Positions 1 to 64,000 of a stretch of 64,000 nucleotides of DNA are shown here, piece by piece. The translations under genes were made by a program, and so were the position numbers. Origin of the DNA: Meiothermus sp. (lineage in GTDB: Bacteria > Deinococcota > Deinococci > Deinococcales > Thermaceae); assembly GCF_026004075.1 (NCBI RefSeq), contig NZ_BPIK01000002.1, forward strand, positions 496,001 through 560,000, in the 5' to 3' direction. The first letter of the stretch is position 1. Each line of letters starts with the position of its first letter. The notes below the pieces were generated by a model, which ran no database searches, had not been told where the DNA came from, and worked only from the letters and a program-made list of their open reading frames with translations.

Positions 1-1016
1 AGCAACTCGAGGAATTCCTCATAGCAGCGCACCAGCACCTCTTCTGATACGGGCCGAATCTCGAGCCGCCCCATGCCCATGGGGATGACCCAGTTAAGGG
101 CCTGGCTCACCTTCTTCTTGTCGCGGCTGAGGAAAGGGGTGAGATCTGCCCAGCTCAGGCGGGGGGGTGGCGGAGGGGTGAGCCACTGCAGGAGTTTTAG
201 CACCTTGGGTACCAGATCCGCCCCGCCATGGGCCCGGCCCAGCAGGGCGGCGTAGAGCAGCCCGTAGGCCACTGCTACCCCGTGGGGTATGGCCCCATGG
301 GTGGCGCCCTCGAGAGCATGGCCCAGGGTGTGCCCCAGGTTGAGCTTGCGGCGCTCGTTTTGCTCGGTGGGGTCGGCCTCCACCACCCTTACTTTGACCA
401 TCACGGCGCGGGCCAGGTAGGGCTCGAGGCCTTCCCAATCGGGTGAGACCGGCTCTACGTTGACCAGCAGCTCGTCACCAGCGATAAGGCCGTGCTTGAA
501 GGCTTCTACCAGCCCCTCCTTGAAGGTTTGGGGTGGAAGGGTGCGAAGGGTGTGTAGCTCGGCATATACCCCTGCCGGGGCATAAAAAGCGCCGACCAGA
601 TTTTTACCTTCGGGCAGGTTAATGCCGGTTTTGTTGCCCACCGAGGCGTCTACCATGGCCAGGGTAGTGGTGGGTAGGCTGATGTACCGTATTCCGCGCA
701 GGTAGGTGGCGGCCACAAACCCGCCCAGATCGGTAAGACAGCCTCCACCCACCACGTACAGCGTGGTGTTGCGTGGGAGGGCCTGCTGGGCCAGCCAGGA
801 CAGCACCCGGCCATAGCTATCGAGGCTCTTTGCGCCTTCGCCACCGGGCAGCCCTAGGCTTAGCGGAACATCCAGGCGGGCAGCTACTCGCTGGGCGTAA
901 TCCCGTACGGCCAGGTCGTAGAGGAGGGCCCGGGGGCCAGGGGCCTGGGGGAGCTCGAGGTCGAAGCCGATGTGAATCGGATAGGGAACTGGGTATCTAA
1001 TCTGCAGTTTCTGCAT
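1..1016 (-). CDS. aroB: 3-dehydroquinate synthase AroB (3' end cut by window edge)
   Basis: Converts DAHP to 3-dehydroquinate, step two of the cytoplasmic shikimate pathway, using NAD and a divalent metal. The frame opens at an ATG at 1016 (MQKLQIRYPVPYPIHIG) and is still open at base 1, so about 338 residues are visible and only the C-terminal tail is missing; the family usually has 340-360. Visible family blocks are the glycine-rich NAD site GGGCLTDLGGFVAATYLRG, the substrate block GNKTGINLPEGKNLVGAF, and the metal-ligand regions EAFKHGLI and NLGHTLGHALE. The start lies inside the 3' end of aroK (20 bp overlap), so the two are translationally coupled. The order aroC-aroK-aroB behind the pil operon is the one known from Thermus. 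Confidence 0.95.
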   Translation of the reverse strand, partial: MQKLQIRYPVPYPIHIGFDLELPQAPGPRALLYDLAVRDYAQRVAARLDVPLSLGLPGGEGAKSLDSYGRVLSWLAQQALPRNTTLYVVGGGCLTDLGGFVAATYLRGIRYISLPTTTLAMVDASVGNKTGINLPEGKNLVGAFYAPAGVYAELHTLRTLPPQTFKEGLVEAFKHGLIAGDELLVNVEPVSPDWEGLEPYLARAVMVKVRVVEADPTEQNERRKLNLGHTLGHALEGATHGAIPHGVAVAYGLLYAALLGRAHGGADLVPKVLKLLQWLTPPPPPRLSWADLTPFLSRDKKKVSQALNWVIPMGMGRLEIRPVSEEVLVRCYEEFLEL

Positions 1017-1542
1017 ACGCCCACAGTTGGTCGATAATTTCATCTACCACTTCGGCGACGGGCCGATTATCGGTAGAGACGTGAATTGTAGCCTGGCGAT
1101 AGATGGCCTCCCGCTCGGCCAGTAGCTGCTGGATGCGTTTGAAGGGATCGGGGTTCTCGAGCATGGGGCGCTGTCCAGGGCGACGGCTGATGCGCTCGAA
1201 GATGGTGGCGGGGCTGGCCCATAGTGCCACCACCGGCCCCCGCTGCAACAGTTTTTGCCGATTCTCTGGGTTAACAAAAGTACCGCCCCCCAGCGAGAGC
1301 ACCAAAAAATCTTTCTGGGTTAGCTCGTTTACCGCCTCGGTCTCGAGTTGCCGAAAAGTAGCCTCCCCCAGGTGGCGGAAAATGTCGGCTACCGAAAGCC
1401 CCATCTCCCGCTCGATGTAGCGATCGAGGTCGATGAAGTGCAGCATCAGCTCGCGAGCCAGCTCCCGCCCAATGCGGCTTTTGCCCACGCCCATAAAGCC
1501 GGTGAGGGCTACCCAGGTAACGGGGCGTTCAATCTCGATCAT
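997..1542 (-). CDS. aroK: Shikimate kinase
   Basis: Phosphorylates shikimate at the 3-hydroxyl with ATP, a cytoplasmic step toward chorismate. The 181-residue protein has the usual size. The P-loop GFMGVGKSRIGREL is near residues 16-29, the shikimate-binding region has DLDRYIEREMG, the glycine triplet SLGGGTF follows near residue 83, and the mobile lid carries RRPGQRPML. It sits between aroC (49 bp gap) and aroB (20 bp overlap) on the same strand, so the three probably share a transcript. Nothing unusual is seen. AroK and AroL types cannot be separated here; AroK is chosen because of the aro/pil context. Confidence 0.95.
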   Translation of the reverse strand: MIEIERPVTWVALTGFMGVGKSRIGRELARELMLHFIDLDRYIEREMGLSVADIFRHLGEATFRQLETEAVNELTQKDFLVLSLGGGTFVNPENRQKLLQRGPVVALWASPATIFERISRRPGQRPMLENPDPFKRIQQLLAEREAIYRQATIHVSTDNRPVAEVVDEIIDQLWAYAETAD

Positions 1543-1591
1543 AAAAGGGGGCTGTTCCCAGGATGCGCGCTTGCTCGATAGCCGTCAAAAC

Positions 1592-2743
1592 CTAGTATTC
1601 CAGCACCCGTTGCTTGTATCGCTCGACCCGCTCGACCAGCTCGCCCAGGGTGTCGCCGCCAAATTTCTCCAGGTAGGCCTGGGCCAGCACGATGCCCACC
1701 AGGGCCTCCAGAATTACGCTGGCCGCCGGTACCGCGGTCACGTCGGAGCGCTCCCGGGCGGCATCGGCTGGCTGGTGTGTCACCACATCAACCGTGGGTA
1801 GGGGCTTCATCAGGGTGGCGATGGGCTTAAGAGCGGCGCGCACCACCAGCTCTTCTCCGGTGGTCATGCCGGCTTCGGTGCCTCCGGAACGATTGCTCTG
1901 GCGGTAGTAGCCCCGGCCGGGCTCCCAGTAGATGGGGTCATGAACCTGCGATCCCGGCTTCATGGCGTTGCTAAAACCAGGGCCAATCTCCACCCCCTTA
2001 ATGGCCGGAATGCTCATGACCATCTGGGCGATGCGCCCGTCGAGCTTGCGCTCCCAGTGCATCTGGGAGCCGAGCCCCATCACCAGCCCTTTGAAGCGGG
2101 CTTCGATGACGCCGCCCAGGGTATCGCCGGCGGCCTTGGCCTCGTCTATGCGGCGGATCACCTCGGCCTCGGCCTGGGGGTCGGTCATCCGCACCGGGCT
2201 GGTTTCGATGCGTTCCTTGAGGCTCCAGTCGAAGGGAACCTCGCTCCAGACCCCGGCCATCCCGTCCACGAACGAGGCGCTTTCCACCCCAAAAAACGAG
2301 AGCAGCTTATGAGCGATGGCCCCTATCGCTACCCGCATGGCGGTTTCGCGGGCCGAGGCGCGCTCGAGCACATCACGTAAGTCTTTATGCCCGTATTTGA
2401 CACCCCCCGCAAGGTCGGCGTGACCAGGCCGGGCCGCCGTAAGGGCCTTTTTGCGCGGCTCGTTGCCGGGGGCCGGATCCATGATCTCGAGCCAGTTGCG
2501 GTAGTCGGTGTTTTTGATGACCAGCGTAACCGGGGCTCCGGTGGTGCGCCCGGCCCGCACACCACTTACGAACTCCACCGTATCGGTCTCGATGACCATC
2601 CGCCGCCCGCGCCCGTACCCACCCTGGCGTTTTTTGAGCCAAGGGTTGATATCTTCAACGGTCAAAGGTAGCTGGCTGGGCAGGCCCTCCACGATGCCGG
2701 TAAGTTGTGGCCCGTGGGATTCTCCAGCAGTTAGAAAACGCAT
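1592..2743 (-). CDS. aroC: Chorismate synthase
   Basis: Eliminates phosphate from EPSP to give chorismate using reduced FMN, the last common step to Phe, Tyr and Trp. The 383-residue frame starts MRFLTAGESHGPQL, the canonical AroC N-terminus, and shows the family blocks GRGRRMVIETDTVEFVSGVR, SGGTEAGMTTGE and RERSDVTAVP. An AGCATA/TATGCT -10-like element lies only 11 bases before the ATG, so the mRNA may have a very short leader. It lies downstream of the pil operon but is separated from pilQ by a strong terminator (2809-2834), so it likely heads its own aroC-aroK-aroB unit. Confidence 0.97.
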   Translation of the reverse strand: MRFLTAGESHGPQLTGIVEGLPSQLPLTVEDINPWLKKRQGGYGRGRRMVIETDTVEFVSGVRAGRTTGAPVTLVIKNTDYRNWLEIMDPAPGNEPRKKALTAARPGHADLAGGVKYGHKDLRDVLERASARETAMRVAIGAIAHKLLSFFGVESASFVDGMAGVWSEVPFDWSLKERIETSPVRMTDPQAEAEVIRRIDEAKAAGDTLGGVIEARFKGLVMGLGSQMHWERKLDGRIAQMVMSIPAIKGVEIGPGFSNAMKPGSQVHDPIYWEPGRGYYRQSNRSGGTEAGMTTGEELVVRAALKPIATLMKPLPTVDVVTHQPADAARERSDVTAVPAASVILEALVGIVLAQAYLEKFGGDTLGELVERVERYKQRVLEY

Positions 2744-2808
2744 GAACAGAATCTAGCATAACCGCGGCCAAGTCCAAAACCAGGTCGCTGCTGCTAAGGG
2801 GCCTGCAG

Positions 2809-2834
2809 AAAAAAGCCGGGCCAGCGCCCGGCCT
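2809..2834 (-). terminator. Rho-independent terminator of the pil operon
   Basis: On the minus strand a perfect 7-bp stem GCCGGGC/GCCCGGC (2832-2826 with 2821-2815) closes a 4-base loop and is followed by six T residues (2814-2809). It lies just after the pilQ stop and before aroC, and so ends pilMNOWQ transcription. Confidence 0.9.
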
Positions 2835-2849
2835 TCATGTGGATACCAC

Positions 2850-4373
2850 CTAACGTTGAGCGGTGTCCTTGACGATGTTACCGGTGATAATCACGATCAG
2901 CTCGTCGTCTTTGATCGAGGAAGTGCGCTGCTTAAAGAGTTCACCCAGCAAGGGGATATCACCCAGCAGAGGCACTTTGGTCTCGGAGGTATCGGTGACT
3001 TTCTGAATCAGACCCCCCAGCACCACGGTCTGCCCGTCGCGGATGCGCAGTTTTGACAGGGTGGACTGCTGCGGAATGCGGATGCTGCCTGCCGGGCCAT
3101 CGGCGGGGTCGCCGCCGGTCTGGGTGAAGACCTCGAGCAGGATGTTGCCATCCGTCGAGATTTGCGGACGCACCCGCACCAGCAGCCCGTAATCGAACTC
3201 GCGCACCGAGACCTGGTCGCCGATGGTAATAGGGATGAGCAGCCGGCCCCCTACCTTAATTTCCGCACCCTTGGCTCCGGTAGCCCGCAGATCGGAAGTA
3301 TCGGCACCATAGTTGTCCTCTACCAGCACATTGGCATCACTCAGGCGGCGTGAAAGCTGCTGTTTTTCCAGCGCGTCCAGCACGGCCCGGATATTGAGTG
3401 AGGCCAGGCTGCGGGTGGCATCGAAAATCAGGTTCAGACCGGTGGACAGGAAGCTGGCGATCAGGTTGCCCCCCGAGACGGTCTCCCACTTGATACCCAG
3501 GTTGCGAATAACCTCGCCCGAGACTGCCTGCACCCGGATCTGGAGCTGCACTTGCTGCACAGGCCGATCCAGGGTGGGAATTAGGCGCTCGGCCAGGGCA
3601 ATCTGGTCGGCGGAACCGGTGACGATGAGGGTGTTGGTACGGGGTTCGGCCACCACCGTCACCTGGGGCGTGGCCTGGGCCTGGGCCTGCGCGGGTGCTG
3701 CCTGGCCTTGCGCCTGGGCCGCAATGGCCTTGCCCAGCACATCGGCCAGCTCGCTGGCCCGGGCATGTGAGAGGGCAAACGACTTTTGTACAAGCGGAAT
3801 GGTTGCAGCAGGAGCCTTGGGCACATCTATACGCTGCAGAAAGTTTAGGGCATCCGTTACCGAACGCGATGGGCCGCTAATAGAGAGCACGTTCTGCCCA
3901 GGCACAGCGCGTACAGTAACGCCAGGCACCTCCTGCTGAACAAAGGTGGCCAGGGCTGCAGGATCACCCGAGCGTACCTGATAAAACTCCCGTACTGCCG
4001 GCTCGCTGGGCTGGGCAGGCTGGGCGGCTTGACCGCGGGCCCGATCCACCACTTCCTTAGGCCCTACCACGATCACGTTGTTCTCGAGCAGCGCGTAGGT
4101 GATGCGGCCATCGCCGTAGGTGTTGATGAGTAGATCCCATACCTGCCGGAAGGGCTTGCGGTCGATATCTGCGCTAACGTTGACGTTGGGGATATCGCGA
4201 AGAATAGGGGAGAGCCCCACACTGCGGGCCAGCGCATCCAGAAGGGTGGGTAGGGGTAGGTTGGTGCCAATGTTGCTTACCGGTTGATCGAAGCGGGCAT
4301 CCCTGGGCAAAGTACCCTGGGCCAGCGCCAGACTCAACACTACCAAAAGAGCAAACAAACGCTTCATATTCAC
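2850..4373 (-). CDS. pilQ: Type IV pilus secretin PilQ
   Basis: Outer-membrane secretin that forms the multimeric gate for type IV pili and, in Thermus, for DNA uptake. The 507-residue protein has a signal peptide (MNMKRLFALLVVLSLALAQ), an N0/STN-like domain (about residues 35-110), an N1-type domain with FYQVRSGDPAALATFVQQ (about 128-185), a further N domain with PRTNTLIVTGSADQI (about 245-275) and a C-terminal secretin core ending VVLGGLIQKVTDTSETKVPL and LLGDIPLLGELFK. It starts 3 bases after pilW and closes the pil operon. It is clearly shorter than T. thermophilus PilQ (about 757 residues, from memory), so several N-terminal ring modules seem to be absent. A Q/A-rich linker is seen near residues 225-243. 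Confidence 0.9.
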   Translation of the reverse strand: MNMKRLFALLVVLSLALAQGTLPRDARFDQPVSNIGTNLPLPTLLDALARSVGLSPILRDIPNVNVSADIDRKPFRQVWDLLINTYGDGRITYALLENNVIVVGPKEVVDRARGQAAQPAQPSEPAVREFYQVRSGDPAALATFVQQEVPGVTVRAVPGQNVLSISGPSRSVTDALNFLQRIDVPKAPAATIPLVQKSFALSHARASELADVLGKAIAAQAQGQAAPAQAQAQATPQVTVVAEPRTNTLIVTGSADQIALAERLIPTLDRPVQQVQLQIRVQAVSGEVIRNLGIKWETVSGGNLIASFLSTGLNLIFDATRSLASLNIRAVLDALEKQQLSRRLSDANVLVEDNYGADTSDLRATGAKGAEIKVGGRLLIPITIGDQVSVREFDYGLLVRVRPQISTDGNILLEVFTQTGGDPADGPAGSIRIPQQSTLSKLRIRDGQTVVLGGLIQKVTDTSETKVPLLGDIPLLGELFKQRTSSIKDDELIVIITGNIVKDTAQR

Positions 4374-4376
4374 CGC

Positions 4377-5393
4377 CTAGGGGTTATCCATTGTGAGGTT
4401 CAGGCTATCTGAACCTTGCACCAAAAGGGCTTCTTTCGCGCTCAGGCTTTTGAGCAGTACATCGCTACCGGGAAGGGTGCGGCCTACTGGCAGCACTGTA
4501 AAGCCGTCCTTGCTCTGGAAAATGGCTACGCTGGTTGGGCCCAGTACCACCCCCGAGAGCTTTAGGTTTTGTTCGCGCACAAATCGAGCCAGGGGGCTTT
4601 CCTGAACGGTTTCTTGCCCACGGGCCAGGTCACTTTTAGGCTCGAGCACCTGGGCCAGCCGGGCGTTGATTTCGGCCCGTGCGAACTCGAGGTTGCTAGG
4701 GGCCGTGGCAGCTGGCGCCACATCCAAAGCTGCCTCTTCCTTGATCGGACTGGCAGTGTCGCTTAGCTCACGCTCCAGGGGTGCGAGCCGGATGGGCAGG
4801 GTGCCCGACCCCAGGCTGACCGCACCGGGTAGGCTGGCGCGGGCCGTACCCTGGGCCAGGCGAGGCTGGGCAGTGGGAGTAGAGGGTGGTATTGGGGTAG
4901 GCCGGGTACCGGGCAGGCTGGGACGGGGTAGTGGGGTGGTGGGCTGCCGCACCTGTACCTGGGCGGTTTGGCGAGGGATAGGTTGGGCGGCCACCGGCGG
5001 TGTCGTGGTCGGACGGCTGGCAGCGGTTGGGGCCGGTTGAGCCACGGTGGGCGGGGCGGTTTCGATGATCAAGGGTACGAAGGGGTTGGGTGGCACCGTG
5101 ACGCGAGGCTGGGCCGCCAACGTGCCGGTAGCTGCTTCACCCTGACTGGTGGGCTGTTCGTCGCGGGGGGCCTCGGTGACCAAGAAGGGTACGGGAAGCA
5201 CCTCGAGCGGCCGGGCGGTGGTCACGGGTGCTGTGGGCTCTACCGGCGCCGGTGTTGGGGCTGGCGCTGCTGGCTGCTGAGCTGTTTGGCTTGGGCGGAA
5301 GAAGCCAACATACCAGGCCGCGACCGCCCCTACTAGCAGGGTTGCGACCAGCGCCACTTTAGCCGACTGGGGCATGCGCTGGAGGAAATTCAT
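4377..5393 (-). CDS. pilW: Pilus assembly protein PilW (PilP-like, Thermus type)
   Basis: Called from position: in T. thermophilus the gene between pilO and pilQ is pilW, needed for pilus assembly and DNA uptake and thought to link the inner-membrane complex to the secretin. The 338-residue protein has one N-terminal membrane segment (about residues 12-31, VALVATLLVGAVAAWYVGFF), a long Pro/Thr/Ala-rich linker (about 35-200) and a small C-terminal domain with FVREQNLKLSGVVLGPTSVA and IFQSKDGFTVLPVGRTLPG, resembling the PilP beta-domain. Its ATG overlaps the pilO stop by 4 bases. Sequence similarity alone would be weak; synteny carries the call. Confidence 0.8.
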   Translation of the reverse strand: MNFLQRMPQSAKVALVATLLVGAVAAWYVGFFRPSQTAQQPAAPAPTPAPVEPTAPVTTARPLEVLPVPFLVTEAPRDEQPTSQGEAATGTLAAQPRVTVPPNPFVPLIIETAPPTVAQPAPTAASRPTTTPPVAAQPIPRQTAQVQVRQPTTPLPRPSLPGTRPTPIPPSTPTAQPRLAQGTARASLPGAVSLGSGTLPIRLAPLERELSDTASPIKEEAALDVAPAATAPSNLEFARAEINARLAQVLEPKSDLARGQETVQESPLARFVREQNLKLSGVVLGPTSVAIFQSKDGFTVLPVGRTLPGSDVLLKSLSAKEALLVQGSDSLNLTMDNP

Positions 5394-6034
5394 GGCCGAC
5401 CTCCAGGCTGATTGGGCTGGCCTTGCTGGGTTCCCTGGGCGGGCTGGCCCTGGCCGGTATAGGTGTACACCGTCATGGTTAGGCTGGTGTTGATGATGGG
5501 GTTGGTGGCCTGGGCCTCCGTAGCGGCAGGCCCGCTGCCACCAAGGGTAAGGTTGAGGCCCGAGACGGTGGCGAACCGCTGCAGCCCCTCGAGGTTCCGT
5601 AAAAACACATACAGCTCGGGGAAGGGCGACTCGACCTGCAAGGCCAGGTTGGTGGCCCGTACGTTGGCGACACCCTGACTATCGCCAGCACTGCGGCTTA
5701 GAGTTCGCAGTACTACCCCGCTTTCCCGAGCGGTTTGCGCCAGAGAACTCAGAACCCGGCCAAGCTGTTCGGTGGGAGGTAGCTCGCGCAAAAACTGTTG
5801 CCGCTCGGCATCCAGGCGGGCGATGGTCTCGCGCAACTGGGGCAGCGCACGCTGGGCTGCACGGCCACGGTCGCGTTCGACAGTAAGACGGTCTACTTCG
5901 GCCTGTAGCTCCGGTATGCGCCCTTGGAGGGGCTGGGTTACCAGGAAGTACCACATCGCACCAAGCAACAAGGCCGCCACTATGGCGACGATGGCCCACT
6001 CACGCTGGCCCATTCTAGCGAGAAGGGCTACCAC
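5390..6034 (-). CDS. pilO: Pilus assembly protein PilO
   Basis: Inner-membrane partner of PilN in the type IV pilus alignment complex. After a short cytoplasmic start comes one membrane helix (WAIVAIVAALLLGAMWYFLV), then a coiled coil (IPELQAEVDRLTVERDRGRA region) and a periplasmic ferredoxin-like domain (ESPFPELYVFLRNLEGLQRF), with a Gln/Pro-rich tail. I place the start at GTG 6034 because GGGAGG stands 7-8 bases upstream on the minus strand; the frame is open further upstream to an ATG at 6157, but that stretch lies inside pilN and does not look like PilO. An ATG at 6013 is the other candidate. pilO overlaps pilN by 20 bases. Confidence 0.88.
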   Translation of the reverse strand: MVALLARMGQREWAIVAIVAALLLGAMWYFLVTQPLQGRIPELQAEVDRLTVERDRGRAAQRALPQLRETIARLDAERQQFLRELPPTEQLGRVLSSLAQTARESGVVLRTLSRSAGDSQGVANVRATNLALQVESPFPELYVFLRNLEGLQRFATVSGLNLTLGGSGPAATEAQATNPIINTSLTMTVYTYTGQGQPAQGTQQGQPNQPGGRP

Positions 6035-6680
6035 TGTCCTCACCTCCCGTCGTGTTGCTGGCGGTTGCCGCGGCTTGGCCGACCAGGCCGATGGTGGCCC
6101 CGAAGGTGTAAAGCTGTCGGGTCTGATCAAGGCTGGCGTTCTGGAAGTTGATACCAAAGCGCGGCGAGTTTTCGAAGGCCTCGACGAAGCGAATCAGAGC
6201 GTTTTGCCCAATGGCTTCGCCTTGCAGGTTGAACTCTACGCTGACCGGCTTGCCATCGTAGAGGCCGTTTTGTACGTTGCTCTGAATCTCCTGGGGAGTA
6301 AGGCTTTTGGTGCCGATGCTGCGCAAGGCTACCCCAAACCGGCGGCCTTCCCGCGGGATCTGATTGATGACCTGGGCCAGGTTGTCTGACCAGGGCACAA
6401 AGCGCTCGCGCAGTTGGTTACGCACTGCGAGGAGCTGCTCGAGTTCGCGCTGCTGTTGGTTGAGGCGGTTTTGCTCGGCGATGAAGGGGCGTAGCACATC
6501 CACCTCTACTTGTAGCTGGTCACGCTGATTTTCCAGTGCCTGCACTTTCGAGAGAGTCGAGAAGTGGAGAAAGGCCACCGTCCCCAGCATCGCGAGCACC
6601 ACCGCCACAGCGGCCAGGCGCCACCAGCCAGGCTCAACCCGACGGCGCAGGTTCTTGGGCAGGAGGTTGAGTTTAATCAA
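6015..6680 (-). CDS. pilN: Pilus assembly protein PilN
   Basis: Inner-membrane protein whose cytoplasmic N-terminus contacts PilM. The 221-residue protein begins MIKLNLLPKNLRRRVEPGW, where the NLLP motif is the PilM-binding signature, followed by a membrane helix (LAAVAVVLAMLGTVAFLHF) and a coiled coil (about residues 45-95), then a small periplasmic domain ending near VSVEFNLQGEAIGQNALIRF. It overlaps pilM by 8 bases and pilO by 20 bases, as expected for a tightly coupled operon. Confidence 0.92.
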   Translation of the reverse strand: MIKLNLLPKNLRRRVEPGWWRLAAVAVVLAMLGTVAFLHFSTLSKVQALENQRDQLQVEVDVLRPFIAEQNRLNQQQRELEQLLAVRNQLRERFVPWSDNLAQVINQIPREGRRFGVALRSIGTKSLTPQEIQSNVQNGLYDGKPVSVEFNLQGEAIGQNALIRFVEAFENSPRFGINFQNASLDQTRQLYTFGATIGLVGQAAATASNTTGGEDSGSPSR

Positions 6681-7809
6681 GTGGATTCACCCCCCGTAGG
6701 GCCAGACCCACCGGTACCGTGAACTCTGGCGCCAGACCCCGCAGGTACTCTAGATCGAAGCGACTCTTGTCGATCTGGAGGCCCTGCCAAGGATCGGCGA
6801 TTTCCAGCGGGATACCGAGCGTGTCAGATAAAAGCGGCACCAAGCTTCGCAGCTTACTGCCACCTCCGGCCACAAAACCCTGGTCTACACCGAGGTCGCC
6901 TACTTGCACCCGGAAGAACTCCAGACTGCGACGCAACTCGGTGGTCAGCTCGACCAACACCGGCCGAATTGCGTCGTACATACGGGCTGGATTGAAACGC
7001 TCGCGCTCGGCGTCGAAGTCGAGCAGCAAGTCCTCGTCTTCGGTGGGGATGGTGGCCAGGCCGTAGTTTTTCTTGGCCTCCTCGGCGGCCACCAGATCAA
7101 GGTTGAAGGCCTTTGAAATGGCGGCGGTGAAGTCCTTGCCAGAGAGGTTGATAACCCGGTTCAAGAGCAGCCGCTCGCCGCGGGTAAGCACCAGTGCCGA
7201 GGACTCCGCCCCAATCTCGAGGAAGAGGGAGATTGGTTCGCGGTCGGTAGCTACCAGCCGGGAGGCCAGGGTACGCAGCCCAGCAAAAGGCTTTACGTCT
7301 ATTACCAGCGGCTCCAGGCCAGCCGCTTTGAGGGCCTCTACCAAGCTGGCCACGGTTTCTTGCCGGGCAGCACCCACCACCACGTCCATCTGCTCACCGT
7401 CCGGTATGGACTCGAGGGTATCCAGGGGCGCATAGTCCAATACCACCTCGTCAATCGGGAAGGGAATGTAGCGCTCGGCCTCCCAGCGCACCGCTTCCTC
7501 CAATTGCTTGAGGGGCATTTTGGGTACCTGCAAGGTACGGGTAATGACCGCTAGGTTGCTGGCCGCTGTAACCACATAACGCTTGCGGGTACGCATTTCG
7601 GCCTGCATTTCCTTGATAACCTCGGCCAGGGCCCCCGGCTCGATGATCGAGCCCTCCTGAACAACCCCTGGCGGGGTAGGCCTGATACTCAGGCTTTTCA
7701 GGCTGGGGGGAGTTCCGGACAGCTCGACCATTTTGATATTGGCCGATCCGATCTCGAGGCCAAGCGCCTCGACCCTGGGCCTCAGCAACCCGCCAAAAAA
7801 ATCACGCAC
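6673..7809 (-). CDS. pilM: Pilus assembly ATPase-fold protein PilM
   Basis: Cytoplasmic actin-like (FtsA-fold) protein that binds PilN at the base of the type IV pilus machine. The sequence has LGLEIGSANIKMVELSG near the N-terminus (first phosphate-binding motif), LFLEIGAESSALVLTRG in the middle and GFVAGGGSKLRSLVPLL near the C-terminus, the expected three nucleotide-binding motifs. I choose GTG 7809 (VRDFFGGLLRPRVEALG) because AAGGGGG stands 4-5 bases upstream; ATG 7836 would add nine residues unlike other PilM proteins. It is the first gene of pilMNOWQ. Confidence 0.92.
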   Translation of the reverse strand: MRDFFGGLLRPRVEALGLEIGSANIKMVELSGTPPSLKSLSIRPTPPGVVQEGSIIEPGALAEVIKEMQAEMRTRKRYVVTAASNLAVITRTLQVPKMPLKQLEEAVRWEAERYIPFPIDEVVLDYAPLDTLESIPDGEQMDVVVGAARQETVASLVEALKAAGLEPLVIDVKPFAGLRTLASRLVATDREPISLFLEIGAESSALVLTRGERLLLNRVINLSGKDFTAAISKAFNLDLVAAEEAKKNYGLATIPTEDEDLLLDFDAERERFNPARMYDAIRPVLVELTTELRRSLEFFRVQVGDLGVDQGFVAGGGSKLRSLVPLLSDTLGIPLEIADPWQGLQIDKSRFDLEYLRGLAPEFTVPVGLALRGVNPLD

Positions 7810-7847
7810 GCTGCCCCCTTTCCCACATAAATCCAAGACTACGTGTC

Positions 7848-7853
7848 AGTATA
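7848..7853 (-). promoter_or_regulatory. Extended -10 element for the pil operon
   Basis: TATACT on the minus strand preceded by TGC, that is an extended -10 box, 38 bases before the pilM start. No good -35 hexamer is seen at 17 bases. Confidence 0.45.
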
Positions 7854-7986
7854 GCACGGTAAATCTGCGCTGCAGCGGTCATACTGCCCACTCTAGCCCA
7901 GGCTTTAACCTTTGGGCCGTGCATTTGCACATTCAATCTTAATGCTCCTCGCCCAGGAAGTTAGGCGCAGGGGGGCTGGTTGTTGC

Positions 7987-8994
7987 CTAGAGAGCCCGGG
8001 CCACAGCCTCGGCGAACTGGAGGGTGGTGGCGTTGCCCCCCAGGTCGGGGGTGCGGGGGCCTTCCTCGAGTACCTTGTCCACGGCGGCCTCTACTCGGCG
8101 GGCGATCTCGTGCTCGCCTAGGTGCTCCAGCATCATCACGCCTGAGAGGATGGTGGCTGCCGGGTTGGCAATGCCCTTCCCGGCGATATCCGGTGCGCTG
8201 CCGTGCACTGGCTCAAACACGGCGTGCCTGGTGCCGATGTTACCGCTGGCGGCAATGCCCAGGCCGCCCACCAGCCCAGCAGTAAGGTCGGAGATGATGT
8301 CGCCGAACAGGTTGGTGGTCACGATCACGTCGAAGCGCTCGGGGTTGCGCACGAGCTGCATGGCGCAGTTATCGATGATGATGTCCTGGGTTTTGACCTC
8401 GGGGAAACGAGCTGCCTCGGCCAGCACGGTGTTCATGAACAGGCCCTGGGTCATGGGTAGCACGTTGGCCTTGTGTGCTACGTGGAGCTGCTTGCGGGGG
8501 CGGCTGGCCGCCAGCCGGGCGGCATACTCGCCGATGCGGGCGCTGGCTTTGCGGGTAATGACCGTATCGGCAATGGCAATCTCGCCCTCGAGGTAGGTGC
8601 GTTCCTGCTCTACATAGAGCCCTTCGGTGTTCTCGCGCACCACGATCAGGTCGACCCCCGGCCTCGAGCCCGGTACGGGGTGGTGCTTGGCTGGACGCAC
8701 GTTGGCAAACAGATCCAGCTTGCGCCGCATGTAGCGGATGGCCCCGAAGAAGCCCGGTACTTTTTTGGTGGGGCTGGTGGCCGCGCCGAAGAGGGTGGCG
8801 TCGGTGTGGGTAACGGCCTCGAGGGTTTCTTCGGGCACTGAGATACCTATTCGCTCGAAGGTCTCCCAGCCGGCCTGGGCCTCGACGAACTCAAACTTGA
8901 GTCCGGTGGCCTCCAGTACCAGCCTGGCTGCGGGAATCACTTCGTGACCGATGCCGTCGCCTTCAATCAAACAAATCTTGTAGGTTTTGCTCAC
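7987..8994 (-). CDS. hicd: Homoisocitrate dehydrogenase
   Basis: Oxidatively decarboxylates homoisocitrate to 2-oxoadipate with NAD in the alpha-aminoadipate route to lysine. The 335-residue protein follows T. thermophilus homoisocitrate dehydrogenase almost block for block: [98 protein letters not shown] and [19 protein letters not shown] 8994 with AGGGTGAT just upstream is the start. It lies about 10 kb from the rest of the lysine genes and on the other strand. A 3-isopropylmalate dehydrogenase is the main alternative, but the loop [16 protein letters not shown] is the homoisocitrate type. Confidence 0.93.
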
Positions 8995-9367
8995 AGTATC
9001 ACCCTGGCTATTTTACAGCCGCTCCCGAAAATAACCGATATCTGGGGTGGTTTGGCTTCGACGGACTCAGCCGGTTCCCACGTCGGATTACACCGAGAAG
9101 CGCTGGTTGCAGGAAGCCGCCGTATATCTTTTCCTGATAGGCTATATGGCCATGTAGCACTATGCTGACCGGAGCTCAAGCGATAGGCATGAGGCTTATA
9201 TTTTGGGGGTGGTAGCATTGTCGAGCGCACTGGCCTCGAGCGCCCGCTGTACCAGGGCTTCGGTGGCTAAAGGGGTGAGTAACACTCTTGAGACTTCGGC
9301 CTCGAGGTGGTTACCTATGCGCCAGGCCGGCTCTGCTGGGAGGGTGTGAAATTCGGGTGGAGCCCGA
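8995..9367 (-). other. Intergenic stretch with an orphan open 3' reading frame
   Basis: 373 bases between the argH-like gene and hicd. On the minus strand a frame from about 9414 down to a TAA at 9196-9198 is open and protein-like (PPEFHTLPAEPAWRIGNHL, then VSRVLLTPLATEALVQRALE) but has no ATG, GTG or TTG start with a binding site, and its upstream part overlaps the end of the lyase gene. It could be the tail of a broken gene. The 200 bases nearest hicd hold its leader; a TAAAAT box (9010-9015, minus) is a weak -10 candidate. No RNA gene was recognised. Confidence 0.3.
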
Positions 9368-10831
9368 TTATGCCCCGTGCAGTTGGGTTGAGCTCTGTAG
9401 ACGTGTGTCCCCCAGCAGGCTCAAAGGCTCCTGGGCCAGGGTGCGCAGGGCCTTGCGGCGGCGGCTTTTGAGCTCCTTGAGCTCCAGGCGCTCGAGCCTG
9501 AGTCGGTTGAGGGCGTAGTCCAGATAGACCGCCTGGGCCTCGGGGGCAGCTCCGCCCAGCACCTTGCGCCGGGAAATAAAGCGTTCGGGCTCCAGGGCCT
9601 GCAACAGCTCGGGGTCGCCAAACCCCAGGTGGCTTTGCAGGTCGTCCAGGCCCAGCTCGGCTACGGTGCGGCCTTTGCTGCTCAGCTCGCGCAGCATGCC
9701 CTGCACCTTGGGGTAGGCCTCGGCCAGCGAAAGGCGCTTTCCGGCGACCAGCACATCCACCAGCTCGGAGGCCAGGACGCTGCGGTCGCGCAGGCCCTGG
9801 GCCAGTACCTCGGGCACAAAGCGGCTTTCCTGCAGGGCCACCCGCAAAAGCGCCACTGCCCCCTCGGCGGCATAGAACAGGTTGTAGAGGGGCTCGAGCA
9901 CCCCCGGCCCGTGGTCGTTGACATCGCCAAAGGGGGTGCTGTAGTTGAGGTGGCCCAGGGTGGTGGGGCCGCCCATCAGCTCGGCCAGGAAGCCCCGCAC
10001 GTGCTCCAGCACCACCGGGTTGACCTTCTGCGGCATGATCGAGGAGCCCTGGCTGATTTTTTCGGCGACCAGGAACCCCCCCTGCTCGGCCCAGAACAAA
10101 AGATCGGCCACCAGGCGCGAGAGGCTGGTAGCCATGCCGGCCAGGGCATAGGCGATCTCCAGGGCCCAGTCGCCGGCTGCGATGGCGTCGTAGGTGTGCT
10201 CGAGGGTGCCCCCAAACCCCAGCCACTGGGCTAAAGCCTTGCGATCCACCGGGTAGGGGCTCCCGGCCAGGGTCGAGGCTCCCAGCGGGCACTTGTCGGT
10301 GGTCTGGAAGGCCGAGCGCAGCCGCTGGTAGTCGCGCGAGAGCAGGTTTTCCACCCCGGTCAGGTAGTGCCCCAGGGTGGTGGGCTGGGCCGGGCGGTGG
10401 TGGGTGTAGGCGGTGAGGAGGGTCTGGCGGTGGTTCTGGCCCAGGCCCAGCAGTTCCCGCCTTAAGTCCGATAGCGAGGTCAGAACCCGCAGCAGCCGCT
10501 CGCAGGCATAGGCGCGGAACACCGTCAGGTCGAGGTCGTTGCGGGAGAGGCCCCGGCGCAGCGCGCTGGCGACCTCGGAGCCAAAGCGCTCGCGCAGGTA
10601 GAAGTCTATGGTGAAGAACACATCCTCGAGCTGCCCGCTAAACCCTGGAATGGGGTCTTTGCGCAACTGGCTGAGGGCCCAGGCGGCCTCCTTGGCCTCC
10701 ACAATGCCGAGCTTGCCCAGGCCCAGGGCATAGGCCGTGAGGGCATCGAAAAAATAATCGCCCAGATGCTCTTTGGCAAAGCGAAAATGCCGTTGTAGCA
10801 CCCAGCGACGGTACAGGTTGTGCCAACGCAT
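9368..10831 (-). CDS. Argininosuccinate lyase-like protein (fumarase/aspartase superfamily)
   Basis: Member of the superfamily that removes fumarate-type leaving groups. The 487-residue protein has the signature GSSIMPQKVNPVVLEH (catalytic Ser loop), SRNDLDLTVFRAY (matches SRNDQ of ArgH), the catalytic-His region THHRPAQPTTLGHYL and KCPLGASTLAGSPYPVDR, so it is nearest ArgH. It lacks the typical ArgH opening WGGRF and begins MRWHNLYRRWVLQRHFRF instead, so the substrate may differ from argininosuccinate. ATG 10831 is chosen because AGGGTGA lies 5 bases upstream. It precedes hicd on the same strand. Whether the true argH is elsewhere cannot be told from this window. Confidence 0.75.
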   Translation of the reverse strand: MRWHNLYRRWVLQRHFRFAKEHLGDYFFDALTAYALGLGKLGIVEAKEAAWALSQLRKDPIPGFSGQLEDVFFTIDFYLRERFGSEVASALRRGLSRNDLDLTVFRAYACERLLRVLTSLSDLRRELLGLGQNHRQTLLTAYTHHRPAQPTTLGHYLTGVENLLSRDYQRLRSAFQTTDKCPLGASTLAGSPYPVDRKALAQWLGFGGTLEHTYDAIAAGDWALEIAYALAGMATSLSRLVADLLFWAEQGGFLVAEKISQGSSIMPQKVNPVVLEHVRGFLAELMGGPTTLGHLNYSTPFGDVNDHGPGVLEPLYNLFYAAEGAVALLRVALQESRFVPEVLAQGLRDRSVLASELVDVLVAGKRLSLAEAYPKVQGMLRELSSKGRTVAELGLDDLQSHLGFGDPELLQALEPERFISRRKVLGGAAPEAQAVYLDYALNRLRLERLELKELKSRRRKALRTLAQEPLSLLGDTRLQSSTQLHGA

Positions 10832-10890
10832 GCTGTTCACCCTGCTTCAAGCCTACACCCGGCCTGGCTTCAGGGGGTGTGCTTTTAAGC

Positions 10891-12843
10891 TCAGGGTATC
10901 GCCAGACTCAAAGTTTTGTATGAAATTGAGTCCTCCTGGCGCAAAATGCTAGTGCGCTGGGCTTTAGCGGCATACATCCGCTGGTCGGCGAGTCGGAGGA
11001 GGGTTTCTTTGCTGGTGCCATCCTGTGGATAAACCGCAAGACCGATGTTAACCCCCAAGGCCATCCCCTCGATCTGGATGGCTTGAATGGCTTTAGCATA
11101 GCGCTGGGCCACTTGTATGGCGCGATCGGCCGTGGTGCGGGACAGAATAGCGGCAAACTCATCCCCGCCCAGGCGGAACAGGCCATCGCTCTTGCGGCTC
11201 GTTTTTTGGAGGGCCCGGGCCACCCGCACCAGGGCTTCATCGCCGGAGGCATGCCCCAGTTGGTCGTTAATGGTTTTGAAGCCTTGCAGATCCAGCACCA
11301 GCAGTGCAAATGCTTGCTGATACCGCCTCGAGCGGGCCAGTTCCTCATCGAAAAACTTGTTGAAAGCCCGGCGGTTGGCTAAGCCGGTGAGCGCATCGCT
11401 CAGGGCAGCCTCGGCAAGGCTCTGGCGGATGTGCGTCTGATGAAGCAGGGCTGCAACCGGGGTTGCGAAGAAGCGGGCGACCTCCAGGGAATCCGAACCA
11501 AACGCCTGGGGGTCGTGAAAGTTGTCCAGATTGAGCAAAGCCAGCACGCGGCCCTGATAAAGCACCGGGACGGCCAGGTTGGACTGAATACGCCTGGTAT
11601 GGGCGACCAGGTGTGTCTGTCCTGCAGAGCTGCTGGCGCTGCGCTCCTGAATGGAGGCCAGTTCGCTGGAGAGGATGCGCGGCTCACCGGCATACCACCC
11701 CGCGGGGTGCTGGCCGTACCACTTGAGGTGATCCTGCTCGCTAAAACGGAGGCCTTGCAGGCTTTCCAGGTCGTATCCAACCACCGCCTGGAAGCGGAAA
11801 CATTCGCCCTTGCGCACCAACAGGCTGCCGGCCTCGGCGCCCGGTATCAGCTCAACAGCCGAGGTTAACACCTGCTGGTAGAGGCTCTCGGAGTCTTCCA
11901 GTGCGGCTTTGTGTGAGAGCTCCAGCACGCGCTCCAGGCGCTGCCGGGCGATGGCACCCTCCAGGGCCAGACCTATTGATCGGCACGCCATAGCCAGCAA
12001 ATCCTGTGTGCAGGGCAGCCAGGGGTGTGGTTCTGGGTGGGCCAGACCCAGCAGTACGCGGGCTCGAGGCCGATTGGAAACGCCAACGGGATGAACAGCA
12101 ATGCTCTGTATCGAGGGATTTTGCTCTAGCTGGTCAATAAAGATGGGCTGTTCGGTGCGGTGAACTATCCAAAAAAGCCCCTGGCTATCGGAGATGTGGG
12201 CCTGCCAGCAATCGTCTGGGGGCTGCTTTACATCAAGCCGGGCCAGGACGCGCATCCGGCTGCCCTGTTGTTGCAGGATAATTCCATGCTGTACGCCCAA
12301 CGCCGAGGTCAGCAGGGCTAGAGCCCGTTCGGCCAGCGCCGTAACCGAATCGGCCGTGACCAGAGCCATGGAGAGCTGGTGCATCAGATGGGCTTCAGCC
12401 TGCTCAGTGATGGAGGTCAGGCGGCTGCTTGCGGCCTGGGCAAGCTGCTCGAGGTAGTCTTGCGCTGAAGGCCCAAAAGCCTGGCGGCGTTTCAGAACGA
12501 CTATGGCAGCTATCCTGTTGCGTTCGTACAGGGGAATTGCCGCACAGTTGTGAGAAGACCGCCCGCATCGCGTATACACCACTGCGCCCTGGGCGTGGGC
12601 TTGTATGGCCACTTGCTCGAGGGGCTCGGTCTCGCGTGGGTCGCTGATGCTATGCAGCCGCAATTCCTTGTGCTGAAGCCACCATACCCCTACCTGAACG
12701 CCCAGTGGCTCGAGCAGCCTGGGTATGGCCGTTAGCAGTTGCTCGCGGTGGTTTGCGGCCAGCAGGGCCTGCAAGGCGTGGGATAGCAAGGCAAGCTGGT
12801 GGGGGGTTTCCTGCTGCTGTTGCAAATCGGGGTGATGAGTCAT
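10891..12843 (-). CDS. GAF-domain diguanylate cyclase (GGDEF)
   Basis: Makes the second messenger c-di-GMP from two GTP. The 650-residue soluble protein has an N-terminal GAF-like region (about residues 30-150), a second (about 165-290), a third GAF (about 315-465, with NLAVPVLYQGRVLALLNLDN) and a C-terminal GGDEF domain (about 485-640). The active site RLGGDEFAAIL is intact, and RKSD sits exactly five residues before GGDEF, the product-inhibition I-site. The ATG follows the stop of the subtilisin-like gene by two bases, so they form an operon. The sensed ligand is unknown. Confidence 0.9.
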   Translation of the reverse strand: MTHHPDLQQQQETPHQLALLSHALQALLAANHREQLLTAIPRLLEPLGVQVGVWWLQHKELRLHSISDPRETEPLEQVAIQAHAQGAVVYTRCGRSSHNCAAIPLYERNRIAAIVVLKRRQAFGPSAQDYLEQLAQAASSRLTSITEQAEAHLMHQLSMALVTADSVTALAERALALLTSALGVQHGIILQQQGSRMRVLARLDVKQPPDDCWQAHISDSQGLFWIVHRTEQPIFIDQLEQNPSIQSIAVHPVGVSNRPRARVLLGLAHPEPHPWLPCTQDLLAMACRSIGLALEGAIARQRLERVLELSHKAALEDSESLYQQVLTSAVELIPGAEAGSLLVRKGECFRFQAVVGYDLESLQGLRFSEQDHLKWYGQHPAGWYAGEPRILSSELASIQERSASSSAGQTHLVAHTRRIQSNLAVPVLYQGRVLALLNLDNFHDPQAFGSDSLEVARFFATPVAALLHQTHIRQSLAEAALSDALTGLANRRAFNKFFDEELARSRRYQQAFALLVLDLQGFKTINDQLGHASGDEALVRVARALQKTSRKSDGLFRLGGDEFAAILSRTTADRAIQVAQRYAKAIQAIQIEGMALGVNIGLAVYPQDGTSKETLLRLADQRMYAAKAQRTSILRQEDSISYKTLSLAIP

Positions 12844-12845
12844 GG

Positions 12846-14378
12846 TTACCCCCTGGGGAAGCAGGGCGGGTTGCTGGGTTCCACCACTTTGCCCACATCG
12901 ACCAGGCCATAGCCGATCTGACTGTCCCAGGCTGCGGAGTTTTGCGCGGCGCTTGTGAGGCAGGCGCGCACCTGGGCCAGCCGGGCGCTGGGGCTGCTGG
13001 GGGGTGTCTGGCCCAGCAGTTGCTGCTGCAGCAGGTACAGACCGATGGCCCCGCTGATGAAAGGTGCCGAGGCCGAGGTGCCATAGGCCAGGGCATACGC
13101 CCCTGGGTTGGGCCCGTGGGCTACCGGCACCCCGGTGCCCGGGGCCACGAACTCGAGCCCCTCGCCATAGTTGGAGGCGTAGCCGCTCAGCCAGTGGGCC
13201 CGGGCCTGGCTGGCATCGGTGGCCCCTACCGCGATGACAAAAGGTGAGGAGGCGGGGTAACCCACTGCGGGCAGGTCGGCATTGCCGCTCGAGGCCACCA
13301 CCACCAGACCTTGCTGGGTCACCTGCTCCAGGACGTGCTCGAGGTACGGGTCGCTAAAGCCGGGGGCAGAGATGGAAAGGGACAGGTTGACAACCTGGGC
13401 TGGCGTGGGATTGACAAAGAGCTGACCGGCAATTTGGGTTGCTCCGGCCGCATATTCCAGCGCCTGGGCTACTTGCAGCGCGCCGGTTTGCTGGTTGGCG
13501 TCAAATACCTTGATGGGCAGTACGCGCAACAGGTTATAGCCCACACCGGCCAAGGCCGTTCCGTTGTTGGTAGTGGCGGCGATGATGCTGGCTACCTGCG
13601 TTCCATGGCTGGCACCGGTGCCGGGCTCAGGCTCCACTGTACCCCGGATGGGCCGGGGATTGCTGAGGTCTTTACCCACCACATCCAGCCAGCTATCCGG
13701 GGGGGTTAGGTTGGGGGCTAGATCGCTCCGCTGAGTGTACACGCCGGTGTCGATCACGGCGATGACCGGTGTTGGGCATCTCGCATTGCCCGCTCTTAGC
13801 TTTTGCCAGGCTTGTTCGATCTTCATCTGCTGGAACAGGGGGGCCTGCTCCGCCAGGTAGCTGGGGTTGTTGGGGGGTACGGCCAGGCTGGTGGGCTGGT
13901 AGAGGTATTCGGGTTGCACGTACTGTCCCAGGCCCTGCTGGTACAGTTGTTGGGCGGCTTTGGCTTCCTGCCCCGGCTGGGTGCGGTACAGGCTCCAGCC
14001 TCCGCCCAGATCCTGCACCCGCTGGGCCCCCAGGTTTTGCGCGCTGGCGTTGTGGCTTTGCAGGCTCGGCCCTTGTTTGTGATACACCAGCAGCCGCCCC
14101 GCCACGTGCGGAACATCAAAGCGGCCCAGCCCCACCTTACTAAACGCCCTGACTGTGGTTTGTTGGCTTCGCGCCCCGACATCGCCGCAGGGGGGGCTAA
14201 CCTCAAGGCCCTGGGTGGTTGTGCACGAGGTTAGGGCCAGACCGATCCAGCCCGCAATAGCCAGGCCGATAAAACTCTTTACTTTGGGGACTCTCCAGCA
14301 AGCAACGGCAGTACTTTTGGGTTCGGCCGGTTGCACCACTGGCTCCCCGTTTCCCTTGGTGCCCAGATTGGGAATCAC
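12846..14378 (-). CDS. Subtilisin-like (S8) serine protease, predicted lipoprotein
   Basis: Extracytoplasmic peptidase of family S8. GTG 14378 is well supported by GGAGGTGAT nine bases upstream. The unusually long N-region (about 33 residues) precedes a hydrophobic stretch FIGLAIAGWIGLALTSC whose LTSC is a lipobox, so the protein is probably lipid-anchored. A prodomain-like region (about 85-165) follows. The catalytic triad is visible: Asp in VIAVIDTGVY, His in GASHGTQVASIIA and Ser in GTSASAPFISG; the oxyanion Asn is in VVVASSGNAD. It is the first gene of a two-gene unit with the GGDEF cyclase. Confidence 0.9.
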   Translation of the reverse strand: MIPNLGTKGNGEPVVQPAEPKSTAVACWRVPKVKSFIGLAIAGWIGLALTSCTTTQGLEVSPPCGDVGARSQQTTVRAFSKVGLGRFDVPHVAGRLLVYHKQGPSLQSHNASAQNLGAQRVQDLGGGWSLYRTQPGQEAKAAQQLYQQGLGQYVQPEYLYQPTSLAVPPNNPSYLAEQAPLFQQMKIEQAWQKLRAGNARCPTPVIAVIDTGVYTQRSDLAPNLTPPDSWLDVVGKDLSNPRPIRGTVEPEPGTGASHGTQVASIIAATTNNGTALAGVGYNLLRVLPIKVFDANQQTGALQVAQALEYAAGATQIAGQLFVNPTPAQVVNLSLSISAPGFSDPYLEHVLEQVTQQGLVVVASSGNADLPAVGYPASSPFVIAVGATDASQARAHWLSGYASNYGEGLEFVAPGTGVPVAHGPNPGAYALAYGTSASAPFISGAIGLYLLQQQLLGQTPPSSPSARLAQVRACLTSAAQNSAAWDSQIGYGLVDVGKVVEPSNPPCFPRG

Positions 14379-14845
14379 GGATCATCACCTCCGAACTTGG
14401 TTTTTGGTTTGGGGTGCTGAGATCAGCATCCCGCAAAACAGCCTTTAACGCCGCCAAGGTCAGCCCTGAGCAAAATATAGGGTTGGCTCTGGTTGTGTTC
14501 TTTCCCACAAGCGCTTGCATGGCTGACCACCCAGAAGCAGTATAGAGGGGCGGGGGTGTGGGCTGGGTTCAGAAAGCACACAGAACCGGCTGAAGGCCTC
14601 GATCCCTTCCCAAACAGTAAAACTCCCATGGGAGTTCCCGCTTGCGACCTCCGGGCTATGGGGTGGGTGATGGGCTAAAAATACAGTGTAGGAGGCTTTT
14701 GGCTTTGTAATGGTCTTCCACTTGTGCAAATAAACCACCAGGCTTTCTGAAACCTGGTACAATAAACATTTCAGCTTGTGAAAAGATCCTGGTTGAATGT
14801 GCCAACAAGCGCTAAGGTTGTGTTGTTGTGAGGGGTGGGCTTTCC
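14379..14845. promoter_or_regulatory. Divergent intergenic region between protease and HD-GYP genes
   Basis: 467 bases without a credible gene. It must hold divergent promoters. On the plus strand a -10-like TACAAT (14758-14763) is directly preceded by an inverted repeat with half-sites ACCAGG (14738-14743) and CCTGGT (14754-14759), a possible operator. No canonical -35 is seen 17 bases upstream. No RNA gene was recognised. Confidence 0.35.
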
Positions 14846-15898
14846 GTGCAACTGGTAGACATGACCGTTTTTATTATGGACGATGAGCCATCCAGCGTGG
14901 CGTTATTGCAGAGAACCCTCGAGCGTGTAGGATTTTCCCGCATATACGCAACCACCGACCCAACCCGTTTCGAGGAGTTTTTGCACCGGCTTAATCCCGA
15001 CGTCATCCTCCTGGATATGCACATGCCGCAGCGGAGCAGCCTGGAGATACTCAGATTTTTACAAGAACACCGGAAGGACAACGGATATTTGCCGGTTCTG
15101 GTGCTCACGTCCGACGCCACCGCTGCGGCCAAGCACCGGGCCCTCAACCTTGGGGCTGCCGATTTTTTGCATAAGCCCTTTGATCTGCTCGAAGTGGTGC
15201 TCCGGGTGCGCCATCTGCTGGAGATCCGCTATTTGCACCTGCGGCTAAAGGACGAAAACCTGCGCCTGGAGACGGCGGTGCAGGCCCGTACCCAGGAGCT
15301 GCAAGAGGCGCACCTGGATGTGCTAAGGCGTTTGGCCTATGCAGCGGAGTTTCGCGATGACGATACGGGCTCGCACGTACACAGGGTGGCGGAAAATGCC
15401 AGCCGATTGGCCCAGCGTTTAGGCTTGGAGGCTGGCTGGGTCGAGGTGATCCGGCGGGCTGCGCCCTTGCACGACATTGGAAAGATCGCCATACCAGATG
15501 CCATTCTCCGCAAAACCTCCCGGCTCACCCCCGAGGAGTACGAACTTATGAAAAGCCATACCGTGGTGGGTGCGGCGATGCTCGAGGGGGGCAAGTCGGT
15601 TTACCTGCAAATGGCCCAGCGAATTGCCCGCTCCCACCACGAACATTTTGATGGAAGCGGCTACCCAGACGGCTTGAAGGGTGAGGCCATCCCGTTAGAA
15701 GCCCGCATTGTAGCGGTGGTGGATGTGTTTGATGCCCTGGTGAGCCAACGACCCTTCAAACAAGCCTGGCCTGTGCCGGAGGCCGTGGCAGAAATTAGGC
15801 GCCAGGCAGGTCTTCATTTTGATCCCGCAACGGTTGAGGCGTTCTTGCGGTGTGTTCGTGCCGGGGATGTTTTGTTGCCAGACACATTGGTCGGGTAG
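14846..15898 (+). CDS. Response regulator with HD-GYP phosphodiesterase domain
   Basis: Receiver domain fused to a c-di-GMP-degrading HD-GYP domain. The receiver (about residues 5-125) has the acidic pair in FIMDDEPSS, the phospho-acceptor Asp in VILLDMHMPQ and the Lys in LHKPFDL. A coiled linker (about 130-160) leads to the HD-GYP domain with HDIGK, the HHEHFDGSGYPDG block and IVAVVDVFDAL, so metal and GYP motifs are intact. GTG 14846 with GAGGGG upstream is chosen; GTG 14828 and ATG 14861 are alternatives. It is transcribed away from the GGDEF gene, so synthesis and breakdown of c-di-GMP are encoded back to back. No histidine kinase is adjacent. Confidence 0.88.
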   Translation: MQLVDMTVFIMDDEPSSVALLQRTLERVGFSRIYATTDPTRFEEFLHRLNPDVILLDMHMPQRSSLEILRFLQEHRKDNGYLPVLVLTSDATAAAKHRALNLGAADFLHKPFDLLEVVLRVRHLLEIRYLHLRLKDENLRLETAVQARTQELQEAHLDVLRRLAYAAEFRDDDTGSHVHRVAENASRLAQRLGLEAGWVEVIRRAAPLHDIGKIAIPDAILRKTSRLTPEEYELMKSHTVVGAAMLEGGKSVYLQMAQRIARSHHEHFDGSGYPDGLKGEAIPLEARIVAVVDVFDALVSQRPFKQAWPVPEAVAEIRRQAGLHFDPATVEAFLRCVRAGDVLLPDTLVG

Positions 15899-16013
15899 AC
15901 TCTCGGCTTTGGGCAGCTCTGCGTAAAAATGCGTAGCAAACACACGAGGATGAGAAGCTGTTTTGATATAGTACCCTGGTGCTGTTTGGCTACGGCTAGA
16001 CAGGGGATGACCC

Positions 16014-16847
16014 ATGGGCCGCAATAATGCTTTCTCGTTTGCTCTCCCAGCAGTTGTTACGCTGGGTCTGTTTTTGCTGTACCCGTTTTTAGATGTGCTG
16101 CGCTTTTCAACCTGGGACTGGTCGGGTTTATCCGAGCCCAGACCTATTGGCCTCGAGAACTACCACAATATTCTGCGCGACCCCGATTTTTACAAGAGCC
16201 TGCGCATCACCCTGATTTTTGGTGCCATGACCCTGCTGCCTTTTGTCCTGCTTTCGGTGCTGCTAGCTCTGGCTTTGGACGGCCAGCCCTATGAACGCCC
16301 CATCAAGGCCCTGCTCTTTTTGCCGGGGCTAGTTACGCTGGGGGGGGCCGCGGTGGCCTGGTACACCCTATTTTCACCTGAATATGGCGCGCTGGCCTCG
16401 CTGGTTCCGGTGCCGCGCTGGGATCAGAGCCCCTTCTGGGCTTTGGTACTGATAATGCTTTTTACTATCTGGCGGCACATCGGCTATGGGGTGCTGGTGG
16501 TCTCGGCCCGGCTAAAGGCCATTCCCAAGGCCCTGCTCGAGGCTGCCGCCGTAGATGGGGCTACCCCGGCCCAGTCCTTCCGCTTCATTACCCTGCCCCT
16601 ACTGCGCCCGGCCATTACTTTTCTGATGGTGATCGGTACCGTTCTAACCCTGCAGGGCTACACCGCGGTATTTTTGTTGACCCGTGGGGGCCCCTTTGGA
16701 GGTACCGAGGTACTCGGCTACTACCTCTACAAAACCGGCTTTGAAGCAGGGCGTCTGGGTTATGCGGCGGCCCTTACGGTGGTTATACTTCTGCTAACCC
16801 TGAGCTTTGCCTTGGCCCAAGCCCGGCTCTTGCGGGAGGAAAGGTGA
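16014..16847 (+). CDS. ABC sugar-type permease, MalF/UgpA-like
   Basis: Inner-membrane permease of a carbohydrate-uptake (CUT1) ABC importer. The 277 residues hold about six membrane helices (first LPAVVTLGLFLLYPFLDVL) and the ATPase-docking EAA loop EAAAVDGATPAQSFRFITLP near residue 178. It is the first gene of a three-gene unit with a MalG/UgpE-type permease and a binding protein. No ATPase gene is nearby, so a shared ATPase encoded elsewhere is likely, as is common for CUT1 systems. Confidence 0.88.
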   Translation: MGRNNAFSFALPAVVTLGLFLLYPFLDVLRFSTWDWSGLSEPRPIGLENYHNILRDPDFYKSLRITLIFGAMTLLPFVLLSVLLALALDGQPYERPIKALLFLPGLVTLGGAAVAWYTLFSPEYGALASLVPVPRWDQSPFWALVLIMLFTIWRHIGYGVLVVSARLKAIPKALLEAAAVDGATPAQSFRFITLPLLRPAITFLMVIGTVLTLQGYTAVFLLTRGGPFGGTEVLGYYLYKTGFEAGRLGYAAALTVVILLLTLSFALAQARLLREER

Positions 16848-16881
16848 TGGCTGGGCTTGTTCTCCACCTGGAGGTGTACCC

Positions 16882-17676
16882 ATGCGCTGGCTAGGGCACA
16901 TGCTGGTATGGACAGTGGCCTTTTTGGTGGCCCTGCCCTTTATCTGGATGGCCTATGCAGCTTTTATTCCGCCCGAGGCGGTATTTAGTGGCGAGATATT
17001 TGGGCGAATGGGGTTTAGTCTGGCCAACTTCGAAGTGCTGGGCCGGGAGGGTTTCTGGGAAGGTTTTTGGGGGCGTTTGCTGTTCTCGGTACTCCTGACC
17101 GGGAGTGTGACCCTGCTACAGCTCACCACCGGCTTTTTGGCCGCTTACGCCATCAAGGAGGGCGCTAAGATTCTGCCGTTCTTTTTGGTATTGCTGGCTA
17201 TCCCGGTTGAACTGCTGCTGGTGCCCCTGTACGGAGTCCTGGCAGGACTGAAGTTGTTGGACACTATTTGGGCCTTGGTGCTGCCCTTTGCAGCTAGCCC
17301 CTTTATTGTGTACCTGCTGTTCCAGGGGATGCGCACCGTTCCGGAAGAGCTGCTCGAGGCTGCCCGGCTCGATGGGGCCGGCCACCGCGTTTTGCTCTTG
17401 CGTATCCTGCTCCCGCTTTTGCGCCCTCAACTAATAGCCGCGGGCGTACTGGCCTTCGCCGCCCACTGGAACCTGGTGCTCTATCCGCGAATTGTGGCTG
17501 GCAGTAAAGAACTAAAAACCGTTCAAACCTGGATTACCGACCTACAGCGCCAAAACCCAGCCGACTGGGGCCCCCTATCGGCAGCGGCCCTGGTTGCAAC
17601 CCTGCCCTTAATCATTGTTTACCTGCTTTACGAGCGGAGAATAGTTGAGACTTTCGAGGAAGGCCTCAAAGGGTGA
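16882..17676 (+). CDS. ABC sugar-type permease, MalG/UgpE-like
   Basis: Second membrane subunit of the same importer. ATG 16882 (MRWLGHMLVWTVAFLVALPF) is chosen because GGAGGTG lies 6 bases upstream; the frame is open further upstream but only as overlap with the previous gene. The 264 residues contain six predicted helices and the EAA loop EAARLDGAGHRVLLLRILLP. It pairs with the preceding permease; the substrate is best guessed from the binding protein that follows. Confidence 0.88.
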   Translation: MRWLGHMLVWTVAFLVALPFIWMAYAAFIPPEAVFSGEIFGRMGFSLANFEVLGREGFWEGFWGRLLFSVLLTGSVTLLQLTTGFLAAYAIKEGAKILPFFLVLLAIPVELLLVPLYGVLAGLKLLDTIWALVLPFAASPFIVYLLFQGMRTVPEELLEAARLDGAGHRVLLLRILLPLLRPQLIAAGVLAFAAHWNLVLYPRIVAGSKELKTVQTWITDLQRQNPADWGPLSAAALVATLPLIIVYLLYERRIVETFEEGLKG

Positions 17677-17804
17677 GCCATACCGGATTCCCTGGGTGAT
17701 CGTTGCTACTTAAACCCGCTCGCTTGAGTGAACTTTTTTCTCATGCAGGGTGTGGCAAACTGAAACGGGGTTTGCCCAGTGGCAGACCGTGGAGGATAAA
17801 GCAG

Positions 17805-19004
17805 ATGCGTTTTTTGATCGTGCTGTTGGTGGGTCTGGGGTGGGCTTTGGCCCAGCGCCCGATCGATATCCCTTTTTGGCATACGGCGGGGCCTCCAGGC
17901 CAGGAGCCTCTGGAGGAGATGATTCGCGAGTTCAACGCTCGGCAGCGGGACTACCGGATTGTGCCTAGCTTTGTGGGGGACTACCGCGAGGGGGGGTTAA
18001 AGCTCTTGGCGGCGCTGCGTTCCGGTGGCGCGCCAGCGCTGTTTCACGCCGAGATCTCTTTCCTGGGGCGGATGGTTCAAGATAACGTAGCCCAGCCTCT
18101 GGATGAATACTTGGGAAGCCTGCCCGGAGATTTTTATCCTGGATTTTTGGAGACCGGCAAGCTGCGAGGCCGCACCTACGGGCTGCCCATAGGCCTCTCG
18201 GTTCCGGTGCTGTTCTATAACGCCGACCAGTTTAGCTCTAAGGGATTGAGCGCGCCGCGCACATGGGACGATGTGGTAACTGCGGCCCAACGCCTGACTA
18301 CCCGTGCCGCCAAAGGCTACACGGTCTCGAGCGACATCTACAGCTTTGTGGTGCTGGTAATGAGCCGCGGGGGATCCATCGTCAACAGCCAGGGCCGCCC
18401 CGACTTCGCCAACCCCAAAGTGGTTGAGAGCCTCGAGTTCTTACAGGGCATGGTGCGGAAGAACATCGCCCAGAGCCGGAACATCGCCGAGGCCCAGTTC
18501 TCTGTAGCCGACTTTTTGCGCACCAAAACCTTTATGGGCGTTGCGCCCATTACCCTGTGGCCGCTGATCGAGAACCGCGCCCCTATCCCTTTCAGGCTGG
18601 GAGTTGCAGCGGTACCCCGCGTGGAAGGTGGAAAAGTACCGCTGGCGGGTGGCACCCTGGTGGTGCTCCGCGGGGCTAGCGAGCAGCAGATCCGCGGTGC
18701 AGTGGCCTTCTGGCGCTTCGCTATGGAGCCGGCTAACATCGCCAAATGGGTCAAGGCCACCTACTACATGCCCATGCGCCGGGCTGCTCAGCCTTTGCTG
18801 GAAGACTTTTACAAAGAAGATCCCCGTCGTCGGGTGGCCTTCAGCCAGGTAGAGCACGCCGACGTGTGGCTGCAAGACCCCGAGTTTACCATCTGGTATA
18901 GCTTCCTGGAGGATGCCCTCGAGCGCGCCCTGAAAGGCAACGCCAACGCCAGACAGGTGCTGGAAGAGGCCCAGCGCCGCGCCAACAGCGTTGAGCGCCG
19001 CTGA
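17805..19004 (+). CDS. ABC solute-binding protein, UgpB-like
   Basis: Extracytoplasmic binding protein of the CUT1 importer. ATG 17805 has GGAGG nine bases upstream and gives a proper signal peptide (MRFLIVLLVGLGWALAQ). The mature start IDIPFWHTAGPPGQEPLEEM and the stretch LKLLAALRSGGAPALFHAEI resemble UgpB, the glycerol-3-phosphate binding protein, so a polyol phosphate or sugar is plausible; the specificity is inference. The 399-residue length fits the family. It is the last gene of the operon, and a 7-bp hairpin (GGCAAAC/GTTTGCC, 17754-17776) sits in the 128-base gap before it. Confidence 0.82.
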   Translation: MRFLIVLLVGLGWALAQRPIDIPFWHTAGPPGQEPLEEMIREFNARQRDYRIVPSFVGDYREGGLKLLAALRSGGAPALFHAEISFLGRMVQDNVAQPLDEYLGSLPGDFYPGFLETGKLRGRTYGLPIGLSVPVLFYNADQFSSKGLSAPRTWDDVVTAAQRLTTRAAKGYTVSSDIYSFVVLVMSRGGSIVNSQGRPDFANPKVVESLEFLQGMVRKNIAQSRNIAEAQFSVADFLRTKTFMGVAPITLWPLIENRAPIPFRLGVAAVPRVEGGKVPLAGGTLVVLRGASEQQIRGAVAFWRFAMEPANIAKWVKATYYMPMRRAAQPLLEDFYKEDPRRRVAFSQVEHADVWLQDPEFTIWYSFLEDALERALKGNANARQVLEEAQRRANSVERR

Positions 19005-19091
19005 TCTGGGATGAGCCGGGGCTTTAGCGTGGCTGGATCCTCGGGAACCTGGTATGAGTGAAGTTCATGCTGGTCGATCCATTACACCGTC

Positions 19092-19120
19092 TTGACAGCA
19101 ATACGGTGCGTGGGTACACT
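19092..19120 (+). promoter_or_regulatory. Lysine operon promoter
   Basis: Consensus -35 TTGACA (19092-19097), a 17-base spacer and -10 TACACT (19115-19120). The hexamers and spacing are identical to the 16S rRNA promoter in this window, so it should be a strong housekeeping promoter. Transcription should begin near 19127, only a few bases before the leader ATG at 19131. Confidence 0.85.
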
Positions 19121-19130
19121 TCCCCCTGGG

Positions 19131-19175
19131 ATGATCTTAAGTGCAAAAAAACCCAGTGCCGGGAGGCTAGTCTGA
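19131..19175 (+). CDS. Lysine operon leader peptide
   Basis: A 14-residue mini-ORF, MILSAKKPSAGRLV, with tandem AAA AAA lysine codons (19146-19151) and a TGA at 19173-19175. It has no Shine-Dalgarno sequence and starts about four bases after the predicted transcription start, so it would be read from a leaderless mRNA. It lies directly upstream of competing hairpins and a terminator before homocitrate synthase. Leader-peptide attenuation of the lysine cluster has been reported for T. thermophilus; this is the expected counterpart. Its role as the lysine sensor is inference from that precedent and from the layout. Confidence 0.85.
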   Translation: MILSAKKPSAGRLV

Positions 19176-19231
19176 GCTAGCCCGCGCACTGCGTATCCCG
19201 GCCCGCACACAGCTTGCGGGCGGTTTTTTTT
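19155..19231 (+). terminator. Transcription attenuator of the lysine operon
   Basis: Terminator: perfect 7-bp stem GCCCGCA (19201-19207) with TGCGGGC (19215-19221), then GG and eight T. Upstream competitors: hairpin GGCTAG/CTAGCC (19165-19170 with 19177-19182), extended by AGTGC/GCACT (19155-19159 with 19186-19190); and an alternative 7-bp pairing GCCGGGA (19158-19164) with TCCCGGC (19196-19202), which invades the left arm of the terminator. GCCCGC in the 19181-19186 region could also pair with the terminator's right arm. Ribosome stalling at the Lys codons would change which pairs form. Confidence 0.8.
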
Positions 19232-19243
19232 ATAAAGGAGTTT

Positions 19244-20482
19244 ATGCCAGCGCCCACCCAAGCCCACCGCATTGAAATTGTGGATACCACCTTCCGTGAT
19301 GGCCAGCAGTCACCGCTTTTGTTCGATACTGAGAAGTATCGCTTCACACTGGAAGAGAAGAAGGTGCTGATGACCGGCTTGCTCGAGCTGGGGGTTACCC
19401 ACTTCGAGTTTTTTTCGCCGGTGGTGGGGGTGGCCGAGGCGCAGGATGTGCGGGAGCTGATAGCCCATGCCAGCGCGCTTAGCCAGAAGCCCCTTCGCTT
19501 TCTGGCCCACTGCCGCTGCAACCTGGAAGACATTGGGCGGGCGCTCGAGATCGGCTGCAACGGTCTGAACCTCTACCTGGGGGTTTCGCCTCTGGCCCAG
19601 CAGCACAATGCCCAAAAATCCCTGGAGGAATCGGTTCAACTGGCCCAGGAGGTGATTGCTGCTACCCGCGCGGCCCACCCCGACCTGTATATCCGATTTA
19701 GCGCCGAGGATGCCTTTCGTACCCCGCTCGAGGACATTTTTTGCCTCTACGATGCGGTTTACCCCTACGTGAATACCCTGGGCATGCCCGACACCGTGGG
19801 CATCGCCGAGCCCGAGGACGTGAGCGCTGTGGTGGCCCAGCTACGCCAGCGCTATCCTGAGGTGGCACTCGAGTGCCACTTCCATAACGACCGGGGCCTG
19901 GCCCTGGCCAACGTAATTGCCGCGGTGCGGGCGGGGGTGCGCTATGTGGACGCCTCCATCTGGGGCCTGGCTGAGCGTTCGGGCATCCCCTCGGTCACGG
20001 GGGTGCTCTTCAACCTCTCGAAGCGCTACCCTGAGATTGCCCAGCAGTACAACTTAAGCCAGTGCTATCCCCTCAATGTGCTGATGGCCTCTATTCTGGG
20101 TACGCTGGTGCCCTACACCGAGCCGGTCTCGCTTACCAACCGCACCCATACCGCCGGCGTGCACCAGAAAGCTGTTCTGAATGAAAAGAAAGTCTACGAG
20201 GCCCACAACCTGCACGACTTTGGGGTGGATAAAAACCAACTGCTGCTAGGGCCGCTATCGGGCTGGAACCTGATTTACTACTATCTGAAAGAAGTGGAAG
20301 GTTTCGTGATTAGCAAGGAGCAGGCCAAGCAGATTGCGCAAGAGTTCAAGGGCCGCACCGGCGAGATTGGGCGCCAGAAGAAACCCGAGGAACTCCTGCT
20401 GGAAATTGCAGAGGCGTATGGCCTGCCACGCCATACCCTGCCCGAAGAAGTGCCCACCGCACGTTTGGAAAACCTGGACTGA
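19244..20482 (+). CDS. hcs: Homocitrate synthase
   Basis: Condenses 2-oxoglutarate with acetyl-CoA, the committed step of lysine synthesis by the alpha-aminoadipate route. ATG 19244 (MPAPTQAHRIEIVDTTFRDG) has AAAGGAG four bases upstream. The 412-residue protein has the DRE-TIM metallolyase catalytic opening TTFRDGQQS, the metal histidines in CHFHNDRGLA and HTAGVHQKAV, and an accessory C-terminal region. As I recall it, T. thermophilus HCS opens with STLREGEQF, so this enzyme appears to belong to another branch of the citramalate/isopropylmalate/homocitrate synthase family; the assignment rests on its place as first gene of the lysine operon behind a Lys-codon leader. Confidence 0.85.
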   Translation: MPAPTQAHRIEIVDTTFRDGQQSPLLFDTEKYRFTLEEKKVLMTGLLELGVTHFEFFSPVVGVAEAQDVRELIAHASALSQKPLRFLAHCRCNLEDIGRALEIGCNGLNLYLGVSPLAQQHNAQKSLEESVQLAQEVIAATRAAHPDLYIRFSAEDAFRTPLEDIFCLYDAVYPYVNTLGMPDTVGIAEPEDVSAVVAQLRQRYPEVALECHFHNDRGLALANVIAAVRAGVRYVDASIWGLAERSGIPSVTGVLFNLSKRYPEIAQQYNLSQCYPLNVLMASILGTLVPYTEPVSLTNRTHTAGVHQKAVLNEKKVYEAHNLHDFGVDKNQLLLGPLSGWNLIYYYLKEVEGFVISKEQAKQIAQEFKGRTGEIGRQKKPEELLLEIAEAYGLPRHTLPEEVPTARLENLD

Positions 20483-20534
20483 GGTTTTTTATGCTTAAGT
20501 GCTGCAGTAAAACATGTTTGGATGGGAGGTTGTG

Positions 20535-21785
20535 ATGGGGCTGACTATGGCCGAAAAAATCCTGTCTGCACGAGCCGGGCGTCAGGTGCGAGCAGGTGAG
20601 TTGGTAGTGGTTGAGGTAGACCAGGTGATGGTGGTGGACTCCATCGCCGGGAGTTTTTTCAAGCGACTGGAGCAATTGGGCGCCACACCGCGTTTCCCGG
20701 AAAAGGTCGCCATCGTGATTGACCATGTGGCCCCTGCGGCCAACGTGGAGGTAGCCAAGGCGCAGAAAGAAATTCGGGCGTGGGGCAACCGGTATGGCTG
20801 CCGGGTGTTCGACGTGGGGCGGGGCATCTGCCACCAGGTGCTGGTGGAGGAGCGCCTGGCCTTGCCAGGGGGTATTGTGCTGGGCTCGGACAGCCACTCC
20901 ACCACCTACGGCGGCATCGGCTGCTTTGGCAGTGGGATGGGGGCCACCGACATCGCACTGGCTGCGGCCTCGGGGCGCACCTGGCTGCGCGTGCCGGAAA
21001 CCGTCAAGGTCACCTTCCGGGGGCAGCTCGCACCGGGCGTGACCGCCAAGGATGCGGCCCTCGAGATGATTCGAGTGCTGACCGCCGATGGGGCTACCTA
21101 CATGAGCATTGAGATGCACCTGGTAGATGGGGCCGAGGCCCTGAGCCGTAGCCAGCGCCTGACCCTGGCCAACCTTACGGTGGAGGCTGGGGCCAAGTGT
21201 GGGCTGGTGGTGCCCAGCGGCGAGATTCTGGAGCTGTACGAGGTGCCCGACTGGCTCTACCCCGACCCCGATGCGGTTTACGTGCGCGAGATCGAGATCG
21301 ATCTGGCGGCCCTGACCCCCCGGGTCTCGGTGCCGTTTTATGTGGATAACGTGGAGGATGTAGCCAAGGTGAGGGGTAAGAAGGTGGATCAGGTGTTTGT
21401 GGGCACCTGCACCAACGGACGGCTGGACGACCTGCACCAGGTGGCCGAAATTCTCAAAGGCCGTAAAGTGGCGCCGGGGGTGCGGCTGCTGGTGATACCG
21501 GCCAGTTCGCAGGTACTCGAGGAGGCCACTGCCGATGGCACCCTGCTCACCCTGCTGCAGGCCGGGGCCACGCTGGGCACCCCGGGCTGTGGGCCCTGTA
21601 TGGGACGGCACCAGGGCGTGCTGGCCCCCGGCGAGGTGTGCGTGAGCACCTCCAACCGCAACTTTAGGGGTCGGATGGGGGCGGCCGATGCCGAAATTTA
21701 CCTGGCCTCGCCCCGGGTGGCCGCTGCTTCGGCGGTTGCCGGTTACATCACCACCCCGGAAGAACTGGAGGTGACCCATGCCTAG
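20535..21785 (+). CDS. lysT: Homoaconitase large subunit
   Basis: Large, iron-sulfur subunit of homoaconitase, which isomerises homocitrate or cis-homoaconitate to homoisocitrate. ATG 20535 (MGLTMAEKILSARAG) has GGGAGG seven bases upstream. The 416 residues show the aconitase-family blocks IDHVAPAANVEVAKAQ, LGSDSHSTTYGGIGCFG, the first cluster Cys in VGTCTNGRLDDL, and the Cys pair in GTPGCGPCMGRHQG, so all three 4Fe-4S ligands are present. It overlaps lysU by 8 bases. An isopropylmalate isomerase (LeuC) is the close alternative; operon context decides. Confidence 0.93.
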   Translation: MGLTMAEKILSARAGRQVRAGELVVVEVDQVMVVDSIAGSFFKRLEQLGATPRFPEKVAIVIDHVAPAANVEVAKAQKEIRAWGNRYGCRVFDVGRGICHQVLVEERLALPGGIVLGSDSHSTTYGGIGCFGSGMGATDIALAAASGRTWLRVPETVKVTFRGQLAPGVTAKDAALEMIRVLTADGATYMSIEMHLVDGAEALSRSQRLTLANLTVEAGAKCGLVVPSGEILELYEVPDWLYPDPDAVYVREIEIDLAALTPRVSVPFYVDNVEDVAKVRGKKVDQVFVGTCTNGRLDDLHQVAEILKGRKVAPGVRLLVIPASSQVLEEATADGTLLTLLQAGATLGTPGCGPCMGRHQGVLAPGEVCVSTSNRNFRGRMGAADAEIYLASPRVAAASAVAGYITTPEELEVTHA

Positions 21786-22281
21786 GGTCTGGAAGTTTGG
21801 CGATGCCATCAACACCGACGACATTTTGCCGGGCAAGTATGCCCCTTTTATGGTGGGTGAGGATAAGTTCCACACCTATGCTTTTGCCCACCTTCGACCC
21901 GATTTTGCCGCCAACTACCAGCCGGGCGATATTCTGGTTTGCGGTAAGAACACCGGCCTGGGCTCTTCGCGCGAGTATGCCCCGGAAGCCCTGCGCAAGC
22001 TGGGTCTGAAGGCCATTATCGCCAAGAGCTACGCCCGTATCTTTTATCGCAACCTGGTTAACCTGGGCATCATGCCCTTTGAGGCCCCGGAGGTGGTGGA
22101 GGCCTTGCAGGATGGCGACGAGGTGGAGCTGGACTTCGAGCAGGGCCTTTTGCGGCGCGGGGCCGAGACCTTCCGGCTCCGCCCGCCCCCGGCCTTTCTG
22201 CTGGAAGCCCTCAAAGAGGGCAGCATTTTGGAGTACTACCGCAAGTATGGGCGGTTTCCTGGTGAAGGTCTTGAAGGGTAA
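21778..22281 (+). CDS. lysU: Homoaconitase small subunit
   Basis: Swivel-domain subunit that completes the homoaconitase active site with LysT. The 167-residue protein begins MPRVWKFGDAINTDDILPGK and has the substrate loop KNTGLGSSREYAPEAL and IIAKSYARIFYRNLVNLGI, all typical of LeuD/LysU. Its ATG lies within the end of lysT (8 base overlap), which fits obligate subunits. The specificity toward homoaconitate rather than isopropylmalate is inferred from the operon. Confidence 0.93.
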   Translation: MPRVWKFGDAINTDDILPGKYAPFMVGEDKFHTYAFAHLRPDFAANYQPGDILVCGKNTGLGSSREYAPEALRKLGLKAIIAKSYARIFYRNLVNLGIMPFEAPEVVEALQDGDEVELDFEQGLLRRGAETFRLRPPPAFLLEALKEGSILEYYRKYGRFPGEGLEG

Positions 22282-22302
22282 ACTGGGGCGGTTGAGGCCT
22301 TT

Positions 22303-22611
22303 ATGGATATAGAAGTGATCTGTCCGGTATGCAACGAGCCCAACTACCTGCTCGCCGAAGACCTCGAGGAGCTCACACCCGATGATTACCTGGAGTGTGA
22401 GTCCTGCGGGGCCTATCTGCAAGTTCTTTCGACCGACCCGCTCGAGGTGGTGGCAATCGAAGATGGTGAAGAAGGTTTTTTTGTAGACTGCCCCGAGTGC
22501 GGCCTGACCTTCGAGGTGGATGGCAGCGAAGAAGAGGTGGTATGCCCCGAGTGCGGGCACCGTTTTGCGCCGGACTGGTCGGAGATAGACGAGGAAGACG
22601 ATCTGGAATAG
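22303..22611 (+). CDS. Double zinc-ribbon protein of the lysine cluster (OrfE-like)
   Basis: 102 residues, function unknown. The sequence is two tandem LysW-like zinc ribbons: CPVCNEP with CESCGAY (about residues 8-11 and 33-36), and CPECGLTF with CPECGHRF (about 62-65 and 79-82). It is strongly acidic, ends in EIDEEDDLE and contains PDWSE, faintly recalling the EDWGE tail of LysW but not ending in it. It sits 21 bases after lysU and 22 bases before lysW, the position of the uncharacterised orfE in the T. thermophilus lysine cluster as I remember it. It may be a scaffold, a zinc or cluster donor, or a regulator; nothing in the sequence decides. Confidence 0.8.
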   Translation: MDIEVICPVCNEPNYLLAEDLEELTPDDYLECESCGAYLQVLSTDPLEVVAIEDGEEGFFVDCPECGLTFEVDGSEEEVVCPECGHRFAPDWSEIDEEDDLE

Positions 22612-22633
22612 CTACGAGGTAGAAGGAGGGATT

Positions 22634-22798
22634 ATGACAGCCGAGTGTGTGGAATGTGGAAGCCCGATCGAACTGGAGAGCCCTGAGCTGGGGGAGCTGG
22701 TGGTTTGTGAGACCTGTGGTGCGGAGCTCGAGGTGGTGGGGCTGGAGCCCCTGAGGCTACAGACGGCCCCCGAGGAAGCGGAGGACTGGGGCGAGTAA
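22634..22798 (+). CDS. lysW: Amino-group carrier protein LysW
   Basis: 54-residue acidic carrier whose C-terminal Glu gamma-carboxyl is joined to the amino group of alpha-aminoadipate, protecting it and presenting it to LysX, LysZ and LysY. Start ATG 22634 has GGAGGG upstream (AAGGAGGG, 5-base gap). The protein opens MTAECVECGSPIEL, has a second Cys pair in VVCETCGAEL (zinc ribbon, Cys5, 8, 25, 28) and ends in the diagnostic EDWGE. It lies between the OrfE-like gene and lysX. Confidence 0.97.
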   Translation: MTAECVECGSPIELESPELGELVVCETCGAELEVVGLEPLRLQTAPEEAEDWGE

Positions 22799-22806
22799 AT
22801 AGCACC

Positions 22807-22848
22807 CGGGAGCGGGCCCGCCGGCCTGCTCCCGACCCCTGATTTTTT
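22807..22848 (+). promoter_or_regulatory. Intercistronic hairpin between lysW and lysX
   Basis: Perfect 7-bp stem CGGGAGC (22807-22813) with GCTCCCG (22828-22834) around a GC-rich loop that can pair further (GGCC with GGCC), followed eight bases later by six T (22843-22848) that run into the lysX ATG. The spacing is too long for a classical terminator. It may lower readthrough or protect the upstream mRNA, giving more carrier than enzyme; this is inference. Confidence 0.5.
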
Positions 22849-23694
22849 ATGCTGGCGATTCTGTACGACCGCATCCGCCCCGACGAGGAGATGCTCTTCA
22901 AGGCTGCCGAGGGGCTGGGCATTCCTTTCAAGAAAATCTACGCCAAGCAGATGCCCATGCGCCTGGGGGAACGCCCGCCGGAGCTCGAGGGCGTTACCTG
23001 TGCGGTGGAGCGCCTGGTCTCCCAGAGCAAGGGTCTGGCGGTCTCGCGCTACTTAAAAAGCCTGGGGATTCCGGTGGTGAACGCCCCGGAAGTGATCGAG
23101 GTGTGCGGGGACAAATGGGCCACAAGCTGTGCCCTGGAGGCCCATGGGGTGCCCCAGCCCAAGACCGCCCTGGCCACCGAGGCCGAGGAAGCCCTCAAGC
23201 TGATCGAGCAGATGGGCTACCCGGTGGTGATGAAGCCGGTGGTGGGGAGCTGGGGCCGCCTGCTCTCGCTGATCCGCGACCGCGATGCCGCCGAGACGGT
23301 GCTCGAGCACAAGGAGGTGCTGGGGGGCTACCAGCACCAGCTTTTCTACATACAGGAGCTGGTGGACAAAGGCGGCCGGGACATCCGGGCCTTTGTGGTG
23401 GGGGATACCTGCATTGGGGCCATTTACCGCTCCTCGACCCACTGGATTACCAACACCGCCCGCGGGGGCAAGGCCTCCAACTGCCCGGTGACGCCCGAGC
23501 TGGCCGAGCTGGCGGTCAGGGCGGCCCGGGCGGTGGGGGGTGGGGTGGTGGCCATCGACCTGTTCGAGTCGCCTCGAGGCCTGCTGGTCAACGAGGTCAA
23601 CCACACCATGGAGTTCAAGAACTCGGTGAGCACCACCGGGGTGGACATCCCGGCCAGGATTCTGGAGTACGCCTGGAGCTTGCGACTGCGTTAG
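22849..23694 (+). CDS. lysX: LysW-alpha-aminoadipate ligase
   Basis: ATP-grasp enzyme that joins the amino group of alpha-aminoadipate to the C-terminal Glu of LysW. The 281-residue protein has the RimK-like blocks [40 protein letters not shown] (nucleotide-binding), and the C-terminal metal and substrate region [20 protein letters not shown] with [20 protein letters not shown], close to Thermus LysX. Start ATG 22849 immediately follows a T-run and has no clear Shine-Dalgarno, so translation may depend on coupling to lysW. Confidence 0.95.
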
Positions 23695-24738
<1,044 letters not shown>

Positions 24739-24741
24739 GCT

Positions 24742-25308
24742 ATGGTTGTCGTCGGTAGCACCAACCCGGCCAAGCTCGAGCCCGTGCGCCTGGTGTTCGC
24801 GGAAATGTTTCCGGGCCTGGAGGTGCGCGGGGTGGAGGTGCCCAGCGGGGTGCGGGCCCAGCCGATTGGCTACGATGAAACCCTGCAGGGGGCCCTAAAC
24901 CGGGCCCGGGCGGCCCTGGCCCAGCCCGGTGCGGTCTGGGGGCTGGGGCTGGAAGCCGGGGTGGAGTTCAACGCCCAGGGGAGCTGGCTCTTCAACATAG
25001 CGGTGATCCTGCGGGCCGATGGGCGGCGGGGTATGGCCCGCGGCGGCTCGGTTTTGCTTCCGCCGCGGGTGGGGGAGCGCCTCTTCAGAGGCGAGGAGCT
25101 GGGCCTGATCATGGACGATCTGGTGGGAAAAAAAGACACCAAGAAGGGCAGCGGTGCGGTGGGCATCCTCACCCTTTCGCGCATCGAACGGATGGAGTTC
25201 TGGCGGCACACCCTCGAGCTGGCCCTGCCCCCTTTTCTGCGCCCGGAGCTTTATCCACTAGAGGGTGTGGCGTACCTGTTCCCCGACACCCAGGGAAAAT
25301 CGGTATGA
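24742..25308 (+). CDS. yjjX: Inosine/xanthosine triphosphatase, YjjX family
   Basis: House-cleaning NTPase (DUF84/YjjX) that hydrolyses ITP and XTP. The 188-residue protein has VVVGSTNPAKLEPVRLVFAE at the start, GLGLEAGVEFNAQGSWLFNI in the middle and MDDLVGKKDTKKGSGAVGIL with the family's DL..K...KGSGA signature. It lies 3 bases after lysY and 21 bases before lysZ, so it is inserted in the lysine operon and co-transcribed, though no metabolic link to lysine is known. ITPase (RdgB) is a different family and does not fit. Confidence 0.88.
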   Translation: MVVVGSTNPAKLEPVRLVFAEMFPGLEVRGVEVPSGVRAQPIGYDETLQGALNRARAALAQPGAVWGLGLEAGVEFNAQGSWLFNIAVILRADGRRGMARGGSVLLPPRVGERLFRGEELGLIMDDLVGKKDTKKGSGAVGILTLSRIERMEFWRHTLELALPPFLRPELYPLEGVAYLFPDTQGKSV

Positions 25309-25329
25309 TGGCGGGCTAGAGGTTGGGCG

Positions 25330-26139
<810 letters not shown>

Positions 26140-26165
26140 ACCCCAGGCGGTACAATCGCCTCAAT

Positions 26166-27944
26166 ATGGAAAAGCTCATCTCCCGGCGCGACCTCGAGTT
26201 CCTGCTGTACGAAGTGCTGGACGTGGAGGCCCTCACCCAGCGCGAGCGTTACCGCGACCACAGCCGCGAGACCTTCAAAGATACCCTGGATGTGGCCTAC
26301 CGCATCGCAGTCGAGCAGTTCGCCACCCACAACAAGAAAAACGACCAGGAAGAGCCCTGGTTCGACGGCGAGCGGGTGCACACCAACCCCGAGGTCAAGG
26401 CGGCCCTCGAGGCCTACCGCAAAGCCGGCCTGTTTGCAGCCACACACGACTACGCGCTGGGCGGCATCCAGCTGCCCTACGTGATTGCCACGGCCTACGG
26501 CGCTTTGTTCAAGGCGGCCAACATCGCTACCGCCAGCTTCGCCCTGCTTACCGCGGGCAACGCCAACGTGCTCCGCAAGTATGGCTCGCCAGACCAGCAG
26601 AAGAAATACCTGCTGCCCCAGCTCGAGGGCCGCTTCTTTGGCACCATGTGCCTCTCCGAGCCCCACGCTGGCTCCTCGCTCACCGACCTCCTGACCCGCG
26701 CCGAACCCCAGGCAGACGGCACCTACCGGCTCAACGGCTCCAAGATGTGGATTTCCGGGGGCGACCACGAGATTGCCGAGAACATCGTGCACCTGGTGCT
26801 GGCCAAGATTCCGGGCGGGCCACCGGGGGTCAAGGGAATTTCACTATTCATCGTGCCCAAGTACCTGGTGCACGAGGATGGCCGCCTGGGGCCCCGCAAC
26901 GGGGTGCGGGTGGCCGGCCTCAACCACAAGATGGGCTACCGGGGGATTCCCAACTGCTTGCTGAGCCTCGAGGACGCGGTGGGTGAGCTGGTGGGCGCGC
27001 CGCACCAGGGTCTTTCCTACATGTTCACCATGATGAACGAGGCCCGCATCGGGGTGGGCATGGGCGCGATGGCGCTGGCCTACACCGGCTACCTGCACGC
27101 GCTGGAATATGCCCAGACCCGCACCCAGGGCCGTCGTCTGTACGACAAGAACCCGGCCAGCCCCGCGGTTCCCATCATCCAGCACCCCGATGTGCGCCGC
27201 ATGCTGATAATGCAAAAAGCCTACGCCGAGGGCTGCTTGCACCTGTGCCTGTATGCGGCCCGGCTGGTAGACGAGGAGCGTACCGCTCCCACCCCCGAGG
27301 CCGCCGAGCAGGCCCGTTTGCTGCTCGAGGTGCTCACCCCGGTGGTCAAGGGCTGGTCGAGCGAGCTGGGTATGCGGGCCAACGAGCTGGCTATTCAGGT
27401 GCACGGGGGCTATGGCTACACCCGCGACTACAACGTCGAGCAGTTTTACCGCGACAACCGCCTCAACGCCATTCACGAGGGCACCAACGGCATCCAGGCC
27501 CTCGACCTGCTGGCGCGCAAGGTGGGGATGCAGGGAGGGCAGGGCTTCCGGCTGTGGGCGCAGGAGGTCGAACGAACCATCCAGGCCAGCCGGGACACCG
27601 AGGCCCTGCGGCCTTACGCCGAAGCCCTCGAGCAGGCCCTGCAGACCACCACCCAGGTCACCCAGCACCTGCTGAACAAGGCGGCCCAGGGGGAGGTGGA
27701 ACGGGCTTTTGCCAACTCCTTTGCCTATCTGGAGCTGTTCGGCACGGTGACGCTGGCCTGGCTGTGGCTGGAGCAGGCGCGCAAAGCGTTGGGAAAGGAA
27801 GGGGCTTTTTACCGGGGCAAGCTCGAGGCCGCCCGCTACTTTTTCCTCTACGAACTCGACAAGGTGCCCCTGCTGGCTGCAAGGCTGATGCGCCTGGACG
27901 ATGTGTTTTTGTACCCCGAGCAGGACTGGTTGATCGCAGGGTGA
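26166..27944 (+). CDS. Acyl-CoA dehydrogenase (large, DmdC-like subfamily)
   Basis: FAD-dependent alpha,beta-desaturation of an acyl-CoA thioester. At 592 residues it is longer than typical short/medium-chain enzymes and fits the subfamily with an extra C-terminal domain. Visible are GTMCLSEPHAGSSLTDLLTR and KMWISGGDHEIAENIVHLVL (FAD/substrate blocks), QVHGGYGYTRDYNVEQFYRD, and AIHEGTNGIQALDLLARKV with the catalytic Glu. Start ATG 26166 is preceded by a -10-like TACAAT (26151-26156) nine bases upstream, so it may have its own leaderless transcript behind lysZ. The chain-length or methylmercaptopropionyl specificity cannot be read from the sequence. Confidence 0.88.
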   Translation: MEKLISRRDLEFLLYEVLDVEALTQRERYRDHSRETFKDTLDVAYRIAVEQFATHNKKNDQEEPWFDGERVHTNPEVKAALEAYRKAGLFAATHDYALGGIQLPYVIATAYGALFKAANIATASFALLTAGNANVLRKYGSPDQQKKYLLPQLEGRFFGTMCLSEPHAGSSLTDLLTRAEPQADGTYRLNGSKMWISGGDHEIAENIVHLVLAKIPGGPPGVKGISLFIVPKYLVHEDGRLGPRNGVRVAGLNHKMGYRGIPNCLLSLEDAVGELVGAPHQGLSYMFTMMNEARIGVGMGAMALAYTGYLHALEYAQTRTQGRRLYDKNPASPAVPIIQHPDVRRMLIMQKAYAEGCLHLCLYAARLVDEERTAPTPEAAEQARLLLEVLTPVVKGWSSELGMRANELAIQVHGGYGYTRDYNVEQFYRDNRLNAIHEGTNGIQALDLLARKVGMQGGQGFRLWAQEVERTIQASRDTEALRPYAEALEQALQTTTQVTQHLLNKAAQGEVERAFANSFAYLELFGTVTLAWLWLEQARKALGKEGAFYRGKLEAARYFFLYELDKVPLLAARLMRLDDVFLYPEQDWLIAG

Positions 27945-28096
27945 TCGGATAGTTTGCCCAAGCGTCGGGTTGCTCCTTGATCGGTGCCGGATCGCAGCTT
28001 CAGGGACTACCTTTTTGTCTCTTTGCGCCTTTGACATAAAAGGCCGATTGAGCCTTTGCCCATCTTTATGTGACCAATATGGTTTGAAATAGAGCC

Positions 28097-29602
28097 ATGG
28101 TGCGTTGGTGGATGATTCTATTGGTGCTTTGGGGGGTGGTCTACGCGCAAACCCCCCTTTCCTCGACGCCGATGCTGCCGGCTTCCAGGCTGGGGCTGAG
28201 CGTGACCCAGGAGAACGGGGCCACCACCTTTCACAAGGATGGGCTGAGCTTTACCTATGTGGAGGGTCTGGGCTGGATCCCCCCATTGGAGGCCGGCCTG
28301 CCCCCACCCCAGGGGGCCATGCTGCCGGTAGAGGTAGCCCGGGCGGTGGGCCTGGTGGCAGCACCGGAAGCCGGGGTGCGCTATTCTGCCAGCGCCAACC
28401 GCTTGCGCCTGGTATTCGATCTGCCCGAGGGCGACGCGGTGCAGCCCGTGCCTTCCGATCTGGCCCCGTACCCAGGTACCCTCGAGCTGAGTCTGCCCTA
28501 CTTTGCGCCGGGGCTCGAGGCGGTGCGGCCCGCAGGGGTGGAAGTAGAGGCCCGCTACGAACTGCAAAGCACCCAGCTGGTGCTACAAGCCCCGCCGGGC
28601 CGCTTCTACCGCTACCGTACTTTTTTGCTTTCCAATCCCAGCCGCTACGTGCTGGATGTCTACTACCTCGAGCCCGAGCGCGAAGAGGCCCTTATGCCAG
28701 GCTTCCGCTACCGCGAAGTGTGGGCCTGGACGCCCGAGCCGGTGCGCATGTACTGGCTCGAGGCCCTGCCGGGCCGCTGGCGCATGGAGCCGGTGGGCCG
28801 CCCCGGCGAGCGCAAAGTGTTGCCGGAGATGGCCCCCGGGGCCCTGGCCATCCTGAATGGCGGCTACTTCGATGGCCGTACCGGGACACCCATTGGCCTC
28901 TGGGTGCGCGGGGGGGTGCCCCTCAGCCTTCCTTTTGGCCGCAGCGCGCTGTTCTGGCAGGAGGATAGTTTGTTTGCCGGACGGCCCCGGTTTGCGGCCT
29001 CGGTGCAACTCATGGACGGGCGTAACCTGCGGGTGGGGCTCAACCTGGCCCGGGCCCGCTATACGGTGCATACCCTGCCGGGGCTGGTGGGCAGGGCCGG
29101 TGAGGGGGTACATGTCGTGCAGGGCGAACAGATTATCGCCACCTACCCCGCACCTTACGAGCTCCCCGAAGGTTTTTGGGCGCTTACATTTCCTGTGGAA
29201 GAACCCATCGCCCGTACTGGCGAGACCCTGCGGCTATTGGTGAGCCTCGAGCCACCGGCAAACCACGCGCTCGAGGCTGGCCCTTTGCTCATCCAAAGCG
29301 GGGCCAATGTGTTCGACCCCAACGCCGAGCCCTTCCGCGACCGCGCCCCGGTAGAGGCGGTGGCGGCCCAGTCGGTGGTGGCCTGGTCGCAGGAGGGAGC
29401 GCTGTACTTTATCGTGACCGAGCCCATGCGCCCCGAGGCGCTGGCCCGGGTGCTACAGGGGCAGGGCTTCTGGGGGGCCATCCGCATGGACGGCGGGGGC
29501 TCGGCCCAGCTCTGGGTGCAAGGGCGCTTGCGCAATCCGGGCAATGGCCTGCTGGGGGTGCGCCCGGTGGTGAATGGGCTGGCGCTGTATCCCAAGCCAT
29601 AG
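28097..29602 (+). CDS. Secreted phosphodiester glycosidase (NAGPA) family protein
   Basis: Exported 501-residue protein with signal peptide MVRWWMILLVLWGVVYAQ. The C-terminal half has the NAGPA/DUF2233 features LAILNGGYFDGRTGTPIGLW, GRSALFWQEDS and the terminal RMDGGGSAQLWVQGR, known from the enzyme that uncovers mannose-6-phosphate and from bacterial envelope polysaccharide proteins. The N-terminal half (about residues 85-200) has AMIN-like beta segments (NRLRLVFDLPEG, PSRYVLDVYYLE), suggesting cell-wall targeting. It stands alone, 152 bases after the dehydrogenase, with a TTGCCC-N16-TATGGT promoter-like element at 28057-28084. Confidence 0.82.
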   Translation: MVRWWMILLVLWGVVYAQTPLSSTPMLPASRLGLSVTQENGATTFHKDGLSFTYVEGLGWIPPLEAGLPPPQGAMLPVEVARAVGLVAAPEAGVRYSASANRLRLVFDLPEGDAVQPVPSDLAPYPGTLELSLPYFAPGLEAVRPAGVEVEARYELQSTQLVLQAPPGRFYRYRTFLLSNPSRYVLDVYYLEPEREEALMPGFRYREVWAWTPEPVRMYWLEALPGRWRMEPVGRPGERKVLPEMAPGALAILNGGYFDGRTGTPIGLWVRGGVPLSLPFGRSALFWQEDSLFAGRPRFAASVQLMDGRNLRVGLNLARARYTVHTLPGLVGRAGEGVHVVQGEQIIATYPAPYELPEGFWALTFPVEEPIARTGETLRLLVSLEPPANHALEAGPLLIQSGANVFDPNAEPFRDRAPVEAVAAQSVVAWSQEGALYFIVTEPMRPEALARVLQGQGFWGAIRMDGGGSAQLWVQGRLRNPGNGLLGVRPVVNGLALYPKP

Positions 29603-29818
29603 AACGCTTCTCGGAAAAACCAGCCCTCCTCCCATGGTGGCCTGGATCTGGTCATCCTAATAAAATTGGGGTGGGGCTCTCGGCATTTTCTCACATCTGC
29701 ACTTTAAGCTCGATAGGCCCCCTACCTGAAGTTGCGCTGACCCGATGCATGCAGTATGGAGCACGACTTTTAGGGGTGTCCGGTTCCGAATCTTGAGCTA
29801 ACCCGAACAGGAGGTTTT

Positions 29819-31084
29819 ATGAACATCGCAATTCTTTGTCACGCCAGCGCAGGGGGTTCGGGTGTGGTGGCAACTGAGCTGGCCCTGGCCCTGGCGGGTC
29901 TGGGGCATGATGTGCATCTGGTGGCTACCGAACGGCCCTTCCGCCTGACCGAAGAACGGCTCAACCAGCTTGGTCTTAGCAGCAACCTGCGCTCGATGGG
30001 CCAGAACCCGGTGGGTGGGCTGGGCCGCATTTTTCAGGCCTCCAAACAGAGCGTGGCCCGCTGGTTGGGTCTGCTCAAAAAGCCGTTGCGGGCTGGTTCC
30101 CTCAACTTCCATCAGGTGCTGAGCGCCGACTACCCCTTGTTCCAGGAGCCCCTCACCACCCTTACGGCGGCCAACTCCATTGCCGAGCTCATCGAACGCT
30201 TCAAAATCGATCTGGTGCACGCACATTACGCCATTCCACATGCGACGAGCGCCATCCTGGCTCGTGAGATGGGGCTGGACATCAAGGTGATAACCACCCT
30301 GCATGGCACCGACGTTACCCTGGTCGGGCGTGAGCCGGCTTTTGCCAAAACCACCCAGCACGCGGTGCGCAGCTCGGACGCGGTGACAGCAGTTTCCCGT
30401 GCACTGGCCGAGGAGGCCCGCACCCAGCTGGGGGTGGAGCGCGAGATTGAGGTGATCTACAACTGGGTGGATCCGGAGCGCTTCCAGCCCAACAGAGACC
30501 CGGCCTACCGGGCCCGCTTTGCCCAGCCTGAGGAGGCCATCGTGCTGCATGTCTCCAACTTTCGCCCGGTCAAGCGCCCGCTGGATGCGCTACGGGTGTT
30601 TGCTGGTATTCTCGAGCGCATGCCGGCCCGCCTGCTTATGATTGGCGATGGACCGCTGCGCCAGGAGTGCATGGAGCTGGCCGATGAGCTGGAGATTGCC
30701 GGGCGGGTGCAGTTTTTGGAATCCACGCCCAGCATCGAGAAGTTTATGAGCGTGGCCGATCTGTTCTTGCTGCCCTCCGAGCAGGAGTCCTTCGGTCTGG
30801 TGGCCCTCGAGGCCATGGCCAGTGGGGTGCCGGTGGTGGCGAGCCGGGTGGGCGGGCTGCCCGAGCTGATTGAAGAGGGTAAAACCGGTTTCCTGCGGCC
30901 CATGGGGGATATACCGGCGATGCTCGAGGCCAGCCTGGAAATCCTCACCAGCCGCACCCGTCGCCGCGCCATGGGCGAGGCGGCCCGCGCGCGGGCTATC
31001 GAGCACTTCCGGCCCGAGGTGGTGCTGCCCAGGTACCTCGAGGTCTACGAGAAGACCCTCAATAAAGTGCTTGAAGCGGGGTAG
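29819..31084 (+). CDS. bshA: N-acetyl-alpha-D-glucosaminyl L-malate synthase BshA
   Basis: Glycosyltransferase family 4 enzyme that joins UDP-GlcNAc to L-malate, first step of bacillithiol. The 421-residue protein matches BshA at MNIAILCHASAGGSGVVATE, VHAHYAIPHATSAILA, ITTLHGTDVTLVG, VIYNWVDPERF, LHVSNFRPVKRPLDAL, LMIGDGPLRQEC and SEQESFGLVALEAMASGVP. About 45 residues (roughly 44-94, between PFRL and NFHQV) are extra compared with the Bacillus enzyme as I recall it. AGGAGG seven bases upstream fixes the ATG. No bshB or bshC is next to it. Confidence 0.92.
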   Translation: MNIAILCHASAGGSGVVATELALALAGLGHDVHLVATERPFRLTEERLNQLGLSSNLRSMGQNPVGGLGRIFQASKQSVARWLGLLKKPLRAGSLNFHQVLSADYPLFQEPLTTLTAANSIAELIERFKIDLVHAHYAIPHATSAILAREMGLDIKVITTLHGTDVTLVGREPAFAKTTQHAVRSSDAVTAVSRALAEEARTQLGVEREIEVIYNWVDPERFQPNRDPAYRARFAQPEEAIVLHVSNFRPVKRPLDALRVFAGILERMPARLLMIGDGPLRQECMELADELEIAGRVQFLESTPSIEKFMSVADLFLLPSEQESFGLVALEAMASGVPVVASRVGGLPELIEEGKTGFLRPMGDIPAMLEASLEILTSRTRRRAMGEAARARAIEHFRPEVVLPRYLEVYEKTLNKVLEAG

Positions 31085-31106
31085 CGCACGCCCCATACAA
31101 TCAGGC

Positions 31107-31580
31107 ATGGGCCAGGAAATCGAACGTAAATTTCTGGTGCGTTCCTCGGTCTGGAAGAAGGGGGCGGTGGGCACTCCTTACCGCCAGGGCTACCTGTGCC
31201 GACAAGAAGAGCGCACGGTGCGGGTGCGCATCGCCGGCGATGAAGCCTATCTGACCATCAAGGGCCAGGCCCTGGGGATGACCCGCCTCGAGTACGAGTA
31301 CCCCATCCCCCTGGCCGAGGCCAGCGAACTGCTCGACCGGCTTTGCATAAAGCCCCTGATCGAGAAAACCCGCTACCGTGTTGAGTTTGGCGGGCGGGTC
31401 TGGGAAGTGGACGAGTTTATGGGGGAGAACCGGGGCCTGGTGGTGGCCGAGGTGGAGCTCGAGTCGCCCGACCAACCCCTCGAGCTGCCCGACTGGGTGG
31501 GAGAGGAGGTCACCCACGACCCTCGCTACCTGAATGCCAACCTGGTAGAACATCCGTTCTCGAGGTGGGGCAGGCCCTGA
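31107..31580 (+). CDS. CYTH-domain protein (triphosphate tunnel family)
   Basis: 157 residues beginning MGQEIERKFLV, the EXEXK hallmark of CYTH proteins, which bind triphosphates in a beta-tunnel and act as inorganic triphosphatases, thiamine triphosphatases or class IV adenylate cyclases. RTVRVRIAGDEAYLTIKG, EKTRYRVEFGGRVWEVDEF and VAEVELESPDQPLELPDWVG supply the expected charged tunnel strands. ATG 31107 has no Shine-Dalgarno but stands 5 bases after TACAAT (31096-31101), with TTGAAG 19 bases further up, so a leaderless mRNA is likely. The exact reaction cannot be told. Confidence 0.88.
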   Translation: MGQEIERKFLVRSSVWKKGAVGTPYRQGYLCRQEERTVRVRIAGDEAYLTIKGQALGMTRLEYEYPIPLAEASELLDRLCIKPLIEKTRYRVEFGGRVWEVDEFMGENRGLVVAEVELESPDQPLELPDWVGEEVTHDPRYLNANLVEHPFSRWGRP

Positions 31581-31801
31581 CCTTTGGCACAGACTTCTCG
31601 AGTGCTCATCGGCCTGCAAAAATCACCCATGCTTACCGCGTGAGTCCAGGCACACTGACGTTATATCTTTCGGATCTGATCAAGCATTCCGCCAGAATCT
31701 CCACCATGCTGTGAGGCGGGTGGGCCGATTGCTCTAAGTATTCCACCGGAAGATTTGCCCTTTGGCCCGCAAAAGCAACCTGAGCTTTCCTTCTCGAACA
31801 C

Positions 31802-31942
31802 TTATACGCATTTCGTCAGTATCGTTCATTTTTGAAAGCCTAAACGATACTGCCGAAATGCTTTTCTACTCCCTTCGGTCGGCTTGAATCCTTCACCTTT
31901 GACTACGCCCCACAGTGAAGGATTCAAGCGGAAACGGTATTA
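31802..31942. repeat. Two-hairpin palindromic repeat, copy 1
   Basis: About 140 bases matching 46298-46438 in inverted orientation. It contains two dyads whose arms are conserved between copies while the loops differ: CTTGAATCCTTCAC/GTGAAGGATTCAAG and GCATTTCGG-AGTATCGTT with its complement. The ends read TTATACGC and CGGTATTA, so both are bounded by T-N-A. The damaged IS copy starts exactly at the TTA edge (31940-31942). It may be a MITE-like or REP-like element. Confidence 0.8.
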
Positions 31943-32575
31943 GAGACTGTCTTAATACTTTCTAGGAGGCCAATCTTCTGACCATAAGCGGATCATCGCT
32001 GTGTGATGAGGTCTCTGAGCTCTCAGGTAGAGCTCATAGTCCCGTTCAGCTCCGATTGAAGTCAGCAGGCAAACGTCGCTCACCACCCTCTCCGCGTCCT
32101 TCGCACTTCCTCTCAAGCGCTTGACTCCACACCAGCCTTGTGTATCCACAGCAGATGCCGTTTGCGCCCTTTACCTCTGCCCGCGTCATACCCCTGACCC
32201 CCTTTCCGAGTCTTCACGCTCTGGCTATCCAGATCCCGCGCTGGTTCGGCAGGCGTCTGCTTTACGCGGTTTCTCGCGCAGGTGGTATGTATCTGTTCAG
32301 AAACCCGATTTGCGCCACAAACGGAAGTAGTGATAGACGGTTTCAGTGGGCAGGTCATAGGGCATCATGCGCCAGCGCAGCCGGCGCGGGTGATGTAGAA
32401 GATGCCGTTCAGGATTTCCGCCAGGGATTCTCCGGGGGCGATGGGGGGCGGCGGAGGGCTGGGGCATCAGGGGTGCCAGTATGGCCCATTCCTGGTCGGT
32501 CAGATCGCTGGGGTAGCGGCTTTGTCTGAGTTCCATGCGTGACTATAGCATGAGGGAGGCTATTAAGACAGTCTC
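31943..32575 (-). mobile_element. IS5-family element, damaged copy (633 bp)
   Basis: Bounded by the same 15-bp inverted ends GAGACTGTCTTAATA as the intact copy at 45366-46297 and flanked by TTA direct repeats (31940-31942 and 32576-32578). It is reversed relative to the intact copy and about 300 bp shorter because the middle of the second half of the transposase is missing. The first 145 bases at the transposase start and the last 45 bases at the other end match closely, but the middle has lost one base at over 25 homopolymer runs. Confidence 0.93.
31960..32536 (-). pseudogene. IS5-family transposase remnant
   Basis: The reading frame opens at ATG 32536 (MELRQSRYPSDLTDQEWAIL), shifts frame after about 35 codons (run shortening in the CCCGGGAGA context) and stops early. 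Later parts of the transposase, including DSQSVK and the final RLM..RR region, are recognisable only in other frames, and the block with the second catalytic Asp is deleted. It cannot make active enzyme as written. Confidence 0.88.
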
Positions 32576-32649
32576 TTATTTGTTTCTCCCCGCGGGGCCC
32601 CGGGATGAAGAAAATTCAGTGGTAGGGCACTTAGCGATACAATCACCGC

Positions 32650-33882
32650 ATGGCAGTGCGCTTAGAAGACATCCAGGCCGCCCGTGAGGTAATCCGCGAG
32701 ATCGTCGCTCCCACCCCCACCCTGCCTGACCCGCTCACCTCCGACGAGCTTGGGGCGCAGGTTTTTGTCAAGGCGGAGTGTTTGCAGAAGAGCGGTTCCT
32801 TCAAGATTCGCGGGGCCTATAACAAAATTGCCGCCCTCACCCCCGAGGAAAAAGCCCGTGGGGTGATCGCCCCTTCGGCGGGCAACCACGCCCAGGGGGT
32901 GGCCCTGGCCGCAGCCCTGCAGGGCATCCGCTCGGTGATCGTAATGCCCCAGCACGCCCCCCTCACCAAGGTGGTGGCGACCCGCCGCCTGGGGGCCGAG
33001 GTAGTGCTTTATGGGGCCAGCTTCGACGATGCGGTGGCCCACGCCCACGAGCTGCAGCAGCAGCACGGCTACACCTACGTGCACGCCTTCAACGACGAAA
33101 AGATCATCGCCGGGCAGGGCACCATTGGCCTCGAGCTGCTCGAGGCCCTGCCCAACCTGGACGTGCTGGTGGTGCCCATCGGCGGGGGCGGCCTGATTGG
33201 CGGCATCGCGGTAGCGGTCAAGAGCCTGCGCCCGCAGACCCGGATTGTGGGGGTGCAGGCGGCGGGCTGTGCGCCGGTCAACCCCTCGCTCAAGGCCGGG
33301 CATCCGGTGAGCGTGCCGGTGGCCCAGACCATCGCCGACGGCATTGCGGTCAAACGTCCAGGCGAGCTAACCCTGCCCCTCATTCAGCAGTACGTAGACC
33401 AGGTGCTTGAGGTCACCGACGACGAGATCGCCCGCGGCATTGCGCACTGCGCCCAGAACCTCAAGCTGGTGGTGGAGGGGGCCGGGGCTGCCGGGATGGG
33501 GGCCATCCTGGCCGGCAAGGTGCCAGTGCGGCCCGGCCAGACCGTCGCCACGGTGCTATGCGGGGGCAACATCGACGGCAACCTGCTTTCCCGGGTAATC
33601 GAGCAGGTGATGGTGCGGCAGGGCCGCTACCTGCTGCTCAAGCTGGCGGTGGTGGATCGTCCGGGGGCGCTGGCGCGGGTGGTGGATCATGTGGCCGCCG
33701 CCGGGGCCAACATCATCGATATTTTCCACCGCCGGGCCCTCTGGCTGGCCCCGCTGGGCAAGGTGGGGGTGGAGCTGGTGCTGGAGGTGCGCGACGCCGA
33801 GCATGGCGAAGAAGTGTTGGCGCGGCTCGAGCAGGCCGGCTACCACCCCGAGCGGGAACGGGTGGGGGAGTGGCCGGATTAA
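32650..33882 (+). CDS. ilvA: Threonine ammonia-lyase (threonine dehydratase) with ACT domain
   Basis: PLP enzyme that converts threonine to 2-oxobutyrate, entry to isoleucine or threonine breakdown. The 410-residue protein has the PLP lysine in KSGSFKIRGAYNK, the phosphate loop IGGGGLIGGIAVAVKSL and a C-terminal ACT-like domain (about 325-405: LLKLAVVDRPGALARVVDHV). With one short regulatory domain it is nearer the catabolic/TdcB form than E. coli IlvA (two domains). ATG 32650 has no ribosome site but a TACAAT box six bases upstream, suggesting a leaderless start. The damaged IS ends 75 bases before it. The stop overlaps the convergent methyltransferase end by 4 bases. Confidence 0.9.
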   Translation: MAVRLEDIQAAREVIREIVAPTPTLPDPLTSDELGAQVFVKAECLQKSGSFKIRGAYNKIAALTPEEKARGVIAPSAGNHAQGVALAAALQGIRSVIVMPQHAPLTKVVATRRLGAEVVLYGASFDDAVAHAHELQQQHGYTYVHAFNDEKIIAGQGTIGLELLEALPNLDVLVVPIGGGGLIGGIAVAVKSLRPQTRIVGVQAAGCAPVNPSLKAGHPVSVPVAQTIADGIAVKRPGELTLPLIQQYVDQVLEVTDDEIARGIAHCAQNLKLVVEGAGAAGMGAILAGKVPVRPGQTVATVLCGGNIDGNLLSRVIEQVMVRQGRYLLLKLAVVDRPGALARVVDHVAAAGANIIDIFHRRALWLAPLGKVGVELVLEVRDAEHGEEVLARLEQAGYHPERERVGEWPD

Positions 33883-35036
33883 GAGCTGGGTTTGCCCGCC
33901 AATTCGAACAGACGGCCCTGCCGGATGGTGGTTCGCGATTCCCCCCGCATGGTTGCCACAATGCTCTCGCCGATGGCTTTACCCAGGCCCACCGGAACGG
34001 CGTTGCCAATTTGTCGATAGCGATCTGCCATTGAACCACAAAACAGCCATTCGTCGGGAAAGCCTTGCAGCCGGGCTGCTTCCCGGACGCTAATGGGCCT
34101 TAGCTCAGAGGGGTGGCACATGTCGGTGGCTTTTTGTGCAGGGCTTGTGGTGACGGTGGGGGCTGGTTTGTCCCAGGCCAGCCGGCGATAAAAACCCACC
34201 TTCCCTCCCCCAGAGGTAAACGCCCCCCCCATGGCTTCCGGCCAGAGTTCGGGGGGTAGATCGCGCCAGTTGCCCCCCTCAGGAATCAGGCGCAAAAAAC
34301 GTAACCGCGACTCGGGGTAAGGTGGATACTCCGGAGATGGATCGTCTAACCCATCCCAGGCCTCGCGTACTGTGCGCCAGCGGGGTAAGTGCAGACCATC
34401 TTTGTGGTGGGTAGGTCGGGGCAGGGCAATAGGTTCGTGGTCTCGACTACCAATAATAATCACCCGCTCGCGCACCTGGGGCACACCATAGTCGGCCGCA
34501 TTGAGCAGGCCGTATACATAGGAGTAACCAAGGCGATCAAACTCCCCAAGGATGACCTGAAAGGCTGAGCCTGGAAGTTCATCGGGTTCGTAAGGGGGAG
34601 CCCCTTTCCCCCGCTCCTTGATGGGGCGGTGGCGGATGGCAGCCGACAGGAGGCCCCGCACATTCTCCATCACAAAGAAGCGGGGTTGCACCCCCTCGAT
34701 AAGACGAACGAAGTCTCGAAAAAGGCTCCCTCGAGGGTCCTGTATAGCAGCCCGGCGCCCTGCAGTGCTGAAGGGTTGGCAGGGGGGGCCGCCGGAAATG
34801 AGGGTAACCTCGCCTACGCGCAGGCCAGCGGCCTCGAGCAGTATCTCTGCGGTCACCTGCGTTACGTCCTCAAAAATGGCCGCTGTGCGACCAAGGCGCT
34901 TGAGGTTGTACTGAATGGTTTGGCGAGCTATCGGGTCTAGCTCAACCAAAACTTGCGTAATGAAACCTGCCTGCTCCAAGCCCAGATCTAGACCCATCGC
35001 CCCGGAGAACAGAGAAATATGCGATAGGTTATGCAC
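33879..35036 (-). CDS. DNA (cytosine-5-)-methyltransferase of a type II R-M system
   Basis: Transfers methyl from SAM to C5 of cytosine. The 385 residues contain the ordered C5-MTase motifs: I LFSGAMGLDLGLEQAG, IV GGPPCQPFSTAG with the catalytic Cys, VI FFVMENVRGLL, VIII PQVRERVIIIG, then a target-recognition region (about residues 235-320), IX REAARLQGFPDEW and X QIGNAVPVGLGKA. It begins 4 bases after the restriction-enzyme gene on the same strand, so protection and cutting genes are coupled. The recognition sequence cannot be read directly. Confidence 0.93.
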   Translation of the reverse strand: MHNLSHISLFSGAMGLDLGLEQAGFITQVLVELDPIARQTIQYNLKRLGRTAAIFEDVTQVTAEILLEAAGLRVGEVTLISGGPPCQPFSTAGRRAAIQDPRGSLFRDFVRLIEGVQPRFFVMENVRGLLSAAIRHRPIKERGKGAPPYEPDELPGSAFQVILGEFDRLGYSYVYGLLNAADYGVPQVRERVIIIGSRDHEPIALPRPTHHKDGLHLPRWRTVREAWDGLDDPSPEYPPYPESRLRFLRLIPEGGNWRDLPPELWPEAMGGAFTSGGGKVGFYRRLAWDKPAPTVTTSPAQKATDMCHPSELRPISVREAARLQGFPDEWLFCGSMADRYRQIGNAVPVGLGKAIGESIVATMRGESRTTIRQGRLFELAGKPSS

Positions 35037-35040
35037 AGCT

Positions 35041-35691
35041 CTATTTTAGGCTATTTGCGTAAGCTTCAATATAGCGATGAAAGCCTTCTTCGCTCAAACT
35101 CACTTCCTTAACGGGGAAACTGGGCCAATTGGTTTTGCCCGTTTTCGAATTGATGCGATGCCACTTCTTAATGGAAGTGCCCTGGCGGATAGCAGAAGAA
35201 GAGCTGTTTTCGCTGTTGTCTCGATTCTTGACCTGCAGCGCAGTGCTAAGGTCGCCAGACAGGAAGTCAACCGAACGCACGGTATTGCCAGCACACCATA
35301 CCCAGCCCTGTGGCTCGAGCTGCTCGGCAATGTAGCGTTCCAGTAGTTGGCCCAGCAGGTTTTCTGCTGCCATCGATTGGCGGTGGTGCTCCGATACGAC
35401 TGACAGATCCCTTAGCCCAGCAAATGCCTGGAGAATCACGTCCACAGCGGGATCAGGGGTGGTTCCAACGGCGCGAAACTCCAGGCGTTGCTCTCGAGCC
35501 CCGTAATAGCGCGTAATGTAAAGCTTCAAATAAGTGGGCAAATCCTCGCCCTCCGGGCTTAACCTGCCGATCTTGGGGAAGGCCCTGTGCTCTGCACAGT
35601 AGCGCAGAATGACCTCGAGGCGGCCATCCCAGGGACGGTTAAGGGAACGGACAATGTTGTGAGCCACCTCCAGCAAACCTTCAAAATTCAT
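35041..35691 (-). CDS. Type II restriction endonuclease, SinI-like
   Basis: 216 residues, upstream of and coupled to the C5-methyltransferase. A PD-(D/E)XK-like core is visible: Glu in ENLLGQLLERYIAEQL, SVDFLSGD and ALQVKNRDNSENSSSS, the last with the QVK lysine. The NRDNSENSSSS stretch and the size recall the SinI family, whose members cut GGWCC; this is recognition from memory, so both family and site are tentative. Base composition is visibly less GC-rich than the neighbours, fitting acquisition by transfer. It starts 9 bases after the crtI stop. Confidence 0.72.
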   Translation of the reverse strand: MNFEGLLEVAHNIVRSLNRPWDGRLEVILRYCAEHRAFPKIGRLSPEGEDLPTYLKLYITRYYGAREQRLEFRAVGTTPDPAVDVILQAFAGLRDLSVVSEHHRQSMAAENLLGQLLERYIAEQLEPQGWVWCAGNTVRSVDFLSGDLSTALQVKNRDNSENSSSSAIRQGTSIKKWHRINSKTGKTNWPSFPVKEVSLSEEGFHRYIEAYANSLK

Positions 35692-35700
35692 CCACCAATA

Positions 35701-37341
<1,641 letters not shown>

Positions 37342-37468
37342 ATCACCGCCAAGGATACCCCCTGGGGCCAGGGACATTTTTCGGCGGTGCTACATTCTGC
37401 GGAGATAATCGAACCTACCAGATTATTTCCGGTGGCGGCAACAGGCCTTGGGATTTATGCTGTGCAAC

Positions 37469-38440
37469 ATGAAAGCCATTCAGGTACAGCGCGCTGGCGG
37501 CCCCGAGGTCTTGGAGCTTACCGACCTTCCCAAACCCAGCCCCGGCCCTGGGCAGGTGCTCGTCCGGGTCGAGGCCGCAGGGCTCAACTTCGCCGATATC
37601 CTCTACGTGGCCGGTGAATACCTGGTGCGCACCCGCTACCCCACGGTGCCGGGCATGGAGTTCGCGGGAGTTATCGAGGCCCTTGGCGAGGGGGTGGATG
37701 GGTTGCAGCCAGGGGCGCGGGTGGCGGCCCTGGGGGGTAGCGGCGCTTTTGCCGAGTATGCAGTGGTGCCGGCCCGTTCGGTGCTGCCGCTGCCGCCCCA
37801 GATGAGCGCAGCCGAGGCCGCGGCCTTTCCGGTCTCCTACTTCACCGCCTACTTTGCCCTGAGAACCCAGGCCCGGGCCCAGCCCGGCGAATGGGTGCTC
37901 ATTCAGGCGGCTGCCGGTGCGCTGGGTACGGCTTCCATTCAGATTGCCAAGCAGATGGGCTTGCGGGTGATCGCCCTGGCTAGCAGCGAAGAAAAGCTGG
38001 CCCTGTGCCGCCGCCTGGGGGCCGACGTGACCCTGCTCAACACCCAGGACAACCTTGTCGAGGCTGTCAGGAACGCCACCGAGGGCAAAGGGGTGGACAT
38101 CCTGATGGAGGTGGTGGGGGGCGCGGGTTTCGCCCAGAGCCTCAAGATGCTGGCCTACAGGGGCCGCTTGCTGGTAATCGGCTCGGCCTCACGCGAGATG
38201 GCCCAGATGTACCCGGTGGGCCTGATGAAGGGCAACCAGAGCGTGATTGGGGTCTGGCTCACCCCGTTCCTGAGCGACCCCGCCGAGATGCAGGCCGCTG
38301 TGGCCTTCCTGATGCCCCTGGTGGCTTCGGGCCAGATCAGGCCGGTGGTGGGGGAGCGCTTCAAGCTGGAAGAGGCCGCCGAGGCCTTCCGGTTCGTGCT
38401 GAGCCGCAAGAACACCGGGAAGGTGATTCTGGAGCCATGA
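37469..38440 (+). CDS. NADPH:quinone oxidoreductase-like zinc-free MDR protein
   Basis: Medium-chain dehydrogenase/reductase related to quinone oxidoreductase (Qor). ATG 37469 (MKAIQVQRAGGPEVLELTDL) is the usual family start; the frame also has an ATG seven codons earlier. Present are GLNFADILYVAGEYLVRTRY, the nucleotide-binding AAAGALGTASIQIAKQMG-type loop and GKGVDILMEVVGG. The zinc-binding cysteines of alcohol dehydrogenases are absent. Its TGA overlaps the ATG of the following oxidase gene (ATGA), so both are co-translated. The substrate is unknown. Confidence 0.86.
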   Translation: MKAIQVQRAGGPEVLELTDLPKPSPGPGQVLVRVEAAGLNFADILYVAGEYLVRTRYPTVPGMEFAGVIEALGEGVDGLQPGARVAALGGSGAFAEYAVVPARSVLPLPPQMSAAEAAAFPVSYFTAYFALRTQARAQPGEWVLIQAAAGALGTASIQIAKQMGLRVIALASSEEKLALCRRLGADVTLLNTQDNLVEAVRNATEGKGVDILMEVVGGAGFAQSLKMLAYRGRLLVIGSASREMAQMYPVGLMKGNQSVIGVWLTPFLSDPAEMQAAVAFLMPLVASGQIRPVVGERFKLEEAAEAFRFVLSRKNTGKVILEP

Positions 38441-39606
38441 ACAGCGCCGATATAGTGGTGGTGGGCCTGGGTGCGATGGGCAGTGCTGCGCTGTACCAGC
38501 TTGCCTGGCGCGGGGCCCGGGTGATCGGCCTGGACCAGCACAGGCCCCCACATACCTACGGTTCCAGCCACGGCGAGACCCGCATCACCCGGCAGGCCAT
38601 TGGGGAGGGGGCAGCGTATGTGCCGCTGGTGCTGCGCTCGCACGAGATCTGGCGGGAGCTCGAGGCCCAGAGCGGGGCCTCGCTTTTCCTGGCCTGCGGG
38701 GGCCTGATTCTAAGCAGCTCGGTGGGCGAGGCCCTGCACCACGGCAAGCCACAGTTTTTGCGGCGCACCATCCAGGCGGCCCGGCAGTTTGGGATTCCCC
38801 ACGAGGTGCTGGACACGGCCCAGATCGAGGCGCGCTTTCCCCAGTTTGGCCTGAAGGGCGACGAGACCGGTTACTACGAGCCGGGGGCCGGGCTGCTCTA
38901 CCCCGAGCGCTGTATACAGGTTCAGCTCGAGCAGGCCCAGCGCCTGGGTGCGAGCGTGCACACAGGCGAAAGGGTGCAGAGGATTATCCCCCAAGCCGAT
39001 GGGGTCTGGCTCGAGACCGATAAGAACCGCTACACCGCGGCCAGAGTGGTGGTAAGCGCGGGGGCCTGGGCAGCCGACCTGCTGGGCGAGCCCTTTAAGC
39101 GGGTGCTCCGGGTCTACCGCCAGGTGTTGTTCTGGCTCGAGGCCCAGGATGCCCACACCTACGCACCGGGGCGTTTCCCCATTTTTATCTGGATGTTTGG
39201 CAGCGGCGAGGGCGAGCACTTTTATGGCTTTCCCCAGGTGGCCCAAGGGGTGAAGGTAGCCACCGAGCAGTCGCGGGTATCCACCCACCCCGACTGGGTC
39301 GAGCGCAGCGTGCAGGGGGTCGAGATCCAGGCTTTCCTCGAGCGCTATGTGCAGGGCCGGTTGAAAGGGCTGGGCCCTGCCTGCCTCAAAAGCGCCACCT
39401 GCTTGTATACCTCCACGGCCGATGGAGACTTCATCCTCGACCACCACCCCGATTCCGAGCGCATCCTGGTGGCCTCACCCTGCTCGGGCCACGGCTTCAA
39501 ACATTCGGCGGCGGTAGGGGAGATCATGGCCGAGTTGGCCCTACACGGAAAAAGCACCCTGGATTTAAGCCCTTTTCGCCTCGGTCAAAGACCGGCCTGG
39601 GCATAG
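38437..39606 (+). CDS. Monomeric sarcosine oxidase / N-methyl amino acid oxidase
   Basis: FAD amine oxidase producing glycine (or amino acid), formaldehyde and H2O2. The 389 residues have the FAD motif VVVGLGAMGSAALYQLAWRG, SSHGETRITRQAIGEG, and SATCLYTSTADGDFILD where the Cys corresponds to the covalent FAD-binding Cys of MSOX. The final SGHGFKHSAAVGEIMAELAL matches the family. Coupled by ATGA to the preceding MDR gene. N-methyltryptophan oxidase (SolA) is the close alternative. Confidence 0.87.
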   Translation: MNSADIVVVGLGAMGSAALYQLAWRGARVIGLDQHRPPHTYGSSHGETRITRQAIGEGAAYVPLVLRSHEIWRELEAQSGASLFLACGGLILSSSVGEALHHGKPQFLRRTIQAARQFGIPHEVLDTAQIEARFPQFGLKGDETGYYEPGAGLLYPERCIQVQLEQAQRLGASVHTGERVQRIIPQADGVWLETDKNRYTAARVVVSAGAWAADLLGEPFKRVLRVYRQVLFWLEAQDAHTYAPGRFPIFIWMFGSGEGEHFYGFPQVAQGVKVATEQSRVSTHPDWVERSVQGVEIQAFLERYVQGRLKGLGPACLKSATCLYTSTADGDFILDHHPDSERILVASPCSGHGFKHSAAVGEIMAELALHGKSTLDLSPFRLGQRPAWA

Positions 39607-39617
39607 GCGGGCTTCAA

Positions 39618-39634
39618 ATACCCATGGGGGGTAT
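39618..39634 (+). promoter_or_regulatory. Inverted repeat overlapping a -10 box (CsoR-like operator)
   Basis: ATACCC-ATGGG-GGGTAT, a 17-base dyad resembling operators of the CsoR/RcnR metal-sensor family (TACCC-n-GGGTA). It overlaps a -10-like TATGAT at 39632-39637, upstream of a 39-residue membrane protein gene. The metal link is inference from the operator shape only. Confidence 0.45.
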
Positions 39635-39666
39635 GATATGCTTCCTGGCGATACGGAGGATGTTCG

Positions 39667-39786
39667 ATGCTCTCGAGTGTAACCCCAATGGAATGGATGC
39701 TGGGCGGCGTGGTGGGGCTGGGTTTGCTGTTGATCATTCTTTTGATCACCGCCCCGTTTGCCGAGGTGTTTAAAAAGAAAGATTGA
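39667..39786 (+). CDS. Small single-span membrane protein (39 aa)
   Basis: Too short for most ORF callers. ATG 39667 has a good GGAGG eight bases upstream. The protein MLSSVTPMEWMLGGVVGLG continues into LLLIILLITAPFAEVF and ends KKKD, that is one membrane helix with a positive cytoplasmic tail. A palindromic operator and a TATGAT box lie just upstream. Function unknown; it could be an accessory subunit of a membrane complex or transporter. Confidence 0.7.
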   Translation: MLSSVTPMEWMLGGVVGLGLLLIILLITAPFAEVFKKKD

Positions 39787-39789
39787 GCT

Positions 39790-40329
39790 TTACGGTTGCG
39801 CGCCGATGGGCACCCGTGCATCCCAGGCGGCCAGGGCCTTGAGAACGGCGTTGCGCTCGTTCTGATGCGAAAGCCGCTTTAGGGCCTCGCGTACGGGGAA
39901 CCAGGCCACTCCGTCTACCTCTTCCTTTTGCGGCTGGGGGGTTCCGCTCACGTAGCCCATCAAAAAGTGGTGCACCTCTTTGGTAACGGTGGTTTGTATA
40001 CCGTCGTCCTTAACGGTGAAGTGATAGCGAATGCTGCCCAGTGGGGCCAGCACTTTGGCCTCGATACCGGTTTCCTCGCGCACCTCGCGGACAGCCGTTT
40101 GTGGATAGCGCTCGCCAGGCTCTACCTGGCCCTTGGGCAGACTCCAGACCCGCCCGTCCTTGATGGCAATGAGAAGCACCTCGAGGCCCTTGCCCCCGGC
40201 CCGCTCCCGCAATACCACCCCTCCCGCCGAAGTTACACGGCGGCGGGATTGTGGCAGTGCCTGGGATCCTCTAACCCCAGCCACGCCGCGTCTGGGTTTA
40301 CGACGGCGCGAACCAACTGAATAACGCAT
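39790..40329 (-). CDS. Nudix hydrolase
   Basis: Cleaves a nucleoside diphosphate linked to another moiety; the best-known Thermus relative is a diadenosine polyphosphate hydrolase (Ndx1). The Nudix box is complete: G-QVEPG-E-RYPQTAV-REVREETGI (residues about 75-97). An Arg-rich N-terminal extension (SRRRKPRRG) of about 35 residues precedes the fold. ATG 40329 with GGAAAG ten bases upstream is chosen. The gene is convergent with the 39-residue membrane protein gene. Confidence 0.85.
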   Translation of the reverse strand: MRYSVGSRRRKPRRGVAGVRGSQALPQSRRRVTSAGGVVLRERAGGKGLEVLLIAIKDGRVWSLPKGQVEPGERYPQTAVREVREETGIEAKVLAPLGSIRYHFTVKDDGIQTTVTKEVHHFLMGYVSGTPQPQKEEVDGVAWFPVREALKRLSHQNERNAVLKALAAWDARVPIGAQP

Positions 40330-40373
40330 ACTGTAGCAACTTTCCAATGACCCAAAAATGGGTACCTGGTTTT

Positions 40374-40402
40374 AGTGTACATGAAACATGGGTGTTTGTC
40401 GT
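40374..40402 (-). promoter_or_regulatory. Promoter of the Nudix hydrolase gene
   Basis: On the minus strand ACGACA (40402-40397), a 17-base spacer, and TACACT (40379-40374), about 45 bases upstream of the ATG. A short ACCCA/TGGGT hairpin lies in the leader. Confidence 0.6.
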
Positions 40403-40473
40403 GCACGAAGGCACATAAGCGGAAGCTTCGGCAGGTAGAGCAAGGTTGGTTTACAACGAGAGATCAAACAAAA

Positions 40474-40493
40474 AAGCGCCCCGAAGGGCGCTT
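40474..40493 (-). terminator. Terminator of the 16S rRNA transcript
   Basis: On the minus strand an 8-bp stem AAGCGCCC/GGGCGCTT closes a stable TTCG tetraloop and is followed by a T-run (TTTT and more, to 40471). It comes right after the 16S precursor stem and shows that no 23S gene follows. Confidence 0.93.
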
Positions 40494-40494
40494 A

Positions 40495-40516
40495 CCTTGA
40501 ACAAAGAAAGATCAGC
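40495..40516 (-). ncRNA. 3' arm of the 16S precursor processing stem
   Basis: These bases (22) are complementary to the 5' leader at 42163-42183: a 15-bp perfect block GCTGATCTTTCTTTG and, after a one-base bulge, a further five or six pairs. Such leader/trailer stems enclose 16S rRNA and are cut by RNase III or a like nuclease. Confidence 0.8.
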
Positions 40517-40576
40517 CGAGCTTGCTTGCAATACCAGAGGTATTACAAGATGACGCAGACACGCTGCGTAAATGCT

Positions 40577-42072
<1,496 letters not shown>

Positions 42073-42162
42073 GCTCGCCCTGAGGCGAGACTGAGTAGAC
42101 CTGTATCGAAGGTCTTTCTCGTTTATAAACGTCCGAGAAAACGACGTATGGTTCGTGTTTCT

Positions 42163-42183
42163 GCTGATCTTTCTTTGTCAAGG
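42163..42183 (-). ncRNA. 5' arm of the 16S precursor processing stem
   Basis: Pairs with the trailer at 40495-40516 (see that entry). It lies about 25 bases after the predicted transcription start and 90 bases before mature 16S. Confidence 0.8.
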
Positions 42184-42214
42184 TGCTTGGCTACCTCGTG
42201 GCAGCGCAACGAGA

Positions 42215-42243
42215 AGTGTACCGACTACCCCAAAAACTGTCAA
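42215..42243 (-). promoter_or_regulatory. 16S rRNA promoter
   Basis: On the minus strand TTGACA (42243-42238), a 17-base spacer and TACACT (42220-42215). The -35 box includes the TGA stop codon (42242-42240) of the upstream site-2 protease gene, so there is no gap between the two genes. The hexamers equal those of the lysine operon promoter. Confidence 0.9.
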
Positions 42244-43376
42244 GCCCTCCCGGTGTGCGGGTTGGAGTGGGCAGACAAACTTATCTGTGCAGCACGGAGT
42301 TGCAAGGCCCGCAGCAGGTCGGTTTTGCTCAGGATGCCAACCAAATTACCCTGCTCATCTGTAACCAGGAGCCTCGAGAATCCCTGTTCGGCCATGCGCT
42401 GCAAGGCGGCGAGGGCCTCGGTGTCCTCGTTTACCTGCAAAGGGGGGCGCATCCGCTCGAGCACCCGGGTCTGGGGCGAGGCCCCGTGCAGGTCTTCCAG
42501 GCCAATCAGGCCCAGGAGCCGTCCTTCTTCCACCACCGGGTAGCCCACGTGCCGCTCGAGCATCATCTTTTCCAGGAGTTCGGCCACGGTCAGGGCGGGC
42601 GACACGGTGCTTACCTCGCGGGTCATCAGATCGCGCACCCAGAGGCCCTCGAGGGTGCGACTGAGCACGGTTTGCTCGGCCTCGGCGCTGGCCGCCATAA
42701 AGACGAAAAAGGCGATCAGGAGCATGAAGAGGTTGCCGATGAGCAGGCCCAGCAGGCCCAGGGCAAAGGCCATCACTTTACTGACCGCGACGACGGTGCG
42801 GGTGGCCTCGAGGTAGGGTTTGTACAGGGCCAGCAGGCTGCGCAGGATGCGTCCACCGTCGAGGGGCAGGGCCGGTAGCAGGTTGAAGAGGGCCAGGCTC
42901 AGGTTAATCAGGCTCAGGTAGCCCAGCAAAAACTGCCCTTCGGCAGCGGGGGGTGCGATGCTGCGCAGAAGGGTAAACAGGCCCGAAAGCAGCACGCTCA
43001 CGATGGGGCCGGCAATGGCGATGACGGCCTCGGCCCCGCGGGTGCGGGGGATCTGCTCGAGCTGGGCCACCCCACCCAGGAGCCACAGGGTAATCTCGCG
43101 GGTTTGTACGCCATAGGCCCGCGCCGTGAGGGCGTGCCCCAGCTCGTGAACGAGCACGCTCAGAAAAAGGCCCAAAGCCGCCAGCAATCCCAGCAGATAT
43201 GGGATGGGGCCCTGCAAAAGTTCCGGAGGGGCGCTAATTTGTAGCAGTCGCAGATAGACCGGAAGCTGACTGCCGATCAGAAAGGCAAAAAGGGGCAGCA
43301 CAATCAGAAAGCTCAGGTCGAGCGAGATGGGAATGCCCAGGAGCCGGAAGGGCAGGCGGATGGTTTTGGCGAACAT
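42240..43376 (-). CDS. Site-2 protease (M50) with two CBS domains
   Basis: Intramembrane zinc metalloprotease, likely acting in regulated proteolysis of membrane-bound regulators. The 378-residue protein has six or so membrane helices, the zinc motif VHELGHALTARAYG (about residue 77) and the third ligand in LPALPLDGGRILRSLL, followed by a pair of CBS domains (about 245-365: RDLMTREVSTVSPALTVAEL and MRPPLQVNEDTEALAALQRM), which usually bind adenine nucleotides. The substrate is unknown. Its stop codon lies inside the -35 box of the 16S promoter. Confidence 0.92.
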   Translation of the reverse strand: MFAKTIRLPFRLLGIPISLDLSFLIVLPLFAFLIGSQLPVYLRLLQISAPPELLQGPIPYLLGLLAALGLFLSVLVHELGHALTARAYGVQTREITLWLLGGVAQLEQIPRTRGAEAVIAIAGPIVSVLLSGLFTLLRSIAPPAAEGQFLLGYLSLINLSLALFNLLPALPLDGGRILRSLLALYKPYLEATRTVVAVSKVMAFALGLLGLLIGNLFMLLIAFFVFMAASAEAEQTVLSRTLEGLWVRDLMTREVSTVSPALTVAELLEKMMLERHVGYPVVEEGRLLGLIGLEDLHGASPQTRVLERMRPPLQVNEDTEALAALQRMAEQGFSRLLVTDEQGNLVGILSKTDLLRALQLRAAQISLSAHSNPHTGRA

Positions 43377-43434
43377 TTAGACGTATAGTACTACCCTGCA
43401 AGAAACCCCCTCAAACAACGGGTAGACTAGGCCC

Positions 43435-44235
43435 ATGCGCCTGAGCCTGGTACCCACCCCCATCGGCAACCTCGAGGACATCACCCTGCGGGCTTTGCGG
43501 GTGCTCAGGGAGGCCGAGGTGGTGGCCTGCGAGGACACCCGGCGCACCGGCATTCTGCTCAAACACTTTGGCATCTCCAAGCCGATGGTGCGCCTCGACC
43601 AGCACACCGTGGGCCAGGCCCGGCAGCTTTTGGAGGGGTACGAACGGGTGGCCTACGTGACCGATGCTGGTACCCCCGGTATCTCCGACCCCGGCGCCGA
43701 ACTGGTGGCCTTGGCCCTAAAAGAAGGCTGGCAGCTCGAGGTGCTGCCCGGCCCCACCGCGCTAATTCCGGCCCTGGTGGCCTCGGGCCTGCCAACTGCC
43801 CGCTTCGCCTTCGAGGGATTCCTGCCTCAGAAGCGCTCGGAACGGCGGGCCCGCTTGGCGCAGGTGGCCGGCCGTACCGTGGTGCTCTACGAGGCTCCCC
43901 ACCGCCTGCGCGAGACCCTGCAGGATCTGCTACAAATCTACGGCCCCGAGCACCCAGTGGCGGTGGCGCGGGAGCTTTCCAAGCTGCACGAGGAAGTCTG
44001 GCGGGGCAGGCTGGCCGACGCGCTGGAACACTTCAAAGAACCCAGGGGTGAGTTTGTGCTGGTGCTGGGCCCCAAAGCGGAGCCTACAGAAGCCCCTGGG
44101 CAAGAAGCAGAAGCAGTGCTCGAGCATCTCAAAGCCCAGGGCCTGAAAGGCAAAGCCCTGGTCAAAGCCCTGACCGAGGCCGGGGTTCCCCGCAACCGGG
44201 CCTACGAACTCGCTCATAAGCCGGATGCGCCCTAA
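43435..44235 (+). CDS. rsmI: 16S rRNA (cytidine-1402-2'-O)-methyltransferase RsmI
   Basis: SAM-dependent 2'-O-methylation of C1402 in the decoding centre. The 266-residue protein shows the tetrapyrrole-methylase fold markers LVPTPIGNLEDITLRALRVL, ACEDTRRTGILLKHFGI, YVTDAGTPGISDPGAELV and VLPGPTALIPALVASGLPT. It is encoded 1.4 kb from the 16S gene, on the other strand. Start ATG 43435; a TAGACT box lies nine bases upstream, so the transcript may be nearly leaderless. Confidence 0.95.
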   Translation: MRLSLVPTPIGNLEDITLRALRVLREAEVVACEDTRRTGILLKHFGISKPMVRLDQHTVGQARQLLEGYERVAYVTDAGTPGISDPGAELVALALKEGWQLEVLPGPTALIPALVASGLPTARFAFEGFLPQKRSERRARLAQVAGRTVVLYEAPHRLRETLQDLLQIYGPEHPVAVARELSKLHEEVWRGRLADALEHFKEPRGEFVLVLGPKAEPTEAPGQEAEAVLEHLKAQGLKGKALVKALTEAGVPRNRAYELAHKPDAP

Positions 44236-44396
44236 GTACCCTCTGAGGGCCCCAGGATGAGGGGCAATTAGCCTAAGGGCACACAGTCGTTCGCCGATGC
44301 CTGGACGGTGGGTGCTACAAATACACTTTCTGGGTAAACTAACAGGCAGTTTTTGGCTGAAGGCGCTGGCAAGTTCTTCTCTAGGAGTACGGATTG

Positions 44397-45365
44397 ATGA
44401 AGCGAATAGCAGTTTTTACCAGTGGAGGCGACGCGCCTGGCATGAACGCGGCCATTCGGGCGGTGGTGCGTTCGGGTGTGGCCCACGGCCTCGAGGTCAT
44501 CGGCATTCGGAGCGGCTACCAGGGCATGATCGAGGGCGACTTTGTGCCGATGGGACCCCGCGACGTGGCCAATACCTTGCAGCGGGGGGGTACCATTCTG
44601 CTCACCGCCCGCAGCAAAGAGTTTATGACCCCCGAAGGCCGGGCCAGAGCGGCTGAGAATCTGAAGAGGGCCGGCATAGACGGGGTCATCGCTATTGGGG
44701 GCAACGGCACCTATGCCGGCGCGGCGAAGCTGTTGGCCGAACACCACATTCCGGTGGTGGGCGCGCCCGGCACTATTGACAACGACCTCTACGGCACCGA
44801 TTACACCATTGGCTTCGATACGGCGGTGAACACCGCGCTAGAAGCCATTGACCGCATCCGCGATACCGCAGCCAGCCACTCGAGGGTCTTCTTTATCGAG
44901 GTGATGGGCCGCCATGCGGGTTTTATTGCGCTCGAGGTGGGCATTGCTGGGGGGGCCGAGGTGATCGTGATTCCCGAGATACCCACCGACGCCCAGGCCT
45001 GTGCCGAGGTTATAAATAAATCGGCGGAGAAGGGCAAACGCTCTTCCATTGTGGTGGTGGCTGAGGGGGGCTACGAGGGCGGCGCCGAACAACTGGCCAG
45101 GGACGTGCGGCAGTACTCGGGCTTCGACGCGCGGGTGACGGTGCTGGGCCATATCCAACGGGGCGGCAGCCCTACCGCCAAAGACCGGGTGCTGGCGAGC
45201 CGCCTGGGGGCTGCCTGCGTAGAAGCCTTGCTAAGCGGGGCCAGCGGGGTTGCGATTGGCGAAGTTAACGATGAAATCCGCCTCACCCCTTTCAAGGAAG
45301 CCATCGAGAAGCGTAAGGATATCAACCACAAGAAATACGAGCTGGCTAAAGTGCTGGCTTTATGA
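44397..45365 (+). CDS. pfkA: ATP-dependent 6-phosphofructokinase
   Basis: Phosphorylates fructose-6-phosphate, the committed step of glycolysis. The 322-residue protein is a canonical bacterial PfkA: FTSGGDAPGMNAAIRAVVRS, IAIGGNGTYAGAAKL, GTIDNDLYGTDYTIGFDTA with the catalytic Asp, EVMGRHAGFIALE and GHIQRGGSPTAKDRVLASRL. Note IGGNGTYAG where most have GGDGSY(M/R)G. ATG 44397 has GGAG nine bases upstream; a TTG sits one codon earlier. The TGA stop (45363-45365) is exactly the target duplication of the IS that follows, so the gene is intact. Confidence 0.95.
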   Translation: MKRIAVFTSGGDAPGMNAAIRAVVRSGVAHGLEVIGIRSGYQGMIEGDFVPMGPRDVANTLQRGGTILLTARSKEFMTPEGRARAAENLKRAGIDGVIAIGGNGTYAGAAKLLAEHHIPVVGAPGTIDNDLYGTDYTIGFDTAVNTALEAIDRIRDTAASHSRVFFIEVMGRHAGFIALEVGIAGGAEVIVIPEIPTDAQACAEVINKSAEKGKRSSIVVVAEGGYEGGAEQLARDVRQYSGFDARVTVLGHIQRGGSPTAKDRVLASRLGAACVEALLSGASGVAIGEVNDEIRLTPFKEAIEKRKDINHKKYELAKVLAL

Positions 45366-46297
45366 GAGACTGTCTTAATAGCCTCCCTCATGCTATAGTC
45401 ACGCATGGAACTCAGACAAAGCCGCTACCCCAGCGATCTGACCGACCAGGAGTGGGCTATTCTGGCACCCCTGATGCCCCAGCCCTCCGCCGCCCCCCAT
45501 CGCCCCCGGGAGAATCCCTGGCGGGAAATCCTGAACGGCATCTTCTACATCACCCGCGCCGGCTGCGCCTGGCGCATGATGCCTTATGACCTGCCCCACT
45601 GGAAAACCGTCTATCACTACTTCCGTTTGTGGCGCAAATCGGGTTTTCTGGAACAGATACATACCACCCTGCGCGAGAAAACCCGCCGTAAAGCAGGACG
45701 CCTGCCCGAACCCAGCGCGGGGATTCTGGATAGCCAGAGCGTGAAGACCTCGGGAAAAGGGGGGTCAGGGGGTATGACGCGGGCAAGAAGGTAAAGGGGC
45801 GCAAACGACATCTCTTGGTGGATACCCAGGGGCTGGTGCTGGGAGTCAAGGTGCTGCCCGCCCACCTCACGGATGCGGAGGGGGGGCGAGAGGTGCTGGA
45901 GGGGGCCAGGGGGCTGTCGAAGCGGTTGTCGCATCTGTTTGTGGATGGGGGGTACAAGCGCAGGTTTGAGGAATGGGTTCGGCGCACCTTGGGCTGGACG
46001 GTGGAGGTGGTGCGCAGGCCGGATGCCAACTTCCGGGGTATTTGGTGGCCTAAAGACCAGCCTCTTCCGGAGGACTTGGAGGAGGAAGTGCGGAAGAGGA
46101 CGCGGGGGCATCGGGGGTTTGTGGTGATTCCCCGCAGATGGGTGGTGGAGCGGACGTTTGCCTGGCTGAGCTTCAATCGGAGGCTGAACCGGGACTATGA
46201 GCTTCTGCCCGAGAGCTCAGAGACCTTCATCCACACAGCGATGATTCGGCTTATGGTCAGAAGATTGGCCTCCTAGAAAGTATTAAGACAGTCTCTG
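45366..46297 (+). mobile_element. IS5-family insertion sequence, intact copy (932 bp)
   Basis: Bounded by 15-bp inverted ends GAGACTGTCTTAATA (45366-45380 and the complement at 46283-46297) and flanked by TGA direct repeats (45363-45365 and 46298-46300), a T-N-A target as in some IS5 subgroups. It carries one transposase in two overlapping frames. It lies between pfkA and a palindromic repeat; the damaged second copy is at 31943-32575. Confidence 0.95.
45405..46276 (+). CDS. IS5-family DDE transposase, -1 frameshift fusion
   Basis: Frame one (45405-45794) gives MELRQSRYPSDLTDQEWAIL to DSQSVKTSGKG; frame two continues as VRGYDAGKKVKGRKRHLLVD to the TAG at 46276. A -1 slip in the run AAAAGGGGGG (45755-45764) joins them into about 290 residues with the family sequence KGGVRGYDAGKK across the joint. 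The DDE residues are all there: Asp in ILDSQSVK, Asp in LFVDGGYK and Glu in RWVVERTFAWL. Frameshift expression is common in this family, so I read it as functional; a simple run-length error is the alternative. Confidence 0.88.
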
Positions 46298-46438
46298 ATA
46301 CCGTTTCCGCTTGAATCCTTCACCGTTGGACGAAGTCAGAGATGAAGGATTCAAGCCGACCGAAGGGAATAGAAAGGCATTTCGGTAGTATCGTTTAGGC
46401 TTGCCGAAGTGAACGATACTACCGAAATGCGTATGACC
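46298..46438. repeat. Two-hairpin palindromic repeat, copy 2
   Basis: Inverted copy of 31802-31942. Hairpin one pairs 46312-46324 with 46345-46357 (CTTGAATCCTTCA and complement). Hairpin two pairs 46379-46397 with 46414-46432 (19-bp perfect arms, GCATTTCGG at the outer end). The arms are shared with copy 1, the loops are not, and one arm difference (T/A versus C/G at the same pair) is compensated on one side. Before the IS arrived, the repeat directly abutted the pfkA stop codon. Confidence 0.85.
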
Positions 46439-46487
46439 GTTGCCTGTCTCACATCAGCCTGCGCGGCTTCGGCGTAAGAATGCAATC

Positions 46488-47033
46488 ATGCAGACTTTAG
46501 AAGTCGCCACCCTGGGCGGTGGGTGTTTTTGGTGCCTTGAAGCCGTTTTCGACGAGCTAAAAGGTGTGGTGGATGTGGTTTCGGGGTATTCGGGGGGGCA
46601 TGTGCCCAACCCCACCTACGAGCAGGTGTGCAGTAAGCAGACCGGCCACGCCGAGGTGGTGCAGATTACCTTCGACCCCAGCGTCATCTCGTACCGGGAG
46701 GTGCTCGAGGTCTTCTTCACCATCCACGACCCCACCACGCCCAACCGCCAGGGCAACGATGTGGGGCCGCAGTACCGCTCGGTGATTTTCTATCATTCCC
46801 CGGAGCAGCAGGCCGTGGCCCAGGAGGTCATACAGGCCCTGACCCAGGCCAGGGTGTGGGAAAACCCCATCGTGACCGAGCTGGTGCCGTTTGAGCGGTT
46901 TTACCCCGCCGAGGACTACCACCAGGAATACTTCAAACGCAACCCCTACCAGCCCTACTGTACGGTGGTGGTGGGCCCCAAAGTGGCCAAGTTTCGTAAG
47001 CAGTACTTCGATCGGCTCAAGCGCGCGGTTTGA
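46488..47033 (+). CDS. msrA: Peptide methionine sulfoxide reductase MsrA
   Basis: Repairs methionine-S-sulfoxide in proteins. The 181-residue protein has the active-site motif [18 protein letters not shown] near the N-terminus, [28 protein letters not shown] and [19 protein letters not shown] 46488 gives the usual MsrA start; no Shine-Dalgarno is evident, so a leaderless mRNA is possible. No resolving C-terminal Cys pair is obvious; the second Cys (FWC) and YQPYC near residue 160 are candidates. Confidence 0.94.
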
Positions 47034-47060
47034 GTGGGGTTCAGGGTAGACTCCTGGGGC

Positions 47061-47693
47061 ATGGCTCGAGCAGCAAAGAATCAAAACAAGCATTACGTGG
47101 TCTGGAAGGGCCGAAAGACCGGTATATTCTCCTCCTGGCCCGAAGCCGAGGCGCAGGTCAAGGGGTTTGTGGGAGCCGAGTACAAATCTTTTGAAAACCT
47201 GGATGAGGCCCGCCAGGCCTTTGCAGGCAGATACCAGGACTACCTGGGCAAGAGAGCCACGCAGAAGCGGCTACTAGAAGCCCCTCCGCCGATTACCCCC
47301 AGCTACTGTGTGGACGCAGCCTGCAGTGGCAATCCGGGGCTGCTGGAGTACCGCTGTGTGGAGACCGCTTCGGGCAAGGAGATTTTTCGCCGGGGGCCCT
47401 TTGCCCAGGGCACCAACAACGTGGGCGAGTTTTTGGCGATTGTCGAGGCCCTGATGCTGTGCAAGGAGAAGGGCCAGACCTGGCCCATCTACTCCGACTC
47501 GATTAACGCGATTGCCTGGGTAAAGGCAAAAAAAGCCCGTACCAACCTGGTGCGCACCGAGCAAAACGCCGAGTTGTTCGAGCGCATAGCCCAGGCCGAG
47601 GCCTGGCTACGCTCCCATACCTACCCCAACCCAATTCTCAAATGGCAGACCGATAGCTGGGGAGAAAACCCGGCAGATTTTGGAAGGAAATAG
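47061..47693 (+). CDS. rnhA: Ribonuclease HI with N-terminal hybrid-binding domain
   Basis: Cuts RNA in RNA-DNA hybrids. The 210-residue protein has an N-terminal hybrid-binding domain (about 9-55: HYVVWKGRKTGIFSSWPEAE), a linker, and the catalytic domain with all four acidic residues: Asp in SYCVDAACSGNPG, Glu in NNVGEFLAIVEAL, Asp in IYSDSINAIAWVK and Asp in WGENPADFGRK. ATG 47061 (MARAAKNQNKHYV) is chosen over an upstream ATG at 47034 that overlaps msrA's stop. The gene follows msrA by 27 bases. Confidence 0.92.
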   Translation: MARAAKNQNKHYVVWKGRKTGIFSSWPEAEAQVKGFVGAEYKSFENLDEARQAFAGRYQDYLGKRATQKRLLEAPPPITPSYCVDAACSGNPGLLEYRCVETASGKEIFRRGPFAQGTNNVGEFLAIVEALMLCKEKGQTWPIYSDSINAIAWVKAKKARTNLVRTEQNAELFERIAQAEAWLRSHTYPNPILKWQTDSWGENPADFGRK

Positions 47694-47699
47694 GTGGGC

Positions 47700-48185
47700 T
47701 CAGGGATGGTTGACGTGTGGGAGCAAAGCTCTCTTGATCACGGGATTTCCTGCCGCCCAGTCGAACAGGGGGCGGGCAAAGGGGCTGCTGACAATACCGT
47801 CTTTGACCCCGCTGGGAATTTGTTCGGAAGGATAGCGCAGCGCGCCGGTGGAAGCCACAAACTCGCTGGGGAAGCCGACCCAGATGACAAAGGCCAAGAA
47901 CAGGCCCCATACCAACCCCCCCACACCACCAATGATTCCCTCGAGGATAGGGGTTAGAGAAGCTACCGGAATGAGGTGGCTCACATAAGCCATTCCCAAA
48001 CCCAGGGCCAGCGCCAGAAAGGGCAGCGCTGCAAGGGGAAGCAGTGGCCCTACCCAAGACATCACCAACACATACAGTACCAATGCGGGTATAACTGCCA
48101 GTGTGAAAGGAACCCCTTGGCGAATGCCTACGCCGAGGGCCGCTGAGAGAACCAGTAGGGCCATTAAATCGAGCCAGCTAAGCAT
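47700..48185 (-). CDS. CvpA family membrane protein
   Basis: 161-residue integral membrane protein with four to five helices, starting MLSWLDLMALLVLSAALGVG, the form typical of CvpA (colicin V production) proteins, whose role in envelope function is still poorly defined. The frame is open much further upstream but that part is not protein-like. The ATG is only eight bases after a TATACT box, fitting leaderless transcription. It is convergent with rnhA (6-base gap). Confidence 0.78.
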   Translation of the reverse strand: MLSWLDLMALLVLSAALGVGIRQGVPFTLAVIPALVLYVLVMSWVGPLLPLAALPFLALALGLGMAYVSHLIPVASLTPILEGIIGGVGGLVWGLFLAFVIWVGFPSEFVASTGALRYPSEQIPSGVKDGIVSSPFARPLFDWAAGNPVIKRALLPHVNHP

Positions 48186-48260
48186 CAAGCCGAAGTATAC
48201 CTGCCCGGTGTACTGCCACAGTGCTACTTTGACCAAAGCAGGTTTGTTTACAATGGGCCA

Positions 48261-48434
48261 GTGGAACCCCTCCAACTGGCTGGATTGTTGCTGCTGGTGA
48301 TAAGTGCAGTAGAAGTAGCGCTCTGGCGGGTGTTGGCCCCGCGCAACCCAAACCTCAACAAAGCCTTCCCCATCCTGATGGTCAGTGCGGTGGGGACGGC
48401 TGTGCTGGGGCTGCTGTTGTTTATTGTTGGGTGA
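48261..48434 (+). CDS. Small two-span membrane protein (57 aa)
   Basis: GTG 48261 opens VEPLQLAGLLLLVISAVEVA, followed by LWRVLAPRNPNLNKAFPILM and VSAVGTAVLGLLLFIVG before TGA: two hydrophobic helices joined by a short basic loop. The GTG lies six bases after TACAAT (48249-48254), so a leaderless mRNA is possible; no Shine-Dalgarno is seen. It is divergent from cvpA. Function unknown. Confidence 0.6.
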   Translation: MEPLQLAGLLLLVISAVEVALWRVLAPRNPNLNKAFPILMVSAVGTAVLGLLLFIVG

Positions 48435-48477
48435 CAGCAAGGCCGGGCGACGTGGTAGTCCCGAGTAAGGGCTGCGA

Positions 48478-48507
48478 TTGACCGGGATTTCGGTCGGGTG
48501 ATAGGCT
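48478..48507 (+). promoter_or_regulatory. pheST promoter
   Basis: -35 TTGACC (48478-48483), an 18-base spacer and -10 TAGGCT (48502-48507). Transcription should begin near 48514, about five bases before the leader-peptide ATG. Confidence 0.65.
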
Positions 48508-48518
48508 AACCCACAAGT

Positions 48519-48545
48519 ATGGCCAGGAGGTGGTTTTTTGGCTAG
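48519..48545 (+). CDS. Phe-codon leader peptide of pheST
   Basis: Eight-residue mini-ORF MARRWFFG with tandem TTT TTT phenylalanine codons (48534-48539) and TAG at 48543-48545. It begins just after the predicted transcription start without a Shine-Dalgarno sequence, like the lysine leader in this window, and is directly followed by a chain of competing hairpins before pheS. The tandem codons for the amino acid charged by the downstream synthetase are the main evidence. Confidence 0.7.
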   Translation: MARRWFFG

Positions 48546-49712
<1,167 letters not shown>

Positions 49713-49724
49713 TGGGGTTTGCAG

Positions 49725-52079
49725 ATGAAAATTGTCTATAGCTGGCTCAAGGAATTTCTACCCGATGCGCCCAGCAGCGAGCGCCTGGAAGAGCTTCTGG
49801 CCGGACTGGGCCTCGAGACCGAGTCCATCACCCGGCTGGCCCCACCGCCCAGCGGGGTGGTGTTTGGCCGGGTGCTGCAGGTCGAGCCCCTCGAGGGCAA
49901 GGAGGTGCGCCGGCTTGTGGTGGACATTGGGCAGGAGGTGCAGGTGATCTCCGGTGCGCCCAACGCCAAAGTGGGCATGGGGGTGGCCCTGGCCCTGCCG
50001 GGTACGCTGCTGCCCGATGGGAGTGAGCTGCGGGTGCGCACCATCGCCGGCCTCGAGTCCTACGGTATGGCCCTTTCGCCCAAGGAGCTGGGGGTGGGCG
50101 ATTATGCCGGGGGGTTGCTCGAGTTTGCGCCCGAGGCCCTGCCGCCCGGTACCCCCCTGGCCGAGGCCTGGGGCCCCGACGAGGTGATCGAGGTCGAGAT
50201 CACCCCCAACCGCCCCGACTGGCTCTCGGTCTACGGGGTGGCCCGCGACCTGGCCGCCCTGGGCCTGAGCCTGGTGCGGCCTAGCCCCAAGCCCCAGACC
50301 ATGCCCCTACCACTGCCGTTTGGAGTCTGGATCGAAGACCCCGAGGGCTGCGACCGCTTTACCCTGTCCTATGCGCAGGGGGTGCGGGTGGGGCCCAGCC
50401 CGCTCTGGGTGCAGCGCCGCCTGTATGCCGCAGGGATGCGGCCCATCTCCAACGTAGTAGACGCTACCAACTACGCCATGCTCGAGCTGGGCAACCCCAT
50501 GCACGCCTACGACGCCGCCTTCATTCGGGAGGGCCTGGTGGTGCGCCGGGCTCAGAAGGGCGAAAAACTGGTCACCCTGGACGGGCAGGAGCGCACCCTG
50601 GACGAGCGCGACCTGCTAATTGCGGTCAAGGACGGCCCACAGACCCGCCCCGCCGGGTTGGCTGGGGTGATGGGGGGTCTCGAGGACGAGATCCGCGAAA
50701 CCACCAGCGCGGTGGCCCTCGAGGTGGCCCACTTCGACCCGGTGCGGGTGCGCCGCACCGCCCGGCGGCTGGGCCTCAAGACCGAGGCCTCCTACCGCTT
50801 TGAGCGCGGGGTGGACAAAGACGGGCAGCTTTTAGCCGCCGATCGCTTTATGGAGCTTTTGCAGGCCTGGGGCGGCCCTGGGGTGCAGGTGGCTCAGGAT
50901 CGGCTCGACCTCAACCACACCCGGCCCCACCCGCCCATCGCCTTCCGGCCCGCCTACACCTCGAGGCTGGTCGGGCTCGAGTACCCCGAGACCACCCAGG
51001 CCGAGGTGCTCCGCCGCCTGGGCTGCACTGTGGAGCCCACCGATCAGGCCGGCGTCTGGGCTGTGACCCCGCCCAGCCACCGCGTAGACCTGAACATCGA
51101 GGAAGACCTGATAGAGGAGGTGGCCCGCATTGTGGGCTACGAGCAGATTCCCACCACCCTGCCCAGCTTCTTCCCACACCCCGACAACCTGGGTGTGGAG
51201 GCCCCCTACGAGGCCAACGAGCGGCTCAAGCAGGTGATGGCTGGGCTGGGCTTTCAGGAGGTGCTGAACTACTCCTGGTCTTCCCCCGAGGAATGCACCC
51301 TGATGCGAGCGCCGGCCCCCACGGTGTTCATGCAGAACCCCCAGACCCCCGACCGCACCGCCCTACGCACTGCTCTCTACCCCGGTCTGCTCAAGAACCT
51401 GCAAACTGCCCTGACCCAGGGAGAAGAGGGGCCTTTTCTGCTTTTCGAGGTGGGTAAGGTCTTCAGGCAGGTCGAATCCCTGCACCTGGCGGCTTTGCTG
51501 TGCGGTGACCCGGTTCCGGGTCTGTGGCAAAAGGGCCTGGAAGGCAGCTTTTTTGCCCTTAAGGGGCTCCTCGAGGCGGCTGCACACAACCTGGGGAGCC
51601 GCGTGCGGGTCGAAAAAGAGACTGTGCCCTACCTGCACCCCGGCATCAGCGGCGCGGTCTGGTGGAACGAGCAAAAGGTGGGGCAGATCGGCGCGCTGCA
51701 CCCGGCCATTGCCGCGGCGCTGGAGCTGCCGCAGGTGTTCTTGTTCGAACTGACCCTCCCCCTCAGCAAGGGTTCTGGAGGTTTCGTGGATATTGCCAAG
51801 TACCCGGCTTCTATGCGCGACCTGGCCGTGGTAGTACCGGACGCCACCCCCTATGCCGAGGTCGAGCGGCTGATTCGTGCGGGCGCTGGGGAATACCTGG
51901 AAAAGCTCGAGCTATTCGATGTATACCGGGGCAAGCCCCTCGAGCAAGGGCAAAAAAGCCTGGCCTTCCACCTTACCTTCCGCCACCCCGAGCGCACCCT
52001 GACCGACCCGGAGACCGATGGGTTTATGCAAAACATCATCGCCGCGCTCGAGCAAAAAGGTTTTGCCATTCGCCGCTGA
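49725..52079 (+). CDS. pheT: Phenylalanyl-tRNA synthetase beta subunit
   Basis: Non-catalytic, editing and tRNA-binding subunit paired with PheS. The 784 residues hold an N-terminal EMAP/tRNA-binding domain (about 40-150), the B3/B4 editing domain (about 200-390, with VVDATNYAMLELGNPMHAYD), B5 (about 395-470), the catalytic-like core and a C-terminal FDX-ACB anticodon-binding domain (YPASMRDLAVVVPDATPYAE onward). ATG 49725 gives MKIVYSWLKEFLPDAPSS, the usual start. Confidence 0.97.
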   Translation: MKIVYSWLKEFLPDAPSSERLEELLAGLGLETESITRLAPPPSGVVFGRVLQVEPLEGKEVRRLVVDIGQEVQVISGAPNAKVGMGVALALPGTLLPDGSELRVRTIAGLESYGMALSPKELGVGDYAGGLLEFAPEALPPGTPLAEAWGPDEVIEVEITPNRPDWLSVYGVARDLAALGLSLVRPSPKPQTMPLPLPFGVWIEDPEGCDRFTLSYAQGVRVGPSPLWVQRRLYAAGMRPISNVVDATNYAMLELGNPMHAYDAAFIREGLVVRRAQKGEKLVTLDGQERTLDERDLLIAVKDGPQTRPAGLAGVMGGLEDEIRETTSAVALEVAHFDPVRVRRTARRLGLKTEASYRFERGVDKDGQLLAADRFMELLQAWGGPGVQVAQDRLDLNHTRPHPPIAFRPAYTSRLVGLEYPETTQAEVLRRLGCTVEPTDQAGVWAVTPPSHRVDLNIEEDLIEEVARIVGYEQIPTTLPSFFPHPDNLGVEAPYEANERLKQVMAGLGFQEVLNYSWSSPEECTLMRAPAPTVFMQNPQTPDRTALRTALYPGLLKNLQTALTQGEEGPFLLFEVGKVFRQVESLHLAALLCGDPVPGLWQKGLEGSFFALKGLLEAAAHNLGSRVRVEKETVPYLHPGISGAVWWNEQKVGQIGALHPAIAAALELPQVFLFELTLPLSKGSGGFVDIAKYPASMRDLAVVVPDATPYAEVERLIRAGAGEYLEKLELFDVYRGKPLEQGQKSLAFHLTFRHPERTLTDPETDGFMQNIIAALEQKGFAIRR

Positions 52080-52082
52080 GGC

Positions 52083-52559
52083 TTATACCCGGGTGCCCTC
52101 GCCGCCCCAGCTCGAGTACGCATAAAACCGGCCCCGCTCCCCCCGGATATAGTCCATGAGGGGCTCCAGCAGGGGCCGGTGCTCATCCAGCTTGACCGCG
52201 ACCTCCTCGGCCGTAAAGAAGCGGGCCTCCACGATGTGCCCATCGGGGTCTTTGGGGTTGAGCAGGCCCTCGTAATCGGCGCGGAAGGCCATGGCGATGG
52301 TGCGCTCGCTTTTGCGGGCGTCCTCCACCTGCACCACGTAGGCCAGGTGCTGGATGGCCTTGATGCGCAGGCCGGTTTCTTCCTGTACCTCGCGCACGAT
52401 GGCGGCCAGCACGGTTTCCCCAGCTTCGACCATCCCCCCCGGCAGGGTATAGCGTACCCGGCCACGGCGGCTCCAGTCGTTGGCGACCAGCAAGACCCGC
52501 CCCTGCCTGTCCATCAGGATGGCGGCCGCCACCAATAGGTCACGTCGCAACCCATGCAT
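52083..52559 (-). CDS. Nudix hydrolase (second)
   Basis: 158-residue Nudix protein, convergent with pheT (3-base gap). The box is intact: GGMVEAGETVLAAIVREVQE followed by ETGLRI (about residues 40-62). The N-terminus LLVAAAILMDRQGRVLLVAN is typical of MutT/ADP-ribose-type members. It lies 14 bases after prfA on the same strand and may share its transcript. The substrate is unknown. Confidence 0.88.
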   Translation of the reverse strand: MHGLRRDLLVAAAILMDRQGRVLLVANDWSRRGRVRYTLPGGMVEAGETVLAAIVREVQEETGLRIKAIQHLAYVVQVEDARKSERTIAMAFRADYEGLLNPKDPDGHIVEARFFTAEEVAVKLDEHRPLLEPLMDYIRGERGRFYAYSSWGGEGTRV

Positions 52560-52573
52560 AAGACCACCTGCGC

Positions 52574-53650
52574 CTAGGCGGTCTTGGGTGCGGCGGACAG
52601 AGCCTCGAGCTGCCGTTCCTGGTCGGCTTTGCGCAGGGCCTCGTGCAGCTTGGAGAGGTCGCCGGCCAGCACCCCTTCCAGGTCGTGGGTGGTGAAGCCG
52701 ATGCGGTGGTCGGTCACGCGCGACTGGGGGAAGTTGTAGGTGCGGATTTTCTCCGAGCGCTCGCCCGCCCCAATCTGGGCCAGGCGGTCTTCCCGGCGGC
52801 GGGCGGCTTCCTCGGCCCGCTTGATCTCCAGGAGGCGCGAACGCAGGATGGAGAGGGCTTTTTCTTTGTTTTTGATCTGGCTGCGCGACTCCATGCAGGA
52901 GACGATCATGCCGGTGGGCTTGTGCAGAACCTGCACCGCGGAGTCGGTGGTGTTGACCCCCTGGCCTCCCGGCCCCGAGGCCCGAGAGACGGTGATCTCG
53001 AGGTCGGCGGGGTCGATCTGGACATCCACCTCCTCGGCCTCGGGCATCACCGCTACGGTGGCGGTGGAGGTGTGGATGCGGCCCTGGGTCTCGGTGGCGG
53101 GCACCCGCTGCACCCGGTGCACCCCGGCCTCGTACTTCAGGTAGCCATAAGCCCCCGGCCCGGTCACCTCGAAGGAAACCTTGGAGACCCCGCCCAGGTC
53201 GGTGAGCGAGGTGTCCAGGACTTCGACCCGGTAGCCGCCCTGCCGGGCGTACTCCATGATCATGTCGCGCAGCTCGGCGGCAAACAGCGCGGCCTCCTCG
53301 CCCCCGGTGCCGGCCCGGATCTCCACGATGGCGTTCTTCTCATCGAGGGGGTCTTTGGGCAGCAGCAGCAGCTCGAGCTCGGCTTCCAGCTCGCGGATGC
53401 GGGGCTCGAGGGCCGCGATGTCGGCCTGGGCCATCTCGCCCAGCTCGGGGTCGAACTGCAGTTCGCGGGCCTCCGCCAGGTGGGTCAGGGCTTCTTTGTA
53501 GCTACGAATGGTTTCGACCAGGTGGCCCATCTCGGCGTAGCGCTTGCTGATGCGCTGATACTCGCTCTGATTGGTGAGCACCGCCGGGTCGGCCAGTTGG
53601 CGCTCGAGCGCCTGGTACTCGGCTTCTAAGGACTCAAGTTTCTCCAGCAT
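52574..53650 (-). CDS. prfA: Peptide chain release factor 1
   Basis: Recognises UAA and UAG stop codons and triggers peptide release. The 358-residue protein has the codon-reading PAT in QRVPATETQGRIHTS, the catalytic GGQ in ASGPGGQGVNTTDSAVQV, the N-terminal coiled domain (about 1-90) and the C-terminal helix. Start ATG 53650. The presence of PAT rather than SPF makes it RF1, not RF2. Confidence 0.97.
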   Translation of the reverse strand: MLEKLESLEAEYQALERQLADPAVLTNQSEYQRISKRYAEMGHLVETIRSYKEALTHLAEARELQFDPELGEMAQADIAALEPRIRELEAELELLLLPKDPLDEKNAIVEIRAGTGGEEAALFAAELRDMIMEYARQGGYRVEVLDTSLTDLGGVSKVSFEVTGPGAYGYLKYEAGVHRVQRVPATETQGRIHTSTATVAVMPEAEEVDVQIDPADLEITVSRASGPGGQGVNTTDSAVQVLHKPTGMIVSCMESRSQIKNKEKALSILRSRLLEIKRAEEAARRREDRLAQIGAGERSEKIRTYNFPQSRVTDHRIGFTTHDLEGVLAGDLSKLHEALRKADQERQLEALSAAPKTA

Positions 53651-53718
53651 ACACGGTCACTATCTACCAGAATAGCGCGGAAGCGTGGGCGCGGGTAGGC
53701 GCGACCTTGCATTGTGGG

Positions 53719-54333
53719 TTAGGCGGGTGGTTCGCCGTCTTTGGGTTTAAGGCGGATGGGGCTTTGTTTGCGGGGGTCTTTGCCCACCTTGTCCTGGTAA
53801 AAGGCCCGGATCTGCTCGAAGTCGGCCTCGAGGTCGCCCGTGGGGGTGAGGTAGCCGCCCACCCCCACCTCTTTCTTGCGGTAGTCAATGTAGGCCAGGG
53901 CGATGGGCACGCGGGCTTTGAGGGCCATGTAATAGAACCCGCTTTTCCAGTAGGGGGCGCGGCCGCGGGTGCCCTCGGCGGCCACCACCACCCACAGGTT
54001 GTCGTGCTGCTCGAAGATGCGCGCCACCTGGCCCACAAAATCGCCGCCTGCCTTGGCCCGATCCACCGGAATGCCCCCCAGCCACTTCATTACCGCGCCC
54101 AGCACCGGCGGAAAGAGCTCTTTCTTGCCCACCCAGCGAAAGCGGGTGCCCGAGGCCATGCCCCACAGCAAGGCATATAGAAAGTCCCAGTTGGAGGTGT
54201 GGGGGTAGCCCACCAGCACGAACTTCTGGCCGGGAGGCGGGGCCATCACGGCCGTCCAGCCCAGCCGTTGCAAGGCCCATACCCCAAAACGCTGCCAGGG
54301 CGTCCGGGGCTGAATTGCGTAAGGATGCTTCAT
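53719..54333 (-). CDS. Lysophospholipid acyltransferase-family protein (PlsC-like)
   Basis: 204-residue LPLAT-family protein. The HX4D catalytic motif is in GYPHTSNWDFLYALL (about residues 44-49), and the acceptor-binding EGTR in VVVAAEGTRGRAPYWKSGFY. It may acylate lysophosphatidic acid or another lipid; its small size and the PHTSNWD variant match a subgroup often annotated simply as acyltransferase. It lies 68 bases upstream of prfA on the same strand. Confidence 0.82.
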   Translation of the reverse strand: MKHPYAIQPRTPWQRFGVWALQRLGWTAVMAPPPGQKFVLVGYPHTSNWDFLYALLWGMASGTRFRWVGKKELFPPVLGAVMKWLGGIPVDRAKAGGDFVGQVARIFEQHDNLWVVVAAEGTRGRAPYWKSGFYYMALKARVPIALAYIDYRKKEVGVGGYLTPTGDLEADFEQIRAFYQDKVGKDPRKQSPIRLKPKDGEPPA

Positions 54334-54369
54334 GCTACCGGTATAGCATAAAGGATGGCATCGAGCAGC

Positions 54370-55263
54370 TCACCCGCGGCGCCCGGCCAGGTTATCCAGC
54401 AGGGCCTGGGCCTCGCGCAGTCTGGCCTGTAGCTCTGCCAGCCGGGCCTCGAGGTCGGAGGATGGCGCCTTGCGCTCCTGCAGGCTCTTGCGCATCTCGT
54501 CCATGCTATTCACGATGATGCCCACCAGCAGGTTCAAAAACACCAGGGTGCCCAGCAGGACAAACGAGACCATATACACCACCGCGACCAGCGGCTGGGC
54601 CTGGGGCTGGACACACAGGGCCGGGTCGGGCAGCTCGAAGCGCTCGCAGCCAAAGTACTGGACGCGCAGCACATCCACCCAGCCTTCTAAGGTCAGGATG
54701 CTGAAGAGGGTGAGCAACGCGGTGTGCAGGTTGCCGAAGTGGAAGGGGTCGTTGGCCCCGAACAAAAACACCCCGGCCACTGCGTAGACGTAGAGCAAAA
54801 GCAGCATCAGCAGCAAGACGTAGCCGATGGAGGGGATGCTGCGCAATAGCGCGCCCAAAATAATTTGCAGGTCGGGGAGGGTGCGGACGAGGCGCAACAC
54901 CCGCAGGAGCCGCAGCAGGCGGGCCGCCACCGCGTAGGCCCCCAGCCCCGGCAGCAGGCTCCCCACCACGATCAAAAAATCGAAGACGTTCCAGCCGTCG
55001 AGGAAATAGCGGAGCGGCCGGGGCCACAGCGCCCCCATGCGCAGCAGCACCTCGAGGGCAAAAATAGCCAGCACCAGGTTGTTGAGCAGGTGGAGGGCGG
55101 GGCCGTAGCGCGCCATGAGGGGCGGGTAGGTCTCGAGGCCCACCAGTATGGCAGCAAACACGATAACAGCGGTAACAAAGCGGTTGAAGGCGGCCGACGC
55201 CACCAGACGACCCAGGGGATTGGGTGTAGAGGCACTCACAGGCCCAAGTATAGGCTCTGGCAA
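54370..55263 (-). CDS. Voltage-gated cation channel, CavMr-like
   Basis: Homotetramer-forming six-helix channel. The 297 residues contain S1-S4 with a voltage sensor of five arginines at every third position (ARLLRLLRVLRLVRTL, about 118-133), a pore with the filter LTLEGWVDVL (about 190-199), S6 (FVLLGTLVFLNLLVGIIVNS) and a C-terminal coiled coil (about 255-293). NaChBac-type sodium channels have TLESW; the Gly instead of Ser matches CavMr, the calcium-selective channel reported from Meiothermus ruber with a novel filter. The calcium preference is inferred from that precedent. Confidence 0.9.
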   Translation of the reverse strand: MPEPILGPVSASTPNPLGRLVASAAFNRFVTAVIVFAAILVGLETYPPLMARYGPALHLLNNLVLAIFALEVLLRMGALWPRPLRYFLDGWNVFDFLIVVGSLLPGLGAYAVAARLLRLLRVLRLVRTLPDLQIILGALLRSIPSIGYVLLLMLLLLYVYAVAGVFLFGANDPFHFGNLHTALLTLFSILTLEGWVDVLRVQYFGCERFELPDPALCVQPQAQPLVAVVYMVSFVLLGTLVFLNLLVGIIVNSMDEMRKSLQERKAPSSDLEARLAELQARLREAQALLDNLAGRRG

Positions 55264-55328
55264 CCTCCTGGCCGGGCGTGCAGCCTCATAGACTGGAAAG
55301 GTGAACCGTTCACCATACGCTCATCGAG

Positions 55329-55592
55329 ATGAGCCTCTGGGTGGTTGCCTGGTCAGTTGGCTGGGCAACAGCGGCTGTTGTGGTGCAGTTCCCTGCACTT
55401 TACAATAGCCTGGGAGTTGCTAGCCTACCTGGGGTTTTGCTGGTTCTGCCACTTTACACAATGATTTTGTTTCTGTCAGGGTGGCTGGGTGGGATTTTTC
55501 TTCAGTTCTTGCGTCGTTCGAGCAAGAGCAGCAATTCAATAAACGGACAGGAAGGCTTCACGGCGGAGGGTAGGCATGCTGGGGAAAAGTAA
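55329..55592 (+). CDS. Small membrane protein, unknown (87 aa)
   Basis: Two predicted membrane helices (VVAWSVGWATAAVVVQFPAL and GVLLVLPLYTMILFLSGWLG) and a polar Ser-rich C-terminal tail. ATG 55329 lacks a strong ribosome site. It is divergent from the channel gene (65-base gap) and overlaps the next small gene by 17 bases. Composition is noticeably less GC-rich than the flanks. No family recognised. Confidence 0.5.
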   Translation: MSLWVVAWSVGWATAAVVVQFPALYNSLGVASLPGVLLVLPLYTMILFLSGWLGGIFLQFLRRSSKSSNSINGQEGFTAEGRHAGEK

Positions 55593-55806
55593 ATCCAACC
55601 GTCATTTGGAAAAAAATCTAACCAGGATCCTGATATCACTTTTTGCACTGGTCATCGCTACGGTGAAAGGCGATGTGGTTATTAACTGGAATTCAGGCTT
55701 AGCCGTTGCAGTATGGGTCATAGTATTTTTCGCTTTAAGTCTGAACGCTGCACTCGCGGTGTTGGCTTTGCTCCGTGGTGCACGTCCAGATAGGCCCTCT
55801 GCATAG
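55576..55806 (+). CDS. Small membrane protein, unknown (76 aa)
   Basis: ATG 55576 has GGAGGG five bases upstream, a good sign of translation. Two hydrophobic segments (ILISLFALVIATVKGDVV and AVAVWVIVFFALSLNAALAV) follow a basic N-terminus (MLGKSKSNRHLEKNLTRI). It overlaps the previous small gene by 17 bases in another frame, so they look like a coupled pair. No family recognised. Confidence 0.55.
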   Translation: MLGKSKSNRHLEKNLTRILISLFALVIATVKGDVVINWNSGLAVAVWVIVFFALSLNAALAVLALLRGARPDRPSA

Positions 55807-55922
55807 GAATAAGTCTGGGTAATACAAACATGTTCTCTAAGACGGTATCCCCTGTTTAAATCCAGAGCCGAGCGAGCTTTACGGAGAGGTGCTACAAGAA
55901 GTTTGCTTTGATGAAGTGGGCC

Positions 55923-56585
55923 TTATCCCTGGTAGACCACCTCGGTCTTCCACCGGCCCGCAGGCTGGGTGTGCAGCTCCCAGAACTTTTCGGCGATTAG
56001 GTCGGGGTCGAAAGGGGTGTTGCGCCGGATCGGGCCGGCGATGGTCACGGTAGCGGCATGGATGCCTTCGTGGTAGAGCTCTTTGCTCAGGGCGCCCACC
56101 AGGGCCCGCAGGGCGGCTTTGCCAATGGAGAGCGCGGCCTGGTCGGGCTGGGGGTTCAGGGCCAGGCCGCCCCCGGTAAAGAGCAGGGTGCCCTGGCGGC
56201 GCGAGAGCATGCCGGGGATGACCAGTTGGGCTGCCAGCAAAGCCCCGTAAAGGTTGACCTGGAGGGTTTGCTCGAGGGCCTCCCGGCTCAGCTCCGAGGC
56301 CCGGCTGCCCTGGGCGGCGTAGGCGTTGTACACCAATACCTCGATGGGGCCGAGCGCTTTTTCGGCCTCACGGACGGCGGAGATGAGCTGGGAGGTGCGG
56401 GCTACGTCGGCAGGAAAGGTTTGAACCGTGCAACCATCGAGTTCCAGCGCCCCTGCGTAGTTCTCCAGGCTGGCCACACTGCGGGCGATCAGGCCCAGCC
56501 GGTACCCCTCGCGGCCAAAGCGCCGGGCCACCGAGAGCCCAAGGCCCCGCCCCATTCCAACCACCAGGCAGACTTTAGGCTTCAT
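55923..56585 (-). CDS. SDR-fold protein lacking the catalytic Tyr
   Basis: 220-residue short-chain dehydrogenase/reductase fold: nucleotide loop VCLVVGMGRGLGLSVARRFG (here MGRGLG), VLVYNAYAAQGSRASELS in place of NNAG, and LALNPQPDQAALSIGKAALR, where the YxxxK motif reads LSIGK, so the Tyr is Leu while Lys remains. It probably binds NAD(P) but would not do standard SDR chemistry. ATG 56585 is chosen; ATG 56594 is three codons earlier. It is divergent from der (79-base gap). The frame is open further upstream only by reading into der antisense. Confidence 0.8.
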   Translation of the reverse strand: MKPKVCLVVGMGRGLGLSVARRFGREGYRLGLIARSVASLENYAGALELDGCTVQTFPADVARTSQLISAVREAEKALGPIEVLVYNAYAAQGSRASELSREALEQTLQVNLYGALLAAQLVIPGMLSRRQGTLLFTGGGLALNPQPDQAALSIGKAALRALVGALSKELYHEGIHAATVTIAGPIRRNTPFDPDLIAEKFWELHTQPAGRWKTEVVYQG

Positions 56586-56664
56586 ATGGCGCATGGTAAC
56601 ATCAAGAATGCTGTTTATGGCCTTATGTAACGTGGGCCAGCTAGAACCGAAAGCGGGTTGAGTT

Positions 56665-58026
56665 ATGTATAGAGTGGTGATTGTGGGCCGCCCCAACGTG
56701 GGTAAGTCGAGCCTGTTCAACAAGCTTTTGGGACTGCGTACCGCCCCGGAGAAAGCCGCCAAGGCCGGGAGCCAGTTCGCGGTGGTGGCCGATGTACCGG
56801 GGGTGACCCGCGACCTCAAAGAGGGCGTGGTGGAAAGCGAGCAGGGCCGCTTCAAGCTGGTGGATACCGGCGGCTTGTGGTCGGGGGATGTGTGGGAGAA
56901 GAAAATCAAGCAAAAAGTGGAGCGCGCCATCCAGGACGCCGACCTGGTGCTGTTTGCGGTGGATGGGCGCAGCGATATTGCTACTGCCGACCTCGAGGTC
57001 GCCGACTTTTTGCGCCGCCAGGGCAAGCCGGTGTTGCTGGTAGCCACAAAAATAGACGACCCTAAACACGAGGCCTACCTGGGGAATTTCTATGCCCTGG
57101 GTTTTGGCGAGCCCGTCCCCACCAGCGCGGCCCACAGCCGGGGCTTCGATGAGCTGCTGGAGCGTATCTGGGCCCTGCTGCCCATCCGCCAGGGGGAGAG
57201 CGAGCCCGAGGTCGTACCCATCCGGCTGGCCATCGTGGGCCGGCCCAATGCGGGCAAGTCCAGCCTGCTCAACGCCATCCTGGGCGAGGAACGGGTGATC
57301 GTCTCGGAGATACCCGGCACCACCCGCGACTCCATCGATGTGGAGTTCGACTACGGGGGTAGCCGGTTTTTGCTGGTCGACACCGCTGGTATCCGCAAGC
57401 GGCCCGAGACCGGGGTGGAGGAACAGGCCATCGTGCGGGCCCACCAGGCCATCCGCGACGCCGATGTGGTGCTGCTGGTGATAGACCCCAAGGAGCTGGG
57501 CGACCACGAGCTTAAGCTAGCCAACGAGGCCCTCGAGGCTGGCAAGCCGGTCATCCTGACCATCACCAAATGGGACCTGATCGAGACCAAGGAAGAGGCC
57601 AGGCGGGTGCGGGCCGACCTGGCCCTCAAACTCTCACACGTGCAGCACCTGCCCCTCCTGTATGTCTCCTCGGTGACCAGGCAGAACCTGCACAAGCTTC
57701 TTTCCGAGGCCGCCCGGCTCTATGAGCTGGCCCGGGTTCGCTTCGAGACCGCCGAACTCAACCGCTGGCTTTCGGTCTGGAGTACCCAGACCATGCTCCC
57801 CAACTTTAAGGGCAAACCCCTCAAGCTCTTCTTCCTCACCCAGCCCGAGGTGGCCCCCCCCACCTTCGTCTTCTTTTGCAACCACCCCGAGTTTGTCACG
57901 CGGGCTTTCGAGGGTTTTTTGCGCAACCGCATCGGCGAAGACCTGGGTTTGCGCGAGATTCCCTTCCGGATGGTCTTCCGTGGGCGTCGGGAGCAGCCAG
58001 GCAAAGGAGCAGGAGAGAGGGAGTAA
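56665..58026 (+). CDS. der: Ribosome-assembly GTPase Der (EngA)
   Basis: Tandem-GTPase protein needed for 50S subunit assembly. The 453 residues hold two G domains with P-loops GRPNVGKSSLFNKLLG (residues about 7-22) and GRPNAGKSSLLNAIL (about 191-205), switch motifs DVPGVTRD and EIPGTTRDS, DTGG and DTAG, TKID and TKWD, and a C-terminal KH-like domain (about 350-440). ATG 56665 begins MYRVVIVGRPNVGKSS. About eight residues near 24-34 (TAPEKAAKAGS) appear to be added to switch I compared with typical Der. Confidence 0.96.
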   Translation: MYRVVIVGRPNVGKSSLFNKLLGLRTAPEKAAKAGSQFAVVADVPGVTRDLKEGVVESEQGRFKLVDTGGLWSGDVWEKKIKQKVERAIQDADLVLFAVDGRSDIATADLEVADFLRRQGKPVLLVATKIDDPKHEAYLGNFYALGFGEPVPTSAAHSRGFDELLERIWALLPIRQGESEPEVVPIRLAIVGRPNAGKSSLLNAILGEERVIVSEIPGTTRDSIDVEFDYGGSRFLLVDTAGIRKRPETGVEEQAIVRAHQAIRDADVVLLVIDPKELGDHELKLANEALEAGKPVILTITKWDLIETKEEARRVRADLALKLSHVQHLPLLYVSSVTRQNLHKLLSEAARLYELARVRFETAELNRWLSVWSTQTMLPNFKGKPLKLFFLTQPEVAPPTFVFFCNHPEFVTRAFEGFLRNRIGEDLGLREIPFRMVFRGRREQPGKGAGERE

Positions 58027-58049
58027 CGAGACGCGCCAGCGCTTGGGGC

Positions 58050-59096
58050 TCAGTTCCCCGCGCTGGCCAGGAGCCGCCCGTTTGCGTCTACGAACTCAAC
58101 CCTGCTGAACCGCCCGGGCACCTCGAGCATCACGAAGGGGCTGGTCAGGGCCTGGGTCAGGATGGCCCCTGGCGCGGGGCTCACCAGGCGCAGGGTGACC
58201 CGCAGGGTACTGCCCGAAAGCTGGCTGCTCACGTACTGCACGCCATAGCCGCCGGTGGGCTTCTGGCCCCAGAAGAAGGCCACCACCCGGTTCTGGCTAA
58301 AATCTACCGATGGGGTGGTGGGCTGGGGAATCTGGTTGCCAGTGGCCAGCCGCCAGACGCTAAGGAGTTGCTCGGTGCTGCTAACCAGGAAAGCAGCGGG
58401 GGTTGGGGCGGTGTAGGCCGACTGGCTGCCTTGCCGCAGGACGCGGGGACTGGGACTGGGGTTAGGGGGCATAAAGACCAACTCCGTCTCGAGGCCGTAC
58501 TGCACGGCCAGGGCCGCCACCCGGCTCTGGCTGGGGGCGGGGGTGTAGCGGTTGGGCTCGAGGGCCGGTTGAACCTCGTACAGCACCACCGGGCGGCCCC
58601 CGCGGCGGGCCAGGATTTCCCGCAGCACCACTGCGTTCTCGGCCGCGGACAGTTCTTCGAAACGGGGTATGCCGGGCCGGTTCTCTACGACCTGTGCGCT
58701 ATCGCTGGCGAAGCTGCTCCCTAGCCTCGACCAGTCCCCATCGAACAACCAGGCGCTTTGCACATTGCGGCTGGCCCGCACCACAAACTGCGAGCCAAAG
58801 AAGGTGCGACTGGTCTGGGCTACACGCGGCTGCGCCGGCCCAATTTCGCGGTAGAGGGCCTCGCCATCCACCAGCAAGGCCTCCGGCACGGCCAGGGGGC
58901 TGCTGGAGGTGCCTCTGGTAAGGGCCAGCGTACGCCCACCAAGCTGCACCACCTGGGGCTCGCCGTAAAAGTACGTCCAGCGCTCGGTGTTCTCGGGGAA
59001 TAGCACCTGAATTTCGGTGGCCCGGTAGGTAGGCTGACCCGGCTCGGGGATGCAGCCTGCCAGGGCCAAAAGGATAAGACCCAGCCAAGGTTTCAT
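58050..59096 (-). CDS. Lipoprotein with PrcB-like C-terminal domain
   Basis: 348-residue predicted lipoprotein: signal MKPWLGLILLALAGC with lipobox LAGC. The C-terminal 120 residues (VDFSQNRVVAFFWGQKPTGG, YGVQYVSSQLSGSTLRVTLR, SPFVMLEVPGRF) match the PrcB_C domain, named from a protein that inhibits or modulates the dentilisin protease complex of Treponema. The rest is unassigned and beta-rich. It is convergent with der (23-base gap). The role in Thermaceae is unknown. Confidence 0.78.
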   Translation of the reverse strand: MKPWLGLILLALAGCIPEPGQPTYRATEIQVLFPENTERWTYFYGEPQVVQLGGRTLALTRGTSSSPLAVPEALLVDGEALYREIGPAQPRVAQTSRTFFGSQFVVRASRNVQSAWLFDGDWSRLGSSFASDSAQVVENRPGIPRFEELSAAENAVVLREILARRGGRPVVLYEVQPALEPNRYTPAPSQSRVAALAVQYGLETELVFMPPNPSPSPRVLRQGSQSAYTAPTPAAFLVSSTEQLLSVWRLATGNQIPQPTTPSVDFSQNRVVAFFWGQKPTGGYGVQYVSSQLSGSTLRVTLRLVSPAPGAILTQALTSPFVMLEVPGRFSRVEFVDANGRLLASAGN

Positions 59097-59200
59097 ACCC
59101 CCATATTAGCGGCTTTGCGGATGTACCGGGTCTTGGGTGAACCTTTGCTCAACAAGAGGGGGGCTGGGTTGGATCGCCGTGAGAAGCTGATAAAAGTATC

Positions 59201-60268
59201 TTACCGCAAAGCCCTGGGGTCGAGGGCATCGCGCAGGCCGTCCCCGAGCAGGTTGAAGCCCAGGGCTACGAACATGATGGCCAGCCCTGGAAAGGTTGCT
59301 ACGTGTGGGGCCGTGGCCAGGTATTCACGCCCCCGTGCCAGCATCAGCCCCCATTCCGGTTCGGGGGGACGCGCCCCCAGGCCCAGAAAGCCCAGTCCAG
59401 CGGCAAACAAAATGGCCACCGCCATCTGCAGGCTCGACTGCACGATGATGGGGGAGAGGGCGTTGGGCAGAATGTGCCGGAGCATGATGCGCAGATCGCG
59501 GCTACCCAGGGCGCGGCTGGCCTCCACAAACTCCCGGTCGCGCAAGGCCAGCACCGAGCCCCGCACCAGCCGGGCGTATACCGGAATAGCCGCGATACCC
59601 ACCGCAATCATCACGTTGGTCAGGCCGGTGCCCAGAGTGGCCACCAGTACGATGGCCAGCAGGATGCCGGGAAAGGAGAGCATCACCTCTACAATGCGCT
59701 GGGTGATTAGGTCGAAGGTGCCGCCAAAGTAGCCGGAAAAAAGCCCCACCGGAACCCCTACCAAAAGACCAATGGTCACTGCGATAAGCCCGATGGAGAG
59801 CGAGATCCAGGCTCCATGGGCCAGCCGGCTCAGGATATCGCGGCCCTGTTCGTCGGCCCCCAGCAGATAAAACTTAACCGGGCCGTCCACCCCAAACAAG
59901 TGCAGGTCACTGCGCAGCAGGCCGCCCCACCAGACCCAGGGCTCACCGCGCACAAAGAACCGGATGGGATACAGCTCCTGCCCCACCTCGAGCTGGCCCA
60001 GTGGGGTACGGCTAACCTCGCGCACCCAGAGGCCGGGCTGGCCCTGGGGGCCCCTCAGCTCCACACGCATGGGGGGAACATAGGTGCCGCGCAGGTTTTG
60101 CTCAACCGGGCTATACGGTGAGATGAAAGGTGCGAAAGCTGCCACCAGCACGAAAACACCAATAAAAACAAACCCCGTGAGCGCCAAGGGGCTCCGAAAC
60201 AAGCGCCGCCGCCAGCGGGGTAGCTCGCGCCTGGTCGGGGTGGAGGTATTCGCCACTGGTTTAGTCAT
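59201..60268 (-). CDS. ABC dipeptide/solute permease, DppC-like
   Basis: Second permease of a peptide-type (Opp/Dpp) ABC importer. ATG 60268 (MTKPVANTSTPTRRELPRW) overlaps the DppB stop by 8 bases. The 355 residues contain an N-terminal helix (LALTGFVFIGVFVLVAAFAP), a periplasmic region of about 100 residues, five more helices and the EAA-type loop EASRALGSRDLRIMLRHILP. It is the last gene of the unit; no ATPases follow. Confidence 0.9.
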   Translation of the reverse strand: MTKPVANTSTPTRRELPRWRRRLFRSPLALTGFVFIGVFVLVAAFAPFISPYSPVEQNLRGTYVPPMRVELRGPQGQPGLWVREVSRTPLGQLEVGQELYPIRFFVRGEPWVWWGGLLRSDLHLFGVDGPVKFYLLGADEQGRDILSRLAHGAWISLSIGLIAVTIGLLVGVPVGLFSGYFGGTFDLITQRIVEVMLSFPGILLAIVLVATLGTGLTNVMIAVGIAAIPVYARLVRGSVLALRDREFVEASRALGSRDLRIMLRHILPNALSPIIVQSSLQMAVAILFAAGLGFLGLGARPPEPEWGLMLARGREYLATAPHVATFPGLAIMFVALGFNLLGDGLRDALDPRALR

Positions 60269-61181
60269 AGCGGATCCTCGGGTCAATGGCGCCGTACAGC
60301 AGGTCTACTATCAGGTTAATCAGGATAAAGGCCACCGCAATCAGGAGCACAGCCCCCTGGACGACCGGGTAGTCTCGAGCCAGAATCGAACCCACCAGCA
60401 ACTGTCCAATGCCCGGCCAGGCAAACACCGTTTCGGTAATAACCGCACCCTCCAGAAGTCCGCCAAACTGCAGGCCGGTAATGGTAACCACCGGAATCAG
60501 GGCGTTGCGCAGGGCGTGCTTGAAAATTACCACCCGACCCGCCACCCCTTTGGCCCGCGCCGTGCGGATGTAGTCCTGCGAGAGCACCTCCAGCATAGCG
60601 CTGCGGGTCATGCGGGCCAGAATGGCAGCGGTGCCGATGCCCAGGGTGATGGCGGGGAGGATCAGGTGGCGCAAAGTACCCGTACCGGCCACCGGAAACC
60701 AGCCGAGCTGCACCGAGAAGATCAGAATCGCCATCAGGCCAAACCAGAAGACCGGCATCGAGACCCCAATCAAGGCCCCCAGCATGGCGAGCAGATCGAA
60801 GATGGTGCCGGGGCGGATGGCGGCGATGATGCCCGCCGGTATGCCAATCAAAAGCGCAACCAGCATGGCCCCCAGGGTGAGCCGGAGGGTATTGGGGAAA
60901 TACTGGCTTAGCTCGTAGGTCACGGGTTTTCGGGTGCGAACCGACTCGCCCAGATCACCTTGGAGCACATTGAGGGTGTAAAGCCCAAGCTGGGTGTACC
61001 AGGGCTGATCCAGACCAAAGCGCTGGCGGATGTCGGCCAGGGTCTCAGGGGTAGCGAACTCGCCAGCCAGGAGCTGGGCGGGGTCGCCGGGAGCCAGCCG
61101 CACCATCAGGAATACGGCCAGCAAAACCCCGAGCAAGGTGGGGATGACCGTTAGCAGGCGACGGAAAATATAAGTGGTCAT
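60261..61181 (-). CDS. ABC dipeptide/solute permease, DppB-like
   Basis: First permease of the same importer. The 306-residue protein begins MTTYIFRRLLTVIPTLLGVL, typical of DppB, has six helices and the ATPase-docking loop RTARAKGVAGRVVIFKHALR. GDPAQLLAGEFATPETLADI is the conserved periplasmic segment after helix one. A hairpin lies in the 127-base gap before it. Confidence 0.92.
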   Translation of the reverse strand: MTTYIFRRLLTVIPTLLGVLLAVFLMVRLAPGDPAQLLAGEFATPETLADIRQRFGLDQPWYTQLGLYTLNVLQGDLGESVRTRKPVTYELSQYFPNTLRLTLGAMLVALLIGIPAGIIAAIRPGTIFDLLAMLGALIGVSMPVFWFGLMAILIFSVQLGWFPVAGTGTLRHLILPAITLGIGTAAILARMTRSAMLEVLSQDYIRTARAKGVAGRVVIFKHALRNALIPVVTITGLQFGGLLEGAVITETVFAWPGIGQLLVGSILARDYPVVQGAVLLIAVAFILINLIVDLLYGAIDPRIRYD

Positions 61182-61267
61182 GCGTAGATTTCACCAGACT
61201 TGAGGTGCGGGACTGGTTGACGTCGCTGGATATCCTACCCAAGGGCTGTTCGCCCTGCAAGAAGAAT

Positions 61268-61291
61268 CCCGCCACAGCCCTTTGTGGCGGG
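61268..61291 (-). terminator. Hairpin between binding-protein and permease genes
   Basis: Perfect 9-bp stem CCCGCCACA/TGTGGCGGG with a 6-base loop on the minus strand, followed by ATTCTTCTT rather than a clean T-run. A partial terminator or 3'-end stabiliser here would give more binding protein than permease, a common design in ABC operons. Confidence 0.6.
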
Positions 61292-61308
61292 GTAGGCTTG
61301 CATATCTT

Positions 61309-62853
61309 TCAGCGCTGGCTTGAAGTCCGGAAGCTGGCCTGGGTGGCAATAAGGCGCTCGATGGGGTGTACGATAAAACCTTGCACCTCGCGACGGATGG
61401 CCGTGACCTGCTGTTCAGAGTGCAGGAAGGCCCAGGGGGCATCGTTGTAGATGATCTGCATGGCTGTTCTGTAGAGCTGTTGCCGGGCCTGAGGGTTGGT
61501 GGCAACCCGGGCCTGCTCGAGGATGCGATCCAGGCGGGGGTTGGCGTAGAAACCCCGGTTAAAGCCGTTGGGGGCTTGTTGCGAGGAGTGGAAGAGGCCA
61601 AACAGGCCGTAGTCGGCATCGCCCGTTACCGTGCCCCAGCCCAGCATAGCCATCTGGAACTCGTTGCGGTCGCGCGGTTGGTTGCTGGCGGCCAGGTAGG
61701 CGCCCCACTCGAGGGTCTGGATCTGGGCCTGTACCCCCACGGCCCGGAGCTGGCTCTGCACCGCTTCAGCTACGCGGATGTCTTGCAGATAACGTCCGTT
61801 GGGGCTGTGTATGGTAAAGCGCAGGGGGTTTTGGGCATTGTAGCCGGCCTGGGCCAGCAGTTGCCGGGCCAGGTTGGGGTTGTACTCGTAGCTGCCAATC
61901 TTGGTGTATCCAAAGATACCGGGGCTGATGGGGGCGTCGGAGGGTCGGCCAAAGCCGCCCAGCACAAACTTCACAATCTCTTCCTTGTTGATGGCGTGGT
62001 TGATGGCTTTGCGCACCCGCACATCATCAAAGGGCTTTTTGGCCTGGTTGAAGTAGAAGAAGATGGTGCGCACGCTCGGGGTGTTGACCACCTCGATCTC
62101 GGGGCGGGCGCTCAGGCGCTGCACGTCCTGGGGTGGCACCCGCACGGCCACATGGGCCTGCCCGGTCTCGACCAGGGCCATCCGGGTGGTGGCCTCCGGT
62201 ACGGCCAGGAAGCGCAGGCGCTCGATAGCCGGCTTTTTGCCCCAGTACTCCTCGTTGCGCACCAGCTCCACAAACTGACCCTTCTGCCAGCGGTCGAACT
62301 TGTAGGGGCCGGTGCCCACCGGGTTGTCGCGGTAGCCTGTGCCCAAGCGGCGGATGGCGGCTGGACTCTGAATGGCGGTGGAGCCATGCGAGAGGTGCGC
62401 CAGCACCGGGGCAAAGGGCTCGGGCATGCGCAGGCGCAGGGTGTGGCTGTCCACCACTTCGAAAGCGCTAACCCGACCGCGTAGCAAGAAGGCAAACGAG
62501 GAGGCCAGCTCGGGGGAGATCAGTCGCTCGAGGTTGAACTTTACGGCTTCGGCGTTGAAATCGGTGCCGTCGTGGAATTTGATGCCTTTGCGAAGGAACA
62601 GGGTTAGCGTTTTACGGTCGCTGCTAAAGCTATAGCGCTCGACCAGCAGGGGCACAATTTTGCCGTCGGGGGTGTACTCAAACAGGGTCTCCACCACATG
62701 GCTCACCACCGTGCCGGAAGGCGAGTCGGTGGCCAGGGGGGCATCCAGCGAGGTGGGGTCGGTGCCCTGGGCAATTATCAGGGTGCGGGTCTGGGCCAGG
62801 GCCCAGGATAACAAGAGAACCAACCCTAAGGTGAGCCAGAACCGGATTCGCAT
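61309..62853 (-). CDS. ABC solute-binding protein, family 5 (peptide/glutathione type)
   Basis: Exported 514-residue family 5 binding protein with signal MRIRFWLTLGLVLLLSWALA. ATG 62853 is chosen because GGAGG lies seven bases upstream; the ATG two codons earlier is too close to it. Family features are TLIIAQGTDPTSLDAPLATD, LTLFLRKGIKFHDGTDFNAE, NPVGTGPYKFDRWQKGQFV and ERLRFLAVPEATTRMALVET. GsiB-like proteins are close; the ligand cannot be told. It heads the minus-strand importer operon. Confidence 0.92.
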   Translation of the reverse strand: MRIRFWLTLGLVLLLSWALAQTRTLIIAQGTDPTSLDAPLATDSPSGTVVSHVVETLFEYTPDGKIVPLLVERYSFSSDRKTLTLFLRKGIKFHDGTDFNAEAVKFNLERLISPELASSFAFLLRGRVSAFEVVDSHTLRLRMPEPFAPVLAHLSHGSTAIQSPAAIRRLGTGYRDNPVGTGPYKFDRWQKGQFVELVRNEEYWGKKPAIERLRFLAVPEATTRMALVETGQAHVAVRVPPQDVQRLSARPEIEVVNTPSVRTIFFYFNQAKKPFDDVRVRKAINHAINKEEIVKFVLGGFGRPSDAPISPGIFGYTKIGSYEYNPNLARQLLAQAGYNAQNPLRFTIHSPNGRYLQDIRVAEAVQSQLRAVGVQAQIQTLEWGAYLAASNQPRDRNEFQMAMLGWGTVTGDADYGLFGLFHSSQQAPNGFNRGFYANPRLDRILEQARVATNPQARQQLYRTAMQIIYNDAPWAFLHSEQQVTAIRREVQGFIVHPIERLIATQASFRTSSQR

Positions 62854-63079
62854 GTTCATTCCTCCTTTACAGTCGCTGCCTGCAACATCGGCCCACAGGA
62901 CTCAGCAAGGTTCCAAAGAAAGGGAACTGTTCTGGCATCCGAGCTGCAGGTAAACGCTGCTTGTAAGACGAGGTTAGCATAAGGAAAAGAGGGGGCCCGA
63001 TCTTGCAGCTTGGCTTACATTCTTAAGCCCAGCTCATCCATCCGGTCGAGGTGTTGCTACCATTTAGAGGAGGGGTTTT

Positions 63080-63457
63080 ATGGGAGAACTACAGCAGATC
63101 GAGGCCGTGCCCATCCAACCCACTGAGCGCTACAGCGAGGCCGCCTTCTGGCGCAAGCTGCGCAGGTTTGCCCGCAAAGCAGGCCGCGAGGTGGTGGAAA
63201 AAGCGCTCTGGCTGTACTACACCCTAAAGCGCCCGGAGACCCCGGCCTGGGCCAAGCGCACCATTGTGGGGGCGCTGGCTTACTTCCTTCTGCCCTTCGA
63301 TCTGGTGGCCGATCTGGCCCCGCTGGTGGGCTTTACCGACGATTTGAGCGTTCTGCTAGCGGCCATCGCTACGGTAGCCGCCCACATTACCCCTGCGATT
63401 AAGGAACAGGCCCGGCGCAAGGCGGATGAGTGGTTTGGCGAGCCGTCGCCCAGCTAG
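63080..63457 (+). CDS. DUF1232 (YkvA-type) membrane-associated protein
   Basis: 125 residues with the DUF1232 core AYFLLPFDLVADLAPLVGFT followed by DDLSVLLAAIA (about residues 74-105) after a basic amphipathic region. ATG 63080 has GAGGAGG upstream (10 bases). The function of the family is unknown. It is convergent and overlaps the GNAT gene by 4 bases. Confidence 0.85.
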   Translation: MGELQQIEAVPIQPTERYSEAAFWRKLRRFARKAGREVVEKALWLYYTLKRPETPAWAKRTIVGALAYFLLPFDLVADLAPLVGFTDDLSVLLAAIATVAAHITPAIKEQARRKADEWFGEPSPS

Positions 63458-63999
63458 CCATAAGCCCCGGGCCAGGGGCCGGGGGTTTGGTCGGGGATCT
63501 CCATTAGCCTGGTCTCGGTTTTGTAGAGCTGCATCCCCCGGGCCTGGTAGTTGGCCAGGGCGGCTGGGCTATCGAGTGAGCAGGTATGCACCCAGACCCT
63601 TTGGGCCCCCAGCCGCCAGGCTTCCTCGAGCGCACAGGTTAGCAAGTGGCCCCCCAGCCCCATCCCGCTAAACTGCGGCAGCAAGCCAAAATAAACAATT
63701 TCTATGTTTCCCTCTGGCTGCACCTCGAGCTGAAAGTAACCCGCTGGCGTACCTTTTAGCAGCAGCACCCAGGTGTGCAGGTGGGGGTTCTGGGCGTACT
63801 CGAGCCACTGCTGATACGTCCAGTCGGCCTTTTCGTACCAGTACCAGTTGCCGCCCACGCTGCGGTAGAGGAAGTGCTGCAACTCGGCGCTGGGAATTTC
63901 GGCTTTGATAAGCTGCAACCCCTCTATCTCAAGGTGCTTAGGGCGTAGCTCATGGGGGGAGCGCATCTCGAGGTAGTAGGTGGTGACCTCCTTCTGCAT
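63454..63999 (-). CDS. GNAT-family N-acetyltransferase
   Basis: 181 residues; the acetyl-CoA-binding loop is in LLPQFSGMGLGGHLLTCALE (Q/RxxGxG/A as QFSGMGLGG, about 110-120), with beta strands IEIVYFGLLP and VWVHTCSLDSPAALANYQAR typical of the fold. The ATG is at the very edge of the window (63999), so an earlier in-frame start outside cannot be excluded. The substrate is unknown. Confidence 0.85.
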   Translation of the reverse strand: MQKEVTTYYLEMRSPHELRPKHLEIEGLQLIKAEIPSAELQHFLYRSVGGNWYWYEKADWTYQQWLEYAQNPHLHTWVLLLKGTPAGYFQLEVQPEGNIEIVYFGLLPQFSGMGLGGHLLTCALEEAWRLGAQRVWVHTCSLDSPAALANYQARGMQLYKTETRLMEIPDQTPGPWPGAYG

Positions 64000-64000
64000 G

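Follow-up and report, generated by a model that had tools for sequence, protein, structure and literature searches.

The question raised by this locus is what a small protein with two zinc ribbons, here called ORF102, does in a lysine operon built around the carrier protein LysW. The window, that is, the whole stretch of 64,000 nucleotides that was analysed, was assigned to Meiothermus from named relatives of this genus, which are 83-97% identical. The first-pass annotation had located a 102-residue reading frame between homoaconitase and LysW, and this location is right, with LysU on one side and LysW on the other. The features that the argument needs are given below.

20514 to 21785, + strand: LysT, homoaconitase large subunit (TIGR02086, 577.9 bits against a cut-off of 410.15)
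21778 to 22281, + strand: LysU, homoaconitase small subunit (NF010629, 318.6 bits against a cut-off of 229)
22303 to 22611, + strand: ORF102, 102-residue double zinc-ribbon protein with an ATG start; homologues in 69 of 111 genomes of the phylum
22303 to 22461, + strand: ribbon 1 of ORF102 (residues 1-53), predicted LysW-type globular domain, CxxC-x21-CxxC (PF21344; VIA-align)
22474 to 22578, + strand: ribbon 2 of ORF102 (residues 58-92), predicted generic zinc ribbon, CxxC-x14-CxxC, with PDW at its end (ZitP zinc finger 2nb9; profile)
22579 to 22608, + strand: acidic C-terminal tail of ORF102, conserved neither in sequence nor in its end residue
22634 to 22798, + strand: LysW, carrier protein with four cysteines and a C-terminal EDWGE (TIGR01206, 91.1 bits against a cut-off of 53.2)
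22849 to 23694, + strand: LysX, the ligase that loads aminoadipate onto LysW, with GSWGR present (TIGR02144, 397 bits against a cut-off of 275.6)
23698 to 24738, + strand: LysY, named as explained below
25330 to 26139, + strand: LysZ, named as explained below

ORF102 starts 21 nt past the stop of LysU and ends 22 nt ahead of the ATG of LysW, and it is confirmed as a real, conserved gene of the lysine operon. We take the last two genes of the list to be LysY and LysZ from gene order and similarity. The Meiothermus type of operon runs in the order homocitrate-synthase-like gene, LysT, LysU, ORF102, LysW, LysX, LysY, NTPase, LysZ, and the place of LysY in it is as in Table 1 of PMC3356886. The homocitrate-synthase-like gene (19214-20482, + strand) reaches 218 bits with TIGR02146, against a cut-off of 413.55, and is about 31% identical to the Thermus gene at the same place; it may fill the homocitrate synthase entry that is blank for Meiothermus in that Table 1. 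Between LysY and LysZ there is a DUF84 or inosine-xanthosine triphosphatase-like gene (PF01931; 24742-25308, + strand), retained in only some relatives. An Rfam scan of positions 15000-27000 gave no lysine riboswitch or other RNA at the gathering threshold.

By gene order, the ORF102 gene of T. thermophilus HB8 would be TTHA1909, which we take to be the gene named orfE in the 1999 paper on the cluster. TTHA1909 occupies the same place, as third gene of the operon TTHA1911-TTHA1908, and the available text of PMC7662524 calls it a 'hypothetical protein' and gives it no function; LysT, LysU and LysX are TTHA1911, TTHA1910 and TTHA1907, respectively, in Table 1 of PMC3356886.

The eight cysteines of ORF102 form four CxxC pairs, and the first-pass annotation saw in them two LysW-type ribbons in tandem. 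This description stands for ribbon 1 and fails for ribbon 2, which is of another kind. The Pfam model of the LysW ribbon, PF21344, matches residues 7-49 with 30.0 bits (cut-off 27), and it is matched at E <= 0.01 by 29 out of 29 diverse homologues; the NCBI equivalog model of LysW, TIGR01206, gives 19.0 bits, under its cut-off of 53.2. When a profile of the 29 homologues was compared with PDB sequences, the LysW chains 5k2m (E 1.5e-7) and 3wwl (E 6.4e-7) ranked first, with matches that cover the first half of ORF102 only. In addition, each half was aligned by hhalign with cysteine-free LysW, a comparison that tests likeness beyond the shared cysteines. Ribbon 1 reached 92.3% (E 5.6e-7), its match lying on the strand that follows the second knuckle, and ribbon 2 showed no likeness (3.5%); against cysteine-bearing LysW the values were 98.4% (score 69.0) and 96.5% (score 46.9), respectively. 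From these figures ribbon 1 is, at the level of sequence, of the LysW type, ribbon 2 is a generic ribbon of another kind, and the idea of a double LysW is rejected.

The predicted structure agrees with this for ribbon 1, so that the LysW-like fold assumed by the first-pass annotation was indeed found there. The AlphaFold2 model (mean pLDDT 75.6, pTM 0.43) was built with five close sequences only. For its residues 2-60 the top five entries in VIA-align were all LysW (Z 5.2-6.1, rmsd 1.8-3.7), and for residues 59-102 the ZitP zinc finger 2nb9 came next (Z 4.4), Z values of 4-6 being the range that the tool calls common. The best Foldseek match of the model was LysW 3wwn with E 0.012, none being <= 0.001. 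Ribbon 2 folded alone gave 2nb9 as best entry (Z 4.2, rmsd 2.7, 43 aligned), tied with LysW 5eio (Z 3.4), so the fold by itself cannot tell the two apart. Its sequence may point to the zinc_ribbon_4/5 group: PF13717 is matched at E <= 0.01 by 28 of the 29 homologues, with 24.1 bits for the window protein against a cut-off of 30.3 and 32.9-33.5 bits for the Thermus and f2 homologues L023, L043 and L045.

Ribbon 1 resembles LysW and ArgW (PF21344, TIGR01206; 3wwl, 3wwn, 5eio, 5k2m, 3vpb) in its CxxC pairs, its acidity and its gene position, and the strand after the second CxxC pair is similar (LQVLSTDPLEV against LEVVGLEPLRL in the comparison of ribbon 1 with LysW). ORF102 differs from LysW in its length (102 residues instead of about 54), in having a second ribbon where LysW has its carrier arm, and in the absence of EDWGE and of a conserved C-terminal Glu. 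Ribbon 2, in turn, may resemble the zinc finger of ZitP (zinc_ribbon_5) and zinc_ribbon_4 in fold (2nb9, Z 4.2-4.4) and in sequence (PF13717), but ORF102 has neither the membrane segment nor the DUF3426 of ZitP, and the window protein stays under the PF13717 cut-off.

Could ORF102 itself carry the growing lysine precursor? According to the available text of PMC10433800, LysX attaches aminoadipate to the last residue of LysW, a Glu, and LysX/ArgX recognise EDWGE through their GSWGR motif. We found EDWGE-COOH in 69 of 69 LysW sequences and GSWGR in 50 of 50 LysX sequences read, and no EDWGE terminus with an acceptor Glu among 49 ORF102 sequences. The window protein ends in DDLE, yet the last residue varies over the 49 genomes (W 15, E 8, Y 7, N 5, D 4, others), so the remark that ORF102 lacks the C-terminal Glu motif was right in substance. 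Since it has no fixed terminus and no EDWGE motif, the sequences make it very unlikely that ORF102 is a carrier. The parallel drawn in the first-pass annotation between PDWSE and EDWGE did not hold up: PDWSE (residues 90-94) lies after ribbon 2, and PDW[SG][ED] occurs in only 39 of 49 genomes (DW in 41), being absent in most f2/f3 rows and in genus g14 of f4; for these two reasons it is neither a carrier motif nor a relic of EDWGE. ORF102 is strongly acidic, with a net charge by residue count of -16 to -35 (median -32) and a median of -14 for LysW.

We searched 111 genomes of the phylum in five families, f1 (the family of the window) to f5; Deinococcus is not among them, and searches at the level of class and phylum drew on these 111 genomes just as the one at the level of order did. 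ORF102 was present in 69 genomes (f1 50/50, f2 4/4, f3 3/4, f4 12/14, f5 0/39) and LysW, by TIGR01206, in 101 (69 of the 72 of f1-f4 and 32 of the 39 of f5). Both occur together in 69 of the 72 f1-f4 genomes, and G005, G014 and G022 have neither. The ORF102 profile gave further matches in six f5 genomes; each of the listed matches spans a single ribbon, and LysW itself accounts for two of the three in the list. A scan of genome contigs with a single sequence and exact 8-residue patterns retrieved four Meiothermus loci, and a search of plasmids retrieved no ORF102 homologues.

Gene order was read in 53 lysine loci, which come from 49 of the 69 genomes with ORF102 (L002-L005, duplicates of the genomes of L007, L006, L010 and L009, are left out of the 49-genome counts) and in 20 of the 32 f5 LysW loci. 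The order LysU-ORF102-LysW-LysX was found in all 53 loci, and each of the 49 genomes has the gene within its lysine cluster, as the first-pass annotation led one to expect. LysU was present in 9 of the 20 f5 loci, and in all nine LysW is its neighbour; the two matches lie 48-173 nt apart, and ORF102 is absent. Family f5 therefore has LysW, LysX and often LysTU without ORF102, and an obligatory role of ORF102 in LysW chemistry is excluded. A branch of the LysX tree with 100/100 support has all 30 rows with ORF102 on the same side, so that one gain or one loss accounts for the distribution.

Where the gene is present, it is well kept. Exactly eight cysteines were found in ORF102 of all 49 genomes read, and all eight are invariant in the 29 aligned homologues. 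Ten pairs of species gave dN/dS values from 0.06 to 0.37, with eight values under 0.12, similar to those of LysU, LysW and LysX; ORF102 is under purifying selection.

A surprise came from LysW itself. Among the 69 sequences read, 47 have four cysteines and 22 have none, with nothing between. The available text of PMC10433800 lists four or three zinc-binding cysteines as crucial, and our literature search found no report of a cysteine-free LysW. These proteins keep EDWGE-COOH intact (L042, L044, L046, L047, L048, L051, L052 and the 15 f5 loci L060-L074), their LysX partner has GSWGR in 22 of 22 cases, and in the genomes where one of them passes the model cut-off it is the sole LysW to do so. 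On starred branches of the LysX tree the cysteine state changed at least five times. The seven f1/f3 genomes whose sole recognised LysW is cysteine-free all have an ORF102 with its eight cysteines.

The spacing of the genes is tight, with median gaps of 20 nt between LysU and ORF102, 22 nt between ORF102 and LysW, and 72 nt between LysW and LysX. ORF102 and lysW overlap in the Thermus-group genomes, overlap or nearly so in f4, and do not overlap in Meiothermus. In the Thermus group the ribosome-binding site of lysW lies inside ORF102, where the purine-rich codons for the acidic tail form it; this is one reason against reading meaning into the tail.

One pair of genomes records a replacement. 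When G028 (L051) is aligned with G035, most of the 3' end of LysT and most of LysX show 95-100% DNA identity. In the last third of lysU, in ORF102 and in lysW the identity drops to about 40-67%, and it recovers at the start of lysX. By gene, the nucleotide identities are 97% (LysT), 82% (LysU), 60% (ORF102), 69% (LysW) and 95% (LysX); a long gap also distinguishes the region between lysT and lysU. Judged from these alignments, ORF102, lysW and the final third of lysU were swapped in G028 as one tract. Six divergent-type ORF102s (L047-L052) group weakly on the ORF102 tree (77/78), and the LysX data reject this grouping (AU p 0.013, for a group named afterwards). Two of the six, those of G025 and G026, are paired with an ordinary LysW, so ORF102 and LysW need not change together; strict co-replacement, true of the G028 tract, fails for these two genomes.

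We tentatively favour a reading in which ORF102 is a relative of LysW that does not carry, and acts as an acidic accessory or adaptor for the enzymes of the LysW cycle. We count for it the specific likeness of ribbon 1 to LysW, the fixed position between lysU and lysW, the co-occurrence with LysW, the acidity, the overlap with lysW and the G028 tract. LysW is held by basic surfaces of the enzymes. ORF102 would have kept the globular ribbon of LysW and, instead of the flexible EDWGE-COOH carrier arm, would have gained another ribbon with an acidic tail behind it. Its acidic ribbon 1 might then dock on the basic surface that holds LysW (on LysX, LysZ, LysY or others), while ribbon 2 might bind a second pathway protein, be it another enzyme, LysW itself or homoaconitase; as a result, the enzymes would be kept together, or their hold on the carrier would be tuned. 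The protein would not be catalytic, and it would be dispensable for LysW chemistry as such because the sister family f5 manages without it. There are adaptors among the tandem ribbons of this fold class: TMEM55B is one, with structure matches that include LysW (available text of PMC12393467), and the ribbon of ZitP binds PopZ (available text of PMC5182065), the likeness in both cases being one of fold, and neither protein a relative for which the same action has been shown. A LysW-like acidic body that lacks the arm, joined to a ribbon of a kind known to bind proteins, fits an adaptor best and a decoy second. Of the decoy, scaffold or delivery partner proposed in the first-pass annotation, the general idea of an accessory to LysW-tethered synthesis would thus stand.

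Several results count against this reading: the pairing seen in G025 and G026, the presence of LysW, LysX and often LysTU in f5 where ORF102 is absent, and the common range of the Z values for a model built with five sequences. In addition, no insertion confined to the ORF102-bearing families was found in the enzymes of the pathway. Lineage-specific residues were compared between rows A and rows B (LysT 21 against 8, LysU 30 against 9, LysX 30 against 20, LysY 16 against 19, LysZ 8 against 14). The A-specific positions in LysT, LysU, LysX, LysY and LysZ were 2, 0, 3, 7 and 1, and the B-specific ones 2, 0, 5, 4 and 0; such positions are few, also in LysY (7 in one direction, 4 in the other).

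A bolder form of the adaptor reading, possible but on balance doubtful, is that ORF102 would be the first paralogue of an amino-group carrier that does not itself carry, a two-headed mimic of LysW that gathers the enzymes and arose when the ancestor of four Deinococcota families exchanged the arm for a second ribbon. LysW-tethered synthesis has been taken to need only LysW and the enzymes; a conserved relative of LysW that is inherited with it in the operon and does not carry would mean that the pathway has organising or regulating proteins, as the carrier systems of polyketides and fatty acids do. By gene order, the gene is in T. thermophilus HB27/HB8, which can be manipulated, so its role is directly testable, and f5 offers a natural control family without it.

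The same anatomy with the opposite effect would make ORF102 a decoy, a competitive regulator that sits where LysX or LysZ would bind LysW and slows the pathway, for instance at times of ample lysine. An acidic LysW-like ribbon without the carrier terminus, in a position for co-transcription with LysW, suits such a regulator, but an inhibitor that shares the operon and is always made requires a switch; no such switch was seen, nor was a ligand site recognised in ORF102. Furthermore, its C-terminal arm is without the EDWGE that the available text of PMC10433800 reports as the target of LysX GSWGR. We regard the decoy as unlikely.

Somewhat less probable still is an accessory of homoaconitase, which would act on LysT/LysU in assembly, Fe-S upkeep or the bridging of subunits. 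That ORF102 stands directly downstream of lysU in all 53 loci, and that the replaced tract of G028 begins inside lysU, would fit this role; against it, the nine f5 loci that hold LysU have LysT/U without ORF102. Moreover, recombinant homoaconitase of T. thermophilus was active in its half-reaction, apparently without ORF102 (available text of PMC3556520, citing Jia 2006), and the missing first half-reaction is already assigned there to aconitase. As the T. thermophilus aconitase does that step according to the same text, ORF102 is not needed as a missing enzyme of homocitrate dehydration.

A nucleic-acid-binding regulator, or a mere leader for the translational coupling of lysW, is improbable. 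Many profiles of transcription-factor ribbons match ORF102 weakly, and the Thermus-group overlap, with the lysW ribosome-binding site inside ORF102, is what a leader would show. Nevertheless, a net charge near -32 speaks against the binding of DNA or RNA, the eight invariant cysteines and the low dN/dS show that the protein itself is under selection, and the two genes do not overlap in Meiothermus. Finally, a zinc chaperone that loads or repairs LysW, suggested by a zinc-ribbon protein adjoining a zinc-ribbon carrier, is disfavoured and, by the sequences, largely refuted, since the seven f1/f3 genomes with a cysteine-free LysW keep the cysteines of ORF102 and f5 genomes with a four-cysteine LysW have no ORF102; we consider it highly improbable.

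Two minor observations lie outside the lysine operon. Two overlapping reading frames in the window (32113-32536, - strand) are presumably fragments of a broken insertion-sequence transposase, which they resemble. In the Thermus-group genome G064, a different protein of 161 residues (L054, 1442-1927, + strand), excluded from all the counts above, is encoded outside the lysine cluster; it has an N-terminal LysW-type ribbon (PF21344, 27.5 bits against 27) followed by an unknown second half, and one-ribbon matches like it occur in most genomes of genus g4.
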